Positions 1-64,000 of a DNA stretch of 64,000 bases are shown piece after piece. How positions within the stretch are numbered: position 1 is the stretch's first letter; each line of letters opens with the position of its first letter. The translations under genes were made by a program, and so were the position numbers. This stretch comes from Aquibacillus kalidii (GTDB lineage Bacteria > Bacillota > Bacilli > Bacillales > Amphibacillaceae), in contig NZ_JACLZI010000034.1 of the NCBI RefSeq assembly GCF_014280935.1, positions 18,366 through 82,365 of the forward strand, read 5' to 3'. Below the pieces are notes generated by a model. It saw nothing but the letters and a program-made list of their open reading frames with translations, did no database searches and was not told the DNA's origin.

Positions 1-402
1 AAGTATATTATTTGTAATAGTCCTACTTCTAGAACTAATTGGCACTTTCAACAACAGAAAGACTAATAGCCCTCCAAAATAAACTACTGAACAAAGAATT
101 ATTATGACTGATAAAATTATATTTAATGGGTCTAAAACCGGATTACCATGTTGAGGCATCGAATGATGTCTAAATCCTTCCCCAAAAAGGTAATCACAAG
201 CGTCTATCATACTATCCCAATTAAACTCACTCATCCTTGTCTGTTCCAAAAGCATCATCATTGCCATAGACGGCATATCGGGCATCGAAGGCTGTTGATT
301 ATAACTGGGATGTAAAAAAACACTCATAACTAGCAATAAAAGTGATAGTGCAATTACAAGCATCCATAGAAAGAAGTTTTGCTGTACCTTTTTTCTTTTC
401 AT
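1..402 (-). CDS. Met-rich two-span membrane protein, 3' end cut by window edge
   Basis: The frame is open from an ATG at 402 to the window edge, giving at least 134 residues. A basic N-terminus leads into a hydrophobic helix at about residues 12-32. An external segment follows that is rich in Met, His and Pro (MPDMPSMAMMM near 43-53, and a HHSMPQHG stretch), then a second helix near 100-120. The start overlaps the stop of the upstream gene by 4 bases (ATGA), so the two are translationally coupled. I do not recognise the family. The Met/His-rich outer loop would suit copper binding, but that is inference. The end of the gene lies outside the window. Confidence 0.7.
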   Translation of the reverse strand, partial: MKRKKVQQNFFLWMLVIALSLLLLVMSVFLHPSYNQQPSMPDMPSMAMMMLLEQTRMSEFNWDSMIDACDYLFGEGFRHHSMPQHGNPVLDPLNIILSVIIILCSVVYFGGLLVFLLLKVPISSRSRTITNNIL

Positions 403-707
403 ATTAAGTCCTCAAGTTTTGTTCGAAGCCATACCCCCCAAATCAGAATAATAGGCAAAATAGCCATAAATGAAAAAAGCACTACCAAATCCCAGAAATC
501 ACCAGGGAATTCTCCAATTTTCGCTTGCCAAACCATAGAAGACATTAGTGAGCTCGATTTACAGGCCAATGCCATCCCTTTCATGAAGGACATAATTTGA
601 TCCATAGTTATCACTGGGTTTATAAGAGCAATGACTATAGAAATAGCCAACAAAAAATATAGCAACGACAAGGAGCGCACTACAAGGATTAACCACGGGT
701 TTTGCAT
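399..707 (-). CDS. Small two-span membrane protein, unknown function
   Basis: This 102-residue protein has a predicted helix at about residues 6-28, an external loop containing one Cys and several Met (a FMKGMALACKSSSLMSSM stretch), and a second helix at about 72-93. It is preceded by a good ribosome site (AGGGTG) and follows the cytochrome b gene by about 35 bases, so they are probably one transcript. Its helix-loop-helix layout and Met-rich loop match the next gene, so the pair may be diverged copies or two subunits. No function can be assigned from the sequence. Confidence 0.7.
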   Translation of the reverse strand: MQNPWLILVVRSLSLLYFLLAISIVIALINPVITMDQIMSFMKGMALACKSSSLMSSMVWQAKIGEFPGDFWDLVVLFSFMAILPIILIWGVWLRTKLEDLI

Positions 708-742
708 AGATTTTCACCCTTTTATCCTAGCGAGGTTTGTTA

Positions 743-1233
743 TTATTTTTTCTTTCTAGGCTTTAGAGGTATTCGAAAGATTTTGCGTTTTTGTATAATA
801 TGCCAAATAATAGCTATTAAAATAACAAATGCGAACAATTCATGTATAACAAATCCGGTGACTGCATAACTAAAAGGTACAGCTGGAAGAAACCACAATA
901 ATATTCCACTGAATACCAATAGTGAAGAAATAGCTAAGTTTGCTCCACCAAATCCTGACAATCCAATTGGCATCCAAATACGTTTCGGTATTTTGCTATA
1001 AACAATTTGATTAATCTCGTAAAATATCATTACCACCATCCATAACACCCAAAAAACACCTACAACACGGTGAGTGATGTCAGCAAGAGCAAAATTATTA
1101 TCAAATACCCATCCAAACCTTGCACTTACTATACTCAATCCAGTAATTAGTAATAAAAAAACTAGGATTGCCGAAATCCAGTGTAAAATAAGATCAAATG
1201 GAGTTTTTTTTTACGCCGTTTTCTTTTATTCAA
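743..1233 (-). CDS. Cytochrome b561/formate dehydrogenase gamma-like di-haem membrane protein, frameshifted in a poly-A run
   Basis: Four-helix membrane protein with His in each helix region (LHW, THR, IHE, WHI), the pattern of di-haem b-type cytochrome subunits that pass electrons to or from quinone. The main frame is open from 1138 down to 743, but helix 1 (HWISAILVFLLLITGLSIVS) lies upstream of the first in-frame ATG. The natural start is a TTG at 1233 behind GAGAAGGAG (1244-1252). That frame joins the cytochrome frame only if the run of nine A (1204-1212) is read as ten. So the gene is frameshifted, mis-sequenced, or expressed by slippage. If only the 131-residue part were made, the first haem-ligating helix would be missing. 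Neighbours suggest a small redox complex. Confidence 0.65.
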
Positions 1234-1280
1234 TTTATAAATTCTCCTTCTCAAAGTTTCGTAAAATGGATCATTTAAAC

Positions 1281-2006
1281 CTAACTTTTATTCTTTTTTC
1301 CTGTGCTCTTTTCCTTAATTAAACTAATAAAATACCCAACCAAGCTTATAACAAGTATCAGAACCAAAACCATTAAAATTATTTTAAATACAGTCACCAT
1401 TTTGTTAAAAAAGCCTTCCATACCCGATCCACTACTTGTTTGATTAGCCTTTGTTCCCTCGTCATTATTCTGTTCCATTGAACTTTGGGATTTGTTTGTA
1501 TTTGAAGTGTTCATACTTGATTGTGTTTGTTGATTGGTTGATTCTGTATTTGAAGTTGTCATCATGTTTTGTAATTGTTTTAGGCTTTCATTTATTTGAT
1601 TTAACCCCTCCATTACCCCATCGGTAGATTCATTATTCGACTTGGTAGTTGAATTATTTGGTGTACTCATAGAGGAACCATTGTTAGTAGAGTTATCTTC
1701 ATTAATAAGCTGTTGTAGCTCCTGAATGTTCTTATTTAACTCCTCTAAAGTAGTAGCAATTTGAGTTGTTTCACTACTATTCTTTGGCGATTCTTTATTT
1801 GATTCTTGATTCATTTGAGTTGAATCTTCTTCATTATTTTTTGTTTTCTGTTCAGATTGTTTTAATGTTGCAAGTTCTTCTTTTATAGCTGTTATTTCCT
1901 TTTGAATATCTTCTATTGTAGTTTTAGCATGAAGGCTGCCAGCTCCATAGGTAAAACCAAAAACAAAGATTAACAGTAGTATGAATACCTTTAATAATCT
2001 AAGCAT
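1281..2006 (-). CDS. Secreted, membrane-anchored coiled-coil protein rich in Asn/Ser/Thr
   Basis: 241 residues with a signal-like helix (residues 5-24, ending GAGSLHA), a charged coiled-coil segment (about 30-55), and a second heptad-rich helix near 85-105. Long low-complexity stretches of Asn, Ser, Thr and Gln follow, then a C-terminal transmembrane helix (about 205-228) with a basic tail. The ribosome site is AAGGGGGG just before ATG at 2006. It is the first gene of the left-edge membrane cluster. The layout suggests a surface-exposed protein tethered at both ends or by the C-terminus. No catalytic motif is visible and the family is not recognised. Confidence 0.7.
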   Translation of the reverse strand: MLRLLKVFILLLIFVFGFTYGAGSLHAKTTIEDIQKEITAIKEELATLKQSEQKTKNNEEDSTQMNQESNKESPKNSSETTQIATTLEELNKNIQELQQLINEDNSTNNGSSMSTPNNSTTKSNNESTDGVMEGLNQINESLKQLQNMMTTSNTESTNQQTQSSMNTSNTNKSQSSMEQNNDEGTKANQTSSGSGMEGFFNKMVTVFKIILMVLVLILVISLVGYFISLIKEKSTGKKNKS

Positions 2007-2292
2007 GACATCCCCCCTTCAATAGTTAGGCTTTTAGCTAGATAACTAGTCTTATTTCCTTTCTAGAAATTCATCTGTCTTTATCCTATGAGATAATAAT
2101 GTCATTATTCTATGTACTCGCCCAAACATCTTAACTATCTCCAGATTGATTCCATCTACTCAGGACATATCTATCAGATTATGGTAAATACTACCACAAA
2201 TTAAAGACCCACCACGAATTGTTATACTACTTATGTGATATGGTACACGAATTTAACAGAAAATTGTTTATATTTTAAATAAGTATCAAAAA
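2007..2292. other. Intergenic region with one short palindrome
   Basis: No gene is seen. It should hold the promoter of the leftward gene starting at 2006. An odd 15-base palindrome, AATAATGTCATTATT, lies at 2095-2109 and could be a repressor site, but no regulator can be named. Confidence 0.35.
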
Positions 2293-2316
2293 GAACCCAA
2301 TATTACATTGGGTTCC
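2287..2316 (-). terminator. Rho-independent terminator after the mod operon
   Basis: Nine-base perfect stem (2293-2301 with 2307-2315, GAACCCAAT/ATTGGGTTC), followed on the minus strand by TTTTT. It ends the modB-modCA-rhodanese transcript. Confidence 0.85.
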
Positions 2317-2337
2317 TTAAGCTATATGTTATTATTG

Positions 2338-2628
2338 TCAATTGTTTTCGTTAGTACATCTATTTGTGTGATTTGTTTTAGACCACTCATATATCCCACC
2401 TTCGATTATTTCCACGTTTCTAAAATGAGCTTTCTTTAAATAATGAAGTGCTTTTTCACTCCGCTGACCACCATGATTGCAAACTATTTGAATATCGGAT
2501 TTACGGTCTAACTCACTTAACTTATCACTAAGTTCATCAAGTGGAATAGATTTAGAACCAGGAATATGCTCCTTTTCATATTGTACACGGTCTCTAACAT
2601 CAATTATTACTTTGCTTCTCTCCCCCAA
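2338..2628 (-). CDS. Single-domain rhodanese-like sulfurtransferase
   Basis: A 96-residue rhodanese domain with the usual DVRD near the N-terminus (residues 10-13) and an active-site Cys in the loop CNHGGQRS near residue 50. Rhodaneses carry sulfur as a persulfide on that Cys. The start is a TTG at 2628 behind GGGAGTGG. The gene follows the ModC-ModA fusion by 29 bases and precedes the operon terminator, so it is the third gene of the molybdate operon. Its placement suggests sulfur delivery for molybdenum cofactor maturation, but this is inferred only from context. Confidence 0.85.
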   Translation of the reverse strand: MGERSKVIIDVRDRVQYEKEHIPGSKSIPLDELSDKLSELDRKSDIQIVCNHGGQRSEKALHYLKKAHFRNVEIIEGGIYEWSKTNHTNRCTNENN

Positions 2629-2657
2629 AGAACCACTCCCTTCTTAGATATCATGAG

Positions 2658-4532
2658 TTATTCATTAACAGATTTATAACCATATTTCTTAAATATTTTT
2701 TGCCCTTTATCAGATAACATCATTTCTACAAATTCCTTTGCAAGTTTCTTATTAGGAGCTTTCTTAGTGACTGAAATATAGTTTGTAGCCACAATATTAA
2801 ACTTATCTGGTATTTTTATTTTTTTAACCTTTTTTGCAAAGTCTGGTGTTACATCGGTAGGATAAACCATTCCTACCTCTGCTTCACCCAAAGATACTTT
2901 CTGAAGCACTTGCTTTACATTTGTTTCTAATGAAACAACGTTATCCATTACTTTATCAGGGAATTTCTGGCCGTATTCATCACTAGCGTTTTTTATAACT
3001 TGACGAGAGTACCTCCCAATAGGAACCGTGTCCGTACCTATGACAAGCTTTAAGTCCTTGCTCCCCAAGTCTTCTAATGAGGAAATCTTACGTGGGTTAT
3101 TTTTTGGAACAACCATTGTTACACTATTTAAAGAGACTGGTTGGAACTCGTTAATTAAATCTTGCTTTTTAACTGCTTCTATATGCCCTAAATCTGCTGA
3201 TAAAAATATATCTGCATTAGCTCCTTGTTCTAACTGAGTTCTTACTATTTGTGTACCCGCAAATGTTGCTTTCACATCAACATTAGGATGGTTCGTTTCA
3301 AATTCTTTCATTAGATCTTTAAATGGTTCTGTAGCATTGGCTGCAACTAAAGCAAAAAGTTCAACCTTTTGTCCGGTTTCGTTTGAGTTGGAATTATAAG
3401 CAAAGGAACCAATAGCTATAAGCAAAATTAAGAGAGGTATAATATATATCCCTGCTTTTTTCGGTTTCTTTGTTTCTTGTAATTTTCTTCCCTTTCGTTC
3501 ATAGCTTTCTTTTTTACGAAACTTTTTAATTATATTTGGTGATAAATTCAATGGTCGAGCATCTTCATTTTTTATCCACGCATAGACGACCTCACCAATT
3601 TCCATTTCTTTTTTTTGAAACAATTCAATCGGAATATCAGCATGAATAGGTATCTCTTGGTTTGCTTCAATAATTTGCAATCTAACAAAAGCACCACTAT
3701 AGCTAATATCACCTATTGTCCCTTTCCATTCATATTGTGCCTCACTTTGTGTTTGGTACACTTTTACTTTCCATGGGTCAAAGGCAACATGTTCACTACC
3801 GGACTCATTAGCTGTTACATTCATTAAATTTGTCCCTGTAAATTGTGCTACAAAAGGACTTGCCGGGAAATTAGTTATATCAGCTTGGCTACCAGCCTGT
3901 ATTATCTCTCCTCTGTCCATTACTGCAACCTTATCTCCCAGGATACGAGCATCCTCAAAATCATGGGTGACAATTATAGTCGGTATATCTAATTGTTTGA
4001 GCAATTGTTTTAATTCTAACCTCACTCGTGACCTTGTTGAAACATCAAGGGCAGATAAAGGTTCATCCAGAAGTAATACATCAGGTTTGGTCACAAGCGC
4101 TCTAGCTAATGCCACTCGTTGCTGTTCACCACCAGATAGCATATGTGGTTTAGAATCAGCTAACTGTTCGATCTCTAAAAATGCCAATGTATCGTCTACT
4201 CTTTTGTTCCTTTGCTGACGCGATAGTGTAGATAATCCATATTCTACATTTCGTCTAACTGTTAAGTGCGGAAATAAGGCATAGTTTTGAAAAACATATC
4301 CAATTTCTCTTTCCTCTGGTGGCAAATTGATAGATTCTTTAGCATTATATAATGTTTTTCCGTTTATGTTTATATAACCATCATCCGGAGCTAATAATCC
4401 CGAAAGCATCTTTAACATTGTGCTTTTACCACACCCAGAATGGCCAATTAATACAAGTGTTTCGTTTTTCAATTCTTCGCTTACCTCTGTTGTAAAATGG
4501 CGAAGCTTTTTTTTAAGCTTAAATCTTAACAA
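2658..4532 (-). CDS. Molybdate ABC transporter fusion: ModC ATPase + TOBE + membrane anchor + ModA binding domain
   Basis: 624 residues. The N-terminal part (about 1-230) is an ABC ATPase with Walker A GHSGCGKST, signature LSGGEQQR, Walker B VLLLDEP and the H-loop VTHD. A TOBE-like molybdate-binding region follows (about 265-340), then a basic linker and one transmembrane helix (about 360-380). From about 389 to the end is a complete ModA-type periplasmic binding domain (starting VELFALVAAN, with AGTQIVRTQLEQGANADIF). With the ATPase inside, one helix correctly puts the binding domain outside. ModA is normally a separate lipoprotein, so fusion to the ATPase is unusual. TTG start at 4532, ribosome site AAGGGAG, 16 bases after modB. 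One continuous frame, so not an assembly join of two frames. Confidence 0.9.
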   Translation of the reverse strand: MLRFKLKKKLRHFTTEVSEELKNETLVLIGHSGCGKSTMLKMLSGLLAPDDGYININGKTLYNAKESINLPPEEREIGYVFQNYALFPHLTVRRNVEYGLSTLSRQQRNKRVDDTLAFLEIEQLADSKPHMLSGGEQQRVALARALVTKPDVLLLDEPLSALDVSTRSRVRLELKQLLKQLDIPTIIVTHDFEDARILGDKVAVMDRGEIIQAGSQADITNFPASPFVAQFTGTNLMNVTANESGSEHVAFDPWKVKVYQTQSEAQYEWKGTIGDISYSGAFVRLQIIEANQEIPIHADIPIELFQKKEMEIGEVVYAWIKNEDARPLNLSPNIIKKFRKKESYERKGRKLQETKKPKKAGIYIIPLLILLIAIGSFAYNSNSNETGQKVELFALVAANATEPFKDLMKEFETNHPNVDVKATFAGTQIVRTQLEQGANADIFLSADLGHIEAVKKQDLINEFQPVSLNSVTMVVPKNNPRKISSLEDLGSKDLKLVIGTDTVPIGRYSRQVIKNASDEYGQKFPDKVMDNVVSLETNVKQVLQKVSLGEAEVGMVYPTDVTPDFAKKVKKIKIPDKFNIVATNYISVTKKAPNKKLAKEFVEMMLSDKGQKIFKKYGYKSVNE

Positions 4533-4548
4533 AGAATCTCCCTTTCCC

Positions 4549-5352
4549 CTAATTCGGTGTAATGCGATAACTTACCATATATTTATCAATAAGGCTTACA
4601 AGTAATAGGAGTATAAATGAAACTGTTAAAAGTAACGCTGAAATGGCTACTGCTAAGCCTGCATCAGATTCCATCGCCGTAAAGATAGCTAAGGGCAATG
4701 TTTGCGTTGTTCCAGGCATATTTCCAGCAAACATCATAGTTGCACCAAATTCCCCTAAGGCTAAAGCCCAGCTTAGAGCAACCCCTGTCAGTAGACCTGG
4801 CAAAGCGAGTGGAAAGGTTACTCTCCAAAAGGTATTCCAAGGTGAAATCCCAAGTGTTCTTGAAACATCGATTAACTGGTCCTCAACACAGTCGAATGAT
4901 TGCCTGGCAGAATTTAAATAAAAAGGTGAGGCCATAAAGACTTGTGCCATCACTACCGCAGCTGCGGTAAAAGGGATCTCTATTCCAAAAATAGCAAAAA
5001 ATCCTCCAAGCATCCCATGTTGACCAAAAACGAGCAATAGTCCAACACCTACCACTGCTGTTGGAGCTACAATTGGCATTTTTAGAAAAACCTCAATTAT
5101 TCTTTTTCCGTAAAAGGTTGATTTAGACATTTGATAGGCTAATGGCGTAATAAAAATTACTATTAATGTAATGGAAATCAAGGTTGTTTGAAGGCTTAAT
5201 AAAAGGGCTTTAAATGCAAGACTATCTGTTAGTTTTGATATCAATAGTGCAGGATTCCTTGAAGTGAATACAGATATAAGTGGCAAAGTTAAATAAATAA
5301 TCGCCAGAAGAACTGGTCCTAATAAGGCAAGTTTTCTTATTTTTTTACTCAA
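4549..5352 (-). CDS. modB: Molybdate ABC transporter permease ModB
   Basis: 267-residue membrane protein with about six helices and the EAA loop typical of binding-protein-dependent permeases (SRTLGISPWNTFWRVTFPLA). It forms the channel for molybdate with the downstream ATPase/binding-protein fusion. The match to ModB rather than another anion permease rests on the ModA- and ModC-like partner. TTG start at 5352 behind AAGGAGGA. First gene of a three-gene leftward operon; the next gene begins 16 bases after its stop. Confidence 0.88.
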   Translation of the reverse strand: MSKKIRKLALLGPVLLAIIYLTLPLISVFTSRNPALLISKLTDSLAFKALLLSLQTTLISITLIVIFITPLAYQMSKSTFYGKRIIEVFLKMPIVAPTAVVGVGLLLVFGQHGMLGGFFAIFGIEIPFTAAAVVMAQVFMASPFYLNSARQSFDCVEDQLIDVSRTLGISPWNTFWRVTFPLALPGLLTGVALSWALALGEFGATMMFAGNMPGTTQTLPLAIFTAMESDAGLAVAISALLLTVSFILLLLVSLIDKYMVSYRITPN

Positions 5353-5732
5353 ATGATTCTTCCTCCTTTCATAGCTGATACATATGATATTAGTATTTCA
5401 TAGCTAAAATGATTCTATATATTAAAATAGGTAAATTTTAGTAAGTAATTTTTGAGTCTTTAGTCTATCCATCTAGTAAAAGGTAGGAAAACAATAATTC
5501 ACGCCCCAACTATCGTCAACAGCTCGGAACACCATTTTTTTATTAATTCACTTGAGGAATTTGATTTTCATAATGACAAAATAATACCTAAAACATCTGA
5601 TTTTAACTAGAACAGATTACTTAATTTGGAATATATCAGGCACGTCTAACTTATTATGACCATAGGATATTTCTAGTTTGACGCTGTTAACAGTTATGAG
5701 GCGTCAAAATTAAATAACGGAGGTGACTTATC
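5353..5732. other. Divergent intergenic region between modB and a lipoprotein gene
   Basis: About 380 bases with no gene seen. It must carry the promoters for modB (leftward) and for the lipoprotein (rightward, ribosome site CGGAGGTGA just before 5733). A 6-base inverted pair TTGACGC/GCGTCAA lies around 5678-5709, flanking CTGTTAACAG. It might be an operator. I could not identify a molybdenum-cofactor riboswitch here. Confidence 0.4.
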
Positions 5733-6533
5733 ATGTATTATTTTAAACCTTTTCTCTATCTAAGTTTCTCATTATTAATTGTTATTCTTCTAGCAGGTTG
5801 TTCCATTCAGACTCAAAAACAAACAACGGAAGCACCTGACCTTGTCAAAATTGATAATTTTCGAGACGGACCATCCACTAGTCAAAATCAACCTACAACT
5901 GCTGTTGATTTCACCTTTGATCAAGCTGCATATTTAAATGGTGGTGATCGATCCAATTTCCACCTTGTTCCATTAGGTGGTGGTGATCCGTTAGACGCCA
6001 CGACTAATGTTAAACCAGAAAATGACAAGGAAGGAGATAAAGTAGTTACAGTACTTTTTCCAGGCGATCTCAAACCTAATCATTATGCACGTGGTTATGT
6101 AGACTCTAAAACAGTAAATTCGGATAGTAGCAACACAAGCGCTGAGAACCCTCTTAACATTAACCAAGCAGCTCAAGTTAGTAACAATGGAAAAACAAAA
6201 AATCCTGATCTAGTAAGTATTTCCCACGAAGAAAATTCTGTCCTATTTGAATTTGACGAAGCATTAACAGATGATGATATTATCCAAAATTCTAGTGGCT
6301 TACGATTGTATTTTAAAAAAGCGGAACAAGGAAGTACCATACCCTCTGCAGGTTCCTCACGCGTTGAAGTAGTTAATAATACTACACTACGAGCTTATTA
6401 TGAAGGAACAATACCTGGAGACTATAAAATAGAAGATGCTGTTGGTGCTTATGTAGTGCAAGGAACTGTTCAAGCTGCAGAAGGTTCTAGGGGAGCAAAT
6501 AGTGGTAAAAATGCTTTTGATGAGATGCGTTAA
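5733..6533 (+). CDS. Lipoprotein with two tandem copies of one beta-rich domain
   Basis: 266 residues with a type II signal peptide; the lipobox LLAGC puts the lipidated Cys at about residue 23. The mature part holds two similar units: one opening APDLVKIDNF (about 34-130) with FTFDQA, and one opening NPDLVSISHE (about 156-245) with FEFDEA. Each unit ends in a segment of the type PGDLKPNHYARGYV / PGDYKIEDAVGAYV. This looks like an internal duplication of an immunoglobulin-like fold. Anchored outside the membrane. Function not recognised. Followed by a clear terminator, so probably a single-gene transcript. Confidence 0.8.
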   Translation: MYYFKPFLYLSFSLLIVILLAGCSIQTQKQTTEAPDLVKIDNFRDGPSTSQNQPTTAVDFTFDQAAYLNGGDRSNFHLVPLGGGDPLDATTNVKPENDKEGDKVVTVLFPGDLKPNHYARGYVDSKTVNSDSSNTSAENPLNINQAAQVSNNGKTKNPDLVSISHEENSVLFEFDEALTDDDIIQNSSGLRLYFKKAEQGSTIPSAGSSRVEVVNNTTLRAYYEGTIPGDYKIEDAVGAYVVQGTVQAAEGSRGANSGKNAFDEMR

Positions 6534-6580
6534 GAAAATAGCTTGATAATAAAATAAATTCTTAACCATATCCCTAAATA

Positions 6581-6613
6581 AAAATGCTACCAACATGATG
6601 GTAGCATTTTTGT
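6581..6613. terminator. Bidirectional terminator between the lipoprotein gene and selO
   Basis: Perfect 12-base stem (6581-6592 with 6599-6610, AAAATGCTACCA/TGGTAGCATTTT) with T runs on both strands, serving the converging genes. Confidence 0.85.
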
Positions 6614-6624
6614 TTGGTTAAAAG

Positions 6625-8094
6625 TCAAGTCCCGCAAAACGTTCGGTAAGGCTTCGCTGATTTCGGTGGCAATGATGCATACTCTTCTTGTTCAGCAGCG
6701 TACTCAAAAGGGTTAGAAAGTGCATTTAGCAAACGCTTCATAACATCGTAGTCTCCATCTTCAACTGCTGCAGCTAAAGCTTCTTCCACTCTATGATTTC
6801 GAGGAATTACAGCAGGATTATTATTTCTCATCAGTTCTTGAGAAGCTTCTGAAGTCTTTTGTTGCTTTTCTAATCTTTCCTCCCACTTTCTACTCCAATC
6901 AGAGAACGCAGTAGTGTTAAATAGATTTGATCCATTATATTGACGGAGTGTTAAAGCTTTGAAAGTATTTGTAAAATCAGCACTGTATTGTTCCATCATT
7001 TCCAGCAATTCTTTAATGAGAGAACTGTCTTCTTTTTCTTCATTAAATAATCCTAATTTTGCCCGCATACCTTGAAGCCAATAATCATTATATAAATCCA
7101 TGTATTTAGAGATTTCTGCTTGTGCTAAGTCAACGGCTTCATCTTGATCTTCATGTAACAATGGTAAAAGCGATTCGGCAAACCGGGTTAAGTTCCAGCC
7201 TCCAATTGGTGGCTGATTCCCATAAGCGTAGCGACCTTGTCTATCTATGGAACTAAAAACCGTTGCAGGATCATAGCTATTCATAAATGCACATGGTCCG
7301 TAATCGATTGTTTCACCGCTTATCGTCATGTTGTCTGTGTTCATCACTCCGTGTATAAAACCTACCAACTGCCACTTAGCGATTAAAGCTGCTTGGCGAT
7401 TAATTACCTCACGAAGCAATAAAAGGTATCTATCCTCTTTCTCCTCAATCTCTGGAAAATGACGTTTTATCGTATAGTCAGCAAGGGCCTGAAGATCATC
7501 AATCGTCCCCCATCTTGCTGCATACTGGAACGTACCGACACGGATATGACTAGCAGCAACGCGTGTTAGAATAGCTCCAGGAAGTTCCGTTTCACGAATG
7601 ATCGACTCCCCAGTGGAAACGACAGCTAAGCTACGCGTAGTTGGTATTCCAAGACCATACATCGCCTCACTTATTATATATTCCCTTAACATTGGTCCAA
7701 GCGCTGCACGGCCGTCACCCCCACGTGAAAACGGTGTTCTACCTGAGCCTTTCAACTGGATATCTAAACACTCACCGGAGGAAGTAAGTTGTTCCCCTAC
7801 TAGGAGTGCACGTCCATCTCCTAACATATTAAAGTGACCGAATTGGTGGCCACCGTAAGCTTGTGCAAGCGGAATAGAACCTTTGGGCATTCGATTACCA
7901 GCGAACACCTCTACTGCGGCCTCACTATTCAGTTTCTCACTATCCAATCCCAAGTTTTTAGCTAACTCCTCATTAAAATAAACTAACTCAGGACTTTTTA
8001 CTGGATTCAGTTCTAGTGTTGCATAGAATTTTTCAGGAAGCTGTGCATAGCTAATTTCTAAGTTCCAACCTAATTCATTGTTATTATTTATCAT
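6625..8094 (-). CDS. selO: Protein adenylyltransferase SelO (YdiU/UPF0061 family)
   Basis: 489-residue SelO-type pseudokinase that transfers AMP to Ser/Thr/Tyr of target proteins. Family blocks are clear: [17 protein letters not shown], the [17 protein letters not shown] loop, [20 protein letters not shown], and the C-terminal ending PYRTFCGT, where the eukaryotic relatives carry selenocysteine. The longer frame begins at 8181, but the ATG at 8094 has the ribosome site GAGGAG at the right distance and gives the usual N-terminus ([16 protein letters not shown]), so I chose it. In other bacteria SelO is linked to oxidative-stress protein AMPylation. It follows the PCYCGC lipoprotein gene on the same strand. 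Confidence 0.93.
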
Positions 8095-8216
8095 TAAATC
8101 TCCTCTTCTTTGGATAATTAGTGAACAGCGTATCATTTTACTCTCCATCATATGTTTAGTTAATCTAATGGTATTATTCACTACATTAATTGCTCAGTAC
8201 ATATGCCTAGTGTTAG

Positions 8217-8699
8217 TTAAACATTGGGCGTAGGGGTTGGTTCCGCATAACCATCCTTGTATTTCTCATCTATATAGATTCTTATTTCTTTTATAGTTTT
8301 CCCTTCACGTGACATGTTGATCGACTCTGCAGCTATATCCAAGCACACTTGGCATTTTGTCCCATGATCATCCCATACAAGAGACCCATCCTCATTATAC
8401 TGATGGACAAAGCAATCGTAATTATCCTTATGATTCGCAGATTGTCCACAACCGCAGTAACAAGGAATATGTTCTAATAGTTCCTCATGTTGAGCAGCAA
8501 CTGTATATAATTGTTGCATGTCTTCATTCTTACCTACTAAAAAAGAGGGCAATTCTTCTACAGAGGTTGTTTCTTCCCTTATATCTCCATTGGAAAGAGT
8601 TTGTCTAGCGCTCTCTTCTAATTCATTTGTATCAGCAGCACTACATGCCCCGAGTAAAGCAGTAGTTAATATTGTAAACGATAGAATAAATGATCTCAT
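8217..8699 (-). CDS. PCYCGC-motif lipoprotein
   Basis: 160 residues with a lipobox (LLGAC, Cys at about residue 19) and the hallmark PCYCGCG followed by a Cys-containing DCFVHQ segment and a KCQVC pair, as in the PCYCGC lipoprotein family of Bacillaceae. Six conserved Cys in the mature domain suggest metal binding or redox chemistry outside the membrane, but the family's role is not established. Ribosome site AAAGGAGA before ATG 8699. It may share a transcript with selO downstream. Confidence 0.88.
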   Translation of the reverse strand: MRSFILSFTILTTALLGACSAADTNELEESARQTLSNGDIREETTSVEELPSFLVGKNEDMQQLYTVAAQHEELLEHIPCYCGCGQSANHKDNYDCFVHQYNEDGSLVWDDHGTKCQVCLDIAAESINMSREGKTIKEIRIYIDEKYKDGYAEPTPTPNV

Positions 8700-8771
8700 G
8701 GCTATCTCCTTTTTTAAAAAAATTATATACTTTCCCTAATATTTAGTTTAAATGTTTCTTTAATAATTAAC

Positions 8772-8802
8772 AAAAAAGACGCTTCCAGATAGGAACAGCG
8801 CC
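8772..8802 (-). terminator. Terminator of a lost gene
   Basis: Imperfect hairpin (GGCGCTGTTCC / GGAAGCGTC) followed on the minus strand by TTTTTT. It lies just beyond the end of the TrkA-C-like relic, which it presumably once terminated. Confidence 0.6.
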
Positions 8803-8824
8803 ATAAATGTTTTAAAGTTAAATA

Positions 8825-8962
8825 CTATCCTTTCTTTAGGACGAATATCTCCTTGACTTTATCCTTACTTTTTATATTTACTAAGATATATAAAGTATCC
8901 TCGCCATCTAAAACCGAATCCCCTGTTGGTGTTATTATATGTCCACCACGGATAATACTAAT
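8825..8962 (-). pseudogene. C-terminal relic of a TrkA-C (RCK_C) domain transporter or regulator
   Basis: A 45-codon open stretch without a start codon reads ISIIRGGHIITPTGDSVLDG, then DTLYILV, and ends FVLKKG. This looks like the end of a TrkA-C domain as found in potassium/proton antiporters and Ktr/Trk regulators. A stop lies immediately upstream in frame. The body of the gene is gone and only the 3' end with its terminator remains. The family call is by eye. Confidence 0.5.
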
Positions 8963-9073
8963 TTAGAATTCACCCTTAGTGAAAAGCATAACTATTATAT
9001 TAAAAATTTTACACCATTTATTTCCAAACAATGCTAATATATAGGTAAGAAAAAATATTACAGTGAGGTATTT

Positions 9074-9628
9074 ATGAACTTTATAGGATGGATGATCGTA
9101 ACATGTGAGGTTCTTTTTTGGGTAGTCATATTATTAGGGTTAACAGTAAGGTACGTGTTTCATAACCAGAGGGTAGGCTTTTTACTTCTTGCACTTACGC
9201 CATTAATTGACTTAGTTTTAATAATGATCACAGGCATGGATCTATATAATGGTGCAACTGCTACTGTAGCTCACGGACTTGCGGCGGTTTATATTGCTAT
9301 TTCTATTTCTTTTGGTAAAAGTATGATCAAGTGGATGGATGAGCGATTTCAATATTATATATTAAAATCCAGCTTGAAACCGCTGAAGAGAACAGGGATA
9401 GATTTTGCAAAGCACTATGCAACTGGTTTTTTCAAACATGTTCTTGCCTATATTATTGGTGCCATAATTTTGCTCGTGACAATCTACTTTGTAAATGATC
9501 CTGTTAGAACTGAAAAACTTTTTGATATAGTTAAAATTTGGGCACTGGTAGTCGGCATTGATTTCGTAATTACGATAAGTTACTTTATCTGGCCCAAACA
9601 AGGGAAAACTACTTTAGGTGATAATTAA
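9074..9628 (+). CDS. Integral membrane protein, YmcC-like
   Basis: 184 residues with about four to five hydrophobic helices (near 5-27, 35-55, 65-85, 118-140, 150-170). The stretch GMDLYNGATATVAHGLAAVY and the ending SYFIWPK resemble what I recall of the Bacillus subtilis YmcC family, which has no known function. The ribosome site GTGAGG precedes ATG 9074. A terminator follows directly, so it is probably monocistronic. Confidence 0.75.
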   Translation: MNFIGWMIVTCEVLFWVVILLGLTVRYVFHNQRVGFLLLALTPLIDLVLIMITGMDLYNGATATVAHGLAAVYIAISISFGKSMIKWMDERFQYYILKSSLKPLKRTGIDFAKHYATGFFKHVLAYIIGAIILLVTIYFVNDPVRTEKLFDIVKIWALVVGIDFVITISYFIWPKQGKTTLGDN

Positions 9629-9632
9629 AAGC

Positions 9633-9663
9633 AAAAAAAGTCTCCTAAATGGAGACTTTTTTT
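9633..9663. terminator. Bidirectional terminator
   Basis: Stem AAAAAAAGTCTCC/GGAGACTTTTTTT with loop TAAAT. It serves the membrane-protein gene on the left and the oligoendopeptidase gene on the right, whose stop codon overlaps the edge of the hairpin. Confidence 0.9.
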
Positions 9664-11362
9664 ACACACTCATTTGCTCTATTTTTTCAATTTCAACCTG
9701 TAAAAACTCCATTAACTCTTTTATCATTTTCCCAGAAAAGTCAAAGCTAATCCCTGCCGCCTCAAATACTTCAAATAATGATTTCGTGTTTCCTAGTGAT
9801 AGTGCTTTTTTATAGCGAGCCATTGTCCCTTCCGGATCCTCTCTATATTGCTTATACATTTGAACAGCCCCAAGTTGTGCAATAACATATTCCACATAGT
9901 AAAATGGAACTTCAAATATATGTAGAATAAACAACCAATCTTTCTTCCGAGCGTCTTCGTAGCCACTCCAATTTACTACACCTGAAGATAACTCTTTTAC
10001 GATTTCCTCATACTTTGCTAGCCGCTCAGCCTTTGTATGATCAGGGTTCTCATACATCCAATGTTGAAACTGATCAACAGAAATACCACTTGGAAGAAAC
10101 GTAATAATGTCCCGCAACAAGTCTAACTTGGCCTGCTTTTGCTCTTTTTTAGAATAGAAATGATGCCATTGATCAATCGATAATAGCTCCATTGTCATAC
10201 TTGCTAGCTCTGAGGATTCCATAGGAGTTTCTCGATCATAAGCTAATGGTAGTTCAAGCTTTAAATCATTGTGGATACAGTGACCCATCTCATGGAACAA
10301 TGTCAACATATCTCCGTGCGTATGAGAAGCATTCATAAAAATAAACGAAAGCTTCGAAACAGGTAATGGTGTACAGAATCCACCTGGAGATTTATTTTTT
10401 CTAGTCTCTAAATCAAGCATCCCTTTTTTATTCATTACATCTATCAATTCCGAAAATCTTGGATCCATCTCGCCTAAGGCTGTAGATGTTCGCTCAACAA
10501 GCTCATCCCTATTAGAAAAAGGCTTAAGTGGCGTGCGCCCTTTTGGAACGGCCGCCCTATCATATGGACGAAATATCTCTACACCAATCTCCGCTTTTTT
10601 CTGCTCATCTATTTTTTTAGCTAATGGAACGACATGCTCTCGAATGGATTCAGCCAATTGCTTACAGTCCTCTGGTGTATAATCAAACCTTTCGTATTTT
10701 TTGAACATGAAATCACGATAGTTATCAAGTCCACTATTCACTGCTTTTTGTTTTCGAATTTTCATTAACTTATCCATAATCTCTTGAAGCTCATCTTCTA
10801 CTTTAATAACAGAACCAAATATCTTCTCAAACGCCATCTTTCTAATATCACGATCAGGGTCTTCTAGAAAGGGATACAACTCAGGAATTGTTTTTTCTTC
10901 CCCATTCCACTCAATTGTTAGTCCACCAGTAATTTCAAAATATTTAGTAGCTAAACGGTCTTCCTCGACCTCTAGCTCAATATTTTCTTTTCTAAAAAGG
11001 TTAATGGCATTTTCTTTACTTCTCAACAACCTCCCATATTTTTCTTTATCTAACTCATCTTTGTATGGGGAATTAATCAACTTCTCATCTAACATAGCAG
11101 TGTATTGTTTCAGTAAAGGTTCAATCTTTTCCTGGTCATACTCAAATGCCTGCTTGGCTTTTTCATCTTGGTTATGTGCATTAAAATCAATATAGTGACC
11201 ATCCAACGCTTCCTGTATTTCATCATAAAAAGTGGACACATCCTTCAACCAGGCTTCCACTTCTTTCACAGATTGTAATGGTGCATGGAGAAGCGCTTCA
11301 AGTTCACTCTTTATTTCCTCTATATTCTGAAAATCATGTTTTTCGATATATATCTTGCTCAT
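9662..11362 (-). CDS. M3 family oligoendopeptidase
   Basis: 566-residue zinc metallopeptidase with the catalytic motif HEMGH (HExxH, near residue 355) and the downstream Glu in the segment MESSELASMTMELL. The C-terminal ISFDFSGKMIKEL segment also fits the family. Such enzymes cut short peptides in the cytoplasm. Length matches the PepF/M3 subgroup. ATG 11362 follows AGGAGGG. A second, decayed member of the same family lies at 39215-40041, but the two N-termini differ clearly, so this gene is not its direct copy. Confidence 0.92.
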   Translation of the reverse strand: MSKIYIEKHDFQNIEEIKSELEALLHAPLQSVKEVEAWLKDVSTFYDEIQEALDGHYIDFNAHNQDEKAKQAFEYDQEKIEPLLKQYTAMLDEKLINSPYKDELDKEKYGRLLRSKENAINLFRKENIELEVEEDRLATKYFEITGGLTIEWNGEEKTIPELYPFLEDPDRDIRKMAFEKIFGSVIKVEDELQEIMDKLMKIRKQKAVNSGLDNYRDFMFKKYERFDYTPEDCKQLAESIREHVVPLAKKIDEQKKAEIGVEIFRPYDRAAVPKGRTPLKPFSNRDELVERTSTALGEMDPRFSELIDVMNKKGMLDLETRKNKSPGGFCTPLPVSKLSFIFMNASHTHGDMLTLFHEMGHCIHNDLKLELPLAYDRETPMESSELASMTMELLSIDQWHHFYSKKEQKQAKLDLLRDIITFLPSGISVDQFQHWMYENPDHTKAERLAKYEEIVKELSSGVVNWSGYEDARKKDWLFILHIFEVPFYYVEYVIAQLGAVQMYKQYREDPEGTMARYKKALSLGNTKSLFEVFEAAGISFDFSGKMIKELMEFLQVEIEKIEQMSV

Positions 11363-11524
11363 GTTATCCCTCCTATTTGTAAAAGCTTCCTATTTATTCT
11401 TTGTAAGCAAAATACTTTCTTCCTTAGTTATAATTGCTTTTGGGAATTCCTAATATGCACTTCATTCCCCACCTTTATAGCTATTCTTTTTCTTCTCGTC
11501 TGAGAATCTAGGACAGGTTATGTT

Positions 11525-12301
11525 TTAAACAAACTGTAACGAATGCAAAAATTTTTCAATCTTCTGATTTGTCATTTGGAACGGTTTATTACCGTACTGA
11601 CCATAATTAAAAAATCCATGTGGCATCGCATCGTATGTAAAGAAATCACATTGATTACCTTCATCAACCCACTTTTTGTAGAACTCAACATTACTATCAT
11701 AGATAACATCAGCAGTACCAATAAACCAAATGAGAGGTGGTAATTTAGGTTTTATATTATGTAATGGTGATAATTTTTCTGCTTGATCGCTTAATGTTGG
11801 AAAAAGTCTATTAATCACTTCGATTCCATCGACACCCGGATTGAACATGATCATCGCATTCGGCATTGTATTCTCGCTTCCAGCATCCAACTGTTTGATT
11901 TCATTAGATAGAATCGAACACAGCACAGTAAAACCACCAGAAGATGCACCACACATAACCACTTTATTAGGATTAATCCCGAATTCCATGTGATGTTTTC
12001 GAATAAATGAAATAGCGGACTGTGCATCTGATATAGCATTAAGTGGAGAGAAGCCTATTGTATCATTAGCTGTTCGATAATCTACACAAATAGAAACAAT
12101 ACCTTTAGAAGCGTATAGTTCGGCGTGATGTTTAAAGGCTAAATAATCGCGATCACTTTTAACGTAGCTACCACCATGAAAAAATAGAATGGCAGTCCTG
12201 TTCCGCAGTTGATTATGGGGATTATGTATCAGTAACTTTAAATCTCTATCGTTCGTTCGTTTGTAAATTTTCTCTATCACTTCAAAAGTGCTTGAGTTCA
12301 T
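11525..12301 (-). CDS. Alpha/beta hydrolase, esterase/lipase of the HSL type
   Basis: 258 residues. The oxyanion-hole motif FHGGSY (near 40), nucleophile elbow GASSGG (Ser near 118), the Asp in GTADVIYD and the His in MPHGFF complete a catalytic triad. Likely a cytoplasmic carboxylesterase acting on small acyl esters; the substrate is unknown. No signal peptide. The start at 12301 has only a weak AGAGG upstream, so a nearby alternative is possible. Confidence 0.88.
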   Translation of the reverse strand: MNSSTFEVIEKIYKRTNDRDLKLLIHNPHNQLRNRTAILFFHGGSYVKSDRDYLAFKHHAELYASKGIVSICVDYRTANDTIGFSPLNAISDAQSAISFIRKHHMEFGINPNKVVMCGASSGGFTVLCSILSNEIKQLDAGSENTMPNAMIMFNPGVDGIEVINRLFPTLSDQAEKLSPLHNIKPKLPPLIWFIGTADVIYDSNVEFYKKWVDEGNQCDFFTYDAMPHGFFNYGQYGNKPFQMTNQKIEKFLHSLQFV

Positions 12302-12513
12302 TGGTCAAAGGACCTCTATTCTATTAATTATTTACATAGTGGTGGATAGGTATTTCTACATTTTATTTCTAATTACAACACCAATTTTAACATAATTATC
12401 CATTTCATGCCCCTTAAAGGAATATTTTAATAGATTAGCACAAATTTTCCACAACTCTTTCATAATTGTTATCGATTCTACCTAACAAAACGTAAGTATT
12501 ACTTTAAATGAAT

Positions 12514-12550
12514 CAAAAAATGAGAAGCATCCTAAAAAGGAGACTCCTCG
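12514..12550 (-). terminator. Imperfect terminator after the purine permease gene
   Basis: Twelve-base arms with three mismatches (12522-12533 with 12538-12549), followed on the minus strand by TTTTTT. Confidence 0.55.
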
Positions 12551-12573
12551 TTTTTTGATAACTATTTATTCAA

Positions 12574-13863
12574 TCAATGTGTCGGGAAAAAGATCATTTG
12601 AATGATAAAAATCGCTCCGAAAACATACAAAATCGGATGAACTTCTTTCCACTTTCCACTAACTAATTTCATGATAGGAAACGTGATAAAACCAACAGCA
12701 ATCCCTGTTGCGATACTTGAAGTCAAGGGCATAATTAACATAGTAGCAAATGTAGGAAAGGCTTCATCAAATGTCTTCCAATTAACCTTTGCTAAACCCT
12801 CCATCATAAAACAACCTACAATGATTAGAATTGGTGCTGTGATAGCGGAAAGGCTAGCAATCGCTGATACGAAAGGTGAAAAGAATAAAGCAACTAAAAA
12901 TAAAAGAGCTACTACAACTGCAGTCAAACCTGAGCGTCCTCCTGCTGCAACACCTGTAGACGATTCAATGTAAGCTGTGGAAGGACTTGTTCCAATTGTC
13001 GATCCTACTGTTGTTGCTACTGCATCCGCCATAAATGCTTGTTTTGCTCTAGGAAAATTACCGTTCTTGATCATCCCTGCTTGTTCTCCAACACCAATCA
13101 TGGTTCCTGTTGTATCAAAAATAGTAACGAGTAAGAAGGCAAATACAACGGAATATAATCCTTGTGAAAATACACCAGCAATATCTAAATCAAAAAACTC
13201 AACACTCGGTGGAGGTGAAACAATCCCATCAAAATCTAAATTACCCGTAAAATATCCAATAGTAGCTGTAATTAACATACTAATAAATAAAGCCCCACTT
13301 ACTTTACGAGCCATCAGGATAAGCGCTATAAATAGTCCAACCAGTGATAATATAGTTACTGGATGTCCCAAGTCTCCAAACGTTACCAATGTTGAAGGGC
13401 TAGCCACAACGATTCCAGCATCTCTAAGCCCAATAAACGCTATAAATAGTCCTATACCTGAGGTTATTCCATACTTTAAAGAATCAGGAATCGAGCGGAT
13501 TAGTGTCTCCCTAAATTTTGTGAGAGACAATAATAAGAATAGTACCCCAGCAAGGAATACTGCTCCGAAAACTACTTGATAACTGACACCATGAGTAGCT
13601 ACGACACTTGTAAAATAAGCATTCATTCCCATACCTGGTGCAATCGCAATTGGATATTTTGCATACAGCCCCATTATTATTGTTCCAATAACAGCAGATA
13701 CTATGGTAGCCACAAATACTTGATCAAACGGAACACCTGCGGCCGATAAGACAGCAGGGTTTATCACAACGATGTAAACCATTGTTAAAAAAGTTGTTAT
13801 ACCTGCCATTATTTCGGTTCTAATGTTTGTTCCTAATTCTTGTAAGTTAAATAATCGTTCCAT
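12574..13863 (-). CDS. NCS2/AzgA-type purine permease (PbuG-like)
   Basis: 429 residues and about 12-14 membrane segments. The N-terminus with TEIMAGITTFLTMVYIVVIN and the APGMGMNAYF block are typical of the hypoxanthine/guanine/adenine permease group (PbuG, PbuO, AzgA). It imports purine bases with protons. The upstream leader is a purine riboswitch of guanine specificity, which supports the substrate class. ATG 13863 follows AAGGAGG. Choice between PbuG and PbuO is not possible by eye. Confidence 0.92.
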   Translation of the reverse strand: MERLFNLQELGTNIRTEIMAGITTFLTMVYIVVINPAVLSAAGVPFDQVFVATIVSAVIGTIIMGLYAKYPIAIAPGMGMNAYFTSVVATHGVSYQVVFGAVFLAGVLFLLLSLTKFRETLIRSIPDSLKYGITSGIGLFIAFIGLRDAGIVVASPSTLVTFGDLGHPVTILSLVGLFIALILMARKVSGALFISMLITATIGYFTGNLDFDGIVSPPPSVEFFDLDIAGVFSQGLYSVVFAFLLVTIFDTTGTMIGVGEQAGMIKNGNFPRAKQAFMADAVATTVGSTIGTSPSTAYIESSTGVAAGGRSGLTAVVVALLFLVALFFSPFVSAIASLSAITAPILIIVGCFMMEGLAKVNWKTFDEAFPTFATMLIMPLTSSIATGIAVGFITFPIMKLVSGKWKEVHPILYVFGAIFIIQMIFFPTH

Positions 13864-13880
13864 AAATCCTCCTTGTAATT

Positions 13881-13933
13881 AAAAAGTCCTAACTAAAGAT
13901 AGGTAGACTACTCCTACCCATTCGTAGTTAGGA
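13881..13933 (-). terminator. Riboswitch expression-platform terminator
   Basis: On the minus strand TCCTAACTA (13925-13933) pairs perfectly with TAGTTAGGA (13887-13895), followed by CTTTTT. A small GGTAG/CTACC hairpin is nested inside. The 5' arm is also P3 3' strand, J3/1 and the start of P1 of the aptamer, so the ligand-bound aptamer and the terminator exclude each other. Confidence 0.75.
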
Positions 13934-13986
13934 ATTCTCGGCTCCTTGTAGAAACTCTTAGACCATCGAACTAAGAATATACGAAT
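13920..13986 (-). ncRNA. Purine riboswitch aptamer, guanine type
   Basis: On the minus strand P1 is ATTCGTA/TACGAAT (ends at 13986 and 13920). P2 is TCTTAG/CTAAGA with a loop ending GATGG, J2/3 is GTTTCTACA, and P3 is AGGAG/TTCCT with the loop CCGAGAA. J3/1 is AACT, placing C at the position equivalent to C74, which selects guanine or hypoxanthine over adenine. The loop-loop GG/CC contact is present. It controls the permease gene 57 bases downstream. The overlap with the terminator suggests that ligand turns expression on, as in the adenine-sensing pbuE leader. Confidence 0.93.
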
Positions 13987-14009
13987 AACATTCAATAAAT
14001 CCAAGCATT

Positions 14010-14038
14010 ATTATATACGAACCTTTGTTGCATGTAAA
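14010..14038 (-). promoter_or_regulatory. Sigma-A promoter of the riboswitch-permease unit
   Basis: Minus strand: -35 TTTACA (14033-14038), 17-base spacer, -10 TATAAT (14010-14015). Transcription would start about 15-20 bases before the aptamer. Confidence 0.8.
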
Positions 14039-14194
14039 TAATTATCGTTCGTGTTTTTTAATTTGAATAATGATTAAATTTAGATAGGGTATGTAAAAAT
14101 ATAACTCGAACCGCCCAATTAAGTTAGGAAAAGCTACTACCACCATTATTTGGTCATAACCTAATCAGAATAATTGTAAAGGGGAGAAACTAGA

Positions 14195-14671
14195 ATCGAT
14201 CACAAAACTTTAGCATGGCACGAAACGTTGGAACTACATGAGTAAACGGCATATAAATCAATTGGTTTAAAAAAATTGAAAATGGGAGTAAAGGAAGTAA
14301 CGGATCAACGGTTAAAAAATATCTATCAGAAAGCTATTAAAGAATTGGAAGTAAGCTTGAAATAGTTAGTTGAATTTTATCCTTATACACCAAAACCAGA
14401 AGAATCAAATGATTATAGAACAACTACAGGGTTTTATGCTGGTGATTTATTAGTAATTTCTAAAACTGAAGTACGGAACTATGCCATTGCAATTACAGAA
14501 ACTGCTACACCTGATTTAAGGGAAGTCTTAAAATGACATTTATACTCTGCCATCAAATGCCACGAAAGAATCTTTAATTACATGTACGATAAAGGTATGT
14601 ATCCTGCGTATGATTTACAAAGATTGTTAAAACATGGCGCTTCATTAGCACAAAAAGCTTTAACTATGTAA
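14195..14671 (+). pseudogene. Broken CotF-family spore coat protein
   Basis: One uninterrupted frame of 159 codons encodes a CotF-like protein: AWHETLELHE near the start, GFYAGDLL, NYAIAITETATPDLREVLK, and HERIFNYMYDKGMYPAYDLQ. It contains three in-frame stops: TAA at codon 17, TAG near codon 60 and TGA near codon 110. The expected start is ATC instead of ATG, behind the ribosome site AAGGGGAG. There are no frameshifts, so decay was by point changes only. Intact relatives are coat or inner-coat proteins of spores. Confidence 0.85.
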
Positions 14672-14674
14672 CAC

Positions 14675-14698
14675 AAAGAAGGACATGGTTCCTTCTTT
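14675..14698 (+). terminator. Hairpin after the coat pseudogene
   Basis: Nine-base stem AAAGAAGGA/TCCTTCTTT four bases after the former stop codon; probably the gene's terminator, although the T run is short. Confidence 0.6.
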
Positions 14699-15144
14699 AC
14701 ATAAGAAGATAGTCAAGAATTATGTTCCAATGTCTTATTTTGTTACTTCCTATAATATTCTTACTATCTGACAGATAAATTATCCAAATAGTTTTCATAA
14801 AATTATATAATCATTAAATCAAATTCAGGATAAATGCAGAATGTTTCGCTAAAAACTTATTACTAGACCTAACTCATCTTTCCTAATGGCCTTTATCATG
14901 TTCTTTATCTCAGTTTCAGTTCTTTTTTGCAATTCCAATCTTTTTTTCATTCATTTTTATAGTTTATGAAAGCTTATAATCGGGAAAAGAAAGAAAACCG
15001 ATCATCCTGAGAATACAGTTTTCACAAATAATAATCGTTACTAGTTTAACTAACCCACTACTAGACTCCATTTTATCTGCACTAGTATATAAACTAATAT
15101 AGGGAAGAGGCATTATTATTCAAGATAGAGAAGAATTTTACCAA
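14699..15144. other. Intergenic region, nothing recognised
   Basis: About 450 AT-rich bases with no coding frame or clear hairpin. It may hold the promoter of the small ORF that follows. Confidence 0.4.
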
Positions 15145-15360
15145 ATGATATCTGTTGATCTGTTAAGTTGTTTCTATTTTTACATTAGAAATAAATTAAA
15201 TAAAGGAATTCAAATTAGTCAAATGAATAAGGAGATTCAGGTAATAGCTCTTGTCGCTGAGCAAAGAAATATTACCTTAAAGGAGCTTTATATGAAAGGA
15301 TATTGGAATGTGCAAAATGAAATAAATCAAACAAAAAAGGAGTTTTGGGATGATGATTAA
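15145..15360 (+). CDS. Small hypothetical protein
   Basis: 71 residues, mixed charge, starting with a hydrophobic patch and ending KKEFWDDD. The frame is open further upstream (reading IQDREEFYQ) to ATT codons at 15112-15120, which sit a few bases behind the strong ribosome site AGGGAAGAGG (15101-15110). The ATG at 15145 has no such site. So either a rare ATT start is used or the true ATG was lost. The family is not recognised. Confidence 0.5.
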   Translation: MISVDLLSCFYFYIRNKLNKGIQISQMNKEIQVIALVAEQRNITLKELYMKGYWNVQNEINQTKKEFWDDD

Positions 15361-15701
15361 ACGTTTAGCCTAATCAGAAATAGGTACTTGTCCTATATCA
15401 CAAATAGCCTTTATTATACTATTCGCTATCGGATGCGATCCGATTAGTTAGACTCCTAGCAGTATTGAATTATCTATGCTCATCCTCATCATTTACACAC
15501 TCCTTTTGACATTTCCCTTAATGATAATCTCGAATTCAAACTATGTTATTGTCTAACTATATTTTCACATCGGTTTCAAATATTCCAACTCCTCATACAA
15601 TTTTCATTTAAAAAGTGTGTTAGGTTTTATTACATGTATAGTGAATACATCATTGATAACTTGTATAGTGTACTTAACATACAAAAAGGTGGAGATTATT
15701 T
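15361..15701. other. Intergenic region, mostly featureless
   Basis: No gene seen. Two similar octamers, GTATAGTG, at about 15637 and 15663 precede the tiny ORF at 15702 and might belong to its promoter. Confidence 0.35.
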
Positions 15702-15803
15702 TTGAGAAAATTAAAGGACAATCTTTGGTGTATATTTGAAACTTCTTTCTTAGTGGTTCTATTCTTTTTATCGGAAACAGCAGATGTTATAAAATTTAAA
15801 TAG
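15702..15803 (+). CDS. Possible 33-residue membrane peptide
   Basis: TTG start behind a strong AAGGTGGAG at about the right distance. The product starts MRKLKDNLW, continues with a hydrophobic core ETSFLVVLFFLSET, and ends VIKFK. It has the basic-hydrophobic-basic layout of small membrane peptides. No family is recognised; the call rests on the ribosome site and the amphipathic pattern only. Confidence 0.4.
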   Translation: MRKLKDNLWCIFETSFLVVLFFLSETADVIKFK

Positions 15804-15964
15804 CAAATACTTAGTAACACCTCATACAAAATTCTACTCAGAAGGATAGTAAACAACTATCTAGTAATTAACATTCCCCCATATAAACACCTCAGACTAA
15901 GCTTTTTGCAAAAAGATCCATTCAAAACTATCGCTAGCATTAGAGCAGCAAGCTATATTCATTT

Positions 15965-16000
15965 AAAAGGCGATTCCTCTTATTTTGGGAATCGCCTTTT
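15965..16000. terminator. Bidirectional terminator
   Basis: Stem AAAAGGCGATTCC/GGGAATCGCCTTTT with flanking A and T runs; it ends the leftward maa-like gene. Confidence 0.88.
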
Positions 16001-16011
16001 GTTTCAAACAC

Positions 16012-16578
16012 TTATGTATCTAACCCTAACTCCTTTATAACTCTTGCAGGATTCCCTCCAACTACAACGCTATTCGGTACATCTTTTGTAACTACAGCAC
16101 CTGAGGCAATCACTACATTGTCACCTATTGTTACACCAGGGTTTATAATTGCACTACCACCTATCCAAACATTATTTCCAATATTAATTGGCTTTCCATA
16201 TTCTTTTCCTGAATTACGTTCAGTAGGATCGATAGGATGTGTAGCTGTATAGATTTGGACACCTGGTGCAAGCATACAATTATCGCCAATTCGTACTTCA
16301 CAAACATCCAAAATAGTACAATCAAAGTTTGCGAAAAAATTTTCCCCGACATATGTATTACATCCATAATCAAATCGGATATTAGGCTCCATTTTTATAT
16401 ATTCTCCAGTCGATCCTAGTAATTTTTTTAGTAATTCCATTCGTTTATCTGTTTCCGTTACTAATGTCTGATTATATAATCTAACCAGTCTTCTAGCCTC
16501 TTTACGCCCCTCGACTAGTTCAGCGTCAGAAGGATTATACATTTCACTATCAAGCATCTTTTCACGTTCTGTCTTCAT
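16012..16578 (-). CDS. maa: Maltose/galactoside O-acetyltransferase (LbH family)
   Basis: 188 residues. The N-terminal Mac domain ([19 protein letters not shown]) leads into a left-handed beta-helix of hexapeptide repeats with the family block [20 protein letters not shown] and the catalytic His in ATHPID. It transfers acetyl from acetyl-CoA to sugars. The frame also opens at a GTG at 16585-16587 inside the ribosome site; the ATG at 16578 with AAGGAG eight bases upstream is the better start. Confidence 0.9.
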
Positions 16579-16631
16579 TTTTTTCACTCCTTAGTTAAAA
16601 ATCTCTTTATTTAAGCAGATGACTTCGAATG

Positions 16632-17168
16632 TTACGGGTTATATGCCATAAGCCAACAATCCTGGTATTCACCTTCATGAAGTTCATGGTTTGGTAGCCA
16701 TTTAATTTTTTTAAAACTACACTTTTCATAACATTTTATTGCTCTTAGATTTCTTGCCTGAGGATCCAAAACTATTTGCTTGGCTCCCAGATCTCGAACT
16801 AAAAATTGACTCATAGATGAAACAAGTAACGTTCCAATTCCCTTATTCCAATAATCAACTTCCCCAATGAATTGATCTAATCCAAATATTGTAATTGGTT
16901 CCGGTTTTAAGCCATACTGTTCTCTATCATTTTCGTTTAATTGATAATATTGAATATACCCTATCGGTGTCCCATCATACTCAAATATACATGCTGTAAC
17001 GTTATTTTTTTTTGGATAAAATACTTCGTTTACCTTATTTACATCAAAAGGATTATCTCTTCCCTCATAAAATTCCAACACTTTAGGATTGGAAAGCCAC
17101 TTTGCTAACAGCCGATTATCTTTTTTCTCTAAATAACGAACCTTTAATTTTTCATTACAGCACAACAT
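16632..17168 (-). CDS. GNAT acetyltransferase resembling aminoglycoside 6'-N-acetyltransferases
   Basis: 178 residues. The blocks DQFIGEVDYWNKGIGTLLVS, DPQARNLRAIKCYEKCSF and HELHEGEYQDCWLM match the conserved C-terminal half of AAC(6') enzymes, including the NKGIGT acetyl-CoA loop. AAC(6') enzymes acetylate aminoglycosides such as kanamycin and tobramycin. Chromosomal relatives can have other substrates, so resistance cannot be assumed. Ribosome site AAAGGGGG precedes ATG 17168. Confidence 0.8.
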   Translation of the reverse strand: MLCCNEKLKVRYLEKKDNRLLAKWLSNPKVLEFYEGRDNPFDVNKVNEVFYPKKNNVTACIFEYDGTPIGYIQYYQLNENDREQYGLKPEPITIFGLDQFIGEVDYWNKGIGTLLVSSMSQFLVRDLGAKQIVLDPQARNLRAIKCYEKCSFKKIKWLPNHELHEGEYQDCWLMAYNP

Positions 17169-17347
17169 AGATAGCCCCCTTTCTTAAAAATTCAAATATG
17201 TACACTAGCAGATTCCAAAATTAGTTGTACTAACTTGACAGCTTTTATTGCTCTCCCTCATCCTGTTGTAAATGATGATTTAGTATAATTTCAGTTCGAC
17301 TTTTACAAACTGAAAGTAATGCAATATAGAATGGAGACATCTTAATC

Positions 17348-18217
17348 ATGAGTATTTTGTTAGCCTTATTGGCTGCCCTATTTGCTTCTTTCACTGCTAT
17401 TTTAGCTAAAATTGGTATCGAAAAAGTTGATTCTAATTTAGCTACAGCGGTAAGAACCGTGGTAGTACTTCTTATGGCGTTTATTATGGTCGTTATTACT
17501 GGACAGACCGGCCATTTATTTTCAGTTTCTACAACGCCTCTAATCTTCCTAATACTAAGTGGATTAACAACAGGATTATCATGGATTTTCTTCTTTAAAG
17601 CGATTCAAATTGGTGATGTCTCCAAAGTAGTACCTATAGATAAAGCTAGTGTTGTGTTAACCATTTTACTATCCTTTGTTGTTCTTAAAGAACCGGCAAC
17701 ATTTTTTGTCGTTTCTGGTGGAATTATCATCTCTATAGGAACATTCGTATTGATTGGAAAAGGGAAACAAAAAGAAAAAAATGACAAAGCGTTTAGCACA
17801 AAGTCCTATATTTTTCTAGCTATCCTTTCCGCACTTTTTGCTGCTTTAACCAACATTCTTGCTAAGATCGGTATTGAAGACGTAGATTCGAACATAGCAA
17901 CTTTTATCCGAACAATAGTTATCCTCCTATTTGCTTGGGGGATCGTATTATTTCAAGGTACCTACAAAGAAGTGAAACAGATTTCTAGAAAATCCTTTTT
18001 ATTTCTATTCCTATCTGGCTCAGCCACAGGTTTATCATGGTTATGTTACTTTGGAGCTCTTTCACTAGGGAAAGTTAGTATCGTCAATCCAATTGATAAA
18101 TTTAGTGTCGTAATAACCATGCTACTAAGTTTTATTATACTAAAAGAAAAACCAACAAAGTCTACTATTTATGGAGCCATCCTTATTACGGTTGGGACTG
18201 CTTTGCTAATAATTTAG
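17348..18217 (+). CDS. EamA/DMT family transporter
   Basis: 289 residues, ten helices in two EamA repeats. The repeats are still very alike: AKIGIEKVDSNLATAVRT (about 21-38) and AKIGIEDVDSNIATFIRT (about 174-191), and SGLTTGLSWIFFFKAI versus SGSATGLSWLCYFGAL. Members export metabolites such as amino acids or other small molecules. The upstream sequence has no strong ribosome site next to ATG 17348. Confidence 0.9.
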   Translation: MSILLALLAALFASFTAILAKIGIEKVDSNLATAVRTVVVLLMAFIMVVITGQTGHLFSVSTTPLIFLILSGLTTGLSWIFFFKAIQIGDVSKVVPIDKASVVLTILLSFVVLKEPATFFVVSGGIIISIGTFVLIGKGKQKEKNDKAFSTKSYIFLAILSALFAALTNILAKIGIEDVDSNIATFIRTIVILLFAWGIVLFQGTYKEVKQISRKSFLFLFLSGSATGLSWLCYFGALSLGKVSIVNPIDKFSVVITMLLSFIILKEKPTKSTIYGAILITVGTALLII

Positions 18218-18319
18218 ACCCGCAGGAATTGTTAGGCTTTTTTTGGATAGAGATTTTTAAAGCACACATAAATTCTAATTCAAATGGAATCCTATTTGCT
18301 AAGAGGTGAACATAAGCTA

Positions 18320-18832
18320 ATGAATAATAGATTAGAGAAAACAATTGAAATATTAGCTTGGATTGTAACAACATTGCTATTAATAAAGTATGTTCCTAAG
18401 AATAGAATACGCGAAGCAAGCTTATCTTTTATATTTAAACAAGCCATTACTTGGCTTTTCGGTTTGGTAGTTGTGGAAAATAAGCTGATTTCTTATCCCT
18501 ATCGTCTATTTTTCAAGAAATCAAACAAGGCTAGTTTCACTTTTGAATATTTTGTCTATCCATCACTTTGCTGCTTATTTAATTTGTATTATCCGGAAAA
18601 GAAGCAGCCTATCATCAAATTTGCTTACTATTTTATCCATACGTCTATTATAACTGTTTTTGAAATTATCGCTGAAAAATACACAGACTTAATCAAGTAT
18701 AATAGATGGAAATGGTATTTTAGTTTTATTACAATTTGGTTGTCCTATTATATTTCTAGGGTCTATTATAGATGGCTATGTAAAAGAAGATCTGTTAATG
18801 GAAAAGTTTTTTATAACCTTTTCAAGTCCTAG
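18320..18832 (+). CDS. CBO0543 family membrane protein
   Basis: 170 residues with about four to five helices. The segments ISYPYRLFFK and IIAEKYTDLIKYNRWKWYFS fit the CBO0543 family of Firmicutes, which has no known function. The frame opens at 18284, but the ATG at 18320 is preceded by AGAGGTGA and begins MNNRLEKTIE as in relatives, so I took that start. Confidence 0.8.
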   Translation: MNNRLEKTIEILAWIVTTLLLIKYVPKNRIREASLSFIFKQAITWLFGLVVVENKLISYPYRLFFKKSNKASFTFEYFVYPSLCCLFNLYYPEKKQPIIKFAYYFIHTSIITVFEIIAEKYTDLIKYNRWKWYFSFITIWLSYYISRVYYRWLCKRRSVNGKVFYNLFKS

Positions 18833-19036
18833 GAGCTAGTCGCTTATAAGAGTCAAGCTTTTAGGACCCTATTCCCCTGCATTAACGAACAACCTTTCTA
18901 CATTTTATCCCACGTCTATTTACCGAAAAAATAGCATTATTATACTTATACTTTATTAATGGAATAGTAATCGTTTTTTAAACGTTTTACAAATCACATA
19001 TATAATCTGTAAATAAAACCATTTTTTCCTTGAATA

Positions 19037-19045
19037 TGTTATAAT
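19037..19045 (+). promoter_or_regulatory. Extended -10 promoter of the queCDE operon
   Basis: TGTTATAAT (TGn + TATAAT) about 40 bases before the preQ1 aptamer; no good -35 is seen, as is usual for extended -10 promoters. Confidence 0.55.
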
Positions 19046-19086
19046 AGTGAAGTTACTTTAAATAAATAATCTGCAAATATTGCAGG

Positions 19087-19122
19087 AGAGGTTCTAGCTA
19101 CACCCTCTATAAAAAACTAAGG
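19087..19122 (+). ncRNA. preQ1-I riboswitch
   Basis: AGAGGTTCTAGCTACACCCT continues into CTATAAAAAACTAAGG, a near-exact copy of the class I preQ1 aptamer. The hairpin is AGAGG/CCTCT with the loop C that binds preQ1, and an A-rich tail forms the pseudoknot. AAAAACTA in the tail can instead pair with TAGTTTTT (19146-19153), giving an antiterminator when preQ1 is absent. It controls the preQ0 biosynthesis genes that follow. Confidence 0.96.
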
Positions 19123-19174
19123 ATACACTGTACTTTGACTAGGTATAGTTTTTCATGTTTATTTGGGTTAGTAG

Positions 19175-19209
19175 AATTCTCTTTTATTACAAAAAGGAGA
19201 ATTTTTTTT
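19175..19209 (+). terminator. Riboswitch-controlled terminator hairpin that also masks the queC ribosome site
   Basis: AATTCTC (19175-19181) pairs with GAGAATT (19197-19203), followed by eight T directly before the queC ATG. The AAAAGGAG ribosome site lies in the 3' arm, so the same hairpin could act on transcription and on translation start. Confidence 0.7.
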
Positions 19210-19878
19210 ATGAAAAAAAACAATAGAGCTGTTGTTGTATTTAGTGGAGGCCAGGATAGTACTACTTGCTTATTTTGGGCTCTTAAAAACTATGACCACG
19301 TTGAAGTGGTCACATTCGATTATAATCAAAGACACAAGGAAGAGATCGAGGTCGCAAAGGAAATTGCGAACGATTTGAACGTAAAACATCATGTGCTAGA
19401 TATGTCCTTACTTAATCAACTTGCACCTAATGCCTTAACACGTGATGATATTGAGGTTAAAGATGGCGATGGAGATGACCTACCTTCCACATTTGTCCCA
19501 GGCCGTAATCTTTTGTTCCTGTCTTTTGCTACCATATTAGCAAAGCAAATTAACGCAAAGCACATTATTACGGGTGTTTGTGAAACTGACTTTAGCGGTT
19601 ATCCGGACTGCCGTGATATGTTTATCAAATCTCTAAATGTCACGCTAAATTTATCAATGGATGATCAATTCGTCCTACATACTCCATTAATGTGGCTTGA
19701 TAAAGCTGAAACATGGGAGCTTGCTGATCAACTGAATGCTTTTGATTATGTTCGAGAAAAGACCCTAACTTGTTATCATGGTGTTCGTGGGACTGGTTGT
19801 GGAGAGTGTCCAGCTTGTAAACTCAGACAGAAAGGGCTAGACGCTTACCTCGAAAAAAAGCAAAGGGTGAGCTCCTAA
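19210..19878 (+). CDS. queC: 7-cyano-7-deazaguanine (preQ0) synthase
   Basis: 222 residues. The ATP-binding PP-loop SGGQDSTTC is at about residues 12-20, and the zinc site is made by C-terminal Cys ([14 protein letters not shown]). It converts 7-carboxy-7-deazaguanine to preQ0 using ammonia and ATP. The frame also opens at a TTG in the leader (19135), but that lies inside the riboswitch expression platform; the ATG at 19210 with AAAAGGAG is correct. The stop overlaps the queD start by one base. Confidence 0.96.
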
Positions 19879-20345
19879 TGTTTGGGTTTACAATAGTAGA
19901 AAATTTACAGAAAATAGACAAGGATATTAAACGATATGAGCTCAAATATCATCGTAAGCGTGTGATGGTTAGTAAAGAGTTTACGTTCGATGCAGCACAC
20001 CATCTCCACTGTTATCAAGGTAAGTGTAAGAATCTACATGGGCACACCTATAAGGTCATTTTTGGTATTAGTGGTTTTGTGGATGACATTGGAATTGTGA
20101 TCGACTTTGGGGATATAAAAAGAATTTGGAAAGAACAAATTGAGATCTACCTAGACCATCGATATTTAAATGAGACACTTCCTAAGATGAATACGACAGC
20201 TGAAAATATGGTTGTTTGGATTTATGAAAAAATGGAGCAAGCCTTGCAATCTGAACAAAGTGATTGCCAAGTTGAATTTGTTAAGCTGTATGAAACGCCA
20301 ACTAGTTACGCAGAAGTAAGACGGGAGTGGATGGTCAATGAATAA
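19878..20345 (+). CDS. queD: 6-carboxytetrahydropterin synthase
   Basis: 155 residues. Zinc ligands FDAAHHLH and HGHTY and the catalytic Cys in KCKNLHGH are all present. It makes 6-carboxytetrahydropterin from dihydroneopterin triphosphate. The start overlaps the queC stop (TAATG), with GGGTGAG upstream. The N-terminus is about 25 residues longer than the core enzyme (which begins near MVSKEFTFDA), so a later start at an internal ATG is conceivable. Confidence 0.95.
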   Translation: MFGFTIVENLQKIDKDIKRYELKYHRKRVMVSKEFTFDAAHHLHCYQGKCKNLHGHTYKVIFGISGFVDDIGIVIDFGDIKRIWKEQIEIYLDHRYLNETLPKMNTTAENMVVWIYEKMEQALQSEQSDCQVEFVKLYETPTSYAEVRREWMVNE

Positions 20346-21066
20346 ATTTCCCGTTATCGAGATATTTGGACCTACTATTCAAGGAGAAGGTATGGTTGTA
20401 GGTCGTAAAACTATGTTTGTCCGAACAGCCGGATGCGATTATAGTTGTTCCTGGTGTGACTCTGCATTCACATGGGATGGGAGTGCAAAAGAAAATATAA
20501 AACGATTAACTGCTGATGAAATTATTAACCAACTAAAAGAATTAGGCGGAGATCAGTTTGATCACGTAACTATATCAGGAGGTAATCCCGCCCTTCTAGC
20601 AAAGCTTAATGAGCTAATTAATCCACTTCACGATTTAGGAATGGAAGTGGCCATTGAAACACAAGGGAGTCGTTGGCAAGAATGGTTTATCACTGTTGAT
20701 GATCTAACTCTATCACCGAAGCCGCCGAGCTCTGGTATGGTTACAAACTGGGAAATTCTCGACGATATTATTGGTCATTTAGAAAAGAATAACCGACTTA
20801 ATAAGACTAGTTTAAAAGTTGTTATTTTCAATGATCAAGACCTCGAATATGCAGAGAAAGTACACCAGCGGTATCCTAATGTATCTTTATTCCTACAAGT
20901 AGGAAACGATCAGTTACAAGAAGATAAAATTAGTAATTTGACAAGCTATTTACTCGATAAATATGAATGGCTCATTAATAAAGTTGTGGATTCAACAACT
21001 CTTAATAGCGTTCGAGTTCTTCCTCAAGTTCATGCACTTGTATGGGGAAATAAACGTGGTGTATGA
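20338..21066 (+). CDS. queE: 7-carboxy-7-deazaguanine synthase, radical SAM
   Basis: 242 residues. The radical SAM cluster motif CDYSCSWC (Cx3Cx2C) is near residue 30, and TISGGNP fits the SAM-binding glycine motif. It rearranges carboxytetrahydropterin to CDG. It overlaps queD by eight bases, so queC, queD and queE are one coupled operon that ends at a strong terminator. queF is not in the operon or window. Confidence 0.96.
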   Translation: MNKFPVIEIFGPTIQGEGMVVGRKTMFVRTAGCDYSCSWCDSAFTWDGSAKENIKRLTADEIINQLKELGGDQFDHVTISGGNPALLAKLNELINPLHDLGMEVAIETQGSRWQEWFITVDDLTLSPKPPSSGMVTNWEILDDIIGHLEKNNRLNKTSLKVVIFNDQDLEYAEKVHQRYPNVSLFLQVGNDQLQEDKISNLTSYLLDKYEWLINKVVDSTTLNSVRVLPQVHALVWGNKRGV

Positions 21067-21074
21067 TTATATTG

Positions 21075-21104
21075 GCGGATCCTTTCACAGGATCCGCTTT
21101 ATTT
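21075..21104 (+). terminator. Terminator of queCDE
   Basis: Perfect nine-base stem GCGGATCCT/AGGATCCGC followed by TTTATTT. Confidence 0.9.
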
Positions 21105-21118
21105 GATCAATTAACAAG

Positions 21119-21742
21119 TTATTTATCGTCAATTATGGAATATAGTTTCTGTAAATCATCAATTGTGTAATCAGAAATCTCGCTGTTTACTTTTCCTTCA
21201 GTAAAGAAACAGCCATCAACTCCTGCATTTTTTGCCGATAAAATATCTAGGTCTCTATCTCCAATCATGATCGCTTGACTCGGGTCAAAACTATGCTTTT
21301 CCACAAGATATAGAATCGCGTCGGGACTTGGCTTTCTCTTAAAACCATTTTCAGAAGTTATAAAGTCTGTAAAGTATTTATCTAAACCAAATTTTTTCAA
21401 TAACTGTATAGAAGACTCCCCCCTATGGGTGTACAAATAATTATGTTTATTAGAATCATAAATGTACTTACATATTTCTTCTACCCCTGCAAAAGGCTTG
21501 GATATGCCAACTTCTATATTTTTTCTTTTCATCTTATACTTCTCAATAAAATCATGATCTATTTGATATTTCGCTTCATAGTACTTCAAAGCATGAGACA
21601 TTGAAACCTTCATTTGATTGATAATTTCTTCTAAAGGCTCATTATTGCCCCTCTCCTCTAGAAGTTCTTTAAATATACTAGCCATTACTGGATACGTATC
21701 AAAAAGAGTTCCATCAAAATCCCAAATTATATGTTTATACAT
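21119..21742 (-). CDS. HAD hydrolase, phosphoglycolate phosphatase-like
   Basis: 207 residues with motif I WDFDGTLFDT, motif II Thr in the segment LYTHRG, the Lys in GFKRKPSPD and motif IV MIGDRDLDI. A cytoplasmic small-molecule phosphatase of the PGP/beta-PGM type with a helical cap; the substrate is unknown. An ATG at 21757 lies inside the ribosome site GAGGGGGAG, so the ATG at 21742 is chosen. Confidence 0.9.
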   Translation of the reverse strand: MYKHIIWDFDGTLFDTYPVMASIFKELLEERGNNEPLEEIINQMKVSMSHALKYYEAKYQIDHDFIEKYKMKRKNIEVGISKPFAGVEEICKYIYDSNKHNYLYTHRGESSIQLLKKFGLDKYFTDFITSENGFKRKPSPDAILYLVEKHSFDPSQAIMIGDRDLDILSAKNAGVDGCFFTEGKVNSEISDYTIDDLQKLYSIIDDK

Positions 21743-21757
21743 TTTTCTCCCCCTCAT

Positions 21758-22083
21758 TTATAGCCCTCTACTTTAGGACCTAGTTTATAATAATCTAGCG
21801 TACCGAAAAGATACATGTTGTTCTCCAGTCTTCGTTACTTTAGTCTTTTTCTTTTGAAATGAAAAAACCCGAGTTTCATAAAAAGGAATACCTCTCTGAT
21901 TCCCTTTCTGCACAGAAACCCACTGTTCCGTAACTAGGCAGAATTATTAACTGATTTTTGTTTAATTGTTACTAGAACTCTATATTTATTTTATAGGATT
22001 AATTTAAAGATATTATAGGAGACATAATATATTTTAACATTATTTTCCTACTCTTAGTTATAATTCTCCCGCAAAACTAAAAT
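21758..22083. other. Intergenic region, nothing recognised
   Basis: AT-rich; contains the promoter of the leftward HAD gene. No coding frame is supported. Confidence 0.35.
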
Positions 22084-22112
22084 AACCTTCGATCAACATT
22101 TGATCGAAGGTT
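22084..22112 (-). terminator. Terminator of mqo
   Basis: Thirteen-base perfect stem AACCTTCGATCAA/TTGATCGAAGGTT with a 3-base loop, then ATTTTAGTTTT on the minus strand. Confidence 0.88.
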
Positions 22113-22132
22113 GCTAATAGCTGACTAAAATT

Positions 22133-23671
22133 TCATCTGCAATTTTCATTTAAAACGTTATTTTCTTGATGTGAAGAATCATGTAAAGTATCACTTAGAC
22201 CAAGCGATTGAGCTGTTGAGATGTGAACTTCACTGAGAAGATCGGGGTTATCCATTAGCGAAAGGCCATAAGAAGGTATCATTTCTTTGATTTTAGGCTC
22301 CCATTCTTTCATTTGTTCTGGGAAGCATTTATTGATAACCTCAAGCATTACATGTACAGCAGTAGAAGCACCTGGAGAAGCACCTAGTAAAGCGGCTATT
22401 GAACCGTCTTCACCTGTTATGACTTCCGTACCAAACTGTAAGGTACCTTTTCCACCTTCTTTTGTGTCTTTAATAACTTGAACACGTTGACCCGCCACTA
22501 CCAAATCCCAATCATCGGTTTTAGCATTGGGGATAAATTCACGTAATTCTTCCATGCGCTTCTCTTTTGATAGCATTACTTGTTGGATCAGGTATTTTGT
22601 CAACGACATGTTTTTAGCACCTGCAGCCAACATAGTGAAAAGATTATCAGGTTTTACCGATGTTAATAAATCAAACATTGACCCAGTTTTTAAAAACTTA
22701 GGTGAAAAACCGGCAAATGGACCAAATAGCAATGACTTTTTATTGTCAATAAACCGTGTATCTAGATGCGGAACAGACATCGGAGGAGCCCCTACCTTGG
22801 CTTTACCATATACTTTTGCATGATGCTGCTCAATAACTTCTGGATTGTTACATACCATAAATAATCCACTTACTGGGAATCCCCCAACATGCTTTCCTTC
22901 AGGGATACCTGATTTTTGAAGTAAATGAAGGCTTCCACCGCCACCACCAATAAAGACGAACTTGGCAGTATGACGTTCGATGGTCCCACTTTGAATGTTC
23001 CTCACTTTAACTTCCCATAATCCGTCACTCGTGCGTTTAATATTATTAACACTATGTTTATAGTTAAGATTGACGTTATGACTCTCTAGATGACTAAATA
23101 ACATTCGAGTTAACGCACCAAAGTTTACGTCTGTTCCAGAATCTATAGTTGTGGCCGCAATGGGTTCTTTCGATGTACGTTCTTCCATAACAAGCGGAAT
23201 CCATTCCTTGAGTTTTTCAGGGTCGTCAGAAAATTCCATCCCTCGAAAAAGCGGATTTTTTGACAGCGCTTTAAAACGTTTCTGTAAAAAATCTACATTT
23301 TCCTTCCCTTGTACTAAGCTCATATGAGGTAATGGCATGATAAAGTCCCGTGGATTGCTTATAAGGTTGCTGTTTACTAGATGAGACCAAAATTGCTTTG
23401 AAACCTGAAACTGTTCGTTAATTTTTATTGCTTTACTTATATCAATAGATCCGTCTGGTTTTTCTACCGTGTAATTAAGCTCACACAGTGCGGAGTGCCC
23501 CGTTCCAGCATTGTTCCATTCGTTAGAACTTTCTTCCCCTGGCTTTTCGAGTTTCTCAAACACTGTAATTTTCCAATCAGGTACTAATTCCTTCAAGAGT
23601 GATCCCAACGTAGCACTCATGATTCCAGCACCAATTAAGATAACGTCTGTTTCTGTTTGTCTGCTGCTCAT
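22133..23671 (-). CDS. mqo: Malate:quinone oxidoreductase
   Basis: 512 residues. The N-terminal FAD site [18 protein letters not shown], the blocks [16 protein letters not shown] and [16 protein letters not shown], and [14 protein letters not shown] identify Mqo, a peripheral membrane flavoenzyme that oxidises malate and reduces the quinone pool. The open frame extends to 23773, but the ATG at 23671 ([12 protein letters not shown]) gives the normal N-terminus. Ribosome site AAAGGTTGGG. Confidence 0.95.
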
Positions 23672-24112
23672 TTTTCCCAACCTTTGCCCCTGAAATTTTG
23701 CAGAAAAGAAATGGCTATATCCGTGAAATAGCCGTCCATTAATACGCCTCTTTTCTGACTGAATAATTATCATATTTCCATCTGTACAAATTGTTTAAAG
23801 ATTCATATATCTACTATTATATGATAAGTAAGCGTAATTTTAAAGCTAGTAGAAAGTTAGCTGACTAATTATTACTTTAAGAAAATCTCCGGAAAGCAAG
23901 AAAGTTAGAAAAGACTTAAGCTTGTCTTCATTATATTCAATAAACAAAGCTGTAATAATATGTTGAGAAGAAAATAATTCACAAAGTTATAAAAAGGTGG
24001 TTGGCATTCGGATGATTAGTATCTCAAAAGGGAACTGAGTTACTCTCAGCGATGTATTTGTACATGTTTTCCATGTTGGCATTTTTAAATCATTTATGTA
24101 CGTCATCAAATT
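23672..24112. other. Intergenic region upstream of mqo
   Basis: About 440 bases with no supported gene; contains the mqo promoter region. A short frame continues mqo upstream to 23773 but is not needed for a normal-length protein. Confidence 0.35.
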
Positions 24113-24646
24113 TCACTTGTTCTTTCTAAGAAGAGAATAAACGTATGTATCGTGTACATTCCCATTTTGATGCATATAGTCCCTAAGAATTCCTTCCTTT
24201 TGAAATCCAACTTTAGTTAGTAACGTATTAGAAGCTTGATTGTCTAAGAACACAACTGCACCTATTCGTGTAAGCCCTAATTCATCAAAACCGTATTGAA
24301 TTATTTCTAATAAAGCTTCTAAGGTGTAGCCCTTCCTCCAGTGCTCCGGGTGAATTTCATAGCCGATTTCTGCTCTTCTATGCTTTTGGGACCAAGCATT
24401 AAATCCAATCGTACCAATTATTCCTTTCGTTCCTATTCTTTCAATCCCCCACCGAATCCCTCTGAATTCTTTGTAACTAGTTGCGAAAAAGTCTACAATT
24501 GATTCCGCTTGTTCCATGCTATCCAATGTTTCTTGTCCATAATAACGTGTTACGTCCCCATTAGAAAAACACCTGAATATACCTTCCGTGTCATCTCTTG
24601 TAATTTCCCTTAATACTAATCTATTTGTTTCTAAATTAGGAAACAT
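24113..24646 (-). CDS. GNAT acetyltransferase, RimJ/RimL-like
   Basis: 177 residues. Typical opening LETNRLVLREITRDD, the acetyl-CoA loop EHWRKGYTLEAL, and the ending NTLLTKVGFQKEGILRDY of the ribosomal-protein alanine acetyltransferase group. Probably N-acetylates a protein N-terminus or a small amine. Ribosome site AAGGAGAG before ATG 24646. Confidence 0.9.
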   Translation of the reverse strand: MFPNLETNRLVLREITRDDTEGIFRCFSNGDVTRYYGQETLDSMEQAESIVDFFATSYKEFRGIRWGIERIGTKGIIGTIGFNAWSQKHRRAEIGYEIHPEHWRKGYTLEALLEIIQYGFDELGLTRIGAVVFLDNQASNTLLTKVGFQKEGILRDYMHQNGNVHDTYVYSLLRKNK

Positions 24647-24765
24647 CTTTTTTCTCTCCTTACTTCTTTTTCTTTATATTAAATCTTAAAAAAATACTAT
24701 TTAAAAGTTGATCAATCCGAACGTTTGTTCTATAATATAAGCATCCCAACAAGGTGGTGAAGTAA

Positions 24766-25341
24766 TTGAGACCTGAACTAACTAAGGAGATAAGTGTTAA
24801 AAGATTTAAAGACTTTTATTGGTTAAAATTAGAATTACAAACATTTTGCAAAGAAAACGGAATAAGTTCTTCTGGATCTAAAATGGAAATTTCAGAAAGA
24901 ATAGAATCCTATTTGCAAACAGGAGAAATTAATAAACCTGTTAAAAGATCTAGATCTAGGACAAATCAGAAAAAGACATCTCTAATTAATTTAAGTCTTG
25001 ACACAGTTATTCCAGAAAACCATCGGTGTAGTCAAGACGTAAGAGCCTTTTTCAAAACTGTAATCCCTAATTTTCATTTTTCTACCTATATCCAACAATA
25101 CTTTAGAAATAATATTGGGAAGACGTATAGCGATGTAGTAGAAGCTTGGTATAAAGAAGAAGAACGTAAAAAGGACCCTTCGTATAAGAAACATATCGCC
25201 CCACAGTTTGAATACAATCAATTTATCCGTGATTTTTTTGCAGATCCAAATAACCACGGGAGAAATCGTGAAGAAGCAATCGATGCCTGGAACCATGTTA
25301 AGAAACTTCCAGGAAGTAATAAATACATACCAATACGTTAA
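24766..25341 (+). CDS. SAP-domain protein with C-terminal DUF6434-like domain
   Basis: 191 residues. A SAP-like helix-turn-helix region (about 11-50, with WLKLELQTFCKENGISSSGS and KMEISERI) precedes a basic linker (KRSRSRTNQKK) and a domain with HRCSQDVRAFFKTVIPNFHF and YSDVVEAWYKEE, then a related repeat QFEYNQFIRDFFADPNN with EEAIDAWNHVKK. SAP domains bind DNA. TTG start behind AAGGTGGTGAAG. The molecular role is unknown. Confidence 0.85.
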   Translation: MRPELTKEISVKRFKDFYWLKLELQTFCKENGISSSGSKMEISERIESYLQTGEINKPVKRSRSRTNQKKTSLINLSLDTVIPENHRCSQDVRAFFKTVIPNFHFSTYIQQYFRNNIGKTYSDVVEAWYKEEERKKDPSYKKHIAPQFEYNQFIRDFFADPNNHGRNREEAIDAWNHVKKLPGSNKYIPIR

Positions 25342-25452
25342 CGCATATTCTTACAGTATTTTAATATTTTTACTTGAATAGGGGCTATCTTACTTATACT
25401 ATGAACCCTATTATTCGAATCGTTCAATAGTCTATATATGTTTTATATTAAG

Positions 25453-25917
25453 TTACACCCACCGACCGAACGCTTTTAAAAAACTTTTTAAAAAGTAGAT
25501 TTTGAATCGCGATACCGTGATGGATGCTTTCGTAAAAATATCTTCATTTAATAAATAGTTTTTGATTTGTTTTTTTCTATTTGGTATCATCCATAAAGGT
25601 AAATTATTAGGAAGAAACCATTCTACCTTTTCCGTTTCAGGACCGTCCTGTATCGGAAGTCCACCTTCTAATTCCGCTAAGAATAAATGTTGTGTATCGT
25701 CATATTGGGGTTGATAATACTCCCCAATTTTCCGTTTAATAGATATAATATACCCCGTCTCCTCTTTTGTTTCTCTTATCGCACAATCTACCAACATCTC
25801 TCCCTGTTCTAACTTTCCTCCTGGCAAATCCCAAAGTGGATAATCCTTACGCTTTGCCAATAATATTTCACCTTTATGATTAGTAACAATACTGAAACAC
25901 CCAGCACTTTTTGCCAT
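25453..25917 (-). CDS. Nudix hydrolase
   Basis: 154 residues with a complete Nudix box (GGKLEQGEMLVDCAIRETKE then ETGY). It hydrolyses a nucleoside-diphosphate-linked compound; the substrate is not predictable. A basic C-terminal tail follows the domain. Start set at the ATG 25917, eight bases after AAAGGTGG; a GTG at 25929 overlaps that site. Confidence 0.88.
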   Translation of the reverse strand: MAKSAGCFSIVTNHKGEILLAKRKDYPLWDLPGGKLEQGEMLVDCAIRETKEETGYIISIKRKIGEYYQPQYDDTQHLFLAELEGGLPIQDGPETEKVEWFLPNNLPLWMIPNRKKQIKNYLLNEDIFTKASITVSRFKIYFLKSFLKAFGRWV

Positions 25918-26020
25918 CTTTTCAGCCACCTTTATTGAGAACTAATAATCTTAAAAAGTCTTGTTTCTCCTAGAAATTTCCCATTCCTTCTTACAGTATT
26001 TTTAAATTTAGGCTAGGATG

Positions 26021-26638
26021 TTAATCAATGTACACAGGTTCCAAAGGGTTATGTAAATATTTAAATACTAACTGTATTTGCGATTCCGTGTTTCTTCCAA
26101 CTGATAATATTGGTAATTTGTCTTCTGGAAAAAAAGCTACTCCATTCGTTTCGATACTTTCTTTAGGTTGTCCCCCCACAATCTCACATTGGATAAACAT
26201 TTTATAAACATGGTATGGTGAGGAGGGATGAGGATGACATTTTTTATCAAGCACACCAATTAGCTTTGTAGCTTTAACATCATACCCCGACTCCTCTTTC
26301 ACTTCTTTAACCGCAACTTCTTTAGGGGATAATCCTATATCGCCCCATCCCCCGGGTAAAGCCCAAGCACCATCGCTTTTTTCTCTTACCATTAATAATT
26401 TATTATCTTTAAATACAACAGCTCTAATATCAACCTTTGGTGTTGCATAGCCAGTTTCGTTTGCGAAAAGATCTTTTATCACTTCGCTTTCCATATTAGC
26501 TTGCTGCGACATTATCTCAACACTTATATTTCTGACTAACTCAAACCTTTCCAAATCATACACATCTTTTGAATATGTTAGTCCAGCTTGTGCTATAGAC
26601 TGTAGTTGTTTTGCCCATTCTAACCATTTTGGATCCAT
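26021..26638 (-). CDS. Nudix hydrolase with N-terminal helical domain
   Basis: 205 residues. The first 60 (WLEWAKQLQSIAQAGLTYSK) form the helical N-terminal domain seen in a subgroup of Nudix proteins that includes ADP-ribose pyrophosphatase-like enzymes. The Nudix box follows (GGWGDIGLSPKEVAVKEVKE, ESGY). The substrate is uncertain. ATG 26638 is preferred to the GTG at 26647. It shares direction with the previous Nudix gene but is separated by about 100 bases. Confidence 0.88.
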   Translation of the reverse strand: MDPKWLEWAKQLQSIAQAGLTYSKDVYDLERFELVRNISVEIMSQQANMESEVIKDLFANETGYATPKVDIRAVVFKDNKLLMVREKSDGAWALPGGWGDIGLSPKEVAVKEVKEESGYDVKATKLIGVLDKKCHPHPSSPYHVYKMFIQCEIVGGQPKESIETNGVAFFPEDKLPILSVGRNTESQIQLVFKYLHNPLEPVYID

Positions 26639-26867
26639 TACACGCACACCACCATTTTATTAAAAAATATTAATTGAACTCTACAAGTTTGCTACTAAAC
26701 TACTAATTTTTATTTTATCATATTAAAGCTTTTTAAATCGTTATCCCAGGTGAACGATGCCTTTTTACTTCATTAGGTTCATGATCAGTGGAAACAATGA
26801 TAGAATTAATATAAGTAAATAAATCGTATCAAACAGGTCAGAACGTTATTTTAGGAAGGTGAAATAT

Positions 26868-28694
26868 ATGCCTGATTGGTCTTATCATCCATTAAAAGTA
26901 TTAATGCTAAATAAGTTATCTCCTACAACAAGTCGAGAGTTCATTCATAGATCGATGAGTTATATTGCCTCCATTCCGGGCGGTCGGAATCTTATTGGAT
27001 TTTTAGGACATATGAAACCTCCGCTTCACTTGAAAAAGGAGATTAATGATGTTCATTATTGCTCACCTGTTGGATTAAGTAGTAGTATTGATCCTAATTT
27101 ATCAGGTACAAAGGCATTTCAGGAGCTGGGGTTTGGATTTATCGAAATTGGGCCTATCGTCCTTACTGAACCTAAAGTACAAGATAAGCCAATTAGAAAA
27201 AACGATTCTATTTTGTTCTCAGAAAATCCAGAGAAAGTTTCTCTCCGATTAGCCATTAAGCAATTGACACGATTAGATATTCAGATTCCTATTTTTGCTA
27301 AGATCGATACTCAAGTAACTAAAAGCGAATGGAACTCCATTGTCCAGCACTTAGCACCCTTTGTTAATGCTTTTATTGGGACAAGTGCGCAGATAAAAGC
27401 ATATGTAGATCAGAATATGATGGAATTAGGGTGTTCTTTTTATCTATCTATGGCGGCAGATGAGGTATTAAATAGAGAATGGAATACTACAGAACTTTTA
27501 GGTATAGATGGAGTGGTTATCTCTGCTTCCTATCGAAATGACGACAACTATTTTCAGGAAGTGGCAGAAGCAAATACAAATCTATCTAGCGCCGTCAAAA
27601 GAGTTACACAAATGCAGCGTAACCTAACAATCTTAACCTCTGGTGGAGTAGAGAAACCGGATGAGGCTCTGTCTTTAATTGATGCTGGTGCAGATTTGGT
27701 AATGGTAAAGGAAGGGTATGTAAAAGCAGGCCCTGGATTACCTAAGCGAATACATGAGCGCGTATTATATGAACAGCTAAAATTAGATAAAATTCACCAC
27801 AATTGGTACTGGTCATTTCTTTTTGGGCTCTCTATTCTAATTGGAGGTTTTATTGCATTATATTTTGCACTTACCAGTATTATCCTCCCCTATGATGAGT
27901 CTTTTATCGGTTTAACGAGAGCTGAGATTTTACAAGTAAATCCACTCATCCTCTCCTTCATGTCCCACGATAGAATGGCCTTGGCTGGAACGATGATATC
28001 TGGAGGAATATTGTATATCCAACTTGCACGTCATGGCATTAAAAATAACTTACATTGGACAAAGGTTGCTTTCCACAGTGCAGCAATCATAGGATTTCTA
28101 GGAATATTCCTATTTATTGGCTATGGATATTTTGATTGGTTACACGGACTATTTTGGCTTGTGCTATTACCAATCTATTATTCCAGCTTTAAAGAGGGAA
28201 AAAGAGTTACAGGTAGTCCTTGTTCAAGTCATGGAGAAAATGATCGAGCATGGAGATACGGTCTTTATGGTCAGTTCCTGTTCATTATGCAAGGATTTAT
28301 GATAATTGTAGGTGGATTTGTTATTTCTGCAATTGGGGTCTCTAAAGTATTTGTTACAACAGACTTAAGCTTCTTGTGTATGTCCCCACAAATGTTGGAC
28401 AGTATTAGTAACCAATTGATTCCTGTTATCGCACATGATCGGGCAGGATTTGGTAGCGCCTTAATAAGTGTAGGTTTGCTCGTTTTAATGGTGTCTTTAT
28501 GGGGCTTCAGAAAAGGAGAACGTTGGGTATGGAACACCCTTGCATTAGGAGCATTACCTGCATTTTTGGCGGGAATAGGAACACACCTTTACATTGGCTA
28601 TACAACGTTTATACACTTATTACCCGTTTATTTTTTAGTATTATTATATTTACTAGGATTAGTATTTTCTTTTCCGTTTTTAAAGAAAAAATAG
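26868..28694 (+). CDS. Dihydroorotate dehydrogenase-like domain fused to a duplicated membrane domain
   Basis: 608 residues. The first 300 form a TIM-barrel related to class 2 dihydroorotate dehydrogenase: SPVGLSSSIDPN near 70, GFGFIEIGPIVLTEP near 88-102, TSGGVEKPDEALSLIDAGAD near 257-276. The usual catalytic and FMN-ring residues are only partly recognisable. From about 312 there are roughly eight helices in two related units, each opening with a HDR motif (FMSHDRMALAGTMISGGILY; VIAHDRAGFGSALISVGLL). Start is the ATG at 26868 behind AGGAAGG. Probably a membrane-bound flavoprotein or oxidoreductase; the substrate is unknown. Confidence 0.8.
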   Translation: MPDWSYHPLKVLMLNKLSPTTSREFIHRSMSYIASIPGGRNLIGFLGHMKPPLHLKKEINDVHYCSPVGLSSSIDPNLSGTKAFQELGFGFIEIGPIVLTEPKVQDKPIRKNDSILFSENPEKVSLRLAIKQLTRLDIQIPIFAKIDTQVTKSEWNSIVQHLAPFVNAFIGTSAQIKAYVDQNMMELGCSFYLSMAADEVLNREWNTTELLGIDGVVISASYRNDDNYFQEVAEANTNLSSAVKRVTQMQRNLTILTSGGVEKPDEALSLIDAGADLVMVKEGYVKAGPGLPKRIHERVLYEQLKLDKIHHNWYWSFLFGLSILIGGFIALYFALTSIILPYDESFIGLTRAEILQVNPLILSFMSHDRMALAGTMISGGILYIQLARHGIKNNLHWTKVAFHSAAIIGFLGIFLFIGYGYFDWLHGLFWLVLLPIYYSSFKEGKRVTGSPCSSHGENDRAWRYGLYGQFLFIMQGFMIIVGGFVISAIGVSKVFVTTDLSFLCMSPQMLDSISNQLIPVIAHDRAGFGSALISVGLLVLMVSLWGFRKGERWVWNTLALGALPAFLAGIGTHLYIGYTTFIHLLPVYFLVLLYLLGLVFSFPFLKKK

Positions 28695-28734
28695 AGACGT
28701 TACTTTCAGTAGGTTAGTAACCTCTCTATTTCTT
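28689..28734. terminator. Bidirectional terminator
   Basis: Stem of AATAGAG/CTCTATT extended by GTTACT/AGTAAC, between converging genes, with flanking A and T runs. It overlaps the stop of the leftward gene at 28726. Confidence 0.7.
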
Positions 28735-29091
28735 CTTACTTTCTCCTAACAAGTCTAATAAAACCCTACCCTCCAATATTAAATCACGATATTCTAATGA
28801 AATAATTAGTATCATTACCATGAAAACTACTACTGTTAAATAGAATAGTCTTAACCGTATTTTTCTAAATTTAAGGGGATTAACTGATATACTTAACTTC
28901 TTTGATACTATTACCTCTACACCAGTTAATATCAAAGCAAAAGTAAGCACAATGAGCGATGCAAATACCTGTTTAACTTTAATTGACACTATTAGGGATT
29001 GTTGTATAACACGCCCCTCTAAATTATCTTTTGAGACAATGAATTGTTCCGTAACATTCCCCTTCCAATCATACTGTACGACATCTAACAT
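28726..29091 (-). CDS. Hypothetical two-span membrane protein
   Basis: 121 residues: a polar N-terminus of about 35 residues, a helix near 41-63 and a second near 83-103, and a charged C-terminus ending KKK. A weak ribosome site (GAAGAGAG) lies close before ATG 29091. Not recognised. Confidence 0.6.
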   Translation of the reverse strand: MLDVVQYDWKGNVTEQFIVSKDNLEGRVIQQSLIVSIKVKQVFASLIVLTFALILTGVEVIVSKKLSISVNPLKFRKIRLRLFYLTVVVFMVMILIISLEYRDLILEGRVLLDLLGESKKK

Positions 29092-29203
29092 ACTCTCTTC
29101 TATTTCGGTAAATGCATTTCAGTAATGCAATCAAATGGACTAGGCATTTCAGGTTCTCCTTACTTATTATTATAGTTTTCTCATTAAGATTAGTAATCTA
29201 AAA

Positions 29204-29455
29204 TTAAATAAATAGCCATATAAAACCTATACACCCTATTACATTAAAGGTGATACCTACTAATGCTAATATAGCACCTCTTTGATTCAACTGTTTTCCT
29301 TCTTTCAGACTGATCACACCAATAAGTAAACCTACTAAACTCAGTATTGTTCCTTCTTTAATAAAAATCAGACCGAAAATAGCTATCATTCCGATCATAA
29401 AAGAACCTATTGCTTTTTTATTTATAGAGTTAACGTGATTAACTTGGTTACTCAT
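29204..29455 (-). CDS. Small DUF4190-like membrane protein
   Basis: 83 residues with three helices. The segment SLVGLLIGVISLKEGKQLNQ followed by ALVGITFNVIG is the pattern of DUF4190-type proteins, which have no assigned role. Start set at the ATG 29455 behind AGGGAG. Confidence 0.7.
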   Translation of the reverse strand: MSNQVNHVNSINKKAIGSFMIGMIAIFGLIFIKEGTILSLVGLLIGVISLKEGKQLNQRGAILALVGITFNVIGCIGFIWLFI

Positions 29456-29531
29456 CAAAATCTCCCTTATCTAAACTTTGTATGTTATCTGTAGAAACCA
29501 TATACAAGATTACTTGCTTGATTTCACCCTT

Positions 29532-30428
29532 TTAAATTTGTTGAACAATTTTCTTAATTGCTCCTATTACTACATCTGGTCTATCTATATGTATGGAGTG
29601 GCTTGATTCTTTTGCAAAAATTAACTCACTACTTACACTCAGGTCAGTCTGATTTATGATAAGTTCTTCCCACTTTTCCTCTAACAGTCTAACCTCCCAT
29701 TCTGGGAATCCCTCTTTTGCTCCCAAATTTACATTGTAGTCTTTATCTCGACCAATAACTACAAGAGGTATGTCAGGAAATTCACCTATTTTTATGATTG
29801 TGTCTGCATCCTTCTTCCAATTGCTAATTTCATCGTGTATAGCCTTATACATAGAAGGATTAATCTGAAACGTTAGCAAGCTATCTTGAATATCGATAGG
29901 AAACTGTTTTTGCTTATCACTAAGGGAAAGAGATATTAATTCTCTTAATTCCTCTTTTTCCATTGTAGAATAGGTTCGACATTTTTCTAACCAACTTTCG
30001 TCCGTTTCATCCCCATCTAACACTGGTAGGACTAATTGATCTAATTCGTGTAAATTTACTGAAGTGGAATCTACTAAAACCATCCCTGCAACCAATTCAG
30101 GAAACTTCTTGGCAAAATGTTGTGCACATAACCCACCATACGAGTGACCAACTAGAATGACCGGTTGATTTAATTCCAATTGATACATGATTTCCTTTAA
30201 CTCCATAACGACAGCTTGTGTATTACGGATGTTTTCACCCAAGTCACTTAAGCCAAGACCAGGCCGATGAAACATGATTATTCTATTTGACTAATACAAT
30301 GACTCTGACACATCATACCAGTCATAAAATGAGCAACCCATACCTGTCAGAATAATGATCGGTATGCCTTTGCTCCCTTTTAAAAGTACTTCTATCCTAT
30401 TATTATTTACTGTTATAAACTGATTCAT
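29532..30428 (-). pseudogene. Alpha/beta hydrolase interrupted by one amber codon
   Basis: A single frame from ATG 30428 to 29532 (298 codons) encodes an alpha/beta hydrolase: ILTGMGCSFYDWYD, then MFHRPGLGLSD, the nucleophile elbow VGHSYGG, VDSTS, and a late ESSHSIHIDRPD. A TAG at 30291-30293 (codon 46, between SESLY and SNRIIMFHRPG) splits it. The part after the stop could start at ATG 30275 but would lack the first strands and oxyanion loop. Probably inactive by one point change. Confidence 0.8.
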
Positions 30429-30561
30429 ATACGGTCCCTCAATCTAATATGGAATGCATGCCCCTAAAGAATAAGATTATCGCAATCCTATGTATAATAT
30501 CTTATCCTTCTTCAAATGAAGATAGCAGTGCTTTCGTTACAATCAATCACTTATTAATACA

Positions 30562-30987
30562 TTATTTGTCAAACCTCTTTTGTAGAAAATACTGGTGAAA
30601 TCCTTTTGGATGATCTTCCAAAACGCCAAATACTTGATAGCCATTCTTTTTATAAAATTCTGGAGCCTGGAAACTAAATGTATCTAAATAGATGAACCTA
30701 CATCTTTTTTCTCTCGCAAAAGCTTCCATTTCTTTTAATAGTTTACTTCCATAACCCTTGTGCCTGACAGTTTTATCAACCCATAAGAAATCCACATGCA
30801 AATGATGCCAATACATCGTGCCCGTTATTCCAGCTATTGTTTCGCCTGAATCATCTTTCATGGTAAAGGAAATATTTTCCTTTGGGGTTTTTAACTCGTC
30901 TGGTAGCTGCTCCATATTATGTTCGATAACTTTCTTTCTAATATAATCACTTTCCTCTTGTTTACTTTGCTTTATAATCTTCAACAC
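30562..30987 (-). CDS. GNAT acetyltransferase
   Basis: 141 residues with the acetyl-CoA loop VRHKGYGSKLLKEME and the final YLDTFSFQAPEFYKKNGYQV of small GNAT enzymes (PhnO/YhjA-like group). Substrate unknown. GTG start at 30987 behind AAAGGGGA. Confidence 0.88.
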   Translation of the reverse strand: MLKIIKQSKQEESDYIRKKVIEHNMEQLPDELKTPKENISFTMKDDSGETIAGITGTMYWHHLHVDFLWVDKTVRHKGYGSKLLKEMEAFAREKRCRFIYLDTFSFQAPEFYKKNGYQVFGVLEDHPKGFHQYFLQKRFDK

Positions 30988-31077
30988 TTTATCCCCTTTA
31001 CTAATTAGTGTAGATTACTACTAAATTCACGTTTTCCTCAATCAAGCAACCAAAGTCGAAGGGCTGCTTAAAAGTAG

Positions 31078-31623
31078 TTACTGGCTGTTCCAGTCATTAG
31101 CCAACATCCCGTATACGATGTGGTCAACATAATGGTCATATAACCATTCAGCCTGTCTAATACAGCCTTCGTTCACAAATCCCAATCTTTCAGGTATGGA
31201 CCTGCTCTTCATATTTTCCACAGCAGCGGTTATATCAACTTTATTAAGACCCAATTCGTTAAAAGCATAATCAGTTAGTGCCTTTGCTACTCTTGTCATA
31301 ATCCCCTGACTTTGATAGTCCTTTCCTAACCAATAACCTATATAAGCAATTTTATTTGTCCAATCAATTTTGTTATAACTAGCAGTACCAACGATCTCAC
31401 CATTATATAAAATAAATGTTGTTAGACTTTGATTATCTGCATAGCCTCTTCTACTAGATTTAATGAATGCTTTTGTATCTTCCACGCTAGTAGTCATGTC
31501 TAACCACGGAAGCCATTCACGTAGATGTTCTCTAGAAGCATCTGTTAGCTCAAAGACCCGTTCCGCATCCTTTAGCTCAACTAACTTTAATGATAATTCT
31601 TCATCGATTTTATGTACAAACAT
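31078..31623 (-). CDS. GNAT acetyltransferase, RimJ/RimL (YdaF-like)
   Basis: 181 residues. Opening with ELSLKLVELKDAERVFELTD, then HLREWLPWLD, the acetyl-CoA loop DYQSQGIMTRVAKALTDYAF and IPERLGFVNEGCIRQAEWLY are typical of ribosomal-protein-Ser acetyltransferases such as YdaF. The frame opens upstream at 31782, but ATG 31623 has GGGGGGAG at the right spacing. Confidence 0.9.
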   Translation of the reverse strand: MFVHKIDEELSLKLVELKDAERVFELTDASREHLREWLPWLDMTTSVEDTKAFIKSSRRGYADNQSLTTFILYNGEIVGTASYNKIDWTNKIAYIGYWLGKDYQSQGIMTRVAKALTDYAFNELGLNKVDITAAVENMKSRSIPERLGFVNEGCIRQAEWLYDHYVDHIVYGMLANDWNSQ

Positions 31624-31766
31624 TTTTCTCCCCCCTAAAAAGATCCAATCATTCATATTTCTAAAACGTGTAACATTTATTTTAGCATAATTATCCATTT
31701 TAAGATTACAAATTAGAAGATATATTTTCTTACATAAGTAGTAAGAGCATATAGCTTGATAATATA

Positions 31767-31804
31767 GAAAAGGGTTATCCATGCATCTCTGGATAACCCT
31801 TTTC
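31767..31804. terminator. Bidirectional terminator, end of cadCA
   Basis: Stem GAAAAGGGTTATCC/GGATAACCCTTTTC with an eight-base loop, 14 bases beyond the cadA stop. Confidence 0.88.
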
Positions 31805-31817
31805 CCTAGTATTTTTG

Positions 31818-33953
31818 TTAAAATTGTTTACTCTTTACCCTTAATAAACGAAGACTATTCAACGTTACCAAAAGGGTTGCACCCATGTCTGCAAAGATTG
31901 CTATAAATAGAGTAAGCCAACCAGGTAGAACTAAGAGTAAAGCCACTAATTTAATGGCTAACGAAAATGTAATATTTTGCTTAATAATCGTTAAAGCTTT
32001 ACGACTTAATTGGATCGTGTAAGGCAGCTTACTAAGATCGTCAGACATCAAAGCTATGTCGGCAGTCTCTAATGCTGTATCTGTTCCAGCCCCACCCATT
32101 GCTACACCTACTGTAGAAGCAGCCAGTGCTGGCGCATCGTTAACACCATCACCTATCATCGCAACACTTTGATGATTACTTCTTAACTTTTTAATGAAGT
32201 TTAGCTTATCCTCAGGTAGCAAGTCTGCTTTAACATCGGAAACACCTACCAGTTTCCCAATCTTATCTGCAGTCCTCTGATTATCACCAGTCAACATTAC
32301 AGTTGAGATTCCTAATTGATTTAACTGAGCAACTACTTTCTTAGAATTTGACCTAATTTCATCAGCTACAGCAATTAAGGAGAGTATTTCCCTTTCTGTA
32401 CCTAAAACCATAACGGTTTTTCCTTCATTTTGTAATACTGTAATTTTATCATTAATTGATTGTTCCATGTTTTCATGTAACTCATCAAATAGATTTGGAC
32501 TTCCAACATAAAATAGTTCATTATTTACTTTCGCTTTTACACCCTTACCAGTAATCGATTGAAACTCATCAACCAAAACACTATTAAAGTCTAATTCAAT
32601 TTGGTCTGCTTTTCGTAAAATAGCTGAAGCTAGAGGGTGTTGTGATCCTTTTTCAATTGCAGCTGTAATACATAGTAGTTCTCTTTCATCCCTAGCAAAT
32701 GTTACGAGATCCGTTACAGTTGGTATCCCTTTCGTTAATGTTCCAGTTTTATCAAAAGCGATCGCTTTTAATGCTCCAGCTTCTTCTAAATGAATTCCAC
32801 CCTTAATTAATACACCGTTCTTTGCAGCATTTCCTATAGCTGTTACAACCGCAACTGGAGTTGAAACAACTAGTGCACATGGACAACCAACTACCAATAC
32901 GGATAAACCTTGATAAACCCATAAGTTCCAATCAGCTCCAAACAACGGTGGGATAATTGCTATTAAAGCGGCAATTACAACGATAGCCGGTGTATAATAT
33001 TTAGCAAATTTATCAACAAACGCTTGTGAAGGCGCTCGTTCAGCTTGAGCTTCTTCCACCAAATGAATTATTTTTGAAATAGTAGTATCTTCGACTTTTT
33101 TCGTAACTCTTACTTCAAGTAACCCTTCTTCATTCAATGTTCCTGCAAAAACTTCATCCTCTATTGTTTTGGATACTGGAATACTTTCACCAGTAATAGC
33201 AGCCTGGTTTAAGGTAGAAATACCACGAATAACAACACCATCCATTGCTAACTTTTGTCCTGGTTTTACAATCATAACGTCATCTACTTGTATCTCTTCA
33301 ACCTGAATCAACATTTCTTCGTTCCCACGCCGAATTAAGGCTTCCTTCGGGGCTATATCCATTAAAGATTCAATCGATTGACGAGCTTTATCCATTGAAT
33401 ACCGCTCTAGTGCTTCGCTGATAGCAAATAATATAACGACAGTTGCTCCTTCTCCCCACTCACCAATGATTGCAGCACCTATAATGGCAATCGTCATGAG
33501 TGTGTTCATATCGAATTTCAATCTTGCTAAATTTTTAAACCCTTTTAAAAAAAGTGAATAACCACCAATTAGAATGGAAGTAGCATAACCAACCGTCGGT
33601 ATAAGATGCTCCTCACCAAATTGTTGTCCTAATATCCAACTTGCCAAAAGAATTAAGGCCGAGATATAAACTTTTATATTTTCTCTTTGTTTCCAAAATG
33701 GTTCTGGGGCTTCTTTTTGTTCATTTTCATTACGCAATTTCAAATTTTCAAAAGCACCAGCCTTTTCCAGTGCTTCGATTGTGGTCTCCCCTGTTACTGT
33801 TATTTTGGAAGCTCCAAAATTAACTCTTGCATCTAAAACACCATCCAGGTGTTTCACGTTCTTTTCGAACGTTTTCGCACAGCCAGCTCAGGTGAATCCT
33901 TGAACCCTATAGGTTACTTCCTGCTCTGTTGTGTTAGAGTGTTGTTCAGACAT
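31818..33953 (-). CDS. cadA: Cadmium/zinc-exporting P1B-ATPase CadA, with in-frame TGA at the first Cys of the CxxC metal site
   Basis: Zn/Cd/Pb efflux ATPase. The metal-transport motif CPC (VGCPCALV), phosphorylation site DKTGTLT, TGES and [11 protein letters not shown] are intact, with eight helices. The natural start is ATG 33953, overlapping cadC by eight bases. The reading frame then meets TGA at 33888-33890 (codon 22), exactly where the first Cys of the HMA motif should be (GFT-stop-AGCA), and continues in frame to 31818. Either UGA is read as selenocysteine, the gene has a nonsense mutation, or translation restarts at GTG 33857, giving 679 residues without the metal-binding CxxC. The catalytic core is complete in every case. 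Confidence 0.88.
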
Positions 33954-34329
33954 TGACTTTCACCTCATTCCTATGAGTTAATGCGATCATCATTAACTGT
34001 TTAATGTGATTATCATCTAAAGAGTAAAAGGCCAATTTCCCTTCTTTTCTAAATTTGACAATTCCTTGTTTATGAAGAGTACGTAAATGATGAGAAGCGG
34101 TCGCAACAGTAGATCCGATGATGTTAGCAATGTCACAAACACACAACTCTTCATCCTGACATAATGCAAAGGAAATTTTCGCCCTATTTTCATCAGCAAG
34201 TACTTTAAATAACTGTGCAACACCAGTAATATCTTCTCTTTGTAACTCTGCATGTATTCGTTTTACTTTTGGTTCATCGTAACAGTAAATATCACAAGTA
34301 TCCTTTTGCACCAATTCGTAAACCTCCAC
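33946..34329 (-). CDS. cadC: ArsR/SmtB-family metal-sensing repressor CadC
   Basis: 127 residues with a winged helix (VATASHHLRTLHKQGIVKFR as recognition helix). Cys in the N-terminal arm (DTCDIYC) and the pair ELCVC at the start of the DNA-binding helices form the alpha3N Cd/Pb/Zn site of CadC. It represses cadCA and releases DNA on metal binding. The start overlaps nothing; the stop overlaps cadA by eight bases. Two CadC-type palindromes flank its promoter. Confidence 0.94.
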   Translation of the reverse strand: MEVYELVQKDTCDIYCYDEPKVKRIHAELQREDITGVAQLFKVLADENRAKISFALCQDEELCVCDIANIIGSTVATASHHLRTLHKQGIVKFRKEGKLAFYSLDDNHIKQLMMIALTHRNEVKVNV

Positions 34330-34336
34330 TCATCAT

Positions 34337-34403
34337 TATTCAAATATTCATTTGATTATATTCTAACAATTTCCATCTTGATAATCAAATGAATATTTGA
34401 ATA
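34337..34403 (-). promoter_or_regulatory. cad promoter flanked by twin CadC operators
   Basis: Perfect 23-base inverted repeat (34337-34359 with 34381-34403) separated by 21 bases. Each arm holds a TCAAAT-4-ATTTGA palindrome like the known cad operator. On the minus strand -35 TTGATT (34383-34388) and -10 TAGAAT (34360-34365), spaced 17, sit between and at the edges of the arms, so repressor bound at both arms would cover both promoter boxes. Confidence 0.85.
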
Positions 34404-34529
34404 TCAGAAAAACATCATGATAGATAAAACAAAAACTATTACCTTTTCCCGGATGAAGTAATGTACAAATTACCATTTTATTTATTAGGTTCCATTTAGA
34501 GAACTTTGATGCTTTCTGATTAACTGTTG

Positions 34530-34700
34530 AGATAAAATACGTAAAATGAATGCCTTGTAAGTGTTCGTATTGTTCCGTCAGAATACTCTACTTTCCGTGG
34601 TGGTACGACCTCTGATTCCTCTGGTACAGAAAACGTACTTCCAGAATTTGCAGGCTCGTGCTATTCCTGTAGGACATGGATGCTTCTAATCCATCAACCC
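34530..34700. repeat. Possible decayed intergenic repeat
   Basis: A less AT-rich stretch with CTACTTTCCGTGG, GGTACGACCTCTGATTCCTC and GCAGGCTCGTGCTATTCCTG resembles, from memory, the mobile non-coding repeats scattered in Bacillaceae genomes. It encodes nothing. No second copy is in this window. Confidence 0.3.
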
Positions 34701-34714
34701 ATTGACACAGATAC

Positions 34715-34987
34715 TTACAAAGATGAATTTTTGTTAATGTGTCTTTTTTTAATTAATGTTGCTACCCCAATAGCAAATAGTGCATGAATACCTACAAAAA
34801 GCACTGCAAAAATCCATAATTCAAAAATTTCTCTTATGATCGTATAAAGAAAACCCACAAACATACTTGTAAAGGTTAGAATGACTTTGTTGACCCTATC
34901 AAAACATAAGAGAATCATTAGGTTAATTAAAAATACAAACACACCTATTCCAAAGAAATAGATGATAATGAAAGCCAAAAATCCCAT
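34715..34987 (-). CDS. Hypothetical three-span membrane protein
   Basis: 90 residues, almost wholly hydrophobic in three helices, with a basic tail (KKRHINKN). ATG 34987 follows AGGGAG by eight bases; ATG at 34993 and GTG at 34996 also lie in frame. Not recognised. Confidence 0.6.
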   Translation of the reverse strand: MGFLAFIIIYFFGIGVFVFLINLMILLCFDRVNKVILTFTSMFVGFLYTIIREIFELWIFAVLFVGIHALFAIGVATLIKKRHINKNSSL

Positions 34988-35037
34988 TTTCATCACTCCC
35001 TACTTACCAAATTCAAAATTAAATAGCTCCTAGCCTT

Positions 35038-35507
35038 TCATATTTTTTTTAGAAAACGCCATATTTCGATAGATAAACTAAGACTTAAGACTATTTCAAC
35101 TAATTCAATTTCTTTCATATTAATAGTTATTAAACCATTATTAACTTGATAATATTCTAATAACTTGCCATTCAACAAATGAAAATCATGGTGATATCTA
35201 TTAAAGATCTCCTCATCATTTTCTAATCTATTTTTCAGCCAAGGTAAATAAAATCCCTTTAACCAGATATCATCTGCAATTAAGTGAGTGTAGTAACCTA
35301 AAATATAAGGAGAATCCCTATGTAAACGTTTTTTTTCAAAAACTCCTTATAATTGATACTCCTTGAATAATCATCATTATCCCCACTATAAAAGTGAGAC
35401 AGCTCTTTAGGTGAAACAGCGTCAGGAACGACCCCACCTACTAAGAATGATGAGTTATCCGTCAATTCTAATTCGTCTGCTATTCGGTTAGCTATAATTA
35501 AATGCAT
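35038..35507 (-). pseudogene. Zinc-dependent phospholipase C-like protein, frameshifted in a poly-A run
   Basis: The N-terminal part reads MHLIIANRIADELEL, LVGGVVPDA and HFYSGD. The C-terminal part, in the next frame, reads YILGYYTHLIADDIWLKGFY and continues to a stop at 35038. These are the His/Asp-rich motifs of the Zn-dependent phospholipase C family. The frames join only if the run of eight A (35329-35336) had nine. The shifted frame stops at 35298. Start at ATG 35507 behind AAGGG. Confidence 0.75.
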
Positions 35508-35528
35508 TACTCTTGAACCCTTCAACAA

Positions 35529-35808
35529 AGGCCCTTTATCTCATATTCATCCTTTTTTAATATTAACATATTTATCCAAGTTCCTATTATAAAGTTGAAA
35601 TTAGATCATTAAAAAATAGTCCTCTTTCTTTTAACAAACCTATAAATAAAGACACCTGATTTATTTGATTACATACAATTTATTAACACTTCTCTGGAAA
35701 CCCAATATTATATAACTATATGCCAATGGGATCATAGGTTACCTTTGCAGTTAGAACTGTTTACATTAAGGGTTAATTGATAAAAAGAGTTGTCATTCCA
35801 ATCTGTTC
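35529..35808. other. Intergenic region upstream of cwlJ
   Basis: No gene seen; AT-rich. It ends in the hairpin described next. Confidence 0.35.
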
Positions 35809-35841
35809 AAAATCAGAAAAAGTCTACATTTTTCTGATTTT
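35809..35841 (+). other. Strong hairpin in the cwlJ leader
   Basis: Thirteen-base perfect arms (AAAATCAGAAAAA / TTTTTCTGATTTT) around a 7-base loop, ending 33 bases before the cwlJ start. It looks like a terminator for upstream transcription that protects or attenuates cwlJ. Confidence 0.6.
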
Positions 35842-35874
35842 GGAAAATACAATACATTTAGAGGTGATGAAAAA

Positions 35875-36315
35875 GTGCCAAGAGTTAAATACACAGATAG
35901 TGATGTTGATTTAATGGCCAGGATGATGAGAGCCGAAGCGGAAGGTGAAGGGCGACTGGGAATGCTGATGGTTGGGAATGTCATAGTGAATCGGCTAAAA
36001 GCTAATTGTTTAGATTTTAAAGAACTAAGGTCCATACGCGATGTAATTTATCAAGTACAGGGTGGAAATTATTCCTTTGAGGCTGTTCAAAAAGGTAATG
36101 TGTTTTATAACAGAGCTAGGGGTGTAGAAAAGAAGTTAGCTAAACAAACATTGGAAAGTTGGAGACAACATCCTGCCAAATATGCACTATGGTATTTCAA
36201 TCCGTATGCTGAATGCCCACCTACTTGGTATAACCAGCCACATACAGGGCAATATAAGCAGCATTGTTATTACGAACCACAAGCAAACACATGTGAAGGT
36301 GCCTATAGATATTAA
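35875..36315 (+). CDS. cwlJ: Spore cortex-lytic cell wall hydrolase CwlJ
   Basis: 146 residues, a single hydrolase_2 (SleB-type) domain with the catalytic Glu region MARMMRAEAEGEGRLGMLMV and the end block LWYFNPYAECPPTWYNQPHT followed by a Cys/Tyr-rich tail. CwlJ degrades spore cortex at germination and needs calcium dipicolinate. No signal peptide, as expected for CwlJ. GTG start behind AGAGGTGA. Its usual partner gerQ is not adjacent. Confidence 0.92.
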   Translation: MPRVKYTDSDVDLMARMMRAEAEGEGRLGMLMVGNVIVNRLKANCLDFKELRSIRDVIYQVQGGNYSFEAVQKGNVFYNRARGVEKKLAKQTLESWRQHPAKYALWYFNPYAECPPTWYNQPHTGQYKQHCYYEPQANTCEGAYRY

Positions 36316-36316
36316 G

Positions 36317-36357
36317 GTAAACTGGGACATGGGGACAGGTCCCTTGTCCCAGTTTAC
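36317..36357. repeat. Palindromic GGGACA element
   Basis: Outer arms GTAAACTGGGACA/TGTCCCAGTTTAC (13 bases, perfect) enclose a second palindrome GGGAC-AG-GTCCC. It begins two bases after the cwlJ stop. It resembles REP-like palindromes common in Bacillus genomes and may double as a terminator although no T run follows. Confidence 0.6.
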
Positions 36358-36455
36358 TACCTCTAACACAAAGGCAAGATACTAATCTAAGTCACCTTCA
36401 CCTGGATCTTGTGTTAAACGAGTTACTAAAATGAACTGTACGAATCAGCAATATA

Positions 36456-37235
36456 TCAATCATTATTCATAAAATTTTGTTTACGTAAATAGTTAAGCAC
36501 TGTTTGTGAAAACTCCTGATGCGATTCTTTTGTGTACTTGGCAACCGTATAAATTTCAGCAAGATTTTGTAATCCTAGTTTTTCTATCATTTCCTTAAGT
36601 TCAGGATTTGCCATGTACCGCTGCCAACCCTTTTCCTCTCGCTCTTTGTATATTTCAAGGATACTTTCATTTGAATAATCATTATACTGCTCATAATGCA
36701 CAAGCCCATTCCTTGGTAATCTGTCACGTTGGCTAGGGTTTTCCGCAGGATACCCTAATGAATACCCAACTACTGGAACAACATTTGCCGGCAAATTCAA
36801 AATCTTACCTATTTGGTCACAATTAGCAAGTGTAGATCCCATATAACATAAACCCAGTCCTGCATTTTCTGCTGCTAAAGCACAATTTTGTGATACTAAA
36901 GTTGCATCGATTGCACCAATCATAAAGCTCATAATATTATCAAAATTTTGAGGAGCTTCATGAAGCGAAAGCCATCTTCTCATTCTATTGAAGTCTGCAC
37001 AAAAAGTTAATAAAATAGGGGCATCGACTACCATTGATTGTTCCATGTGTGCAGCATACAATTCTTTTCTAAGCTCTTTATCTTTTGTGACGATAATCGA
37101 ATAGGCTTGCATATTGCCACTCGAAGAAGCACGAATACCCGCATCTAAGATCTGATCTAGTAATTCATTACTCACTTCTTTATCTTCGTATTCTCGTATC
37201 GACCGATGGCCATGTATAACATCTATTAAGTCCAC
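36456..37235 (-). CDS. NADPH-dependent nitroreductase family protein
   Basis: 259 residues. The FMN motif HGHRSIREYEDKEV at the start, ASSSGNMQAYSIIV, and ALAAENAGLGLCYMGS fit the nitroreductase/NfrA group. It uses FMN to reduce nitro, quinone or flavin substrates. A charged C-terminal extension of about 70 residues follows the fold. Start set at GTG 37235 behind AAGGAG; the open frame reaches 37268 without a site. Confidence 0.87.
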   Translation of the reverse strand: MDLIDVIHGHRSIREYEDKEVSNELLDQILDAGIRASSSGNMQAYSIIVTKDKELRKELYAAHMEQSMVVDAPILLTFCADFNRMRRWLSLHEAPQNFDNIMSFMIGAIDATLVSQNCALAAENAGLGLCYMGSTLANCDQIGKILNLPANVVPVVGYSLGYPAENPSQRDRLPRNGLVHYEQYNDYSNESILEIYKEREEKGWQRYMANPELKEMIEKLGLQNLAEIYTVAKYTKESHQEFSQTVLNYLRKQNFMNND

Positions 37236-37452
37236 AAAAATCATCTCCTTTACTAAACTTAAACACAACGGTCATGTTGCTATTTCTCTTATTCCCACTA
37301 ATCCTTTCAATTACCTTGAATTGCAAAAACATTAGTAATCAAAATTTCATTTGTGCACTTTTCAGCAATCTCATGCACTTTGCCAAATGATTAATGAGTA
37401 GATAATCATCATCGAAACATCTGTTAGCGGACATAACAGGTAAGAATTAGTA

Positions 37453-38212
37453 TTATGTGGTAATAATTATACTTGTTTCATTTACTCTAACTAACCAGTC
37501 TTTAACAAATATATTAATTATATTATTCTGTTCAAAGTGCAAATTGTGACCTGCATTGTCTAACACACTATAGGTTGCTTTAGGGTATAGATGTAATAAG
37601 TTAAAAGCATCTATGTAACCAACATCAGCGTCTTACCTTCCCAATAAAATGCAAACTGGCTTACTAAATAAGGTAAATCTAAATTCATCTCTGTTTCTTG
37701 TGCTTCTAACAAAAGGTTATTTAGAAAATTCATATTAGTATGTCTCATGGAATTAGAAATCTCATTTTTAATTAATTTATCAAGATCTTCCTCTATCTTA
37801 GTTACTCTATTGTATTTATTGATATTAACTTCAATATTTATTTGATCTAATCTATGAATAACAAGTGGATAAAGAAAGAAAGCTCCACGATTTTGAAAAG
37901 AATTTAATAAATGAAGTGTAATATATCCACCAAAAGAAGCTCCTATCATTAGGAATTCTTCGTCACCTACTGTATTTCTAACAAAATATTTAAAATCATA
38001 TTTATCCCTACATCGTTTGCGTATTCTGTTAGACCTACACCAGGATGATCCACATATTTTCTCTTCAATGAGTCATTATAATTTTGAAAAATGGGCTCAA
38101 AACCATTCTGCATGAATTTTGAATCGGTAGCGAACCCACTAAATAGGATAATAGGTAATCCATGACCAAACTCTTCGTAATAAAACTTAATCTTATCCAC
38201 TTCAACGTACAT
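37453..38212 (-). pseudogene. Alpha/beta hydrolase broken by at least two frameshifts and a stop
   Basis: The pieces in three frames fit one hydrolase: KIKFYYEEFGHGLPIILFSG and VDHPGVGLTE (38212-37967), then GASFGGYITLHL elbow (37949-37650), then a third frame with VCILLGR-stop-DADVGYIDAF, VLDNAGHNLHFEQ and a final TAA near 37453. The catalytic Ser and His can be found but not in one frame. Clearly inactive. Confidence 0.75.
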
Positions 38213-38514
38213 CTAACTTTCCCCCTAATGAAACCACCTTTAATTGAAAATAAACAAATACCAGTTATAAAATATTCTGAATAGTCACTATCATTTATTA
38301 GATTAACACATTTTTCATAATAATCTAATATTGGCATTAAGCTATTATGCTATGAAATGGCAAATAGTAATACATTATATGGATATATGTGGCGAAATGA
38401 AATTATTTTGTGTGGTTCCTTCAATAATTGCTTCTTATGCTATCTAAGTTGTATGGGAACTAATTTATAATGTATTATCGAATTAGTAGGTCACTGTTCG
38501 TGTTTCTATATAAT
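38213..38514. other. Intergenic region, nothing firm
   Basis: A leftward frame opening at 38337 (MPILDYYEKCVNLINDSDYS) runs into the hydrolase pseudogene. It may be the end of an older upstream gene but has no stop before 38065, and I do not support it as a gene. Confidence 0.3.
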
Positions 38515-38546
38515 TAAAGGCACTACCCTTTTGGATAGTGCCTTTA
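38515..38546. terminator. Terminator-like hairpin
   Basis: Ten-base stem AAAGGCACTA/TAGTGCCTTT about 80 bases beyond the end of the leftward gene at 38628; T runs are modest on both strands. Confidence 0.6.
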
Positions 38547-38627
38547 TAGTAAACCTTTTAGCACAACATGAGCTGTACCCTTTGTTCCAGATACGCTATT
38601 TCAAAACCACTTAAAATAATTGGTCAT

Positions 38628-39224
38628 TCAATCAAAAGATACAACTTTTCCATCGCTATTTATCCCTCGAAAACTGAAACTACCTACATTTTCATTTGAT
38701 AACTTACTGTAATGAGCTGCAAAACCATCTTTTACATCCATTTCAATAAAAACCGTTGACTGCTCTTCGACAATACTTAATGGTGTATTTTTTTTATCAT
38801 CTTGTTCATTACTAACGACTACCTTTTCAATTTCCTTATCTATTACCCCTGCAGCGAATATTACATCATAAAATTCACTCTCTTCTATTTCAGTTCCAGA
38901 CCAAGTAACTTTCATTTTTTCATCAATTGTTTTTCCACTAATTGAACTTACATCGGTAATCCGTTTAAAAATACCTAAAGAGTTTTCAATTAGCTTTACA
39001 TAATTGACCTTACCTGTATCCAAAACAACTATTTTTTTATCTACTAATTCTTTTTCAAATACTACTTTACCGTCTAAGTTAGGTAACGTATAACGTATTG
39101 CAGAATGCTCAGTTAAAGCGTATCCTCCAAACACTGAAGGAGCAAAATACATACTTAATAATAGTAATAACAGTATGCTAAATGTTATTAAATAGCGTTT
39201 CTTGAAATTTTTATTTAATTGCAA
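38628..39224 (-). CDS. Membrane-anchored extracellular protein, unknown
   Basis: 198 residues: a basic N-terminus, one helix (about 11-31, LITFSILLLLLLSMYFAPSV) and an exported polar domain with no Cys. TTG start at 39224 behind the strong site GGAGGAGA. The start lies inside the end of the decayed oligoendopeptidase frame, which shows where that gene was cut. Not recognised. Confidence 0.65.
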   Translation of the reverse strand: MQLNKNFKKRYLITFSILLLLLLSMYFAPSVFGGYALTEHSAIRYTLPNLDGKVVFEKELVDKKIVVLDTGKVNYVKLIENSLGIFKRITDVSSISGKTIDEKMKVTWSGTEIEESEFYDVIFAAGVIDKEIEKVVVSNEQDDKKNTPLSIVEEQSTVFIEMDVKDGFAAHYSKLSNENVGSFSFRGINSDGKVVSFD

Positions 39225-40041
39225 TTTGTCTCCTCCCTAACTGACGTAGAAAAATTCAAAATTTTCTTTAAATATTCTCCCAATACCGTTTTCCGCTGTT
39301 TCCTTTTATATACTTGTAATCGAAAGCCTGTAATGTGATTCAGTATTTTAGCAAATAATTCTTCTCTTTCTTGCCATTTGGCTTCTAATGCTTGATGAGA
39401 TTCCCGACGAACCCCTTCATTTACGTGTGATCGTAAGTTAATTGCCTGTGCAACAGAATGTTTTTTTTGGTGTTCATTAATAGGAATGTCAATTTTAATG
39501 CAATTGATTAGTGTTTTATAAAACCCACCCCAAGCGTGAAAACCATCTACCATTAAATGGGATAATATGCTTTCTTCTTTAGTCACAAGGAGTTACTCGC
39601 ATCATTTCGCCATTCATTCAATACAAATTTATAGTTATGTAATTCTGTTTGACTGAGTAATCTCCCCCAAAGCTTTTGATCAATGTTAGTAAAGCAATTC
39701 TTCAATCTAGCTAAATTAATACTAAATCTAGATTCAATCTTAGCTATTTTCCCGCGTAAAACTGCAGCGTTCTGGTCTTTGGGATTTTGTGCAAGAAGAC
39801 ATGTTATATACGAATTTGCTTGGGACAGGTTAACTTTAATTTAAGTTGAATATTCCATTATCTATAAAATTTTGTCAATTTCGTTTTCGGCTTGTGGTGT
39901 TGTAAACGAAACAACATGATATTGAAAGTCATGTGCTTTCAGTTCCATGTGCTCTATAAAACTTATAAATTCACTAGATTTACTTCCATTATGAAATATG
40001 CTATCCAATTCCCAATGTTGTGAGTTGCTTATTTGTTTCAT
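39215..40041 (-). pseudogene. Oligoendopeptidase F-type (M3) gene relic, C-terminal half deleted
   Basis: Begins at ATG 40041 behind AGGGGGA with QISNSQHWELDSIFHNGS, continues after a break as QANSYITCLLAQNPKDQNAA then LRGKIAKIESRFSI (from about 39836), and shifts frame near 39590 to ESILSHLMVDGFHAWGGFYK, INLRSHVNEGVRRESHQALE and WQEREELFAKILNHI. These match the N-terminal region of PepF-like peptidases. Homology ends near 39258; the catalytic HExxH half is absent. Confidence 0.78.
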
Positions 40042-40112
40042 AACTTCCCCCTGGTTATTCGGAAAACAAATATATATCCTTTTTAACTTTAACATAATTT
40101 TCCTTATTTTAA

Positions 40113-40154
40113 ACAAAAAATGCGAAATCTTATGCACGAAAGACTTCACATTTT
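40113..40154 (-). terminator. Terminator of the 40194-40589 gene
   Basis: Fifteen-base arms with two mismatches (40117-40131 with 40140-40154), followed on the minus strand by TTTTTT. Confidence 0.7.
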
Positions 40155-40193
40155 AGTAGATATTCTAGCTATCGATAATATTTTTATTGTTGA

Positions 40194-40589
40194 TTAGATA
40201 ATATTAACTATAAAAACTACTATAACGAGTAATAACGCAATTACAACTGTCCTCCACTTCAATTCTAATTTTCTTAGTACACGGTCAATAATGAAGAAGC
40301 AAATAGCAGCTACAAGGCTCATTAATAAAAAAATTAAACCGAAAAAGCAATGTAATGAGAAGGCTATTATTTCGCGTGTGTAAATGGACGAAGAAGCTTT
40401 GTTACTTAACCAGTCAGATACAATTGATGCAATAACACCATATGTTACAGCAAACATAAAATTGATATAATATACATTTAAAAAACCGTTTAATTCTAAA
40501 TCATTCGGTGCCAAGATAAATATCGCAAATAACAGACTACTTAAAACAGCAGTTAATAATTTTCTTTTTACTATAATCTCTGCCCCCAT
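40194..40589 (-). CDS. Hypothetical four-span membrane protein
   Basis: 131 residues with helices near 10-27, 37-58, 73-95 and 110-130. No motif is recognised. The ribosome site before ATG 40589 is weak. A second, truncated copy of the first 13 codons with its upstream bases lies at 41113-41184, so this gene was once duplicated. Confidence 0.6.
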   Translation of the reverse strand: MGAEIIVKRKLLTAVLSSLLFAIFILAPNDLELNGFLNVYYINFMFAVTYGVIASIVSDWLSNKASSSIYTREIIAFSLHCFFGLIFLLMSLVAAICFFIIDRVLRKLELKWRTVVIALLLVIVVFIVNII

Positions 40590-40716
40590 ATTTACACAAA
40601 GTGATTTTCTCTAATTTTGAATATTGACTATAATCAACCTACTACATATAGTTTTTCGAAAATTCTGGCTATTAGACTAATTATGATCCTCTTATTCAAA
40701 AATACAGTAATACACA

Positions 40717-41079
40717 TTATAGTTGAATTACACTTATTATATTTCCATTTATATCCGTCATATCAAAGCGTTTTGGTTCCCCATCTCTTAGTTGTGAAAC
40801 TATCACATTTTTTCCTATTAGCTTATTTCTAACATTTTCTAAATCTTTCACAACATAATTGAAAGGCGTATATTCATTAACAGGTTGAAAGTTGGAAATC
40901 TGGACCAGGTGAAATCCACAGTTTGGGGCAATGGATAGTCCACACATTTTTTTATTTTCCCACCGTAATTCAAATCCAAATATTTCTTGATACCAAGACA
41001 ACGATTCCTTAAGATTTTTAACAGGCAAAAATACGGCGTCAATTCGTTCAACTAATTTTGGATGCGTCGAATCACTCAT
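40717..41079 (-). CDS. VOC (glyoxalase/dioxygenase) family protein
   Basis: 120 residues in one betaalphabetabetabeta pair: LPVKNLKESLSWYQEIFGFE, CGFHLVQ, FNYVVKDLENVRNKLI and MTDINGNIISV. Metal-dependent isomerase/dioxygenase fold; exact reaction unknown. Ribosome site AAAGGGGGA before ATG 41079. Confidence 0.85.
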   Translation of the reverse strand: MSDSTHPKLVERIDAVFLPVKNLKESLSWYQEIFGFELRWENKKMCGLSIAPNCGFHLVQISNFQPVNEYTPFNYVVKDLENVRNKLIGKNVIVSQLRDGEPKRFDMTDINGNIISVIQL

Positions 41080-41112
41080 AAAACAAATCCCCCTTTGAAA
41101 AGTTGTATATTT

Positions 41113-41184
41113 CTATAGAAAATATATATTCTTACAAATCACATAAACTGCAGTAAATAATTTCCTTTTTACAATGATCTCCAT
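41113..41184 (-). pseudogene. Truncated duplicate of the start of the 40194-40589 gene
   Basis: Reads MEIIVKRKLFTAV then diverges to a stop after 23 codons; compare EIIVKRKLLTAV at the start of the neighbouring gene. Upstream bases are also similar (ATTCACATGATTTT / TTACACAAAGTGATTTT). A partial duplication remnant. Confidence 0.6.
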
Positions 41185-41356
41185 CCCATTATTCACATGA
41201 TTTTCGACTAATTCAAAGCCTGTTACTTCATCCTCTAAACTCTTTCCGATCACTCCCATTTCTGTTCCTTTATTTAAGTCAAAAATTCAGTTATTTAAGA
41301 GATAATTAACAACGGCAAGGTGTTAGGATATTTTGAACAATCGACCCTTGATTAAC

Positions 41357-41542
41357 TTAACAGTCTGCTAACTTTTCATTCTTTCTTTGATTTTTGCGAT
41401 TCAAAAATAACAAAGTAGCGTAAAAAGGTAAATACCCTAAAATTCCTCCCAAAGTAGTTAAGATCAAATCATCTACATCAAAACTACCTAACTTAAATAC
41501 AAGCTGAATAATTTCAAAAGATAAGCTAACTGAATGTTGCAT
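41357..41542 (-). pseudogene. C-terminal fragment of a VanZ-like membrane protein
   Basis: 61 codons with the VanZ-family block SLSFEIIQLVFKLGSFDVDD followed by LILTTLGGILGY. The N-terminal helices are missing and no start signal fits, so this is a 5'-truncated remnant. Confidence 0.75.
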
Positions 41543-41628
41543 GCTACTGGGTATAATTCACAACCCACAAACGTTTTAATACAACATCTGTTTATCCTAA
41601 CCCTGGTTCTAAATAAAACACAATTCTA

Positions 41629-42171
41629 TTATTTCACCACATCAACAATCAATAAAGGAAACGCTAACCTATCTTTATTCCGGTGATCAAAGCGCAGCGA
41701 CCGATATATAAATCCTTCCTTTTCATCCCAATCGTTGCAATGAAACTCTCCCACTTCATTACAATACTCAAGAAGATTAACTCGGAAGCCCGCTTGCTTA
41801 AACATCGATGTAATTGTTCGGTAATTATGTACAATTTTATGACTTGCAGCCGGATGATCTTCGGGTCCAGGACCGCCTACTTGCACAGTCCGCTGATACT
41901 CCTTATTTCGGAAAAATCCATCTGGCACCGCACAGCGAACATAGCCATCTTCACTAAGAAAATCAAAACAGTTACGAGCTGCTATTATACCTTCCTCATA
42001 ACTAAGATGCTCCCACACATGCTCTGCCAAAATTGCTGCTAACGAATTAGACCCGAACTTCTTCTCCCAGTCTCTTTTCCTGAGCAAATTCAATTCTGTT
42101 TCCTGTGTACGAAGCCATCCTGGATTATTATGATACTCCCCAGCGCCAATTACTACTTTTAGATCAATCAT
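41629..42171 (-). CDS. Predicted SAM-dependent methyltransferase (COG4627-like)
   Basis: 180 residues. Starts LKVVIGAGEYHNNPGWLRTQ, with AEHVWEHLSYEEG as the post-I region and YVRCAVPDGF after it, as in small class I methyltransferases. The glycine-rich SAM loop is short. Substrate unknown. Ribosome site GAGGGG before ATG 42171. Confidence 0.8.
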   Translation of the reverse strand: MIDLKVVIGAGEYHNNPGWLRTQETELNLLRKRDWEKKFGSNSLAAILAEHVWEHLSYEEGIIAARNCFDFLSEDGYVRCAVPDGFFRNKEYQRTVQVGGPGPEDHPAASHKIVHNYRTITSMFKQAGFRVNLLEYCNEVGEFHCNDWDEKEGFIYRSLRFDHRNKDRLAFPLLIVDVVK

Positions 42172-42303
42172 CGGCAGTACCCCTCATTTTTACACACATA
42201 GATTCCTAGATATTTCGGGTCGACCCACATGCCGCCTCTCTCTCGCAACCTATTTCATTGAACTACACAGCAGATTGACTCTATTGTTGCTCTTGTTAAT
42301 AAA

Positions 42304-42708
42304 TCACGGTGCAAACCCATAAAAAATTAGCGTAAATATATAGAATGATAGAAATGCCAATCCAGCCAGGACAATTAACCAAAACAGAAACATTACCACT
42401 TTTACCCAAGTCCGTTCAAACAGCTTATTAGCCATTCCAAAGAGCTTATAAGTAATGATTAAAAAGGAAGGAATAATGTATAAGTATGAAAATGTACTAA
42501 CCCATTTCATGAGACTACTGAAACCACCATCTAAAACAGGACCATCATATAAATGATACTTAATCGCAATAAACCTAATTCCATACATAAATATGATCGA
42601 TAAAGAAGTAAAAAAGGCGAGAACTATAAATTTAACAACTTTCTTTTCTCCTTTTAATAGAAAATATATGAAAAATAAGTGGAGAATTAAAGCAATGATT
42701 TTGAACAT
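42304..42708 (-). CDS. Hypothetical four-span membrane protein
   Basis: 134 residues; helices near 3-19, 24-45, 68-88 and 102-130. Ribosome site GAGGTGA before ATG 42708. No family recognised. Confidence 0.65.
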   Translation of the reverse strand: MFKIIALILHLFFIYFLLKGEKKVVKFIVLAFFTSLSIIFMYGIRFIAIKYHLYDGPVLDGGFSSLMKWVSTFSYLYIIPSFLIITYKLFGMANKLFERTWVKVVMFLFWLIVLAGLAFLSFYIFTLIFYGFAP

Positions 42709-42925
42709 GATTTCACCTCAGATGTATAGATTGTCTTGACCTTGCTTCTATTAAATTGGAAAAAGCACACAACAAGTCACCCTCAATTTTACCATAATAT
42801 CCAGTAATATCCAGACAAAAAAGACGATTCCTACACTAGTGGATACCGCCTTGATTGAGTATCATGTTTTAAATAAATTACTTCATTTTTGAAAAAAGGT
42901 TAAGCTTTAATATCGTTTGCATTTT

Positions 42926-43495
42926 TTAAACCTTCAGCGAACCGCGAAAACCCCTAGCAGCATAATAAGAGTCCGCTCCATTATGATATAGAAACACGTG
43001 CCCGAAACGAAAATCACAAAAAAGTGCACCACCAAGTTTTCTAATATCAGTAGGTGTTTGCACCCAACTCGATGTTTTCCTATCGAAACTTTCAAGCTGC
43101 TGCAACGCCCGATATTGTTCTTCAGTCAACAGTTCAATCCCCATACTCGCTGCCATATCTATAGCATTATTTTCAGGTTTATGTTTTTTTCTAGACTCAA
43201 GTGCTTCACGATCAAAACAGACACTTCTGCGCCCCTTCGGACTTTCAGCTGAACAGTCAACAAACAGATACTCGTCCATATTTTCATCATAACTAATAAC
43301 ATCGGGTTCTCCACCGGTTCTTTCCATCTCATTGAGCGACCACATTTTTTCAGGATTTGTTTCCAACTTAGCTTGAATATTTGCCCATTCAAGACCCTTA
43401 TGACGGTTCATCTTTTGCTCAAAACGTTCTTTAAGCGTGCTTAGTAATTGTTCAGCTTGTTCTAATGACAACTTCTTTATACTAGCTTTTGTCAT
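42926..43495 (-). CDS. DUF4256 domain protein
   Basis: 189 residues. The blocks LEWANIQAKLE, NEMERTGGEPDVISYD, FVDCSAESPKGRRSVCFDRE and GGALFCDFRFGHVFLYHNGA are those of DUF4256, a family of unknown role with a conserved C-terminal YYAARGFRG. The frame opens at 43528, but ATG 43495 has GGGAGGA upstream. Confidence 0.88.
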   Translation of the reverse strand: MTKASIKKLSLEQAEQLLSTLKERFEQKMNRHKGLEWANIQAKLETNPEKMWSLNEMERTGGEPDVISYDENMDEYLFVDCSAESPKGRRSVCFDREALESRKKHKPENNAIDMAASMGIELLTEEQYRALQQLESFDRKTSSWVQTPTDIRKLGGALFCDFRFGHVFLYHNGADSYYAARGFRGSLKV

Positions 43496-43599
43496 GTTAG
43501 TCCTCCCTTGCCTTATTCTAATAATCAAATAAATCCTATTTTCTAAAGATTTATATTGAAAAAAATTGTTTCACTCCAATAGGATACCATGTAATACCA

Positions 43600-44070
43600 T
43601 TAACTCTTCCCTAAAATAACATGTTCCACTGATTCAGATAAATGTTTTATTGAGACTCTTAAAAACTCTGGATAAAGTAAATAATTTTCAAGGTCTTGAA
43701 TGGGTATCCATTGATAAATCAACCTATCTCCTTCTTCTCCATAAAATGGATTGTTGTTAAGTTGATAGTCATTGTTCATTAAAGAAACGTTATAGTAAAG
43801 TGCGATCTCATGAAAATCATTGCTATTGTACTTGAAAAAATTTTCCGTAATCCAAAGCAATCGGTTTATCTTTACTTCAAATCCCAGTTCCTCTTTGATT
43901 TCCCTTTTTATAGATGTTGGAGAATCTTCCATAACTTTCGCTCTACCACCAGGTAATGCCCAATGGTCATCTTTTACTTGTTTGTGAATGAGTACATGAT
44001 TATTCACAATTAAAACTGCTGCAACCCGATAATTAAATACTGTTTTATCTAACTTAAATGTAGTATCCAT
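43600..44070 (-). CDS. Nudix hydrolase
   Basis: 156 residues with the Nudix box GGRAKVMEDSPTSIKREIKE, ELGF. Third Nudix gene of the window. Substrate unknown. Ribosome site GGGGAGGA close to ATG 44070. Confidence 0.88.
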   Translation of the reverse strand: MDTTFKLDKTVFNYRVAAVLIVNNHVLIHKQVKDDHWALPGGRAKVMEDSPTSIKREIKEELGFEVKINRLLWITENFFKYNSNDFHEIALYYNVSLMNNDYQLNNNPFYGEEGDRLIYQWIPIQDLENYLLYPEFLRVSIKHLSESVEHVILGKS

Positions 44071-44262
44071 AATCCTCCCCTATTCCCGTAGCTTAATTCA
44101 CAGGATTCGATGCCATGATAATAACACATTTTTACAACACTAGTTATACTAAAAAGCAAAATATACCATTTAGAATTTAGGCACTTTCCTGTTTGAATCT
44201 GGTAGTTCTCGGTAGCATTATTTCTTCTTAGTTATGCATCCTATAACTAGGAGGTGATACTA

Positions 44263-44454
44263 ATGGCTGATGAAAAAGATCATGGGGAACATTATGCACA
44301 TTACGATGGTGAGAAAGAAAGCATTATTAATGACTCGATCGGGAAGGAAATTGGAATTCGTTCCGACGTTGGGGAGGAATCAAACAACCCGTTTCACGTA
44401 AAGGAACTAAAAAATAACCCAGACACGGACCGATTAAAACGATTGCTTGAATAG
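44263..44454 (+). CDS. Small acidic hydrophilic protein, unknown
   Basis: 63 residues, rich in Asp, Glu, His and Asn (MADEKDHGEHYAHYDGEKES), without membrane segment. Strong ribosome site AGGAGGTGA at the right distance from ATG 44263 and a shared terminator after it support a real gene. Not recognised. Confidence 0.65.
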   Translation: MADEKDHGEHYAHYDGEKESIINDSIGKEIGIRSDVGEESNNPFHVKELKNNPDTDRLKRLLE

Positions 44455-44460
44455 ATGAAT

Positions 44461-44503
44461 TTGCCTGGTCTAACCAACAGGAGCTTAGACCAGGCAAATT
44501 TTT
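44461..44503. terminator. Bidirectional terminator
   Basis: Thirteen-base perfect stem TTGCCTGGTCTAA/TTAGACCAGGCAA followed by ATTTTTATT; it serves both the small gene and the MetRS gene. Confidence 0.9.
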
Positions 44504-46142
44504 ATTCACTACTTTGATTTTTCAATTTAGATAACTCCTGTTCAACTAATTCCTCATCCAACCTTTCGAATAGTGGCTTAATATCAGAAAGTTGAACTGG
44601 TGAAACAGTGACCGGTTTCCAAGAGATGTTTTTAATTTGTAGATTGCTTAACACTTCAGCACTGGAAAATGGTAAAAATGGCTGTAATAATTGAGCAAGG
44701 TTAGCAATCAAGTAGATACAGTTAGTTATCACCACATCACACTGCTTCGGCTCCTCTTTAATCTTTTGCCAAGGCTGTTCGGTGTCAAAATATTTATTAG
44801 CATACCTTACTAATTCGAACACCTTCTCTAATGCCTGTTTAAACTTGGCCTCTTCAATTAACTCTCCAATAAAATTATATTGCTCATGAACCTTTCCTAT
44901 AATTTCCCGTTCAACATTATCCTCACTAGTTTTCCCGTTATAGTATTTTTCTACAAACTTCAATGTTCGGTTAACAAAGTTCCCATAAGCGCCTAACAAT
45001 TCACCATTATGACTATAGACGAATTCTCGCCATGAGAAATCTGCATCACGACTCTCAGGTGCATTCACGGTGAGGAAATAACGAATCGAATCTGGGTGAT
45101 AGTTCTTAAGGAGGTCCGGTATCCAAACTGCCCAATTACGGCTCGTCGACAACTTCTTTCTCTCTATCGTGACATATTCATTAGATACAATACGAGTTGG
45201 AATACTCTCTCCTTTATTAATTCCTATCAAAATAGCAGGCCAAATTATCGAGTGAAACGGGATATTATCTTTCCCGTGTACGTAATACAATTTTGTTTCT
45301 TCACTCCAAAAAGGGGCGTCACTCTGCTTATTTTGTTCTGCCCATTCTTTAGATGCAGAATAATAACCAGATACAGCTTCAATCCATACGTAGATTTTCT
45401 TGTCTTGGTAACCTTGTATTGGAATAGGTACTCCGATCGGTAAGTCTCTCGAAACACCACGATCCTTTAACCCTTCTTTTAAATACCTTTCTGTTAATTG
45501 AATGGCATTATCGCGCCAACGTTTATTTTCTTTCGCCTCTTTAACATAATGTTCAAGCTCTTCCTGAAATGCACTTAACTGAAAATAAAAGTGTTCGGTC
45601 TGTTTAACTGTAGGTTCATCCCCACATAATTTACAAAGCTTATCTTTTAGATCTAGCGGATCTAATATAGCAGAACAATGATCACACTGGTCACCTCGTG
45701 CAGCTTTTTCACAATAAGGGCACTTACCTTCCACATATCGGTCAGGTAGAAATTGCTGGCACGTATTGCAAAAGACTTGTTCTACAGCTTTCTTATAAAT
45801 CCTGTCATTCTGAAGTAATTCAAGAAAAATACCTTGCACGACTTTATGATGATATTCACTATCAGTACGTGTGTAATGATCATAGGTAAAACCTAATTGT
45901 TGAAAGCAGGATACAAATTCTTCATGATAGCGATCTGCAATTTCTTTAGGGGATACCCCTTCTTGCTTTGCCCGAATCGTAATGGGGGTTCCATTGCAAT
46001 CACTCCCTGAAACGTAAAGCACCTTTTCTCCCTTAGCACGATAATACCTTGCCAGAATGTCCCCAGGTAATAAGCTAGAAAGATGGCCTAAATGTAGAGA
46101 ACCATTTGCGTATGGCCAAGCTCCACCAATAAATACTGACAT
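44502..46142 (-). CDS. metG: Methionyl-tRNA synthetase (second-type, MetRS2-like)
   Basis: 546 residues. Catalytic HIGH variant HLGH in [19 protein letters not shown] variant KKLSTS, and two zinc knuckles (CNTCQQF with [12 protein letters not shown] with CKLC), as in E. coli-type MetRS. There is no C-terminal tRNA-binding dimerisation domain, so it is about 100 residues shorter than the main Bacillus enzyme. This suggests an additional, possibly inhibitor-insensitive, MetRS of the kind described as MetRS2 in B. anthracis; whether the genome has another MetRS cannot be seen. Controlled by a T-box leader with an ATG specifier. Confidence 0.93.
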
Positions 46143-46164
46143 TGATAACTCCTCCTTTTAAAAA

Positions 46165-46460
46165 TAAAAAAACCCTCGTCCTTCAGCAAAAAATGTTTGC
46201 CAAAGGACGAGGGTTTACTCGTGTTACCACCTTATATTTACTAATCATTCACATGACTAGCCTCATGAAGTACGGAACTTAAACGTTCTTATACTCTGAC
46301 ATTGGTAACGAGTGCCAACTCTCGTCATAGCCTAATTACAATAAAGTAATTCAGCTATGCAGCTCTTAAGACCATATTCAATCAACTCCTCTTAACTTCT
46401 TTTCACCAACCGAAGCTCTCTTTGAAAGATTTATTGACCTACTCTTCTCATCATTGCCTT
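46165..46460 (-). ncRNA. T-box leader, methionine specific
   Basis: On the minus strand: stem I with AGAAGAGTAGG, AGAGAGC and GGTTGGTG, and the specifier ATG (46373-46375) in GAATATGG. The T-box itself is AAGGTGGTAACACG (about 46220-46233) and the terminator is AACCCTCGTCCTT/AAGGACGAGGGTT (46171-46215) before a T run. The variable base of TGGT pairs with discriminator A, as expected for tRNA-Met. Uncharged tRNA-Met turns on the MetRS gene. Confidence 0.95.
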
Positions 46461-46481
46461 TTTAACGATAAATTTTAATAT

Positions 46482-46510
46482 ATTTAAACATGAACTTAAT
46501 TCCTTGTCAA
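46482..46510 (-). promoter_or_regulatory. Promoter of the Met T-box unit
   Basis: -35 TTGACA (46505-46510), 17-base spacer, -10 TTAAAT (46482-46487) on the minus strand. Confidence 0.65.
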
Positions 46511-46530
46511 CTTCCTCTATGTTTCGCCTT

Positions 46531-47316
46531 TTACAGGATCAACCCACTATACACCATTCCGAGATTAATACAAATATGCCAAATAATAGCTGGATAAATA
46601 CTATTAGTTCTTAGCACAATCGCAGCATAAAAGAAACCTCCAAGCGAAAACAATAAACAAACGTATAGTGGAAATCCTAACATCAAATGCTGTAATCCAA
46701 ACCCTAAACTAGTTACGGAAACAGCAAATGGAATGTTGCATAATTTAATAAGACTTGATAACAATATTCCACGCCATAGCCACTCCTCTAAGACACCATT
46801 AATCAAAGCGAACAAAATACCAAAAAGGATAACTGACTTAAGGTAAGATGTATCCTGAATTAGGATAAAAGGTAAAAACACCACTATATTACTAGTAATA
46901 GCTATCAGTAAAAAGGTGGATGCTTTAATGCTATGAAACCCGCTCCACATATATGGGAAGTATATCCGTTGATCCCACTGTGGTCTATTATGAAAAAACG
47001 TTATAGGATGCTTATAAAGAAATAAGGTAAAGTACAAGGCTGAAATGATTAAGACAAGTAGAGCTCGATTGAGAAGAATTCTGACCTCCTGCCAACTAAT
47101 TAGCTGACCAAGCCATTCATTTACCTGATAGAACAGGAAAAAACTTGTTAAAAAACCAAGCACAACTCCACATAATAATCGGTATCTCTTATCTAGAAAA
47201 AATAACATTGTTAAAATGATTTGGATAACTAAAATACTAATATAGTGATTATAGGATATTTCCACCATTCCGACTAACAGACAAATTGCAATCGCACATA
47301 AAAGAAATTTTCTCAA
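46531..47316 (-). CDS. CPBP family intramembrane metalloprotease
   Basis: 261 residues, about eight helices. Motif 1 EEWLWRG, motif 2 FGLQHLMLG and motif 3 IIWHICIN supply the Glu and His ligands of type II CAAX/bacteriocin-processing proteases. Role unknown; members process prenylated proteins, bacteriocins or anti-sigma factors. TTG start behind GGAG. It lies upstream of the T-box promoter on the same strand. Confidence 0.88.
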   Translation of the reverse strand: MRKFLLCAIAICLLVGMVEISYNHYISILVIQIILTMLFFLDKRYRLLCGVVLGFLTSFFLFYQVNEWLGQLISWQEVRILLNRALLVLIISALYFTLFLYKHPITFFHNRPQWDQRIYFPYMWSGFHSIKASTFLLIAITSNIVVFLPFILIQDTSYLKSVILFGILFALINGVLEEWLWRGILLSSLIKLCNIPFAVSVTSLGFGLQHLMLGFPLYVCLLFSLGGFFYAAIVLRTNSIYPAIIWHICINLGMVYSGLIL

Positions 47317-47341
47317 TTATATCCAACTCCATAATCTTATT

Positions 47342-47869
47342 CTACTTAGAAAGATCTGTTCGTAATTGACGTTTTATAGCACGTATTTGTCCCCTGTGAT
47401 TAATCTCGTCCTCTAAAACATGAAACCATAAGTAAAAATTGTTATAAGCAATTCCATTTGGCCATTCCCTTTTCTCCATCAACCACTCGTCATCCTTTTG
47501 TTTCAAATGCTGCAAGGTATCAGCTCTTACCTGTTGTAACTTTTCGATATAATGTGGAACAGATAGGCTATGAATCTGATTCCTTCCTTTATCACCTAGT
47601 TCAATTGCCGCTTCCCAAATGCTATATTCTTCTTTGTTAAAGTCTCTTTCCTTGAAAGAAATTAACTGATGAACCTTCTCAATGGCTGCAATATGTAAAA
47701 GTAAAGCTCCAATCGAATTATCATTTATGTAGTTAAGATGATCTAACTCTTGGACTTTTAAGTCGGATATCTCCTGGATGGTAACCTCACGTACATGCTC
47801 CAGCTGAAATACTAATTCTCCTATTTTTTCTGTAAAACCTTCTTTAGCTACTACTTCATACGTAACCAT
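47342..47869 (-). CDS. DinB/DUF664 family protein
   Basis: 175 residues, four-helix bundle. The His triad positions are visible (LLHIAAIEKVH near 58-68; HVLEDEINHRGQI near 151-163). Relatives are metal-dependent thiol transferases (bacillithiol or mycothiol S-transferases). Ribosome site AAAGGGGG before ATG 47869. Only about 25 bases separate it from the CPBP protease gene. Confidence 0.85.
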   Translation of the reverse strand: MVTYEVVAKEGFTEKIGELVFQLEHVREVTIQEISDLKVQELDHLNYINDNSIGALLLHIAAIEKVHQLISFKERDFNKEEYSIWEAAIELGDKGRNQIHSLSVPHYIEKLQQVRADTLQHLKQKDDEWLMEKREWPNGIAYNNFYLWFHVLEDEINHRGQIRAIKRQLRTDLSK

Positions 47870-47992
47870 TCACTTACCCCCTTTTAAATACTCATTAAGG
47901 TTACCAACATTCTCTGTGAAAAAACAGGCTGAACATTTGTAGTAATTAGTGGTAAAATGAAGATGACATCAACAATGGAAATTAATAACTAC

Positions 47993-48565
47993 TTATCCTT
48001 TAAACCATAACCTCTCCACGTTATGAAGGTTTTCACCTACAAAGGTTAACTTATATATATCGGGTTTGGCTGTATGCTTCCAAAAGTCATAATTATAATG
48101 TGAATCATAGTAACCCATGATAGCAGTCATGATATTGCCGTGTGTGCCAATCACAATATGTTGTCCCTTATATTTACGGAGAAGGTTTGTAATAATTGGG
48201 ATGGCTCGTTCTTTGGCTTGGCTAATAGACTCCCCTCCTGGTAAGCAGAAATCTTTATCCTCAAATGATTGCCTAATAGCTTCTTCTAATTCAACCTCAT
48301 CTAATTGGCCATCACCACCAACTAACCTTTCTTTCAACTCTTCTACTTCGACGATTTCTAAATGTCGTTCTTTTGCTATACCTTCAACTGTTAGAATAGC
48401 TCTTGCAAAAGGACTAGAAATGACCATATCCACTTTTTCCTTGCTCATTATTTCTGTTATCCTCTTTACATCGGTTTCCCCTTGTAAGGATAACCCTCTT
48501 GTTCTTTCTTGCCCAACAATGTATGGCGATTGTGCATGCCTTACCATATATAATACTGTCTCCAT
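47993..48565 (-). CDS. Histidine phosphatase family protein
   Basis: 190 residues. The RHA motif (VRHAQSP) holds the catalytic His, followed by SSPFARAILT and the distal GTHGN. A phosphoglycerate-mutase-like phosphatase of unknown substrate. ATG 48565 is six bases after AAGGAGG; the ATG at 48571 overlaps that site. Confidence 0.9.
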   Translation of the reverse strand: METVLYMVRHAQSPYIVGQERTRGLSLQGETDVKRITEIMSKEKVDMVISSPFARAILTVEGIAKERHLEIVEVEELKERLVGGDGQLDEVELEEAIRQSFEDKDFCLPGGESISQAKERAIPIITNLLRKYKGQHIVIGTHGNIMTAIMGYYDSHYNYDFWKHTAKPDIYKLTFVGENLHNVERLWFKG

Positions 48566-48576
48566 CGACATCCTCC

Positions 48577-49137
48577 TTAATAGGAATAAACTAGAAGCCT
48601 ACTCCAAATAGATTGCCAGTTTTTCTCTTCCACTCTCTGTTGATAGAGAGGTAATAAGTTTTTATTTTCTTTAAAAAATTGGGTCGGTTTAACCTTTAAA
48701 TTGACCAAATCTTTAATACCACATGGTGAAGCTAACACAATATTATCGTCCCCACTCATTTTCACTCCGATCGCAGTAGCCGTTTCAGGAAACTTGGAAA
48801 TAGCATCAATCGATGATTTATACGGTTCGACACCATTTATGTGATGCATCCTAGCCTCATTTTTTACGGACCAAGGTACGTGCGGATCCCACTCGTATAG
48901 TTGCTTTTCTATTCTCTTTTCTGTTATTTCCGATAGGTTGTTTGGGTCAAAGTAAACAACATCTACATCTGGTAATATGGTTCGTTCTGAAAAGTCATGA
49001 ATACTATCCCATACTTTCGCTCGAACAAAACCAGCGCAAATCCACCAATCAGGTAATGCCAGTTGTTTAGCAGCATGTAATATATTCGTCATCCATTTAT
49101 CTTGTTCAATAATCGATATAATATCTTTCTCGCCCAT
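48577..49137 (-). CDS. Nucleotidyltransferase family protein (NTP_transf_6-like)
   Basis: 186 residues. WWICAGFVRAKVWD followed by LPDVDVVYFDP is the pattern of the COG3575 nucleotidyltransferase-like group, with DVD as metal-binding residues. The C-terminal NLKVKPTQFFKENKNLLPLY also fits. Start uncertain: ATG 49137, 49146 and 49149 all lie close after AGGAGG, and an upstream ATG at 49173 has no site. It precedes the phosphatase gene by about 10 bases, so they are an operon. Confidence 0.82.
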   Translation of the reverse strand: MGEKDIISIIEQDKWMTNILHAAKQLALPDWWICAGFVRAKVWDSIHDFSERTILPDVDVVYFDPNNLSEITEKRIEKQLYEWDPHVPWSVKNEARMHHINGVEPYKSSIDAISKFPETATAIGVKMSGDDNIVLASPCGIKDLVNLKVKPTQFFKENKNLLPLYQQRVEEKNWQSIWSRLLVYSY

Positions 49138-49205
49138 GTCCCCCATCATCCTCCTATTCACCTTTATTTTCATAGTATCATAATAAATGAAAAGGTAGTG
49201 ATAGC

Positions 49206-50417
49206 CTATTGCTTCTCTTCTGTAATAATTGTGAGAGAAGGACTTAACAGAAAAATGTTTAATATTACAGTCACAATTGACATAAAAATAGCTCCAACTA
49301 TAACAATGGATTGAATTTCAAATACATGAGCAGTTATTCCAAAAAGTATGGTTATAAGAATGACTAAAGCGGATTCAACTAAATCATACATACTTCCAAC
49401 CCTACCCATCATATCCACTGGAATTCTGTTTTGGTAGAAGGTATGAAATCCTGTTGTTGCAAAAGCTAGAGAAAAGGATAGAACGAAGAAACCAACTGCT
49501 GCTAACAGAAAGGTATTTGAAAAAGCATACAAGAGGTACCCAACAGAAACAATTAAAGAACCGAGTCCCATTAGTACTTGTAAAGATAATTTATTAGACA
49601 AAATAGTCGTTAGCATTGCACCAATGATAATACCAAAACCCGCGATACTGACGAGAAATCCATATTCACTATTAGATAAGGATAATACTTCTTTCGCAAA
49701 AGGAGCTTCCAAAGAATCTACTGCTGCCGTCATAACCAACATTCCACTAAATAAAAAATAAATAGACATAACATAAACATTTTGCATGCTAAACCTTTTT
49801 ACAAGTTTCCAATCATTTTTAACTAAAGAGAATGACATTTTTTGTTGAGTAACATTGCTCTTTTCTAGATTAGGAAGCAGCAATGTTAGGAACCCGGAGA
49901 AAATGAACGATACGCCATTGAAAATAATCGCAAACTCAGGGGAACCAATGATAAATAAGAATCCAGCAATAGCAGGTCCAATCAAAAATCCACCTGATTC
50001 TATTAAACTACGTAAAGCGTTAAATCGTCTCCTTTTTCCAATTGGGATTAACTTGGTCACGTAAGTCATTGCAGTTGGATGAAAGATAGAACTTGCCATA
50101 TTTACTAGAAGCACGAATGAATACATCATCCATAAAGATGGCATCAGAGGCAAACAAAGTACGATAATTCCTCTGACAACATCTAACCAAACCATTAGAT
50201 TCCGCTTATTTAACCGATCAATAATACTTCCTGACCACCCATTTGTTATAAGTGTCGCGAGCGGCTTTAAAATATATAGCAAAGCTACATAAAGCGGTGA
50301 ACCTGTCATATCCAGTACTATTAAATTTAGTGCGATTAAATAAATCCAATCTCCTACATTAGACACACCTATACTTGACAATAAAAGAACTGGATATTTC
50401 CACGATTTCGTTTTCAT
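49206..50417 (-). CDS. MFS transporter, macrolide-efflux-like
   Basis: 403 residues, twelve helices. The opening LSSIGVSNVGDWIYLIALNL and the loop SIIDRLNKRNLMVWLDVVRG match the Mef/multidrug efflux subgroup of MFS. Drug or metabolite exporter of unknown substrate. ATG 50417 behind AAGGAGG. Its leader is a full T-box element, which is unexpected for this kind of transporter and implies control by amino-acid supply. Confidence 0.88.
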   Translation of the reverse strand: MKTKSWKYPVLLLSSIGVSNVGDWIYLIALNLIVLDMTGSPLYVALLYILKPLATLITNGWSGSIIDRLNKRNLMVWLDVVRGIIVLCLPLMPSLWMMYSFVLLVNMASSIFHPTAMTYVTKLIPIGKRRRFNALRSLIESGGFLIGPAIAGFLFIIGSPEFAIIFNGVSFIFSGFLTLLLPNLEKSNVTQQKMSFSLVKNDWKLVKRFSMQNVYVMSIYFLFSGMLVMTAAVDSLEAPFAKEVLSLSNSEYGFLVSIAGFGIIIGAMLTTILSNKLSLQVLMGLGSLIVSVGYLLYAFSNTFLLAAVGFFVLSFSLAFATTGFHTFYQNRIPVDMMGRVGSMYDLVESALVILITILFGITAHVFEIQSIVIVGAIFMSIVTVILNIFLLSPSLTIITEEKQ

Positions 50418-50454
50418 CGTAAACCTCCTTAATTGATAAACATTAAGTTAACAA

Positions 50455-50740
50455 CAAAAAAATCCCACCCCCAAGATTATGCATCTTGGGGACGAGATTC
50501 TATAATCGCGGTGCCACCCCAGTTTGTTAATATGTCACCATATTAGCCTCATCAAGTACGACATGGCAAAACCATGCTTATACCCTAGCTCTATATCGGG
50601 AGCGCCCGTCACATTATCACTAAGTACACGTTCCAATGTGTTGCTCAGAGGCTTGTTTCAGCAAACAAATCCTAACCCCTTTTCACCACCCGGAGCTCTC
50701 TTTATAGGATTTTGTTTATTTACTCTTCTCATCATCGCAT
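50455..50740 (-). ncRNA. T-box leader of the MFS gene, apparent glutamine (or asparagine) specificity
   Basis: Minus strand: GATGATGAGAAGAGTA, AGAGAGC, GGTGGTG (stem I), T-box GGGGTGGCACCGCG (50507-50520) and a terminator CCCCAAGAT/ATCTTGGGG (50469-50491) with seven T. In the specifier region CTGAAACAAGCCTCTGAGC, alignment with the ATG of the Met leader places the codon at CAA (50653-50655, Gln); one phase earlier is AAC (Asn). The T-box base C (TGGC) calls for a tRNA with discriminator G, which fits Gln or Asn but not Thr. Confidence 0.9.
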
Positions 50741-50755
50741 TTAATATTATGAAAA

Positions 50756-50784
50756 ATACTACCATGTTAGGTAAGGGTTGTAAA
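50756..50784 (-). promoter_or_regulatory. Promoter of the second T-box unit
   Basis: -35 TTTACA (50779-50784), 17-base spacer, -10 TAGTAT (50756-50761) on the minus strand. Confidence 0.6.
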
Positions 50785-50867
50785 CTCCTTTTCACAAATT
50801 ATTTGGACTAAAAAAGTAGTACAAACATACACTTAATACTAGATCATTTACAAAAGGAGTATCCCAA

Positions 50868-51182
50868 ATGAAAACATTATTTTCGATGCTTATATTAGTT
50901 CTCCTATTTGCATTTGTTGGTTTTATAGAATCGCAGAATAATACGGAGGAAATGATTGGTGCTTATTCAAGTGCACTGGATGAATCCGAAACTGTTTCAA
51001 CACATGAAAGGAAAGTACCGTCCTATACCGAACTTGATTTAATTCTTGAAGGGAAAGAAGAGGTAGACGGTCAAATTGTCGAAACTTATCAAGAATACGA
51101 GATCTACAAAGACGACCAGGGGAATATAGTAAAAAAAGTACCGACTGCTAATTACAGTTATATTAGTTATAATGCACAATAA
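50868..51182 (+). CDS. Small secreted or anchored acidic protein, unknown
   Basis: 104 residues: N-terminal hydrophobic signal/anchor (about 4-20), then an acidic polar domain ending PTANYSYISYNAQ. The charged part (IVETYQEYEIYKDDQGNIVK) looks like a short beta-rich repeat. Ribosome site AAAGGAG before ATG 50868 and a terminator after the gene. Not recognised. Confidence 0.7.
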   Translation: MKTLFSMLILVLLFAFVGFIESQNNTEEMIGAYSSALDESETVSTHERKVPSYTELDLILEGKEEVDGQIVETYQEYEIYKDDQGNIVKKVPTANYSYISYNAQ

Positions 51183-51203
51183 ATCAGGATAACTCATTTA
51201 TTT

Positions 51204-51236
51204 AAACGATTGGAATTATATATTCCAATCGTTTTA
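51204..51236 (+). terminator. Terminator
   Basis: Twelve-base stem AAACGATTGGAA/TTCCAATCGTTT followed by TAAATT; T run moderate. Confidence 0.75.
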
Positions 51237-51347
51237 AATTAGAATAAGAGATCTTCTTCTCTCTAGAATACATTCCCCTACTACTCTAGACTTTCCTGGA
51301 ACACACCGTTAAAATGACCGCTATTAATTATGCGTGAGTACTATTTT

Positions 51348-51512
51348 TTATGATAAACTAAAGGAGTGTTCGTTATCGAACACTCCTAGAGATGGTATAT
51401 CCTCTAATGTTACGCCGCACGTTGGCGTTACGCCAATTTGAGTATAACCATCTTCATAGAAGAAAAAGTCTTCTGTATATAAAATAGCATAATTGATGAA
51501 ACCAGTTTCATA
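51348..51512 (-). pseudogene. Possible 3' remnant of an unknown gene
   Basis: A leftward frame of about 54 codons with no start reads GFINYAILYTEDFFFYEDGY, VTPTCGVTLEDIPSLG and ends SFSLS. The composition looks coding, and two strong palindromes in it (51362-51387 and 51423-51437) fall inside this frame. Could be chance. Confidence 0.25.
51496..51511 (+). promoter_or_regulatory. LacI-type operator
   Basis: Perfect palindrome ATGAAACCAGTTTCAT, 33 bases before the LacI gene start, with the TGAAAC half-site typical of LacI-family operators. Suggests autoregulation. Confidence 0.6.
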
Positions 51513-51543
51513 TCAAGCAAATTTTTCTAAAAAAGGTGAACAT

Positions 51544-52506
51544 ATGGCCAACATAAAAGATATAGCCAAGCTAGCAGGGGTTTCCGTAACAACTGTTTCA
51601 AGGGTTCTAAACAATCACCCTTATGTAAGTGAAGAAAAGAAAGAAGCAGTACGCTACGCAATGGAGCAAAGTAATTACCGACCAAATATTAATGCTGTAC
51701 ATTTGAGTAAAGGGAAAACCAACCTAATAGGAGTGGTTATCCCGTTTATAAACCACCCCTATTTCGGACTATTAGTCGAAGGGATTGCAAACGAGGCTGT
51801 AAGTAACAATTACAAACTCGTATTATTTCAAACTAATTACGAGGAAGAAAGAGAACTAGAAGCTTTATTGATGTTAAAAAATAAACAAATTGATGGTCTA
51901 GTCATTGGTTCTAGGATTTGTCATTGGGAAGTTATAAAGGAATACATAGATTATGGTCCGATCGTCGTATGTGAAGATGCAAGAGAACAGCAGGTCGCTT
52001 CTACTTATATCAATCATTATGAGAGCTTCTCTATTGCTTTAGAGTATTTACACCGTAAAGCTCACAACGAAATTGGCTACTGCATAGGAAGAAAATCTGG
52101 TTCAAATAGTACACAAAGAGACCTTGCTTATCGGGACTTTTTAGCAAAAAACAATATAGATTACAATCCCTCTTTTGTGTTTTCTAATTGCTTTAAATTT
52201 GAAGATGGTGTACGTGTAGTTGACCTTCTAACTACAATGAAAAAAACACCATCCGCTTTACTAGTAACGAGTGATCAGGTAGCTGCAGGGATCCTGACTT
52301 GTTGTCGGGAAAGGAATATCCAAGTCCCACATCAATTAGCTATAATGGGCTTTGATAACCAACCGATTGCAAAAATAATGAACATTACCACACTAGAGAT
52401 TCCAATTGTAGAAATCGGGAGAAGTCTTTTTAGACAAGCACTTGAAAGTGAAACCGTAACCCATAATGAAATAGCTGTGAAATTAATTGAGAGATTAACG
52501 GTTTAA
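51544..52506 (+). CDS. LacI family transcriptional regulator
   Basis: 320 residues. N-terminal helix-turn-helix and hinge (IKDIAKLAGVSVTTVSRVLN) followed by a periplasmic-binding-protein-like effector domain (GVVIPFINHPYFGLLVEGIA; LLVTSDQVAAGILTCC; IMGFDNQPIA). ATG 51544 behind AAAAGGTGA; an upstream ATG at 51493 falls within the operator. No sugar operon is next to it, so its targets are elsewhere; effector unknown. Confidence 0.93.
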   Translation: MANIKDIAKLAGVSVTTVSRVLNNHPYVSEEKKEAVRYAMEQSNYRPNINAVHLSKGKTNLIGVVIPFINHPYFGLLVEGIANEAVSNNYKLVLFQTNYEEERELEALLMLKNKQIDGLVIGSRICHWEVIKEYIDYGPIVVCEDAREQQVASTYINHYESFSIALEYLHRKAHNEIGYCIGRKSGSNSTQRDLAYRDFLAKNNIDYNPSFVFSNCFKFEDGVRVVDLLTTMKKTPSALLVTSDQVAAGILTCCRERNIQVPHQLAIMGFDNQPIAKIMNITTLEIPIVEIGRSLFRQALESETVTHNEIAVKLIERLTV

Positions 52507-52528
52507 GAATTATTTCCTTAAGGCTAGT

Positions 52529-52564
52529 AAAAGACATTTGGCTAAATCAAGCCAAATGTCTTTT
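52529..52564. terminator. Bidirectional terminator
   Basis: Fifteen-base perfect stem AAAAGACATTTGGCT/AGCCAAATGTCTTTT between converging genes. Confidence 0.92.
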
Positions 52565-52573
52565 ATAAACTTT

Positions 52574-53494
52574 CTAACCTACTAACCTTTCAGTTGACTG
52601 ATCAGCCTTATATCTTTTTCGAGTATAGAGATTGGTAGCCACAAAACCTAAAAGTACTAGAATGGTAGCAAGAACCCCACCTTCCAGTCCAAATGTTCCG
52701 CCAGTTAATAGTTGATTACCCTCTTGAATTTCCATATTATAAATTCCATGCGGAGTTGTTCCGCTAACTGCAAAACCAAATACATTCCCTTGAAAGTAGT
52801 TCCAAGTAACATGATATCCAATAGGTAACCATAAACTATTTGTTGCATCAAACATATAGGCAAATAAAATGCCGACTAGGAAAATATTCACTAAACCGAT
52901 AACACTTACATTTGGGTTAGTTGCATGAGAAACGCTAAATACAAGAGCAGGAATTAAGTAAATCATCCATTTCGTATTGCCTCTGTCTAACATTGTCACC
53001 ATCATATATCCTCTAAAGAGCATCTCTTCAAAAAGTCCAACAAGTAGAAACATAATAAGGAACGACAGCGTATAAGTAGAAAAATTAGGATTATTAAAAG
53101 AGTTTAGCAATTCTACATTGCCTGTAGATAGTAAAATACCAAAAATAACAGTGATAGAAACAGCACCTAAAAGTAACCCAAATCCTAAATCAGCCATTGA
53201 TCCTCTAAAGCCAAGCTCTTTTAACGACTTTTTATTAACAAATCGCCAAATTAAATATGTACTAATGATAGCTCCTAATGTTCCCCCACCTTGAGCTAAC
53301 AAATAAAGCCACGGATATTGATCTAAGGATGTCATAATTTCATCTGTGCTAAAGGAACTTAGATTGGACATTTCATTGAAGAAAAATATAATAGTCCCAG
53401 GGATTGAGAAAATAACTTGAGCAATCAGCATACCAATTAGCACCAAGGCAATTAACCAACCTGAACGGATTTGACCATTTTTATTTTTAAACAT
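52574..53494 (-). CDS. CPBP family intramembrane metalloprotease
   Basis: 306 residues, eight helices. Motifs FEEMLFRGYMM (EExxxR), FSVSHATNPN and GYHVTWNYFQGNVFG carry the Glu/His ligands of CAAX-protease-like enzymes. Second CPBP gene of the window and not close in sequence to the first. ATG 53494 behind AAAGGAGGTG. Substrate unknown. Confidence 0.9.
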   Translation of the reverse strand: MFKNKNGQIRSGWLIALVLIGMLIAQVIFSIPGTIIFFFNEMSNLSSFSTDEIMTSLDQYPWLYLLAQGGGTLGAIISTYLIWRFVNKKSLKELGFRGSMADLGFGLLLGAVSITVIFGILLSTGNVELLNSFNNPNFSTYTLSFLIMFLLVGLFEEMLFRGYMMVTMLDRGNTKWMIYLIPALVFSVSHATNPNVSVIGLVNIFLVGILFAYMFDATNSLWLPIGYHVTWNYFQGNVFGFAVSGTTPHGIYNMEIQEGNQLLTGGTFGLEGGVLATILVLLGFVATNLYTRKRYKADQSTERLVG

Positions 53495-53755
53495 GCTTAC
53501 ACCTCCTTTTTTTTGTGAATTTGCTTCTTATTTACAGGGTTTACCAAATAACTCCTTTATAAATTGTAGGGTAAAATAGACGAAGACGCAATTCATTTTT
53601 GGAAGTATAACGGAAGCGTTACAAAGTAGAATATTTAACACTATTTATTGAACAGGATGAACAATCCTCTTACCGTGCTCATCATAGATCTCTAGGCTAC
53701 TAGATATATGCTAAAATATCAATAAGTAGAAGCTTAGATGCTAAGGAGGAATTTC

Positions 53756-54409
53756 ATGGGTAATTACAACGTCATTTTATTTGATCTAGATGGAACACTT
53801 TCAGATCCAAAGGTAGGAATAACTAAATCTGTTCAATATGCGTTACATAGAATGGGAATTGATGAACCAGATATTGATAAATTAGAATGTTTTATAGGAC
53901 CACCATTGCAAACTTCTTTCACTGAATATTACAATTTTGATGAAGAAAGTACACAAAAAGCAATCGCATTCTATAGGGATAGGTTTAAAGAGAAGGGAAT
54001 GTATGAGAATGAATTATATGCAACGATACCCTCACTATTAAAATCATTGCAAGAACAAGATTCCACTTTAGTTGTAGCAACCTCTAAACCGACTGTTTTC
54101 GCAGAACAAATCCTTCAGTTTTTTAATATTGACCATTATTTTGAATTAATTGTTGGAAGTAATCTTGATGGAACAAGAGCATCTAAAACAGAAATCATTC
54201 AATATATACGAAACCATTATAAAGAACAAAAAACTAATGACTTTATCATGATTGGCGATAGAAAACACGACATTATCGGGGCTAATAATACTGGTATTCA
54301 TTCCATTGGGGTTACATATGGATATGGTTCATTGGAAGAATTACGAGAAGTCAAACCTAGCTATCTTGTTAGTAGTGTTAATCAGTTAAAAGATCTGTTA
54401 ATAAATTGA
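53756..54409 (+). CDS. HAD hydrolase, phosphoglycolate phosphatase-like
   Basis: 217 residues: motif I LFDLDGTLSDP, motif II VATSKP, motif III Lys in RASKTEI, motif IV MIGDRKHDIIGA, with a helical cap (about 15-80). The GITKSVQYALHRMGI start resembles the PGP/PpaX/Gph group. Substrate not predictable. ATG 53756 is chosen for its AAGGAGGA site; the frame opens at 53738. Confidence 0.9.
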   Translation: MGNYNVILFDLDGTLSDPKVGITKSVQYALHRMGIDEPDIDKLECFIGPPLQTSFTEYYNFDEESTQKAIAFYRDRFKEKGMYENELYATIPSLLKSLQEQDSTLVVATSKPTVFAEQILQFFNIDHYFELIVGSNLDGTRASKTEIIQYIRNHYKEQKTNDFIMIGDRKHDIIGANNTGIHSIGVTYGYGSLEELREVKPSYLVSSVNQLKDLLIN

Positions 54410-54455
54410 AAATAATGCATAAATATCACCTTCTATAAAGATTCGGAAATAATAT

Positions 54456-54492
54456 AAAACGCTCAGATTACTTTTTTCACTCTGAGCGTTTT
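54456..54492. terminator. Bidirectional terminator
   Basis: Twelve-base stem AAAACGCTCAGA/TCTGAGCGTTTT between the HAD gene and the end of narK. Confidence 0.88.
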
Positions 54493-54589
54493 CTCTATCT
54501 TATGTTAATAGACCCAAGTAGTATTCCTTAACTGATGACCTTGAACTTATACGTCACCAAACTCGTATAGATTGGGATTTCATTTTCTC

Positions 54590-56086
54590 TTAAGCTTCAT
54601 TTGTAATATCACTAAATATCCCTACATAGTTAATTGTTTCTCCCTCTTCGCTTTTTATAGCACTAATCGTCAACCACTCTCTGTAAATATCTCCGTTCTT
54701 TCGTTTATTCCATATTTCTCCTTGCCAGTAACTAGTGTCTTCAATTTTCTCCCACATCGCATGATAGAAGTCTCGACCATGTTTTCCAGAGCTTAATATA
54801 TTAGGCTTCTTCCCCATAACCTCTTCCTTCGTATATCCAGTTACCGATGTAAAAGCCTTATTGATGTTAGTGATATATTTGTTTGTGTCTGTCACCATTA
54901 TACCTTGTCCCGTACTCTCTACAATTTGATTGGCAAGATATAACTTATCGGTATAGAACATCCAAAATACAATAATTAAACTCGCCAATGCAAATTGGGA
55001 CAAGGCCATAAATCCAATCGCATAATGTCCCGTTATACCAAAGACGGTTGTAAGAATTAGAGGTGGAAAAAAGCCGCCCAATCCACCCATTGCTGCAACA
55101 ATTCCGTTTACAATACCGGCCTGTTTAGAAAAGTACAAAGGTACCAGTTTAAAAATAGTACCATTTCCAATTCCCGAACATACAGCAACAGTTAAACAGC
55201 CAATCGTATATAGCGTAATGGTAGGGGAAAAGGATAACAATACACCCGAAAAGGTTAGGCCCGCAAAAACTAGCATTAACACTTTAAATGGATTAAATTT
55301 ATCTCCTAGCCAGCCTCCTAATGGACGAAGAAGTGTACAAAGCGCAATAAATCCTGCTGTTCGTAATCCCGCATCCACCTCACTTAATTCAAACTCCGAA
55401 ACTAAAAAATTCGGCAAATAAACAGTAAAAGCCACAAAAGATCCAAACGTCAAGAAATAGAAAATACTTAAGAACCATAGCTTATTATTTCGATACACAC
55501 CCGTAATTTGCTCTTTTATAGGTGTATTAACCTTTGGTTCGTTTCTATCACCAAGAAAGAAATTTAATACTGCAAAAAGCAATAATGGAATAAGAAAAAA
55601 CTGTACCGAAGTCTCCCAACCAAAACGCGCTGCAATAATTGGTGCTCCAAACGATGTAATAGCGGTCCCGATATTCCCAACGCCGTATACACCGTTGACA
55701 AACCCATGACGGGTCTTGGGATAATATTTTGGAATCGAGGTTACACCCGCAGAAAATATTGCCCCTCCGACACCTAGAAATAAGCCCGATAGGATTAAGT
55801 CAAAGAAGGAATCTGCTAAACTAAGGTAATATACAGGTGCCATTAGAAATAGCAAGGATATCGTGAATAACCATCTTGCTCCATACCGGTTTGTCCAATA
55901 CCCGATTGGAACACGAAGAAGAGAACCTAATATAACAGGTACAGCAGTAACCCACGAAATTTGGCCTGCTGTTAACTGAATATCTTCCTTGATAAAGGAC
56001 ATTAATGATGACAGAATTACCCATACCATAAACCCTGCTACTAAACTTAACGTTTGTAAAGGTAATTGTGTTTTTTTTACATCCAT
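54590..56086 (-). CDS. narK: NarK-type nitrate/nitrite transporter fused to a PAS domain
   Basis: 498 residues. The first 385 or so are an MFS transporter of the nitrate/nitrite porter type, with the signature GVGNIGTAITSFGAPIIAAR and GNGTIFKLVPLYFSKQAGIV. After the last helix (near 360-385) a PAS/PAC domain follows: QIVESTGQGIMVTDTNKYIT, INKAFTSVTGYTKEEVMGKK, and IFSDITNEA at the end. No kinase or GGDEF part follows. The PAS could sense redox or ligand and gate transport. Downstream of narI by about 90 bases, with a hairpin between. Confidence 0.9.
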   Translation of the reverse strand: MDVKKTQLPLQTLSLVAGFMVWVILSSLMSFIKEDIQLTAGQISWVTAVPVILGSLLRVPIGYWTNRYGARWLFTISLLFLMAPVYYLSLADSFFDLILSGLFLGVGGAIFSAGVTSIPKYYPKTRHGFVNGVYGVGNIGTAITSFGAPIIAARFGWETSVQFFLIPLLLFAVLNFFLGDRNEPKVNTPIKEQITGVYRNNKLWFLSIFYFLTFGSFVAFTVYLPNFLVSEFELSEVDAGLRTAGFIALCTLLRPLGGWLGDKFNPFKVLMLVFAGLTFSGVLLSFSPTITLYTIGCLTVAVCSGIGNGTIFKLVPLYFSKQAGIVNGIVAAMGGLGGFFPPLILTTVFGITGHYAIGFMALSQFALASLIIVFWMFYTDKLYLANQIVESTGQGIMVTDTNKYITNINKAFTSVTGYTKEEVMGKKPNILSSGKHGRDFYHAMWEKIEDTSYWQGEIWNKRKNGDIYREWLTISAIKSEEGETINYVGIFSDITNEA

Positions 56087-56133
56087 GAAGATAGTTCCTT
56101 TCTTTTATAGATTGTCTTTAAACCGTGGCAATA

Positions 56134-56164
56134 GCGCTAGGAAACAACATTATTTTCCTAGCGC
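56134..56164 (-). other. Hairpin between narI and narK
   Basis: Eleven-base perfect stem GCGCTAGGAAA/TTTCCTAGCGC without a T run. It may be a weak terminator or an RNA-stabilising/processing hairpin separating narGHJI from narK. Confidence 0.6.
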
Positions 56165-56176
56165 ATTATCCATTAA

Positions 56177-56872
56177 TCAGATCCCTTTTCGTTTAAAGGC
56201 AGATCTAGATCGATATTGCTGCGGTGCCCGAAATGGGTAAACTATTGGCACGCTATAAAAATGTACTAAACGGGTAAATGGAATCGATGCAAATAAACCA
56301 AATGCTGCAATAATGTGTAATTGAAACAAGAATGGCACACCCGTCATTAATTGATATTGTGGCTGAAAGGTAAATAAACTACGGAACCAAGGTCCAATGG
56401 TGGTCCGGTACTCGTATTCAACTACAGTCGTATTATAAATAAGCGTAATATAAACGCCAATTCCAGCAACGATCAGAAGGCTTATCACCGAATAAAAATC
56501 AGCAAATGTAGCATGAACGCGAACACGATCTATTGTCATTTTACGAATCAGTAAAATAACGGCACCAACCACAACCATCAAACCTGCAACTCCACCACCA
56601 TAAATGGCAAAGGCATGATACATATGATCAGATATACCAAACATATGATAGAACTCAAGTGGGATTAACACTCCCATGACATGTCCAACAAAGGCAAACA
56701 ACAAGCCATAATGAAATAAAGGGGAACCAATTCTTAACCACTTCTTTTCAAAAAATTCAGTAGAGGGTGCAACCCAACTTAATTGGTTATGAGTAAAGCG
56801 ATAGATGCTCCCAATGATCATAATGGCTAAAGTCAAGTAAGGAACAATAACCCACCAAAATATTCCTTCCAT
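56177..56872 (-). CDS. narI: Respiratory nitrate reductase gamma subunit (cytochrome b)
   Basis: 231 residues with five helices. His residues in the helices (FHYGLLFAFVGHVMGV; YHMFGISDHMYHAFAIYGGG; VPFLFQLHIIAAFGLF; TRLVHFY) ligate the two b haems that take electrons from quinol. Last gene of narGHJI, 20 bases after narJ. Ribosome site AAAGGAGTG. Confidence 0.96.
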   Translation of the reverse strand: MEGIFWWVIVPYLTLAIMIIGSIYRFTHNQLSWVAPSTEFFEKKWLRIGSPLFHYGLLFAFVGHVMGVLIPLEFYHMFGISDHMYHAFAIYGGGVAGLMVVVGAVILLIRKMTIDRVRVHATFADFYSVISLLIVAGIGVYITLIYNTTVVEYEYRTTIGPWFRSLFTFQPQYQLMTGVPFLFQLHIIAAFGLFASIPFTRLVHFYSVPIVYPFRAPQQYRSRSAFKRKGI

Positions 56873-56891
56873 TTCTTCACTCCTTTTATCA

Positions 56892-57485
56892 TTATTTATA
56901 CATGATTGGATATGGTAATTCCTCTAGATCAGCTTGCTCTCTGTTTGTTTCCATGTCTTGTAATTCTTGTTTCGTCGGTGCCTCAAAAACATATTCCATC
57001 ATCACAGAAAAAATAAAACGATAAGGACTATCGTCAGTGAGGTGATTGAGAATTCGTTGTGTCACACAGGATAACCGCTTAAATAGCCGTTCAGAATCGG
57101 CTGTTTCACCAGATACAGCCAAAAATTCGTAGAGCATTGGAATATAATCAGCTAACTCGCCCTCTTCCCGTTCATACCCAGCTTGATTAATTATTTTTTG
57201 TAATTTGATTAAGGCAGCACCTCGTTTTGGACTGTCCCCAAATTCATGGGCAGATAAGTAAAGACCTAACTTTTCCTTTAAATCAAAAGTCTCGACATAT
57301 GTCTCCTGTAATTCTGGAAGAGAGACACGGCAAACCGTATCCACTGCCTCTTCCAGCTTAACTCGCAAATCTTTTGGAACTTCAATCTCTGCCATTCCAT
57401 CTAAAATGATTTCTCGATCCTCATTAGACGGATAACTTAATAACCTTGATGCCATCAATAGTAAATCTGATTGGTATTCCTTCAT
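56892..57485 (-). CDS. narJ: Nitrate reductase assembly chaperone
   Basis: 197 residues of the TorD/NarJ helical fold: LLSYPSNEDREI, LQETYVETFDLKEKLGLYLS and ELADYIPMLYEFLAV are family blocks. It helps insert the molybdenum cofactor and the Fe-S cluster into NarG before membrane attachment. Start overlaps the narH stop by one base (TAATG). Confidence 0.95.
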   Translation of the reverse strand: MKEYQSDLLLMASRLLSYPSNEDREIILDGMAEIEVPKDLRVKLEEAVDTVCRVSLPELQETYVETFDLKEKLGLYLSAHEFGDSPKRGAALIKLQKIINQAGYEREEGELADYIPMLYEFLAVSGETADSERLFKRLSCVTQRILNHLTDDSPYRFIFSVMMEYVFEAPTKQELQDMETNREQADLEELPYPIMYK

Positions 57486-58987
57486 TAAGATCCCTTCCTT
57501 CTTTCAAATGGATAGGTTACCATCCCTTCAGGTGGAGCTAAATCATCAATACTACACGCACCTTGTTTATAATGAAGATCATCATCCATTTCCCGACGAC
57601 CGGTTGGAATTACAAACCTTTCATCATATTTAGCTACCCCAAGTAAGCGGGCCATCTCTTCTATAGTCTCTACATCAATATCTGCTTCTGTTAAAAGCTT
57701 ACTTTCTTGTAATTCATCAATACCACCGACACTCACAGAACGCATGTGAACTCTCATAGCTGTTAACTTAAGTAATACTTTTCGGATAACATCTGTATCC
57801 CCAGCAGTTAATAGAGATGCTAAATATTCAATAGGTATCCGCATTTGATCAACTGTTGGTATATAGCCATCTGTTTTCAATTCTTCTTCATTTGTGACAT
57901 GATTCATAATCGGACTTAGTGGTGGTACGTACCACACCATAGGTAATGTTCGGTACTCCGGGTGTAATGGCAATGCTATTTTCCATTTCATAGCCATTTT
58001 GTAAACAGGCGATTCTTGAGCACTCTTAATCCACTCATTATTAATGCCTGCCTTTGCTGCTTCTTCGATAACTTCTGGATCAAATGGATCTAAGAAGCAA
58101 TCCAGCTGTGCTTCATATAAATCTTGGGGATCCTCTACAGATGCGGCTGCTTTCACTTTATCCGCATCATATAAAACGACACCGATATACCGAATTCTAC
58201 CAACACATGTTTCAGAACAAATGGTAGGTAAGCCTGCTTCTGTTCTTGGATAACAAAAATTACATTTCTCAGCCTTATGTGTATTCCAATTGTAGTAAAC
58301 CTTGTTATAAGGACACCCATTCATGCAAAAGCGCCAACCTCTGCATTCCTCCTGGTCTACTAAAACAACACCGTCTTCATCTCGCTTATATAGAGCACCA
58401 GATGGACAGGAGGCAACACAGGATGGATTCAAGCAATGCTCACATATTCTTGGCAAATACATCATAAATGTTTTCTCATATTCCATTGCAATATGTTCTT
58501 GCAGCTTTTGCACGTTTGGATCCATTGGCACGATTTCACTACCACCTGCAAGGTCGTCATCCCAGTTGGAACCCCACTCAGGCTTATCAATATATTTACC
58601 TGTGATTTGAGATTTCGGTCTAGCTACCGGTAGATGCTCCGATTTTGGACTTTTTATTAAGTGTTCGTACTCGTATGTCCATGGTTCATAGTAATCATCT
58701 AACGTTTCCATGTTAGGGTTATAGAAAATATTTTTTAGTTTGGACATAGGTCCACCAGCTTTTAAGCGTAATTTTCCATTTTTATACTCCCAACCGCCTT
58801 TGTAACGATCCTGATCTTCCCATTGTTTTGGATATCCCGGTCCAGGTCTTGTTTCCACATTGTTGAACCACATATATTCTGTTCCAGGGCGATTGGTCCA
58901 CGTTGATTTACAGGTTACAGAGCATGTATGACACCCGATACATTTATCTAAGTGCATTACCATGGCAACTTGTGCTTTAACTCTCAA
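57485..58987 (-). CDS. narH: Respiratory nitrate reductase beta subunit
   Basis: 500 residues. Four Cys clusters for Fe-S centres: CIGCHTCSVTC (near 16), CEHCLNPSCVASCP (near 182), CRGWRFCMNGCP (with the Trp in place of one Cys, giving the [3Fe-4S] cluster), and CNFCYPRTEAGLPTICSETC. It relays electrons from NarI to NarG. The start overlaps the end of narG by 11 bases. Confidence 0.97.
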   Translation of the reverse strand: MRVKAQVAMVMHLDKCIGCHTCSVTCKSTWTNRPGTEYMWFNNVETRPGPGYPKQWEDQDRYKGGWEYKNGKLRLKAGGPMSKLKNIFYNPNMETLDDYYEPWTYEYEHLIKSPKSEHLPVARPKSQITGKYIDKPEWGSNWDDDLAGGSEIVPMDPNVQKLQEHIAMEYEKTFMMYLPRICEHCLNPSCVASCPSGALYKRDEDGVVLVDQEECRGWRFCMNGCPYNKVYYNWNTHKAEKCNFCYPRTEAGLPTICSETCVGRIRYIGVVLYDADKVKAAASVEDPQDLYEAQLDCFLDPFDPEVIEEAAKAGINNEWIKSAQESPVYKMAMKWKIALPLHPEYRTLPMVWYVPPLSPIMNHVTNEEELKTDGYIPTVDQMRIPIEYLASLLTAGDTDVIRKVLLKLTAMRVHMRSVSVGGIDELQESKLLTEADIDVETIEEMARLLGVAKYDERFVIPTGRREMDDDLHYKQGACSIDDLAPPEGMVTYPFERRKGS

Positions 58988-61900
58988 GCCAATTTACCTC
59001 CTTCAATGGTCGAATAATTGCAATCGTATCTCGTTGACTTCCTGTCGGCCCATAATAATTAAAACCGTAACTCAATTGTGAATATCCACCAATCATATGG
59101 GTTGGTTTAGCAGTAATTCTCGTTACACTGTTGTGCGTACCTCCACGTTTCTTCGTTATATTTGTACCAGGTACACCCATTGTCCGATCTTGAGCATGGT
59201 GCATATACGCCATCCCTCTTGGAATACGATAAGTAAGAACAACACGTGCTGAAATGGCACCATTTCGGTTATAGACCTCAATCCAATCATTATCTTTTAG
59301 TCCAATAGATGCCCCATCTTTTTCATTCATCCATACAACCTGCCATCCCCTAAATAGTTGGACCATCGGAGTAGCTTCCGTAAACATCGTATGGATTCCC
59401 CATTTTTGGTGAGGCGTTAAATAACGAATCGTGATTGACTTTCCATTTGACTCCGCTTCTTTTTCCCCTTTAACATAGGGTCCTTTTGTAAGGGGAGGTA
59501 AATAGGTAGGTAAACCCTCACCAAAATCAAGCATCATTTCGTGATCCATATAGAAACTTTGTCTTCCTGTTAACGTTCTCCATGGTATACTATATTCCGT
59601 ATTAACAGTGAATGGAGAATACCTCCGACCGTCCTTCTCTAGTCCACTCCATACAGGTGTAGATATCGTTTGACGTGGTTGGGCTGTAATATCTAGCAAA
59701 GTAAAGTCCTGCTCTTCATGGCCTTCTGCTATTTCTGATAAATCTTGCCCTGTTTTTTCTTCAAGGGATTGCCATCCCTCTACCGCACGACTTCCGTTTG
59801 TCGCCCCAGACATAAAAAGGATTGTTTCTATTGCCTTTTTATCAGTGTATAAATCAGGGTTACCTTTACCAATTCCCTCTCTTTTAGAAATACCTAAACG
59901 TTGCTTTAATCCGTTATAAACCTTTTCACCAGGTAACTTAATACCTTTCATTCCATATCCATTTTTCAAAGCGGGTCCAATCGTCGTCATCATTTGATAT
60001 ACATTAGCTAGGTCCCTTTTCACCACGGAGAAATTTGGCATTGTCTTCCCAGGAATTGCCTCTACTTCTCCTTTTCGCCAATCAAGTATTTTCCCATTTG
60101 GTTGTGCGATCTCATCTTTTGTATCATGAGCAAGAGGAGAGGTTACGATTTCTTCAATTTCTGGCAAGTGCTCTTTAGCAAGCTCTGAAAATACTTTACT
60201 AATTTCTCTAAATCCATCCCAGTCACTTTTTGCCTCCCATGGTGGAGATATCGCAGCATTGAATGGGTGAATAAATGGATGTAGATCTGTTGTACTTATA
60301 TCAAATTTCTCGTACCAGGTTGCCGTTGGAAGAACGATATCCGAAAACAACCCTGAGCTAGTCATACGAAAATCTACACTTACAAATAAATCTGCCTTCC
60401 CCTCAGCAGCCTCATCTTTAACGTTAACCGTTTCAGGCTTCCAAGACATTTCTTGATCTGCTAACACCTGATCATCTCCACCAATTAGATGCTTCACAAA
60501 ATATTCATGCCCTTTCCCACTATCTCCCAAAAGATTGGAACGCCAGTTAAAAAAGACTCTTGGAAAATTACGAGGATCATCAGGATTTTCCATTGACCAA
60601 TCAAGTTCCTCATTTTTTACCTTTTCCACCACAGAATCAACGATTTCCTGATTCGTAGAGGCACCATTTTCCCTTGCTTCTGACACTAGGTCAATCGTGT
60701 TTTGAGAAAACGTTGGAAATGATGGAAGCCATCCTAATCGAGCAGCTAAAGCATTGACGTCAGCTGGGTGCATATTAGTATATTTCCCACCCCATTGTGT
60801 TTCTTTAGCAATTTCTTTTTCTTCGTAACGATATTGATCGGTTGCAAAGTAAAAGAAGGATGTTCCATTTTGCAAGCGTGGAGGTGCCCCCCAGTCCTTT
60901 GCGAAGGCTACTGTTTGCCACCCTTCCACTGGGCGAACTTTTTCTTGTCCAACATAATGAGCCCATCCACCACCGTTTACACCTTGGGAACCGGTTAGTA
61001 GAACTAGATTTAAAATAGATCGATAAATTTGGTCACTATGAAACCAATGATTTGTTCCTCCACCCATGGCAATCATAGATTTTCCTTTAGTTCTAGCAGC
61101 ATTATCTGCAAATTCTCTAGCAACTTGTATAACATGTTGCTTGTTTACACCAGTAATACTTTCTTGCCATGCAGGTGTATAAGGCTTTTGGTCATGATAA
61201 TCTTTTGGATAATCACCAGGTAATCCACGACTAACCCCTGTATGGGCCATCATTAAATCGTAGACTGTTGTAACAAGCAATTGGTTTCCGCTCTTGTCTT
61301 TTACATGTTTAACTGGAACCCCACGTGTTACCACATCACCTTTTTCCTGTGCAAAGTATGGGAATTCAACTTGAATGGTTTTGTCAGACATTGGTAGAAA
61401 ACTCAATTCTGGATTAATAAAAGAACCATCTTCCTTTTCTAGTTTCAGGTTCCAATTACTATCTCCATCCCACCTATGCCCTTGGGTACCATTTGGCACT
61501 TCTATTCCATTTGTATTTGCATCCCAAACAACAGGTTTCCACTCTCCTAGTTTATGGTCATCATTTATATCTTCAGCATGTAAGAAACGACCTGATCGAT
61601 AATTTCCATTTTTCTGATCAATTGTTATCAAAAACGGTAGATCTGTAAATTTCTTTGTATATTCCATGAAATATGGTGTCGGATTATCTACGTAGAATTC
61701 TTTCAAAATAACGTGTGTCATTGCCATTGCTAAGGCCCCGTCTGTCCCAGCTCGGGCTGGTAACCAAATATCAGCAAATTTCTCATATTCGGCATAATCA
61801 GGGCTAACCCCAACAACTTTTGTCCCATTGTATCTTGCTTCTACCATGAAGTGTGCATCAGGTGTTCTAGTTTGTGGGAGGTTTGTACCCCATATAATAA

Positions 61901-62657
61901 AGTACTTTGTGTTATACCAGTCTGCACTTTCAGGTACATCTGTTTGCTCTCCCCAAACTTGTGGAGACGCTGGTGGTAAATCTGCATACCAGTCATAAAA
62001 ACTTAAAATATTAGCTCCAATTAAAGATAAAAATCTTGTTCCTGCAGAATAACTTACCATTGACATGGCCGGTATCGGACTGAAACCAGTCACACGATCT
62101 GGTCCATATTTTTTAATAGTATGTAAGGTTGCGCTTGCAATCATTTCACAAGCTTCTTGCCAGTTCGCACGCACAAAACCACCCTTACCACGTGCTTTAA
62201 CGTACTTTTCTCTCTTTGAAGAGTCACTAGTAATATTACTCCATGCCGTCACAGGATCATGACCTTGATCGCGTTCATTTTTCCAAAGTTGAAACAAATC
62301 CTTACGCACATAGGGGTATTTGACTCGAACAGGGCTATAGGTATACCAGGAGAAGCTTGCTCCCCTTGGGCAACCTCTAGGTTCATATTCTGGAAAATCA
62401 GCACCATTAGTTGGATAATCTGTTTGTTGTGTCTCTGATGTAATAATTCCGTCCTTAACATAGATTTTCCAACTACATGAACCAGTACAATTCACACCAT
62501 GCGTTGAACGGACTACTTTATCATGCTGCCAACGTTGTCGGTACATTTTTTCCCATTCTCGTTGCCTTGGACTTTCCTCGGTCCAACCTTCGTTAATTAG
62601 ATTTCCTGGTTTCAAATACTTAAGATGTTTAAAAAATTTACCCCCTTTATTCGGCAT
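58977..62657 (-). CDS. narG: Respiratory nitrate reductase alpha subunit
   Basis: 1226 residues, the Mo-bisMGD catalytic subunit. The N-terminal HGVNCTGSCSWKIYVKDGI carries the His/Cys ligands of the [4Fe-4S] FS0 cluster, and GCPRGASFSWYTYSPVRVKY follows. YSAGTRFLSLIGA, WGTNLPQTRTPDAHF and the C-terminal HNSVTRITAKPTHMIGGYSQ are typical of NarG. It reduces nitrate to nitrite on the cytoplasmic side. ATG 62657 overlaps the end of the small upstream gene by 11 bases, with GGTGATAA as ribosome site; a GTG at 62666 is less likely. Confidence 0.97.
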   Translation of the reverse strand: MPNKGGKFFKHLKYLKPGNLINEGWTEESPRQREWEKMYRQRWQHDKVVRSTHGVNCTGSCSWKIYVKDGIITSETQQTDYPTNGADFPEYEPRGCPRGASFSWYTYSPVRVKYPYVRKDLFQLWKNERDQGHDPVTAWSNITSDSSKREKYVKARGKGGFVRANWQEACEMIASATLHTIKKYGPDRVTGFSPIPAMSMVSYSAGTRFLSLIGANILSFYDWYADLPPASPQVWGEQTDVPESADWYNTKYFIIWGTNLPQTRTPDAHFMVEARYNGTKVVGVSPDYAEYEKFADIWLPARAGTDGALAMAMTHVILKEFYVDNPTPYFMEYTKKFTDLPFLITIDQKNGNYRSGRFLHAEDINDDHKLGEWKPVVWDANTNGIEVPNGTQGHRWDGDSNWNLKLEKEDGSFINPELSFLPMSDKTIQVEFPYFAQEKGDVVTRGVPVKHVKDKSGNQLLVTTVYDLMMAHTGVSRGLPGDYPKDYHDQKPYTPAWQESITGVNKQHVIQVAREFADNAARTKGKSMIAMGGGTNHWFHSDQIYRSILNLVLLTGSQGVNGGGWAHYVGQEKVRPVEGWQTVAFAKDWGAPPRLQNGTSFFYFATDQYRYEEKEIAKETQWGGKYTNMHPADVNALAARLGWLPSFPTFSQNTIDLVSEARENGASTNQEIVDSVVEKVKNEELDWSMENPDDPRNFPRVFFNWRSNLLGDSGKGHEYFVKHLIGGDDQVLADQEMSWKPETVNVKDEAAEGKADLFVSVDFRMTSSGLFSDIVLPTATWYEKFDISTTDLHPFIHPFNAAISPPWEAKSDWDGFREISKVFSELAKEHLPEIEEIVTSPLAHDTKDEIAQPNGKILDWRKGEVEAIPGKTMPNFSVVKRDLANVYQMMTTIGPALKNGYGMKGIKLPGEKVYNGLKQRLGISKREGIGKGNPDLYTDKKAIETILFMSGATNGSRAVEGWQSLEEKTGQDLSEIAEGHEEQDFTLLDITAQPRQTISTPVWSGLEKDGRRYSPFTVNTEYSIPWRTLTGRQSFYMDHEMMLDFGEGLPTYLPPLTKGPYVKGEKEAESNGKSITIRYLTPHQKWGIHTMFTEATPMVQLFRGWQVVWMNEKDGASIGLKDNDWIEVYNRNGAISARVVLTYRIPRGMAYMHHAQDRTMGVPGTNITKKRGGTHNSVTRITAKPTHMIGGYSQLSYGFNYYGPTGSQRDTIAIIRPLKEVNWLES

Positions 62658-62934
62658 ATTTATCACCGATTATCTGGATTGTTTCAATTGGATTGAAGCG
62701 TTCCCCAACGATTTTAAAGTTACCGTCACCTTCCAATAGTTCTTCCGTAAAAATTGCTAAATTAGGTGCATTTGCTGCTACTAAAATTAACCTCTCAATA
62801 GTTTCAAAGCTATTTAATTGATAAATAGTTTCTAACAATTCAGGTGAGACTTCCGAACCAAATCTCATCTTTAATAATTCAATTAAATCTTCACGGTCTT
62901 GTCCAATTGCTGATTCTTCTTCAAATATAAACAA
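62647..62934 (-). CDS. Small unknown protein, nar operon
   Basis: 95 residues, acidic and helical (REDLIELLKMRFG, LLETIYQLNSFETIERLILV), ending IQIIGDKYAE. TTG start at 62934 behind GAGAGGG. Overlap with narG and tight spacing to the gene before place it in the nar operon. Not recognised; may be a nar-specific accessory or regulatory factor. Confidence 0.75.
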   Translation of the reverse strand: MFIFEEESAIGQDREDLIELLKMRFGSEVSPELLETIYQLNSFETIERLILVAANAPNLAIFTEELLEGDGNFKIVGERFNPIETIQIIGDKYAE

Positions 62935-62950
62935 TTTTATCCCTCTCTTT

Positions 62951-63256
62951 CTACGGCTTTACCATTCTGAAATAATCTGCTATTAATGTCTCTTTACAAG
63001 TTTCTCCGATTTTTCGACAAAAATTTATAAAATCTGGATTTTTTTCTAACTTTTTCTCTTCGAAAGACTCTTTCATAGTGTGTGTAAAATTTTCTCCAAA
63101 CTGGATTTCTATATCAATAGTTGACGAAGCTTGATAGCATAGTGCTCTGATATCGTATGCATGGATATGATGACTTTCTAGTTCGTCTATTAAAATTTTA
63201 TAGGCATTTGGTATAGTTAAGCGTAATAATTTTCTGGTTGGTTCTGTTCCGTTCAA
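62951..63256 (-). CDS. Small unknown protein, nar operon
   Basis: 101 residues. Starts NGTEPTRKLLRLTIPNAYKI, contains two Cys (ALCYQAS and FCRKIGETCKE) and one HHIH in the middle (ESHHIHAYD). TTG start behind GGAGGAAA. Lies between the haemerythrin and the 95-residue gene. The His and Cys might bind metal, but I cannot name the family. Confidence 0.75.
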   Translation of the reverse strand: MNGTEPTRKLLRLTIPNAYKILIDELESHHIHAYDIRALCYQASSTIDIEIQFGENFTHTMKESFEEKKLEKNPDFINFCRKIGETCKETLIADYFRMVKP

Positions 63257-63283
63257 AAATATTTCCTCCTTTTTCTTATTTAT

Positions 63284-63700
63284 TTAGTGTTCAGGAAGGA
63301 TACTTTCCTCCGTCTTATTATGTTGTTCATCTACAAGAATTAAGGCATGTAAATGGTGAACTACTTTTTCGTCCATATCACCTTTATTCATTAATCCTTT
63401 AATTTCTGTTACTAGATTACGCATTAGATTATGATCCCTCGTTAAGGCAATGATATCCTCCTTTAGTTTAGGAGACTTTTCAGCCATTTCTTTATATAAA
63501 CCTTTTTCTTCTGCATCAGCGTGAGCTAATGTTCTAGTTTCCCAATGCTCAATTGCAATAGTTGTTGCCTCTAATGCCCTTTCTGTATCATTTTCTTTTA
63601 ATAAATTCTCGATCACATTGGTTAATTCTCTAGCTTCTTCAAGTGCAGCTTCGTGTATGGAGGAATGACTTTCTACTTTTCTTAATGCTGGTCCTGACAT
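63284..63700 (-). CDS. Haemerythrin HHE-domain protein, first gene of the nar operon
   Basis: 138 residues. His and Glu positions of a di-iron haemerythrin bundle are visible: SHSSIHEAALEE, IEHWETRTLAHADAEEKG, LTRDHNLM, VHHLHALILVDEQHNKTEES. Such proteins bind oxygen or nitric oxide or repair Fe-S centres. At the head of nar it may protect the enzyme from NO made by nitrite chemistry, or sense it. Ribosome site AAAAGGAAGTG before ATG 63700. Confidence 0.88.
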   Translation of the reverse strand: MSGPALRKVESHSSIHEAALEEARELTNVIENLLKENDTERALEATTIAIEHWETRTLAHADAEEKGLYKEMAEKSPKLKEDIIALTRDHNLMRNLVTEIKGLMNKGDMDEKVVHHLHALILVDEQHNKTEESILPEH

Positions 63701-63869
63701 ATAATCACTTCCTTTTTGTTACAGTTATCACCAGGTGAGGAAGAATATATACTTAGATAATAATTAAAATTCCTATTATTTCGAGTTTTCATGACAAAGC
63801 AAGATATAGAATTCTTTAATTCATTATGAATTATTATCAGGCTTTAGATCGTTATCTATAAAAAAGACA

Positions 63870-63910
63870 AAAAATACCCAAGAAGCATTTTTTGCTTCTT
63901 GGGTATTTTT
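63870..63910 (-). terminator. Terminator of the rRNA operon
   Basis: Eighteen-base stem AAAAATACCCAAGAAGCA/TGCTTCTTGGGTATTTTT just after the 5S 3' end, followed by TTGTCTTTTTT on the minus strand. Confidence 0.93.
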
Positions 63911-63913
63911 GTT

Positions 63914-64000
63914 GCCTAGCGGCGTCCTACTCTCGCAGGGGCAAAGCCCCAACTACCATGGGCGCTGAAGAGCTTAACTACTGTGTTCGGCATGGGAACA
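63914..64000 (-). rRNA. rrf: 5S ribosomal RNA, 5' part beyond the window
   Basis: The minus strand reads GTTCCCATGCCGAACACAGT, AGTTAAGCTCTTCAGCGCCC, ATGGTAGTTGGGG and GAGAGTAGGACGCCGCTAGGC, the conserved body and 3' end of Bacillus-type 5S rRNA. About 87 of 115-117 bases are in the window. Confidence 0.97.

Follow-up and report, generated by a model that had tools for sequence, protein, structure and literature searches.

Probable selenocysteine at the metal-binding motif of CadA-type efflux ATPases in Bacillales

The window analyzed here, a stretch of 64,000 nucleotides from Aquibacillus kalidii, holds a cadA gene with a TGA where the first cysteine of the CxxC metal-binding motif is expected. 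Two questions are raised by this locus: (i) whether the TGA is decoded as selenocysteine (Sec) or merely interrupts the gene; and (ii) if Sec is inserted, which RNA element in the message directs the insertion. A preliminary description, made from the letters of the window, had raised Sec as a possibility and a nonsense mutation with a downstream restart as the simpler alternative. The Sec machinery of the genome, the conservation of the TGA, and an RNA element with compensatory changes support the former, and from comparison of sequences we consider it very likely that the codon is read as Sec, which would make the product a UxxC efflux ATPase of the Cd/Zn/Pb type.

The cadC-cadA operon and the selenocysteine machinery

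The features of the operon, in coordinates of the window, are:

31818..33953, reverse strand: cadA, read through one TGA; a 711-residue heavy-metal P-type ATPase, predicted to export Cd/Zn/Pb (TIGR01525; Pfam HMA, E1-E2_ATPase and Hydrolase)
33762..33914, reverse strand: HMA metal-binding domain, residues 14-64 (PF00403, 43.2 bits against a cut-off of 24.8, with Sec written as Cys)
33855..33857, reverse strand: GTG, the restart candidate of the preliminary description (GTG in 36/91 distinct TGA genes)
33879..33881, reverse strand: TGT, second motif cysteine, Cys25 (aligned to Cys17 of 2aj0)
33888..33890, reverse strand: in-frame TGA, cadA codon 22, likely Sec, in place of the first CxxC cysteine (from the sequence; aligned to Cys14 of 2aj0)
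33946..34329, reverse strand: cadC, ArsR/SmtB-type metal-sensing repressor, with TGA as its stop and an 8-nt overlap with cadA (NF033788, 90 bits against a cut-off of 55)
33961..33966, reverse strand: GAGGTG, likely ribosome-binding site of ATG 33953 (read from the sequence)
34337..34403, no strand: 23-nt perfect inverted repeat with a 21-nt spacer, upstream of cadC (arms 34337-34359 and 34381-34403; from the sequence)

The cadA frame, which opens at ATG 33953 and closes with a stop ending at 31818, contains the single TGA at codon 22 and no further stop, and GAGGTG sits 7 nt 5′ of the start. The DNA at the site is GGA TTC ACC TGA GCT GGC TGT GCG; in the protein, the site reads YRVQGFT-U-AGC. 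The preliminary description was right about the position of the TGA, the otherwise intact frame and the overlap of the cadA start with cadC (8 nt); its string 'GFT-TGA-AGCA' located the site correctly but mixed protein and DNA letters. When read through, CadA matches the solved CadA domain 2aj0 at 80.9 bits, with Sec22 and Cys25 falling on Cys14 and Cys17. The part after GTG 33857 scores 612.8 bits against TIGR01525 (cut-off 346.25), and a Pfam search found no HMA domain in the product predicted to start at that GTG.

The inverted repeat is the probable operator region of the repressor. In its N-terminal domain, and in its operon with an ArsR-type repressor upstream, the system resembles the CadA/CadC pair of 2aj0/2aj1; unlike that CadA, it has TGA as the first Cys codon, hairpins downstream of it, and an HLDGV-type segment where Cys genes commonly have xLPGV. 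A CadC-like open reading frame, as detected with a crude motif test, lies upstream of 80/90 distinct TGA genes and 44/55 distinct Cys genes.

The Sec genes that the preliminary description had suggested looking for (selA, selB, selC and selD) are accounted for. The genome (4.25 Mb, 66 contigs) has a single tRNA-Sec over the Rfam cut-off, at 66.4 bits and with anticodon TCA (UCA in RNA), and within 6.2 kb on the same contig are selD (419.3 bits), selB (369.2 bits) and selA (565.5 bits), each above its curated cut-off. This selD itself has an in-frame TGA (GG-U-GC), followed by a hairpin, UGUCGCAG-GUU-CUGCGACA. TGA is also an ordinary stop in this genome; it terminates the adjoining cadC, and genome-wide recoding of TGA is rejected on that ground. 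A candidate second Sec ATPase, a 35% paralogue at G000:C37, was likewise rejected: its CxxC motifs are intact, and its TGA lies at the C-terminal end like a normal stop.

Directly after selD, on contig C34 outside the window (L011:9849-12331), are PhnD-like and PhnC-like phosphonate transport genes and a third, ABC permease-like open reading frame. The binding protein scores 207.8 bits against PhnD (cut-off 261.1). Because it also matches the putative selenate-binding family TIGR04553, below cut-off (176.4 bits against 250), these ABC genes may form a selenium uptake system.

Tandem hairpins after the TGA

Two hairpins follow the TGA:

33856..33872, reverse strand: hairpin 1 of the putative SECIS, ACGUUC GAAAA GAACGU, loop 21 nt past the UGA (folding and alignment)
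33837..33853, reverse strand: hairpin 2 of the putative SECIS, AACACC UGGAU GGUGUU, loop 40 nt past the UGA (folding and alignment)

Hairpin 1 begins 15 nt past the TGA, as had been described, and its foot is overlapped by GTG 33857; hairpin 2, which starts two bases after it, had escaped notice. The 60-nt stretch of this gene folds at -17.8 kcal/mol, more stably than 199 of 200 dinucleotide shuffles (z -3.07). Among 2000 synonymous-codon versions of the stretch, drawn with the gene's own codon usage, one folds as well, and 235 are able to form both stems if G-U pairs are permitted. Taken alone, the sequence of this gene is thus weak evidence for an element, and the case rests on the alignment.

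Across 61 distinct TGA sequences of the main type, the two helices occupy columns 19-24/30-35 and 38-43/49-54. Sliding one side by 1-3 columns lowers pairing from 96.4% of the 732 cells to 32-48%. Double changes occur in 13 cells, a total that none of 500 shuffles reaches (shuffled mean 1.7); the pairs with a double change number three, which 50 of the 500 shuffles reach. Some of the compensations leave the encoded amino acids on both sides unchanged (ACG/AAC to ACA/AAT, e.g., in L106 and L126). In the 42 Cys sequences, 61.9% of cells are paired, more than in the slid versions (39-49%), and no pairing measure stands out from shuffles. RNAalifold recovers both helices from the TGA sequences but does not find them in the Cys sequences, and at least five of six pairs in each helix are present in all 86 main-type TGA genes versus 4 of 55 Cys genes.

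When third positions are compared between 66 main-type and 47 Cys genes, the TGA genes are the less variable at 10 of the 12 codons +6 to +17; upstream of the TGA, and again from codon +18, they are mostly the more variable. The free third position within the element belongs to codon +11, which lies between the helices. UGGAU, the hairpin 2 loop, hardly varies: the third position of codon +14 is G in 66/66 main-type genes. The encoded segment is HLDGV, HLEGV or RLDGV in 84/86 main-type TGA genes; of the 55 Cys genes, 5 have HLDGV or HLEGV and at least 26 have xLPGV. In hairpin 1, the first two loop bases, G and A, are just as fixed among Cys genes, and so may reflect only the Glu codon. Since UGGAU is nearly fixed together with altered amino acids, and the G and A of hairpin 1 are fixed in Cys genes too, hairpin 2 is more likely than hairpin 1 to be the SelB dock, as judged from these patterns of conservation.

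The fit to the published bacterial SECIS (bSECIS) model is divided between the hairpins. According to the Fig. 2 legend of PMC13188914, the model calls for a stem of 4-16 bp, a loop of 3-9 nt and a G in the first two loop positions, with 16-37 nt from the UGA to the apical loop and a free energy of at most -7.5 kcal/mol (PMC13188914). Stem, loop and G are within the limits for both hairpin 1 (6 bp, GAAAA) and hairpin 2 (6-8 bp, UGGAU). Hairpin 1, at 21 nt, is correctly spaced, but its -6.2 kcal/mol misses the energy limit; the rough fit claimed for it in the preliminary description thus stands for spacing and loop only, and hairpin 1 alone was rejected as a standard SECIS. Hairpin 2 is 3 nt too far, at 40 nt, and in extended form falls inside the energy limit (-8.8 kcal/mol). 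The SECIS check suggested earlier has yielded conserved hairpins, neither of which alone fits the whole model. Some bacterial SECIS elements do not conform to the standard model (reviewed in PMC13188914).

A single uninterrupted hairpin within all limits occurs in 7/86 main-type genes, 4/5 genes of a second type (type II) and 1/55 Cys genes. The type II TGA genes (L146, L149, L151, L153 and L187), all divergent, are without hairpin 2 and have one stem, with a GUU loop 17 nt past the UGA; folded as 60-nt stretches, four of them gain no stability over their shuffles (z -0.29 to 0.64). With standard bSECIS elements, here those of type II cadA and the resident selD, main-type cadA shares a stem-loop directly after the UGA and a G in the first two loop positions; it differs in having two tandem hairpins, one too weak and the other 3 nt too far. 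Type II would represent a second solution to Sec at the same cadA codon, or a separate origin of it.

An RNA model built from the 61 TGA sequences was run on 397 genomes with strict filters, and gave matches at E <= 0.01 in 156 genomes. Thirty matches were fetched, of which 21 had TGA and 9 Cys. None of the matches listed at 43 bits or more lay outside cadA when coordinates were compared by eye, so that among these stronger matches listed the tandem-hairpin element looks specific to cadA.

TGA, cysteine codons and selB among relatives

In total, 160 cadA loci were read: this gene, 40 named loci, 29 from a search of the order, 60 fetched loci (54 picked for a reported TGA and 6 without one) and 30 from the RNA-model matches. 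At the motif codon, 98 have TGA, 53 TGT and 9 TGC, a TGA share that is not a population frequency because many loci were fetched for a reported TGA. Distinct genes number 91 with TGA and 55 with Cys, counts that drop identical sequences only, some named and G-handle loci being from the same species. The preliminary description had proposed aligning CadA homologues, and had named a lack of Sec machinery, or cysteine in every close relative, as grounds for abandoning Sec; the machinery is complete, and TGA recurs in the 98 loci, which also excludes sequencing error. In the scan of named genomes, 15 of 40 relatives have TGA at the exact codon and 25 have TGT or TGC. The order search found CadA at E <= 1e-220 in 220 of 397 genomes, and the TGA genes with group codes span 39 genus codes and 21 family codes. 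At the protein level, 1695 plasmid records match CadA. Three loci are irregular: L161 is cut off by a contig edge, and a frame shift or mis-assembly is the apparent cause in L162 (a stop after 479 further residues) and L167 (249 residues to a second TGA). Bacillus sp. V59.32b / G294 (L036/L082, L100, L051/L188) apparently has three copies of cadA, two with TGA and one with Cys, the latter carrying two consecutive metal-binding motifs.

In the 38 genomes holding the named loci, selB is present in 13/15 with TGA versus 3/23 with Cys, and the presence of tRNA-Sec is consistent with that of selB in the 18 named genomes tested. In the order sample (130 genomes among the matches listed), the figures are 58 of 59 TGA genomes versus 24 of 71 others (Fisher p 3e-16), in a table based on at least 150 CadA matches listed and counting as non-TGA one genome, G067, that later proved to have a TGA copy. 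With later finds, selB is in 77 of 80 TGA-cadA genomes of this sample, the three without it being G241 (tRNA-Sec present; a 480-contig draft), G208 and G423. After correction for descent the association is not significant (sign test, median p 0.25), in a test with only six contrasts on well-supported branches of the cadA tree, where selB changed the same way in 3.1 and the opposite way in 0.4 on average.

Neither selB nor tRNA-Sec was found over cut-off in the TGA-cadA genomes G007, G014, G208 and G423. Their cadA genes (L037, L044, L127 and L165, respectively) have intact hairpins all the same, and may be recent transfers or reflect recent losses of the machinery; as left-over or transferred genes, they could not be decoded as Sec there.

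The reverse situation, hairpins without TGA, is found in 4 of the 55 distinct Cys genes (L033, L096, L155 and L186), the first three in genomes with selB and the last in one without. Judged by the retained hairpins, these look like recent Sec-to-Cys changes. In prokaryotes such changes are described as rare and documented mainly for FdhA and SelD (PMC13188914), and the four genes look like further cases.

Readings of the TGA and their implications

Under the favored reading, Sec would be supplied to the cadA UGA by tRNA-Sec(UCA), SelA, SelB and SelD. The tandem hairpins would act as the SECIS and recruit SelB with its Sec-tRNA; hairpin 2 would be the dock, and hairpin 1 probably a folded spacer that brings the dock nearer the ribosome. 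Binding of metal by CadC would release the operon. In the pump, the Sec22 selenolate and the Cys25 thiolate would together bind a soft metal ion, and the N-terminal metal-binding domain would feed or regulate transport. A lack of selenium would end translation after residue 21 and would thereby make the pump depend on selenium.

That last step is the core of the rival that survives best, although we consider it unlikely: Sec is inserted, but its role is mainly regulatory, tying synthesis of the pump to selenium, and as a ligand it is no better than Cys. The TGA is early, at codon 22, and failed insertion would therefore block the entire pump. Sec and Cys also interchange on the cadA tree as if either works. 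A FastTree analysis of 143 cadA bodies, leaving out the TGA and the 60 residues after it (and L161 and L167 as too short), requires at least 13 changes between TGA and Cys, 6 of them forced by starred branches. Against a mainly regulatory role, the codon lies on the metal-binding cysteine in all 98 TGA loci, as expected if chemistry decides the place. In the gene studied here, the body falls among Cys genes (with three of them at support 92), whereas over the first 60 aligned residues identity is 72-75% with four Sec genes and 58-68% with six Cys genes. These figures hint at a possible mosaic, with a Sec N-terminus on a Cys body.

The nonsense mutation proposed earlier would stop translation at codon 22, with a restart at GTG 33857 and a pump without the metal-binding motif. 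The GTG is 11 codons past the TGA and opens a frame of 679 residues; the metal-binding domain of such pumps can be dispensable; and this may even be the situation in the four TGA-cadA genomes where selB and tRNA-Sec were not found. As a general account, however, it does not hold up, and we regard it as very improbable. The same TGA is present in 91 distinct genes across 39 genus codes, codon +11 is GTG in only 36 of those 91, and the GTG overlaps the end of hairpin 1. No TAA or TAG was found at the motif codon among the 160 loci. Moreover, pN/pS over codons -9 to -1 is 0.29 in TGA genes and 0.27 in Cys genes, as expected if translation of these codons yields the same domain in both; purifying selection thus acts on the residues that precede the TGA. 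A near-cognate or suppressor tRNA that inserts some other amino acid, with hairpins that only slow the ribosome, would also explain selection on both sides of the TGA, but this is just as improbable, because the 62 other loci always have Cys (TGT/TGC) as the alternative codon, tRNA-Sec, selA, selB and selD are all present in the genome, and TGA ends the neighboring cadC.

With Sec as the preferred reading, the gene fits a known family. The UxxC cation-transporting ATPase (COG2217 / TIGR01525, example ABB15669.1) is listed as a predicted selenoprotein family (PMC2398784, PMC5029168, PMC9312934, PMC13188914), and its features are present here: a TIGR01525 match, TGA at the first Cys with Cys homologues, and the Sec machinery. 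The likeness, a heavy-metal P-type ATPase with Sec at the first CxxC position, is to the family as described in those papers; unlike the present genes, the descriptions there name no Bacillales member, CadC operon or tandem-hairpin element, although the 25 organisms covered by PMC5029168 may include Bacillales. The last of the four sources calls for work on the exact part played in metal detoxification. A role of Sec in metal resistance or as a metal ligand has also been proposed for SaoB/SaoC, a putative mercuric transport protein and the SO_0444 Cu/Zn efflux protein (PMC13188914); these selenoproteins are of other protein families than CadA. A 2006 count gave three selenoproteins of three families for Bacillales (PMC1794560), and the main text of a 2025 prediction paper (PMC12013277) mentions neither Bacillus nor ATPase. 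Among the papers listed in literature searches, titles and abstract openings contained no Sec-containing Bacillales CadA or tandem-hairpin SECIS. The large Bacillales set of CadC-CadA genes with Sec, the tandem-hairpin element, and the repeated Cys/Sec switching with relic hairpins are apparently new.

A bolder proposal, on which we are evenly divided, is that the tandem hairpins constitute a new class of bSECIS, with hairpin 1 as spacer and hairpin 2 as dock, that reshaped the protein it lies in (HLDGV for xLPGV); that its loss leaves fossil hairpins in Cys genes; and that the pump has toggled between selenium and sulfur many times, tying cadmium defence to the supply of selenium.

Finally, we note what the cadA genes offer. 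The tandem hairpins offer a sequence-defined, putative case of a bacterial SECIS outside the standard model. Gene calling with TGA as a stop would presumably start such cadA genes downstream, so that the metal-binding motif would be missing from the predicted proteins. Among selenoproteins whose function is known, most are redox enzymes (PMC2398784); Sec at codon 22 of CadA, if true, puts selenium into the metal-binding site of a pump. The cadA genes form a large natural set of Sec/Cys pairs in a predicted metal-binding site, and because both forms occur in close relatives, the effect of Sec on soft-metal affinity, selectivity and transport is directly testable.
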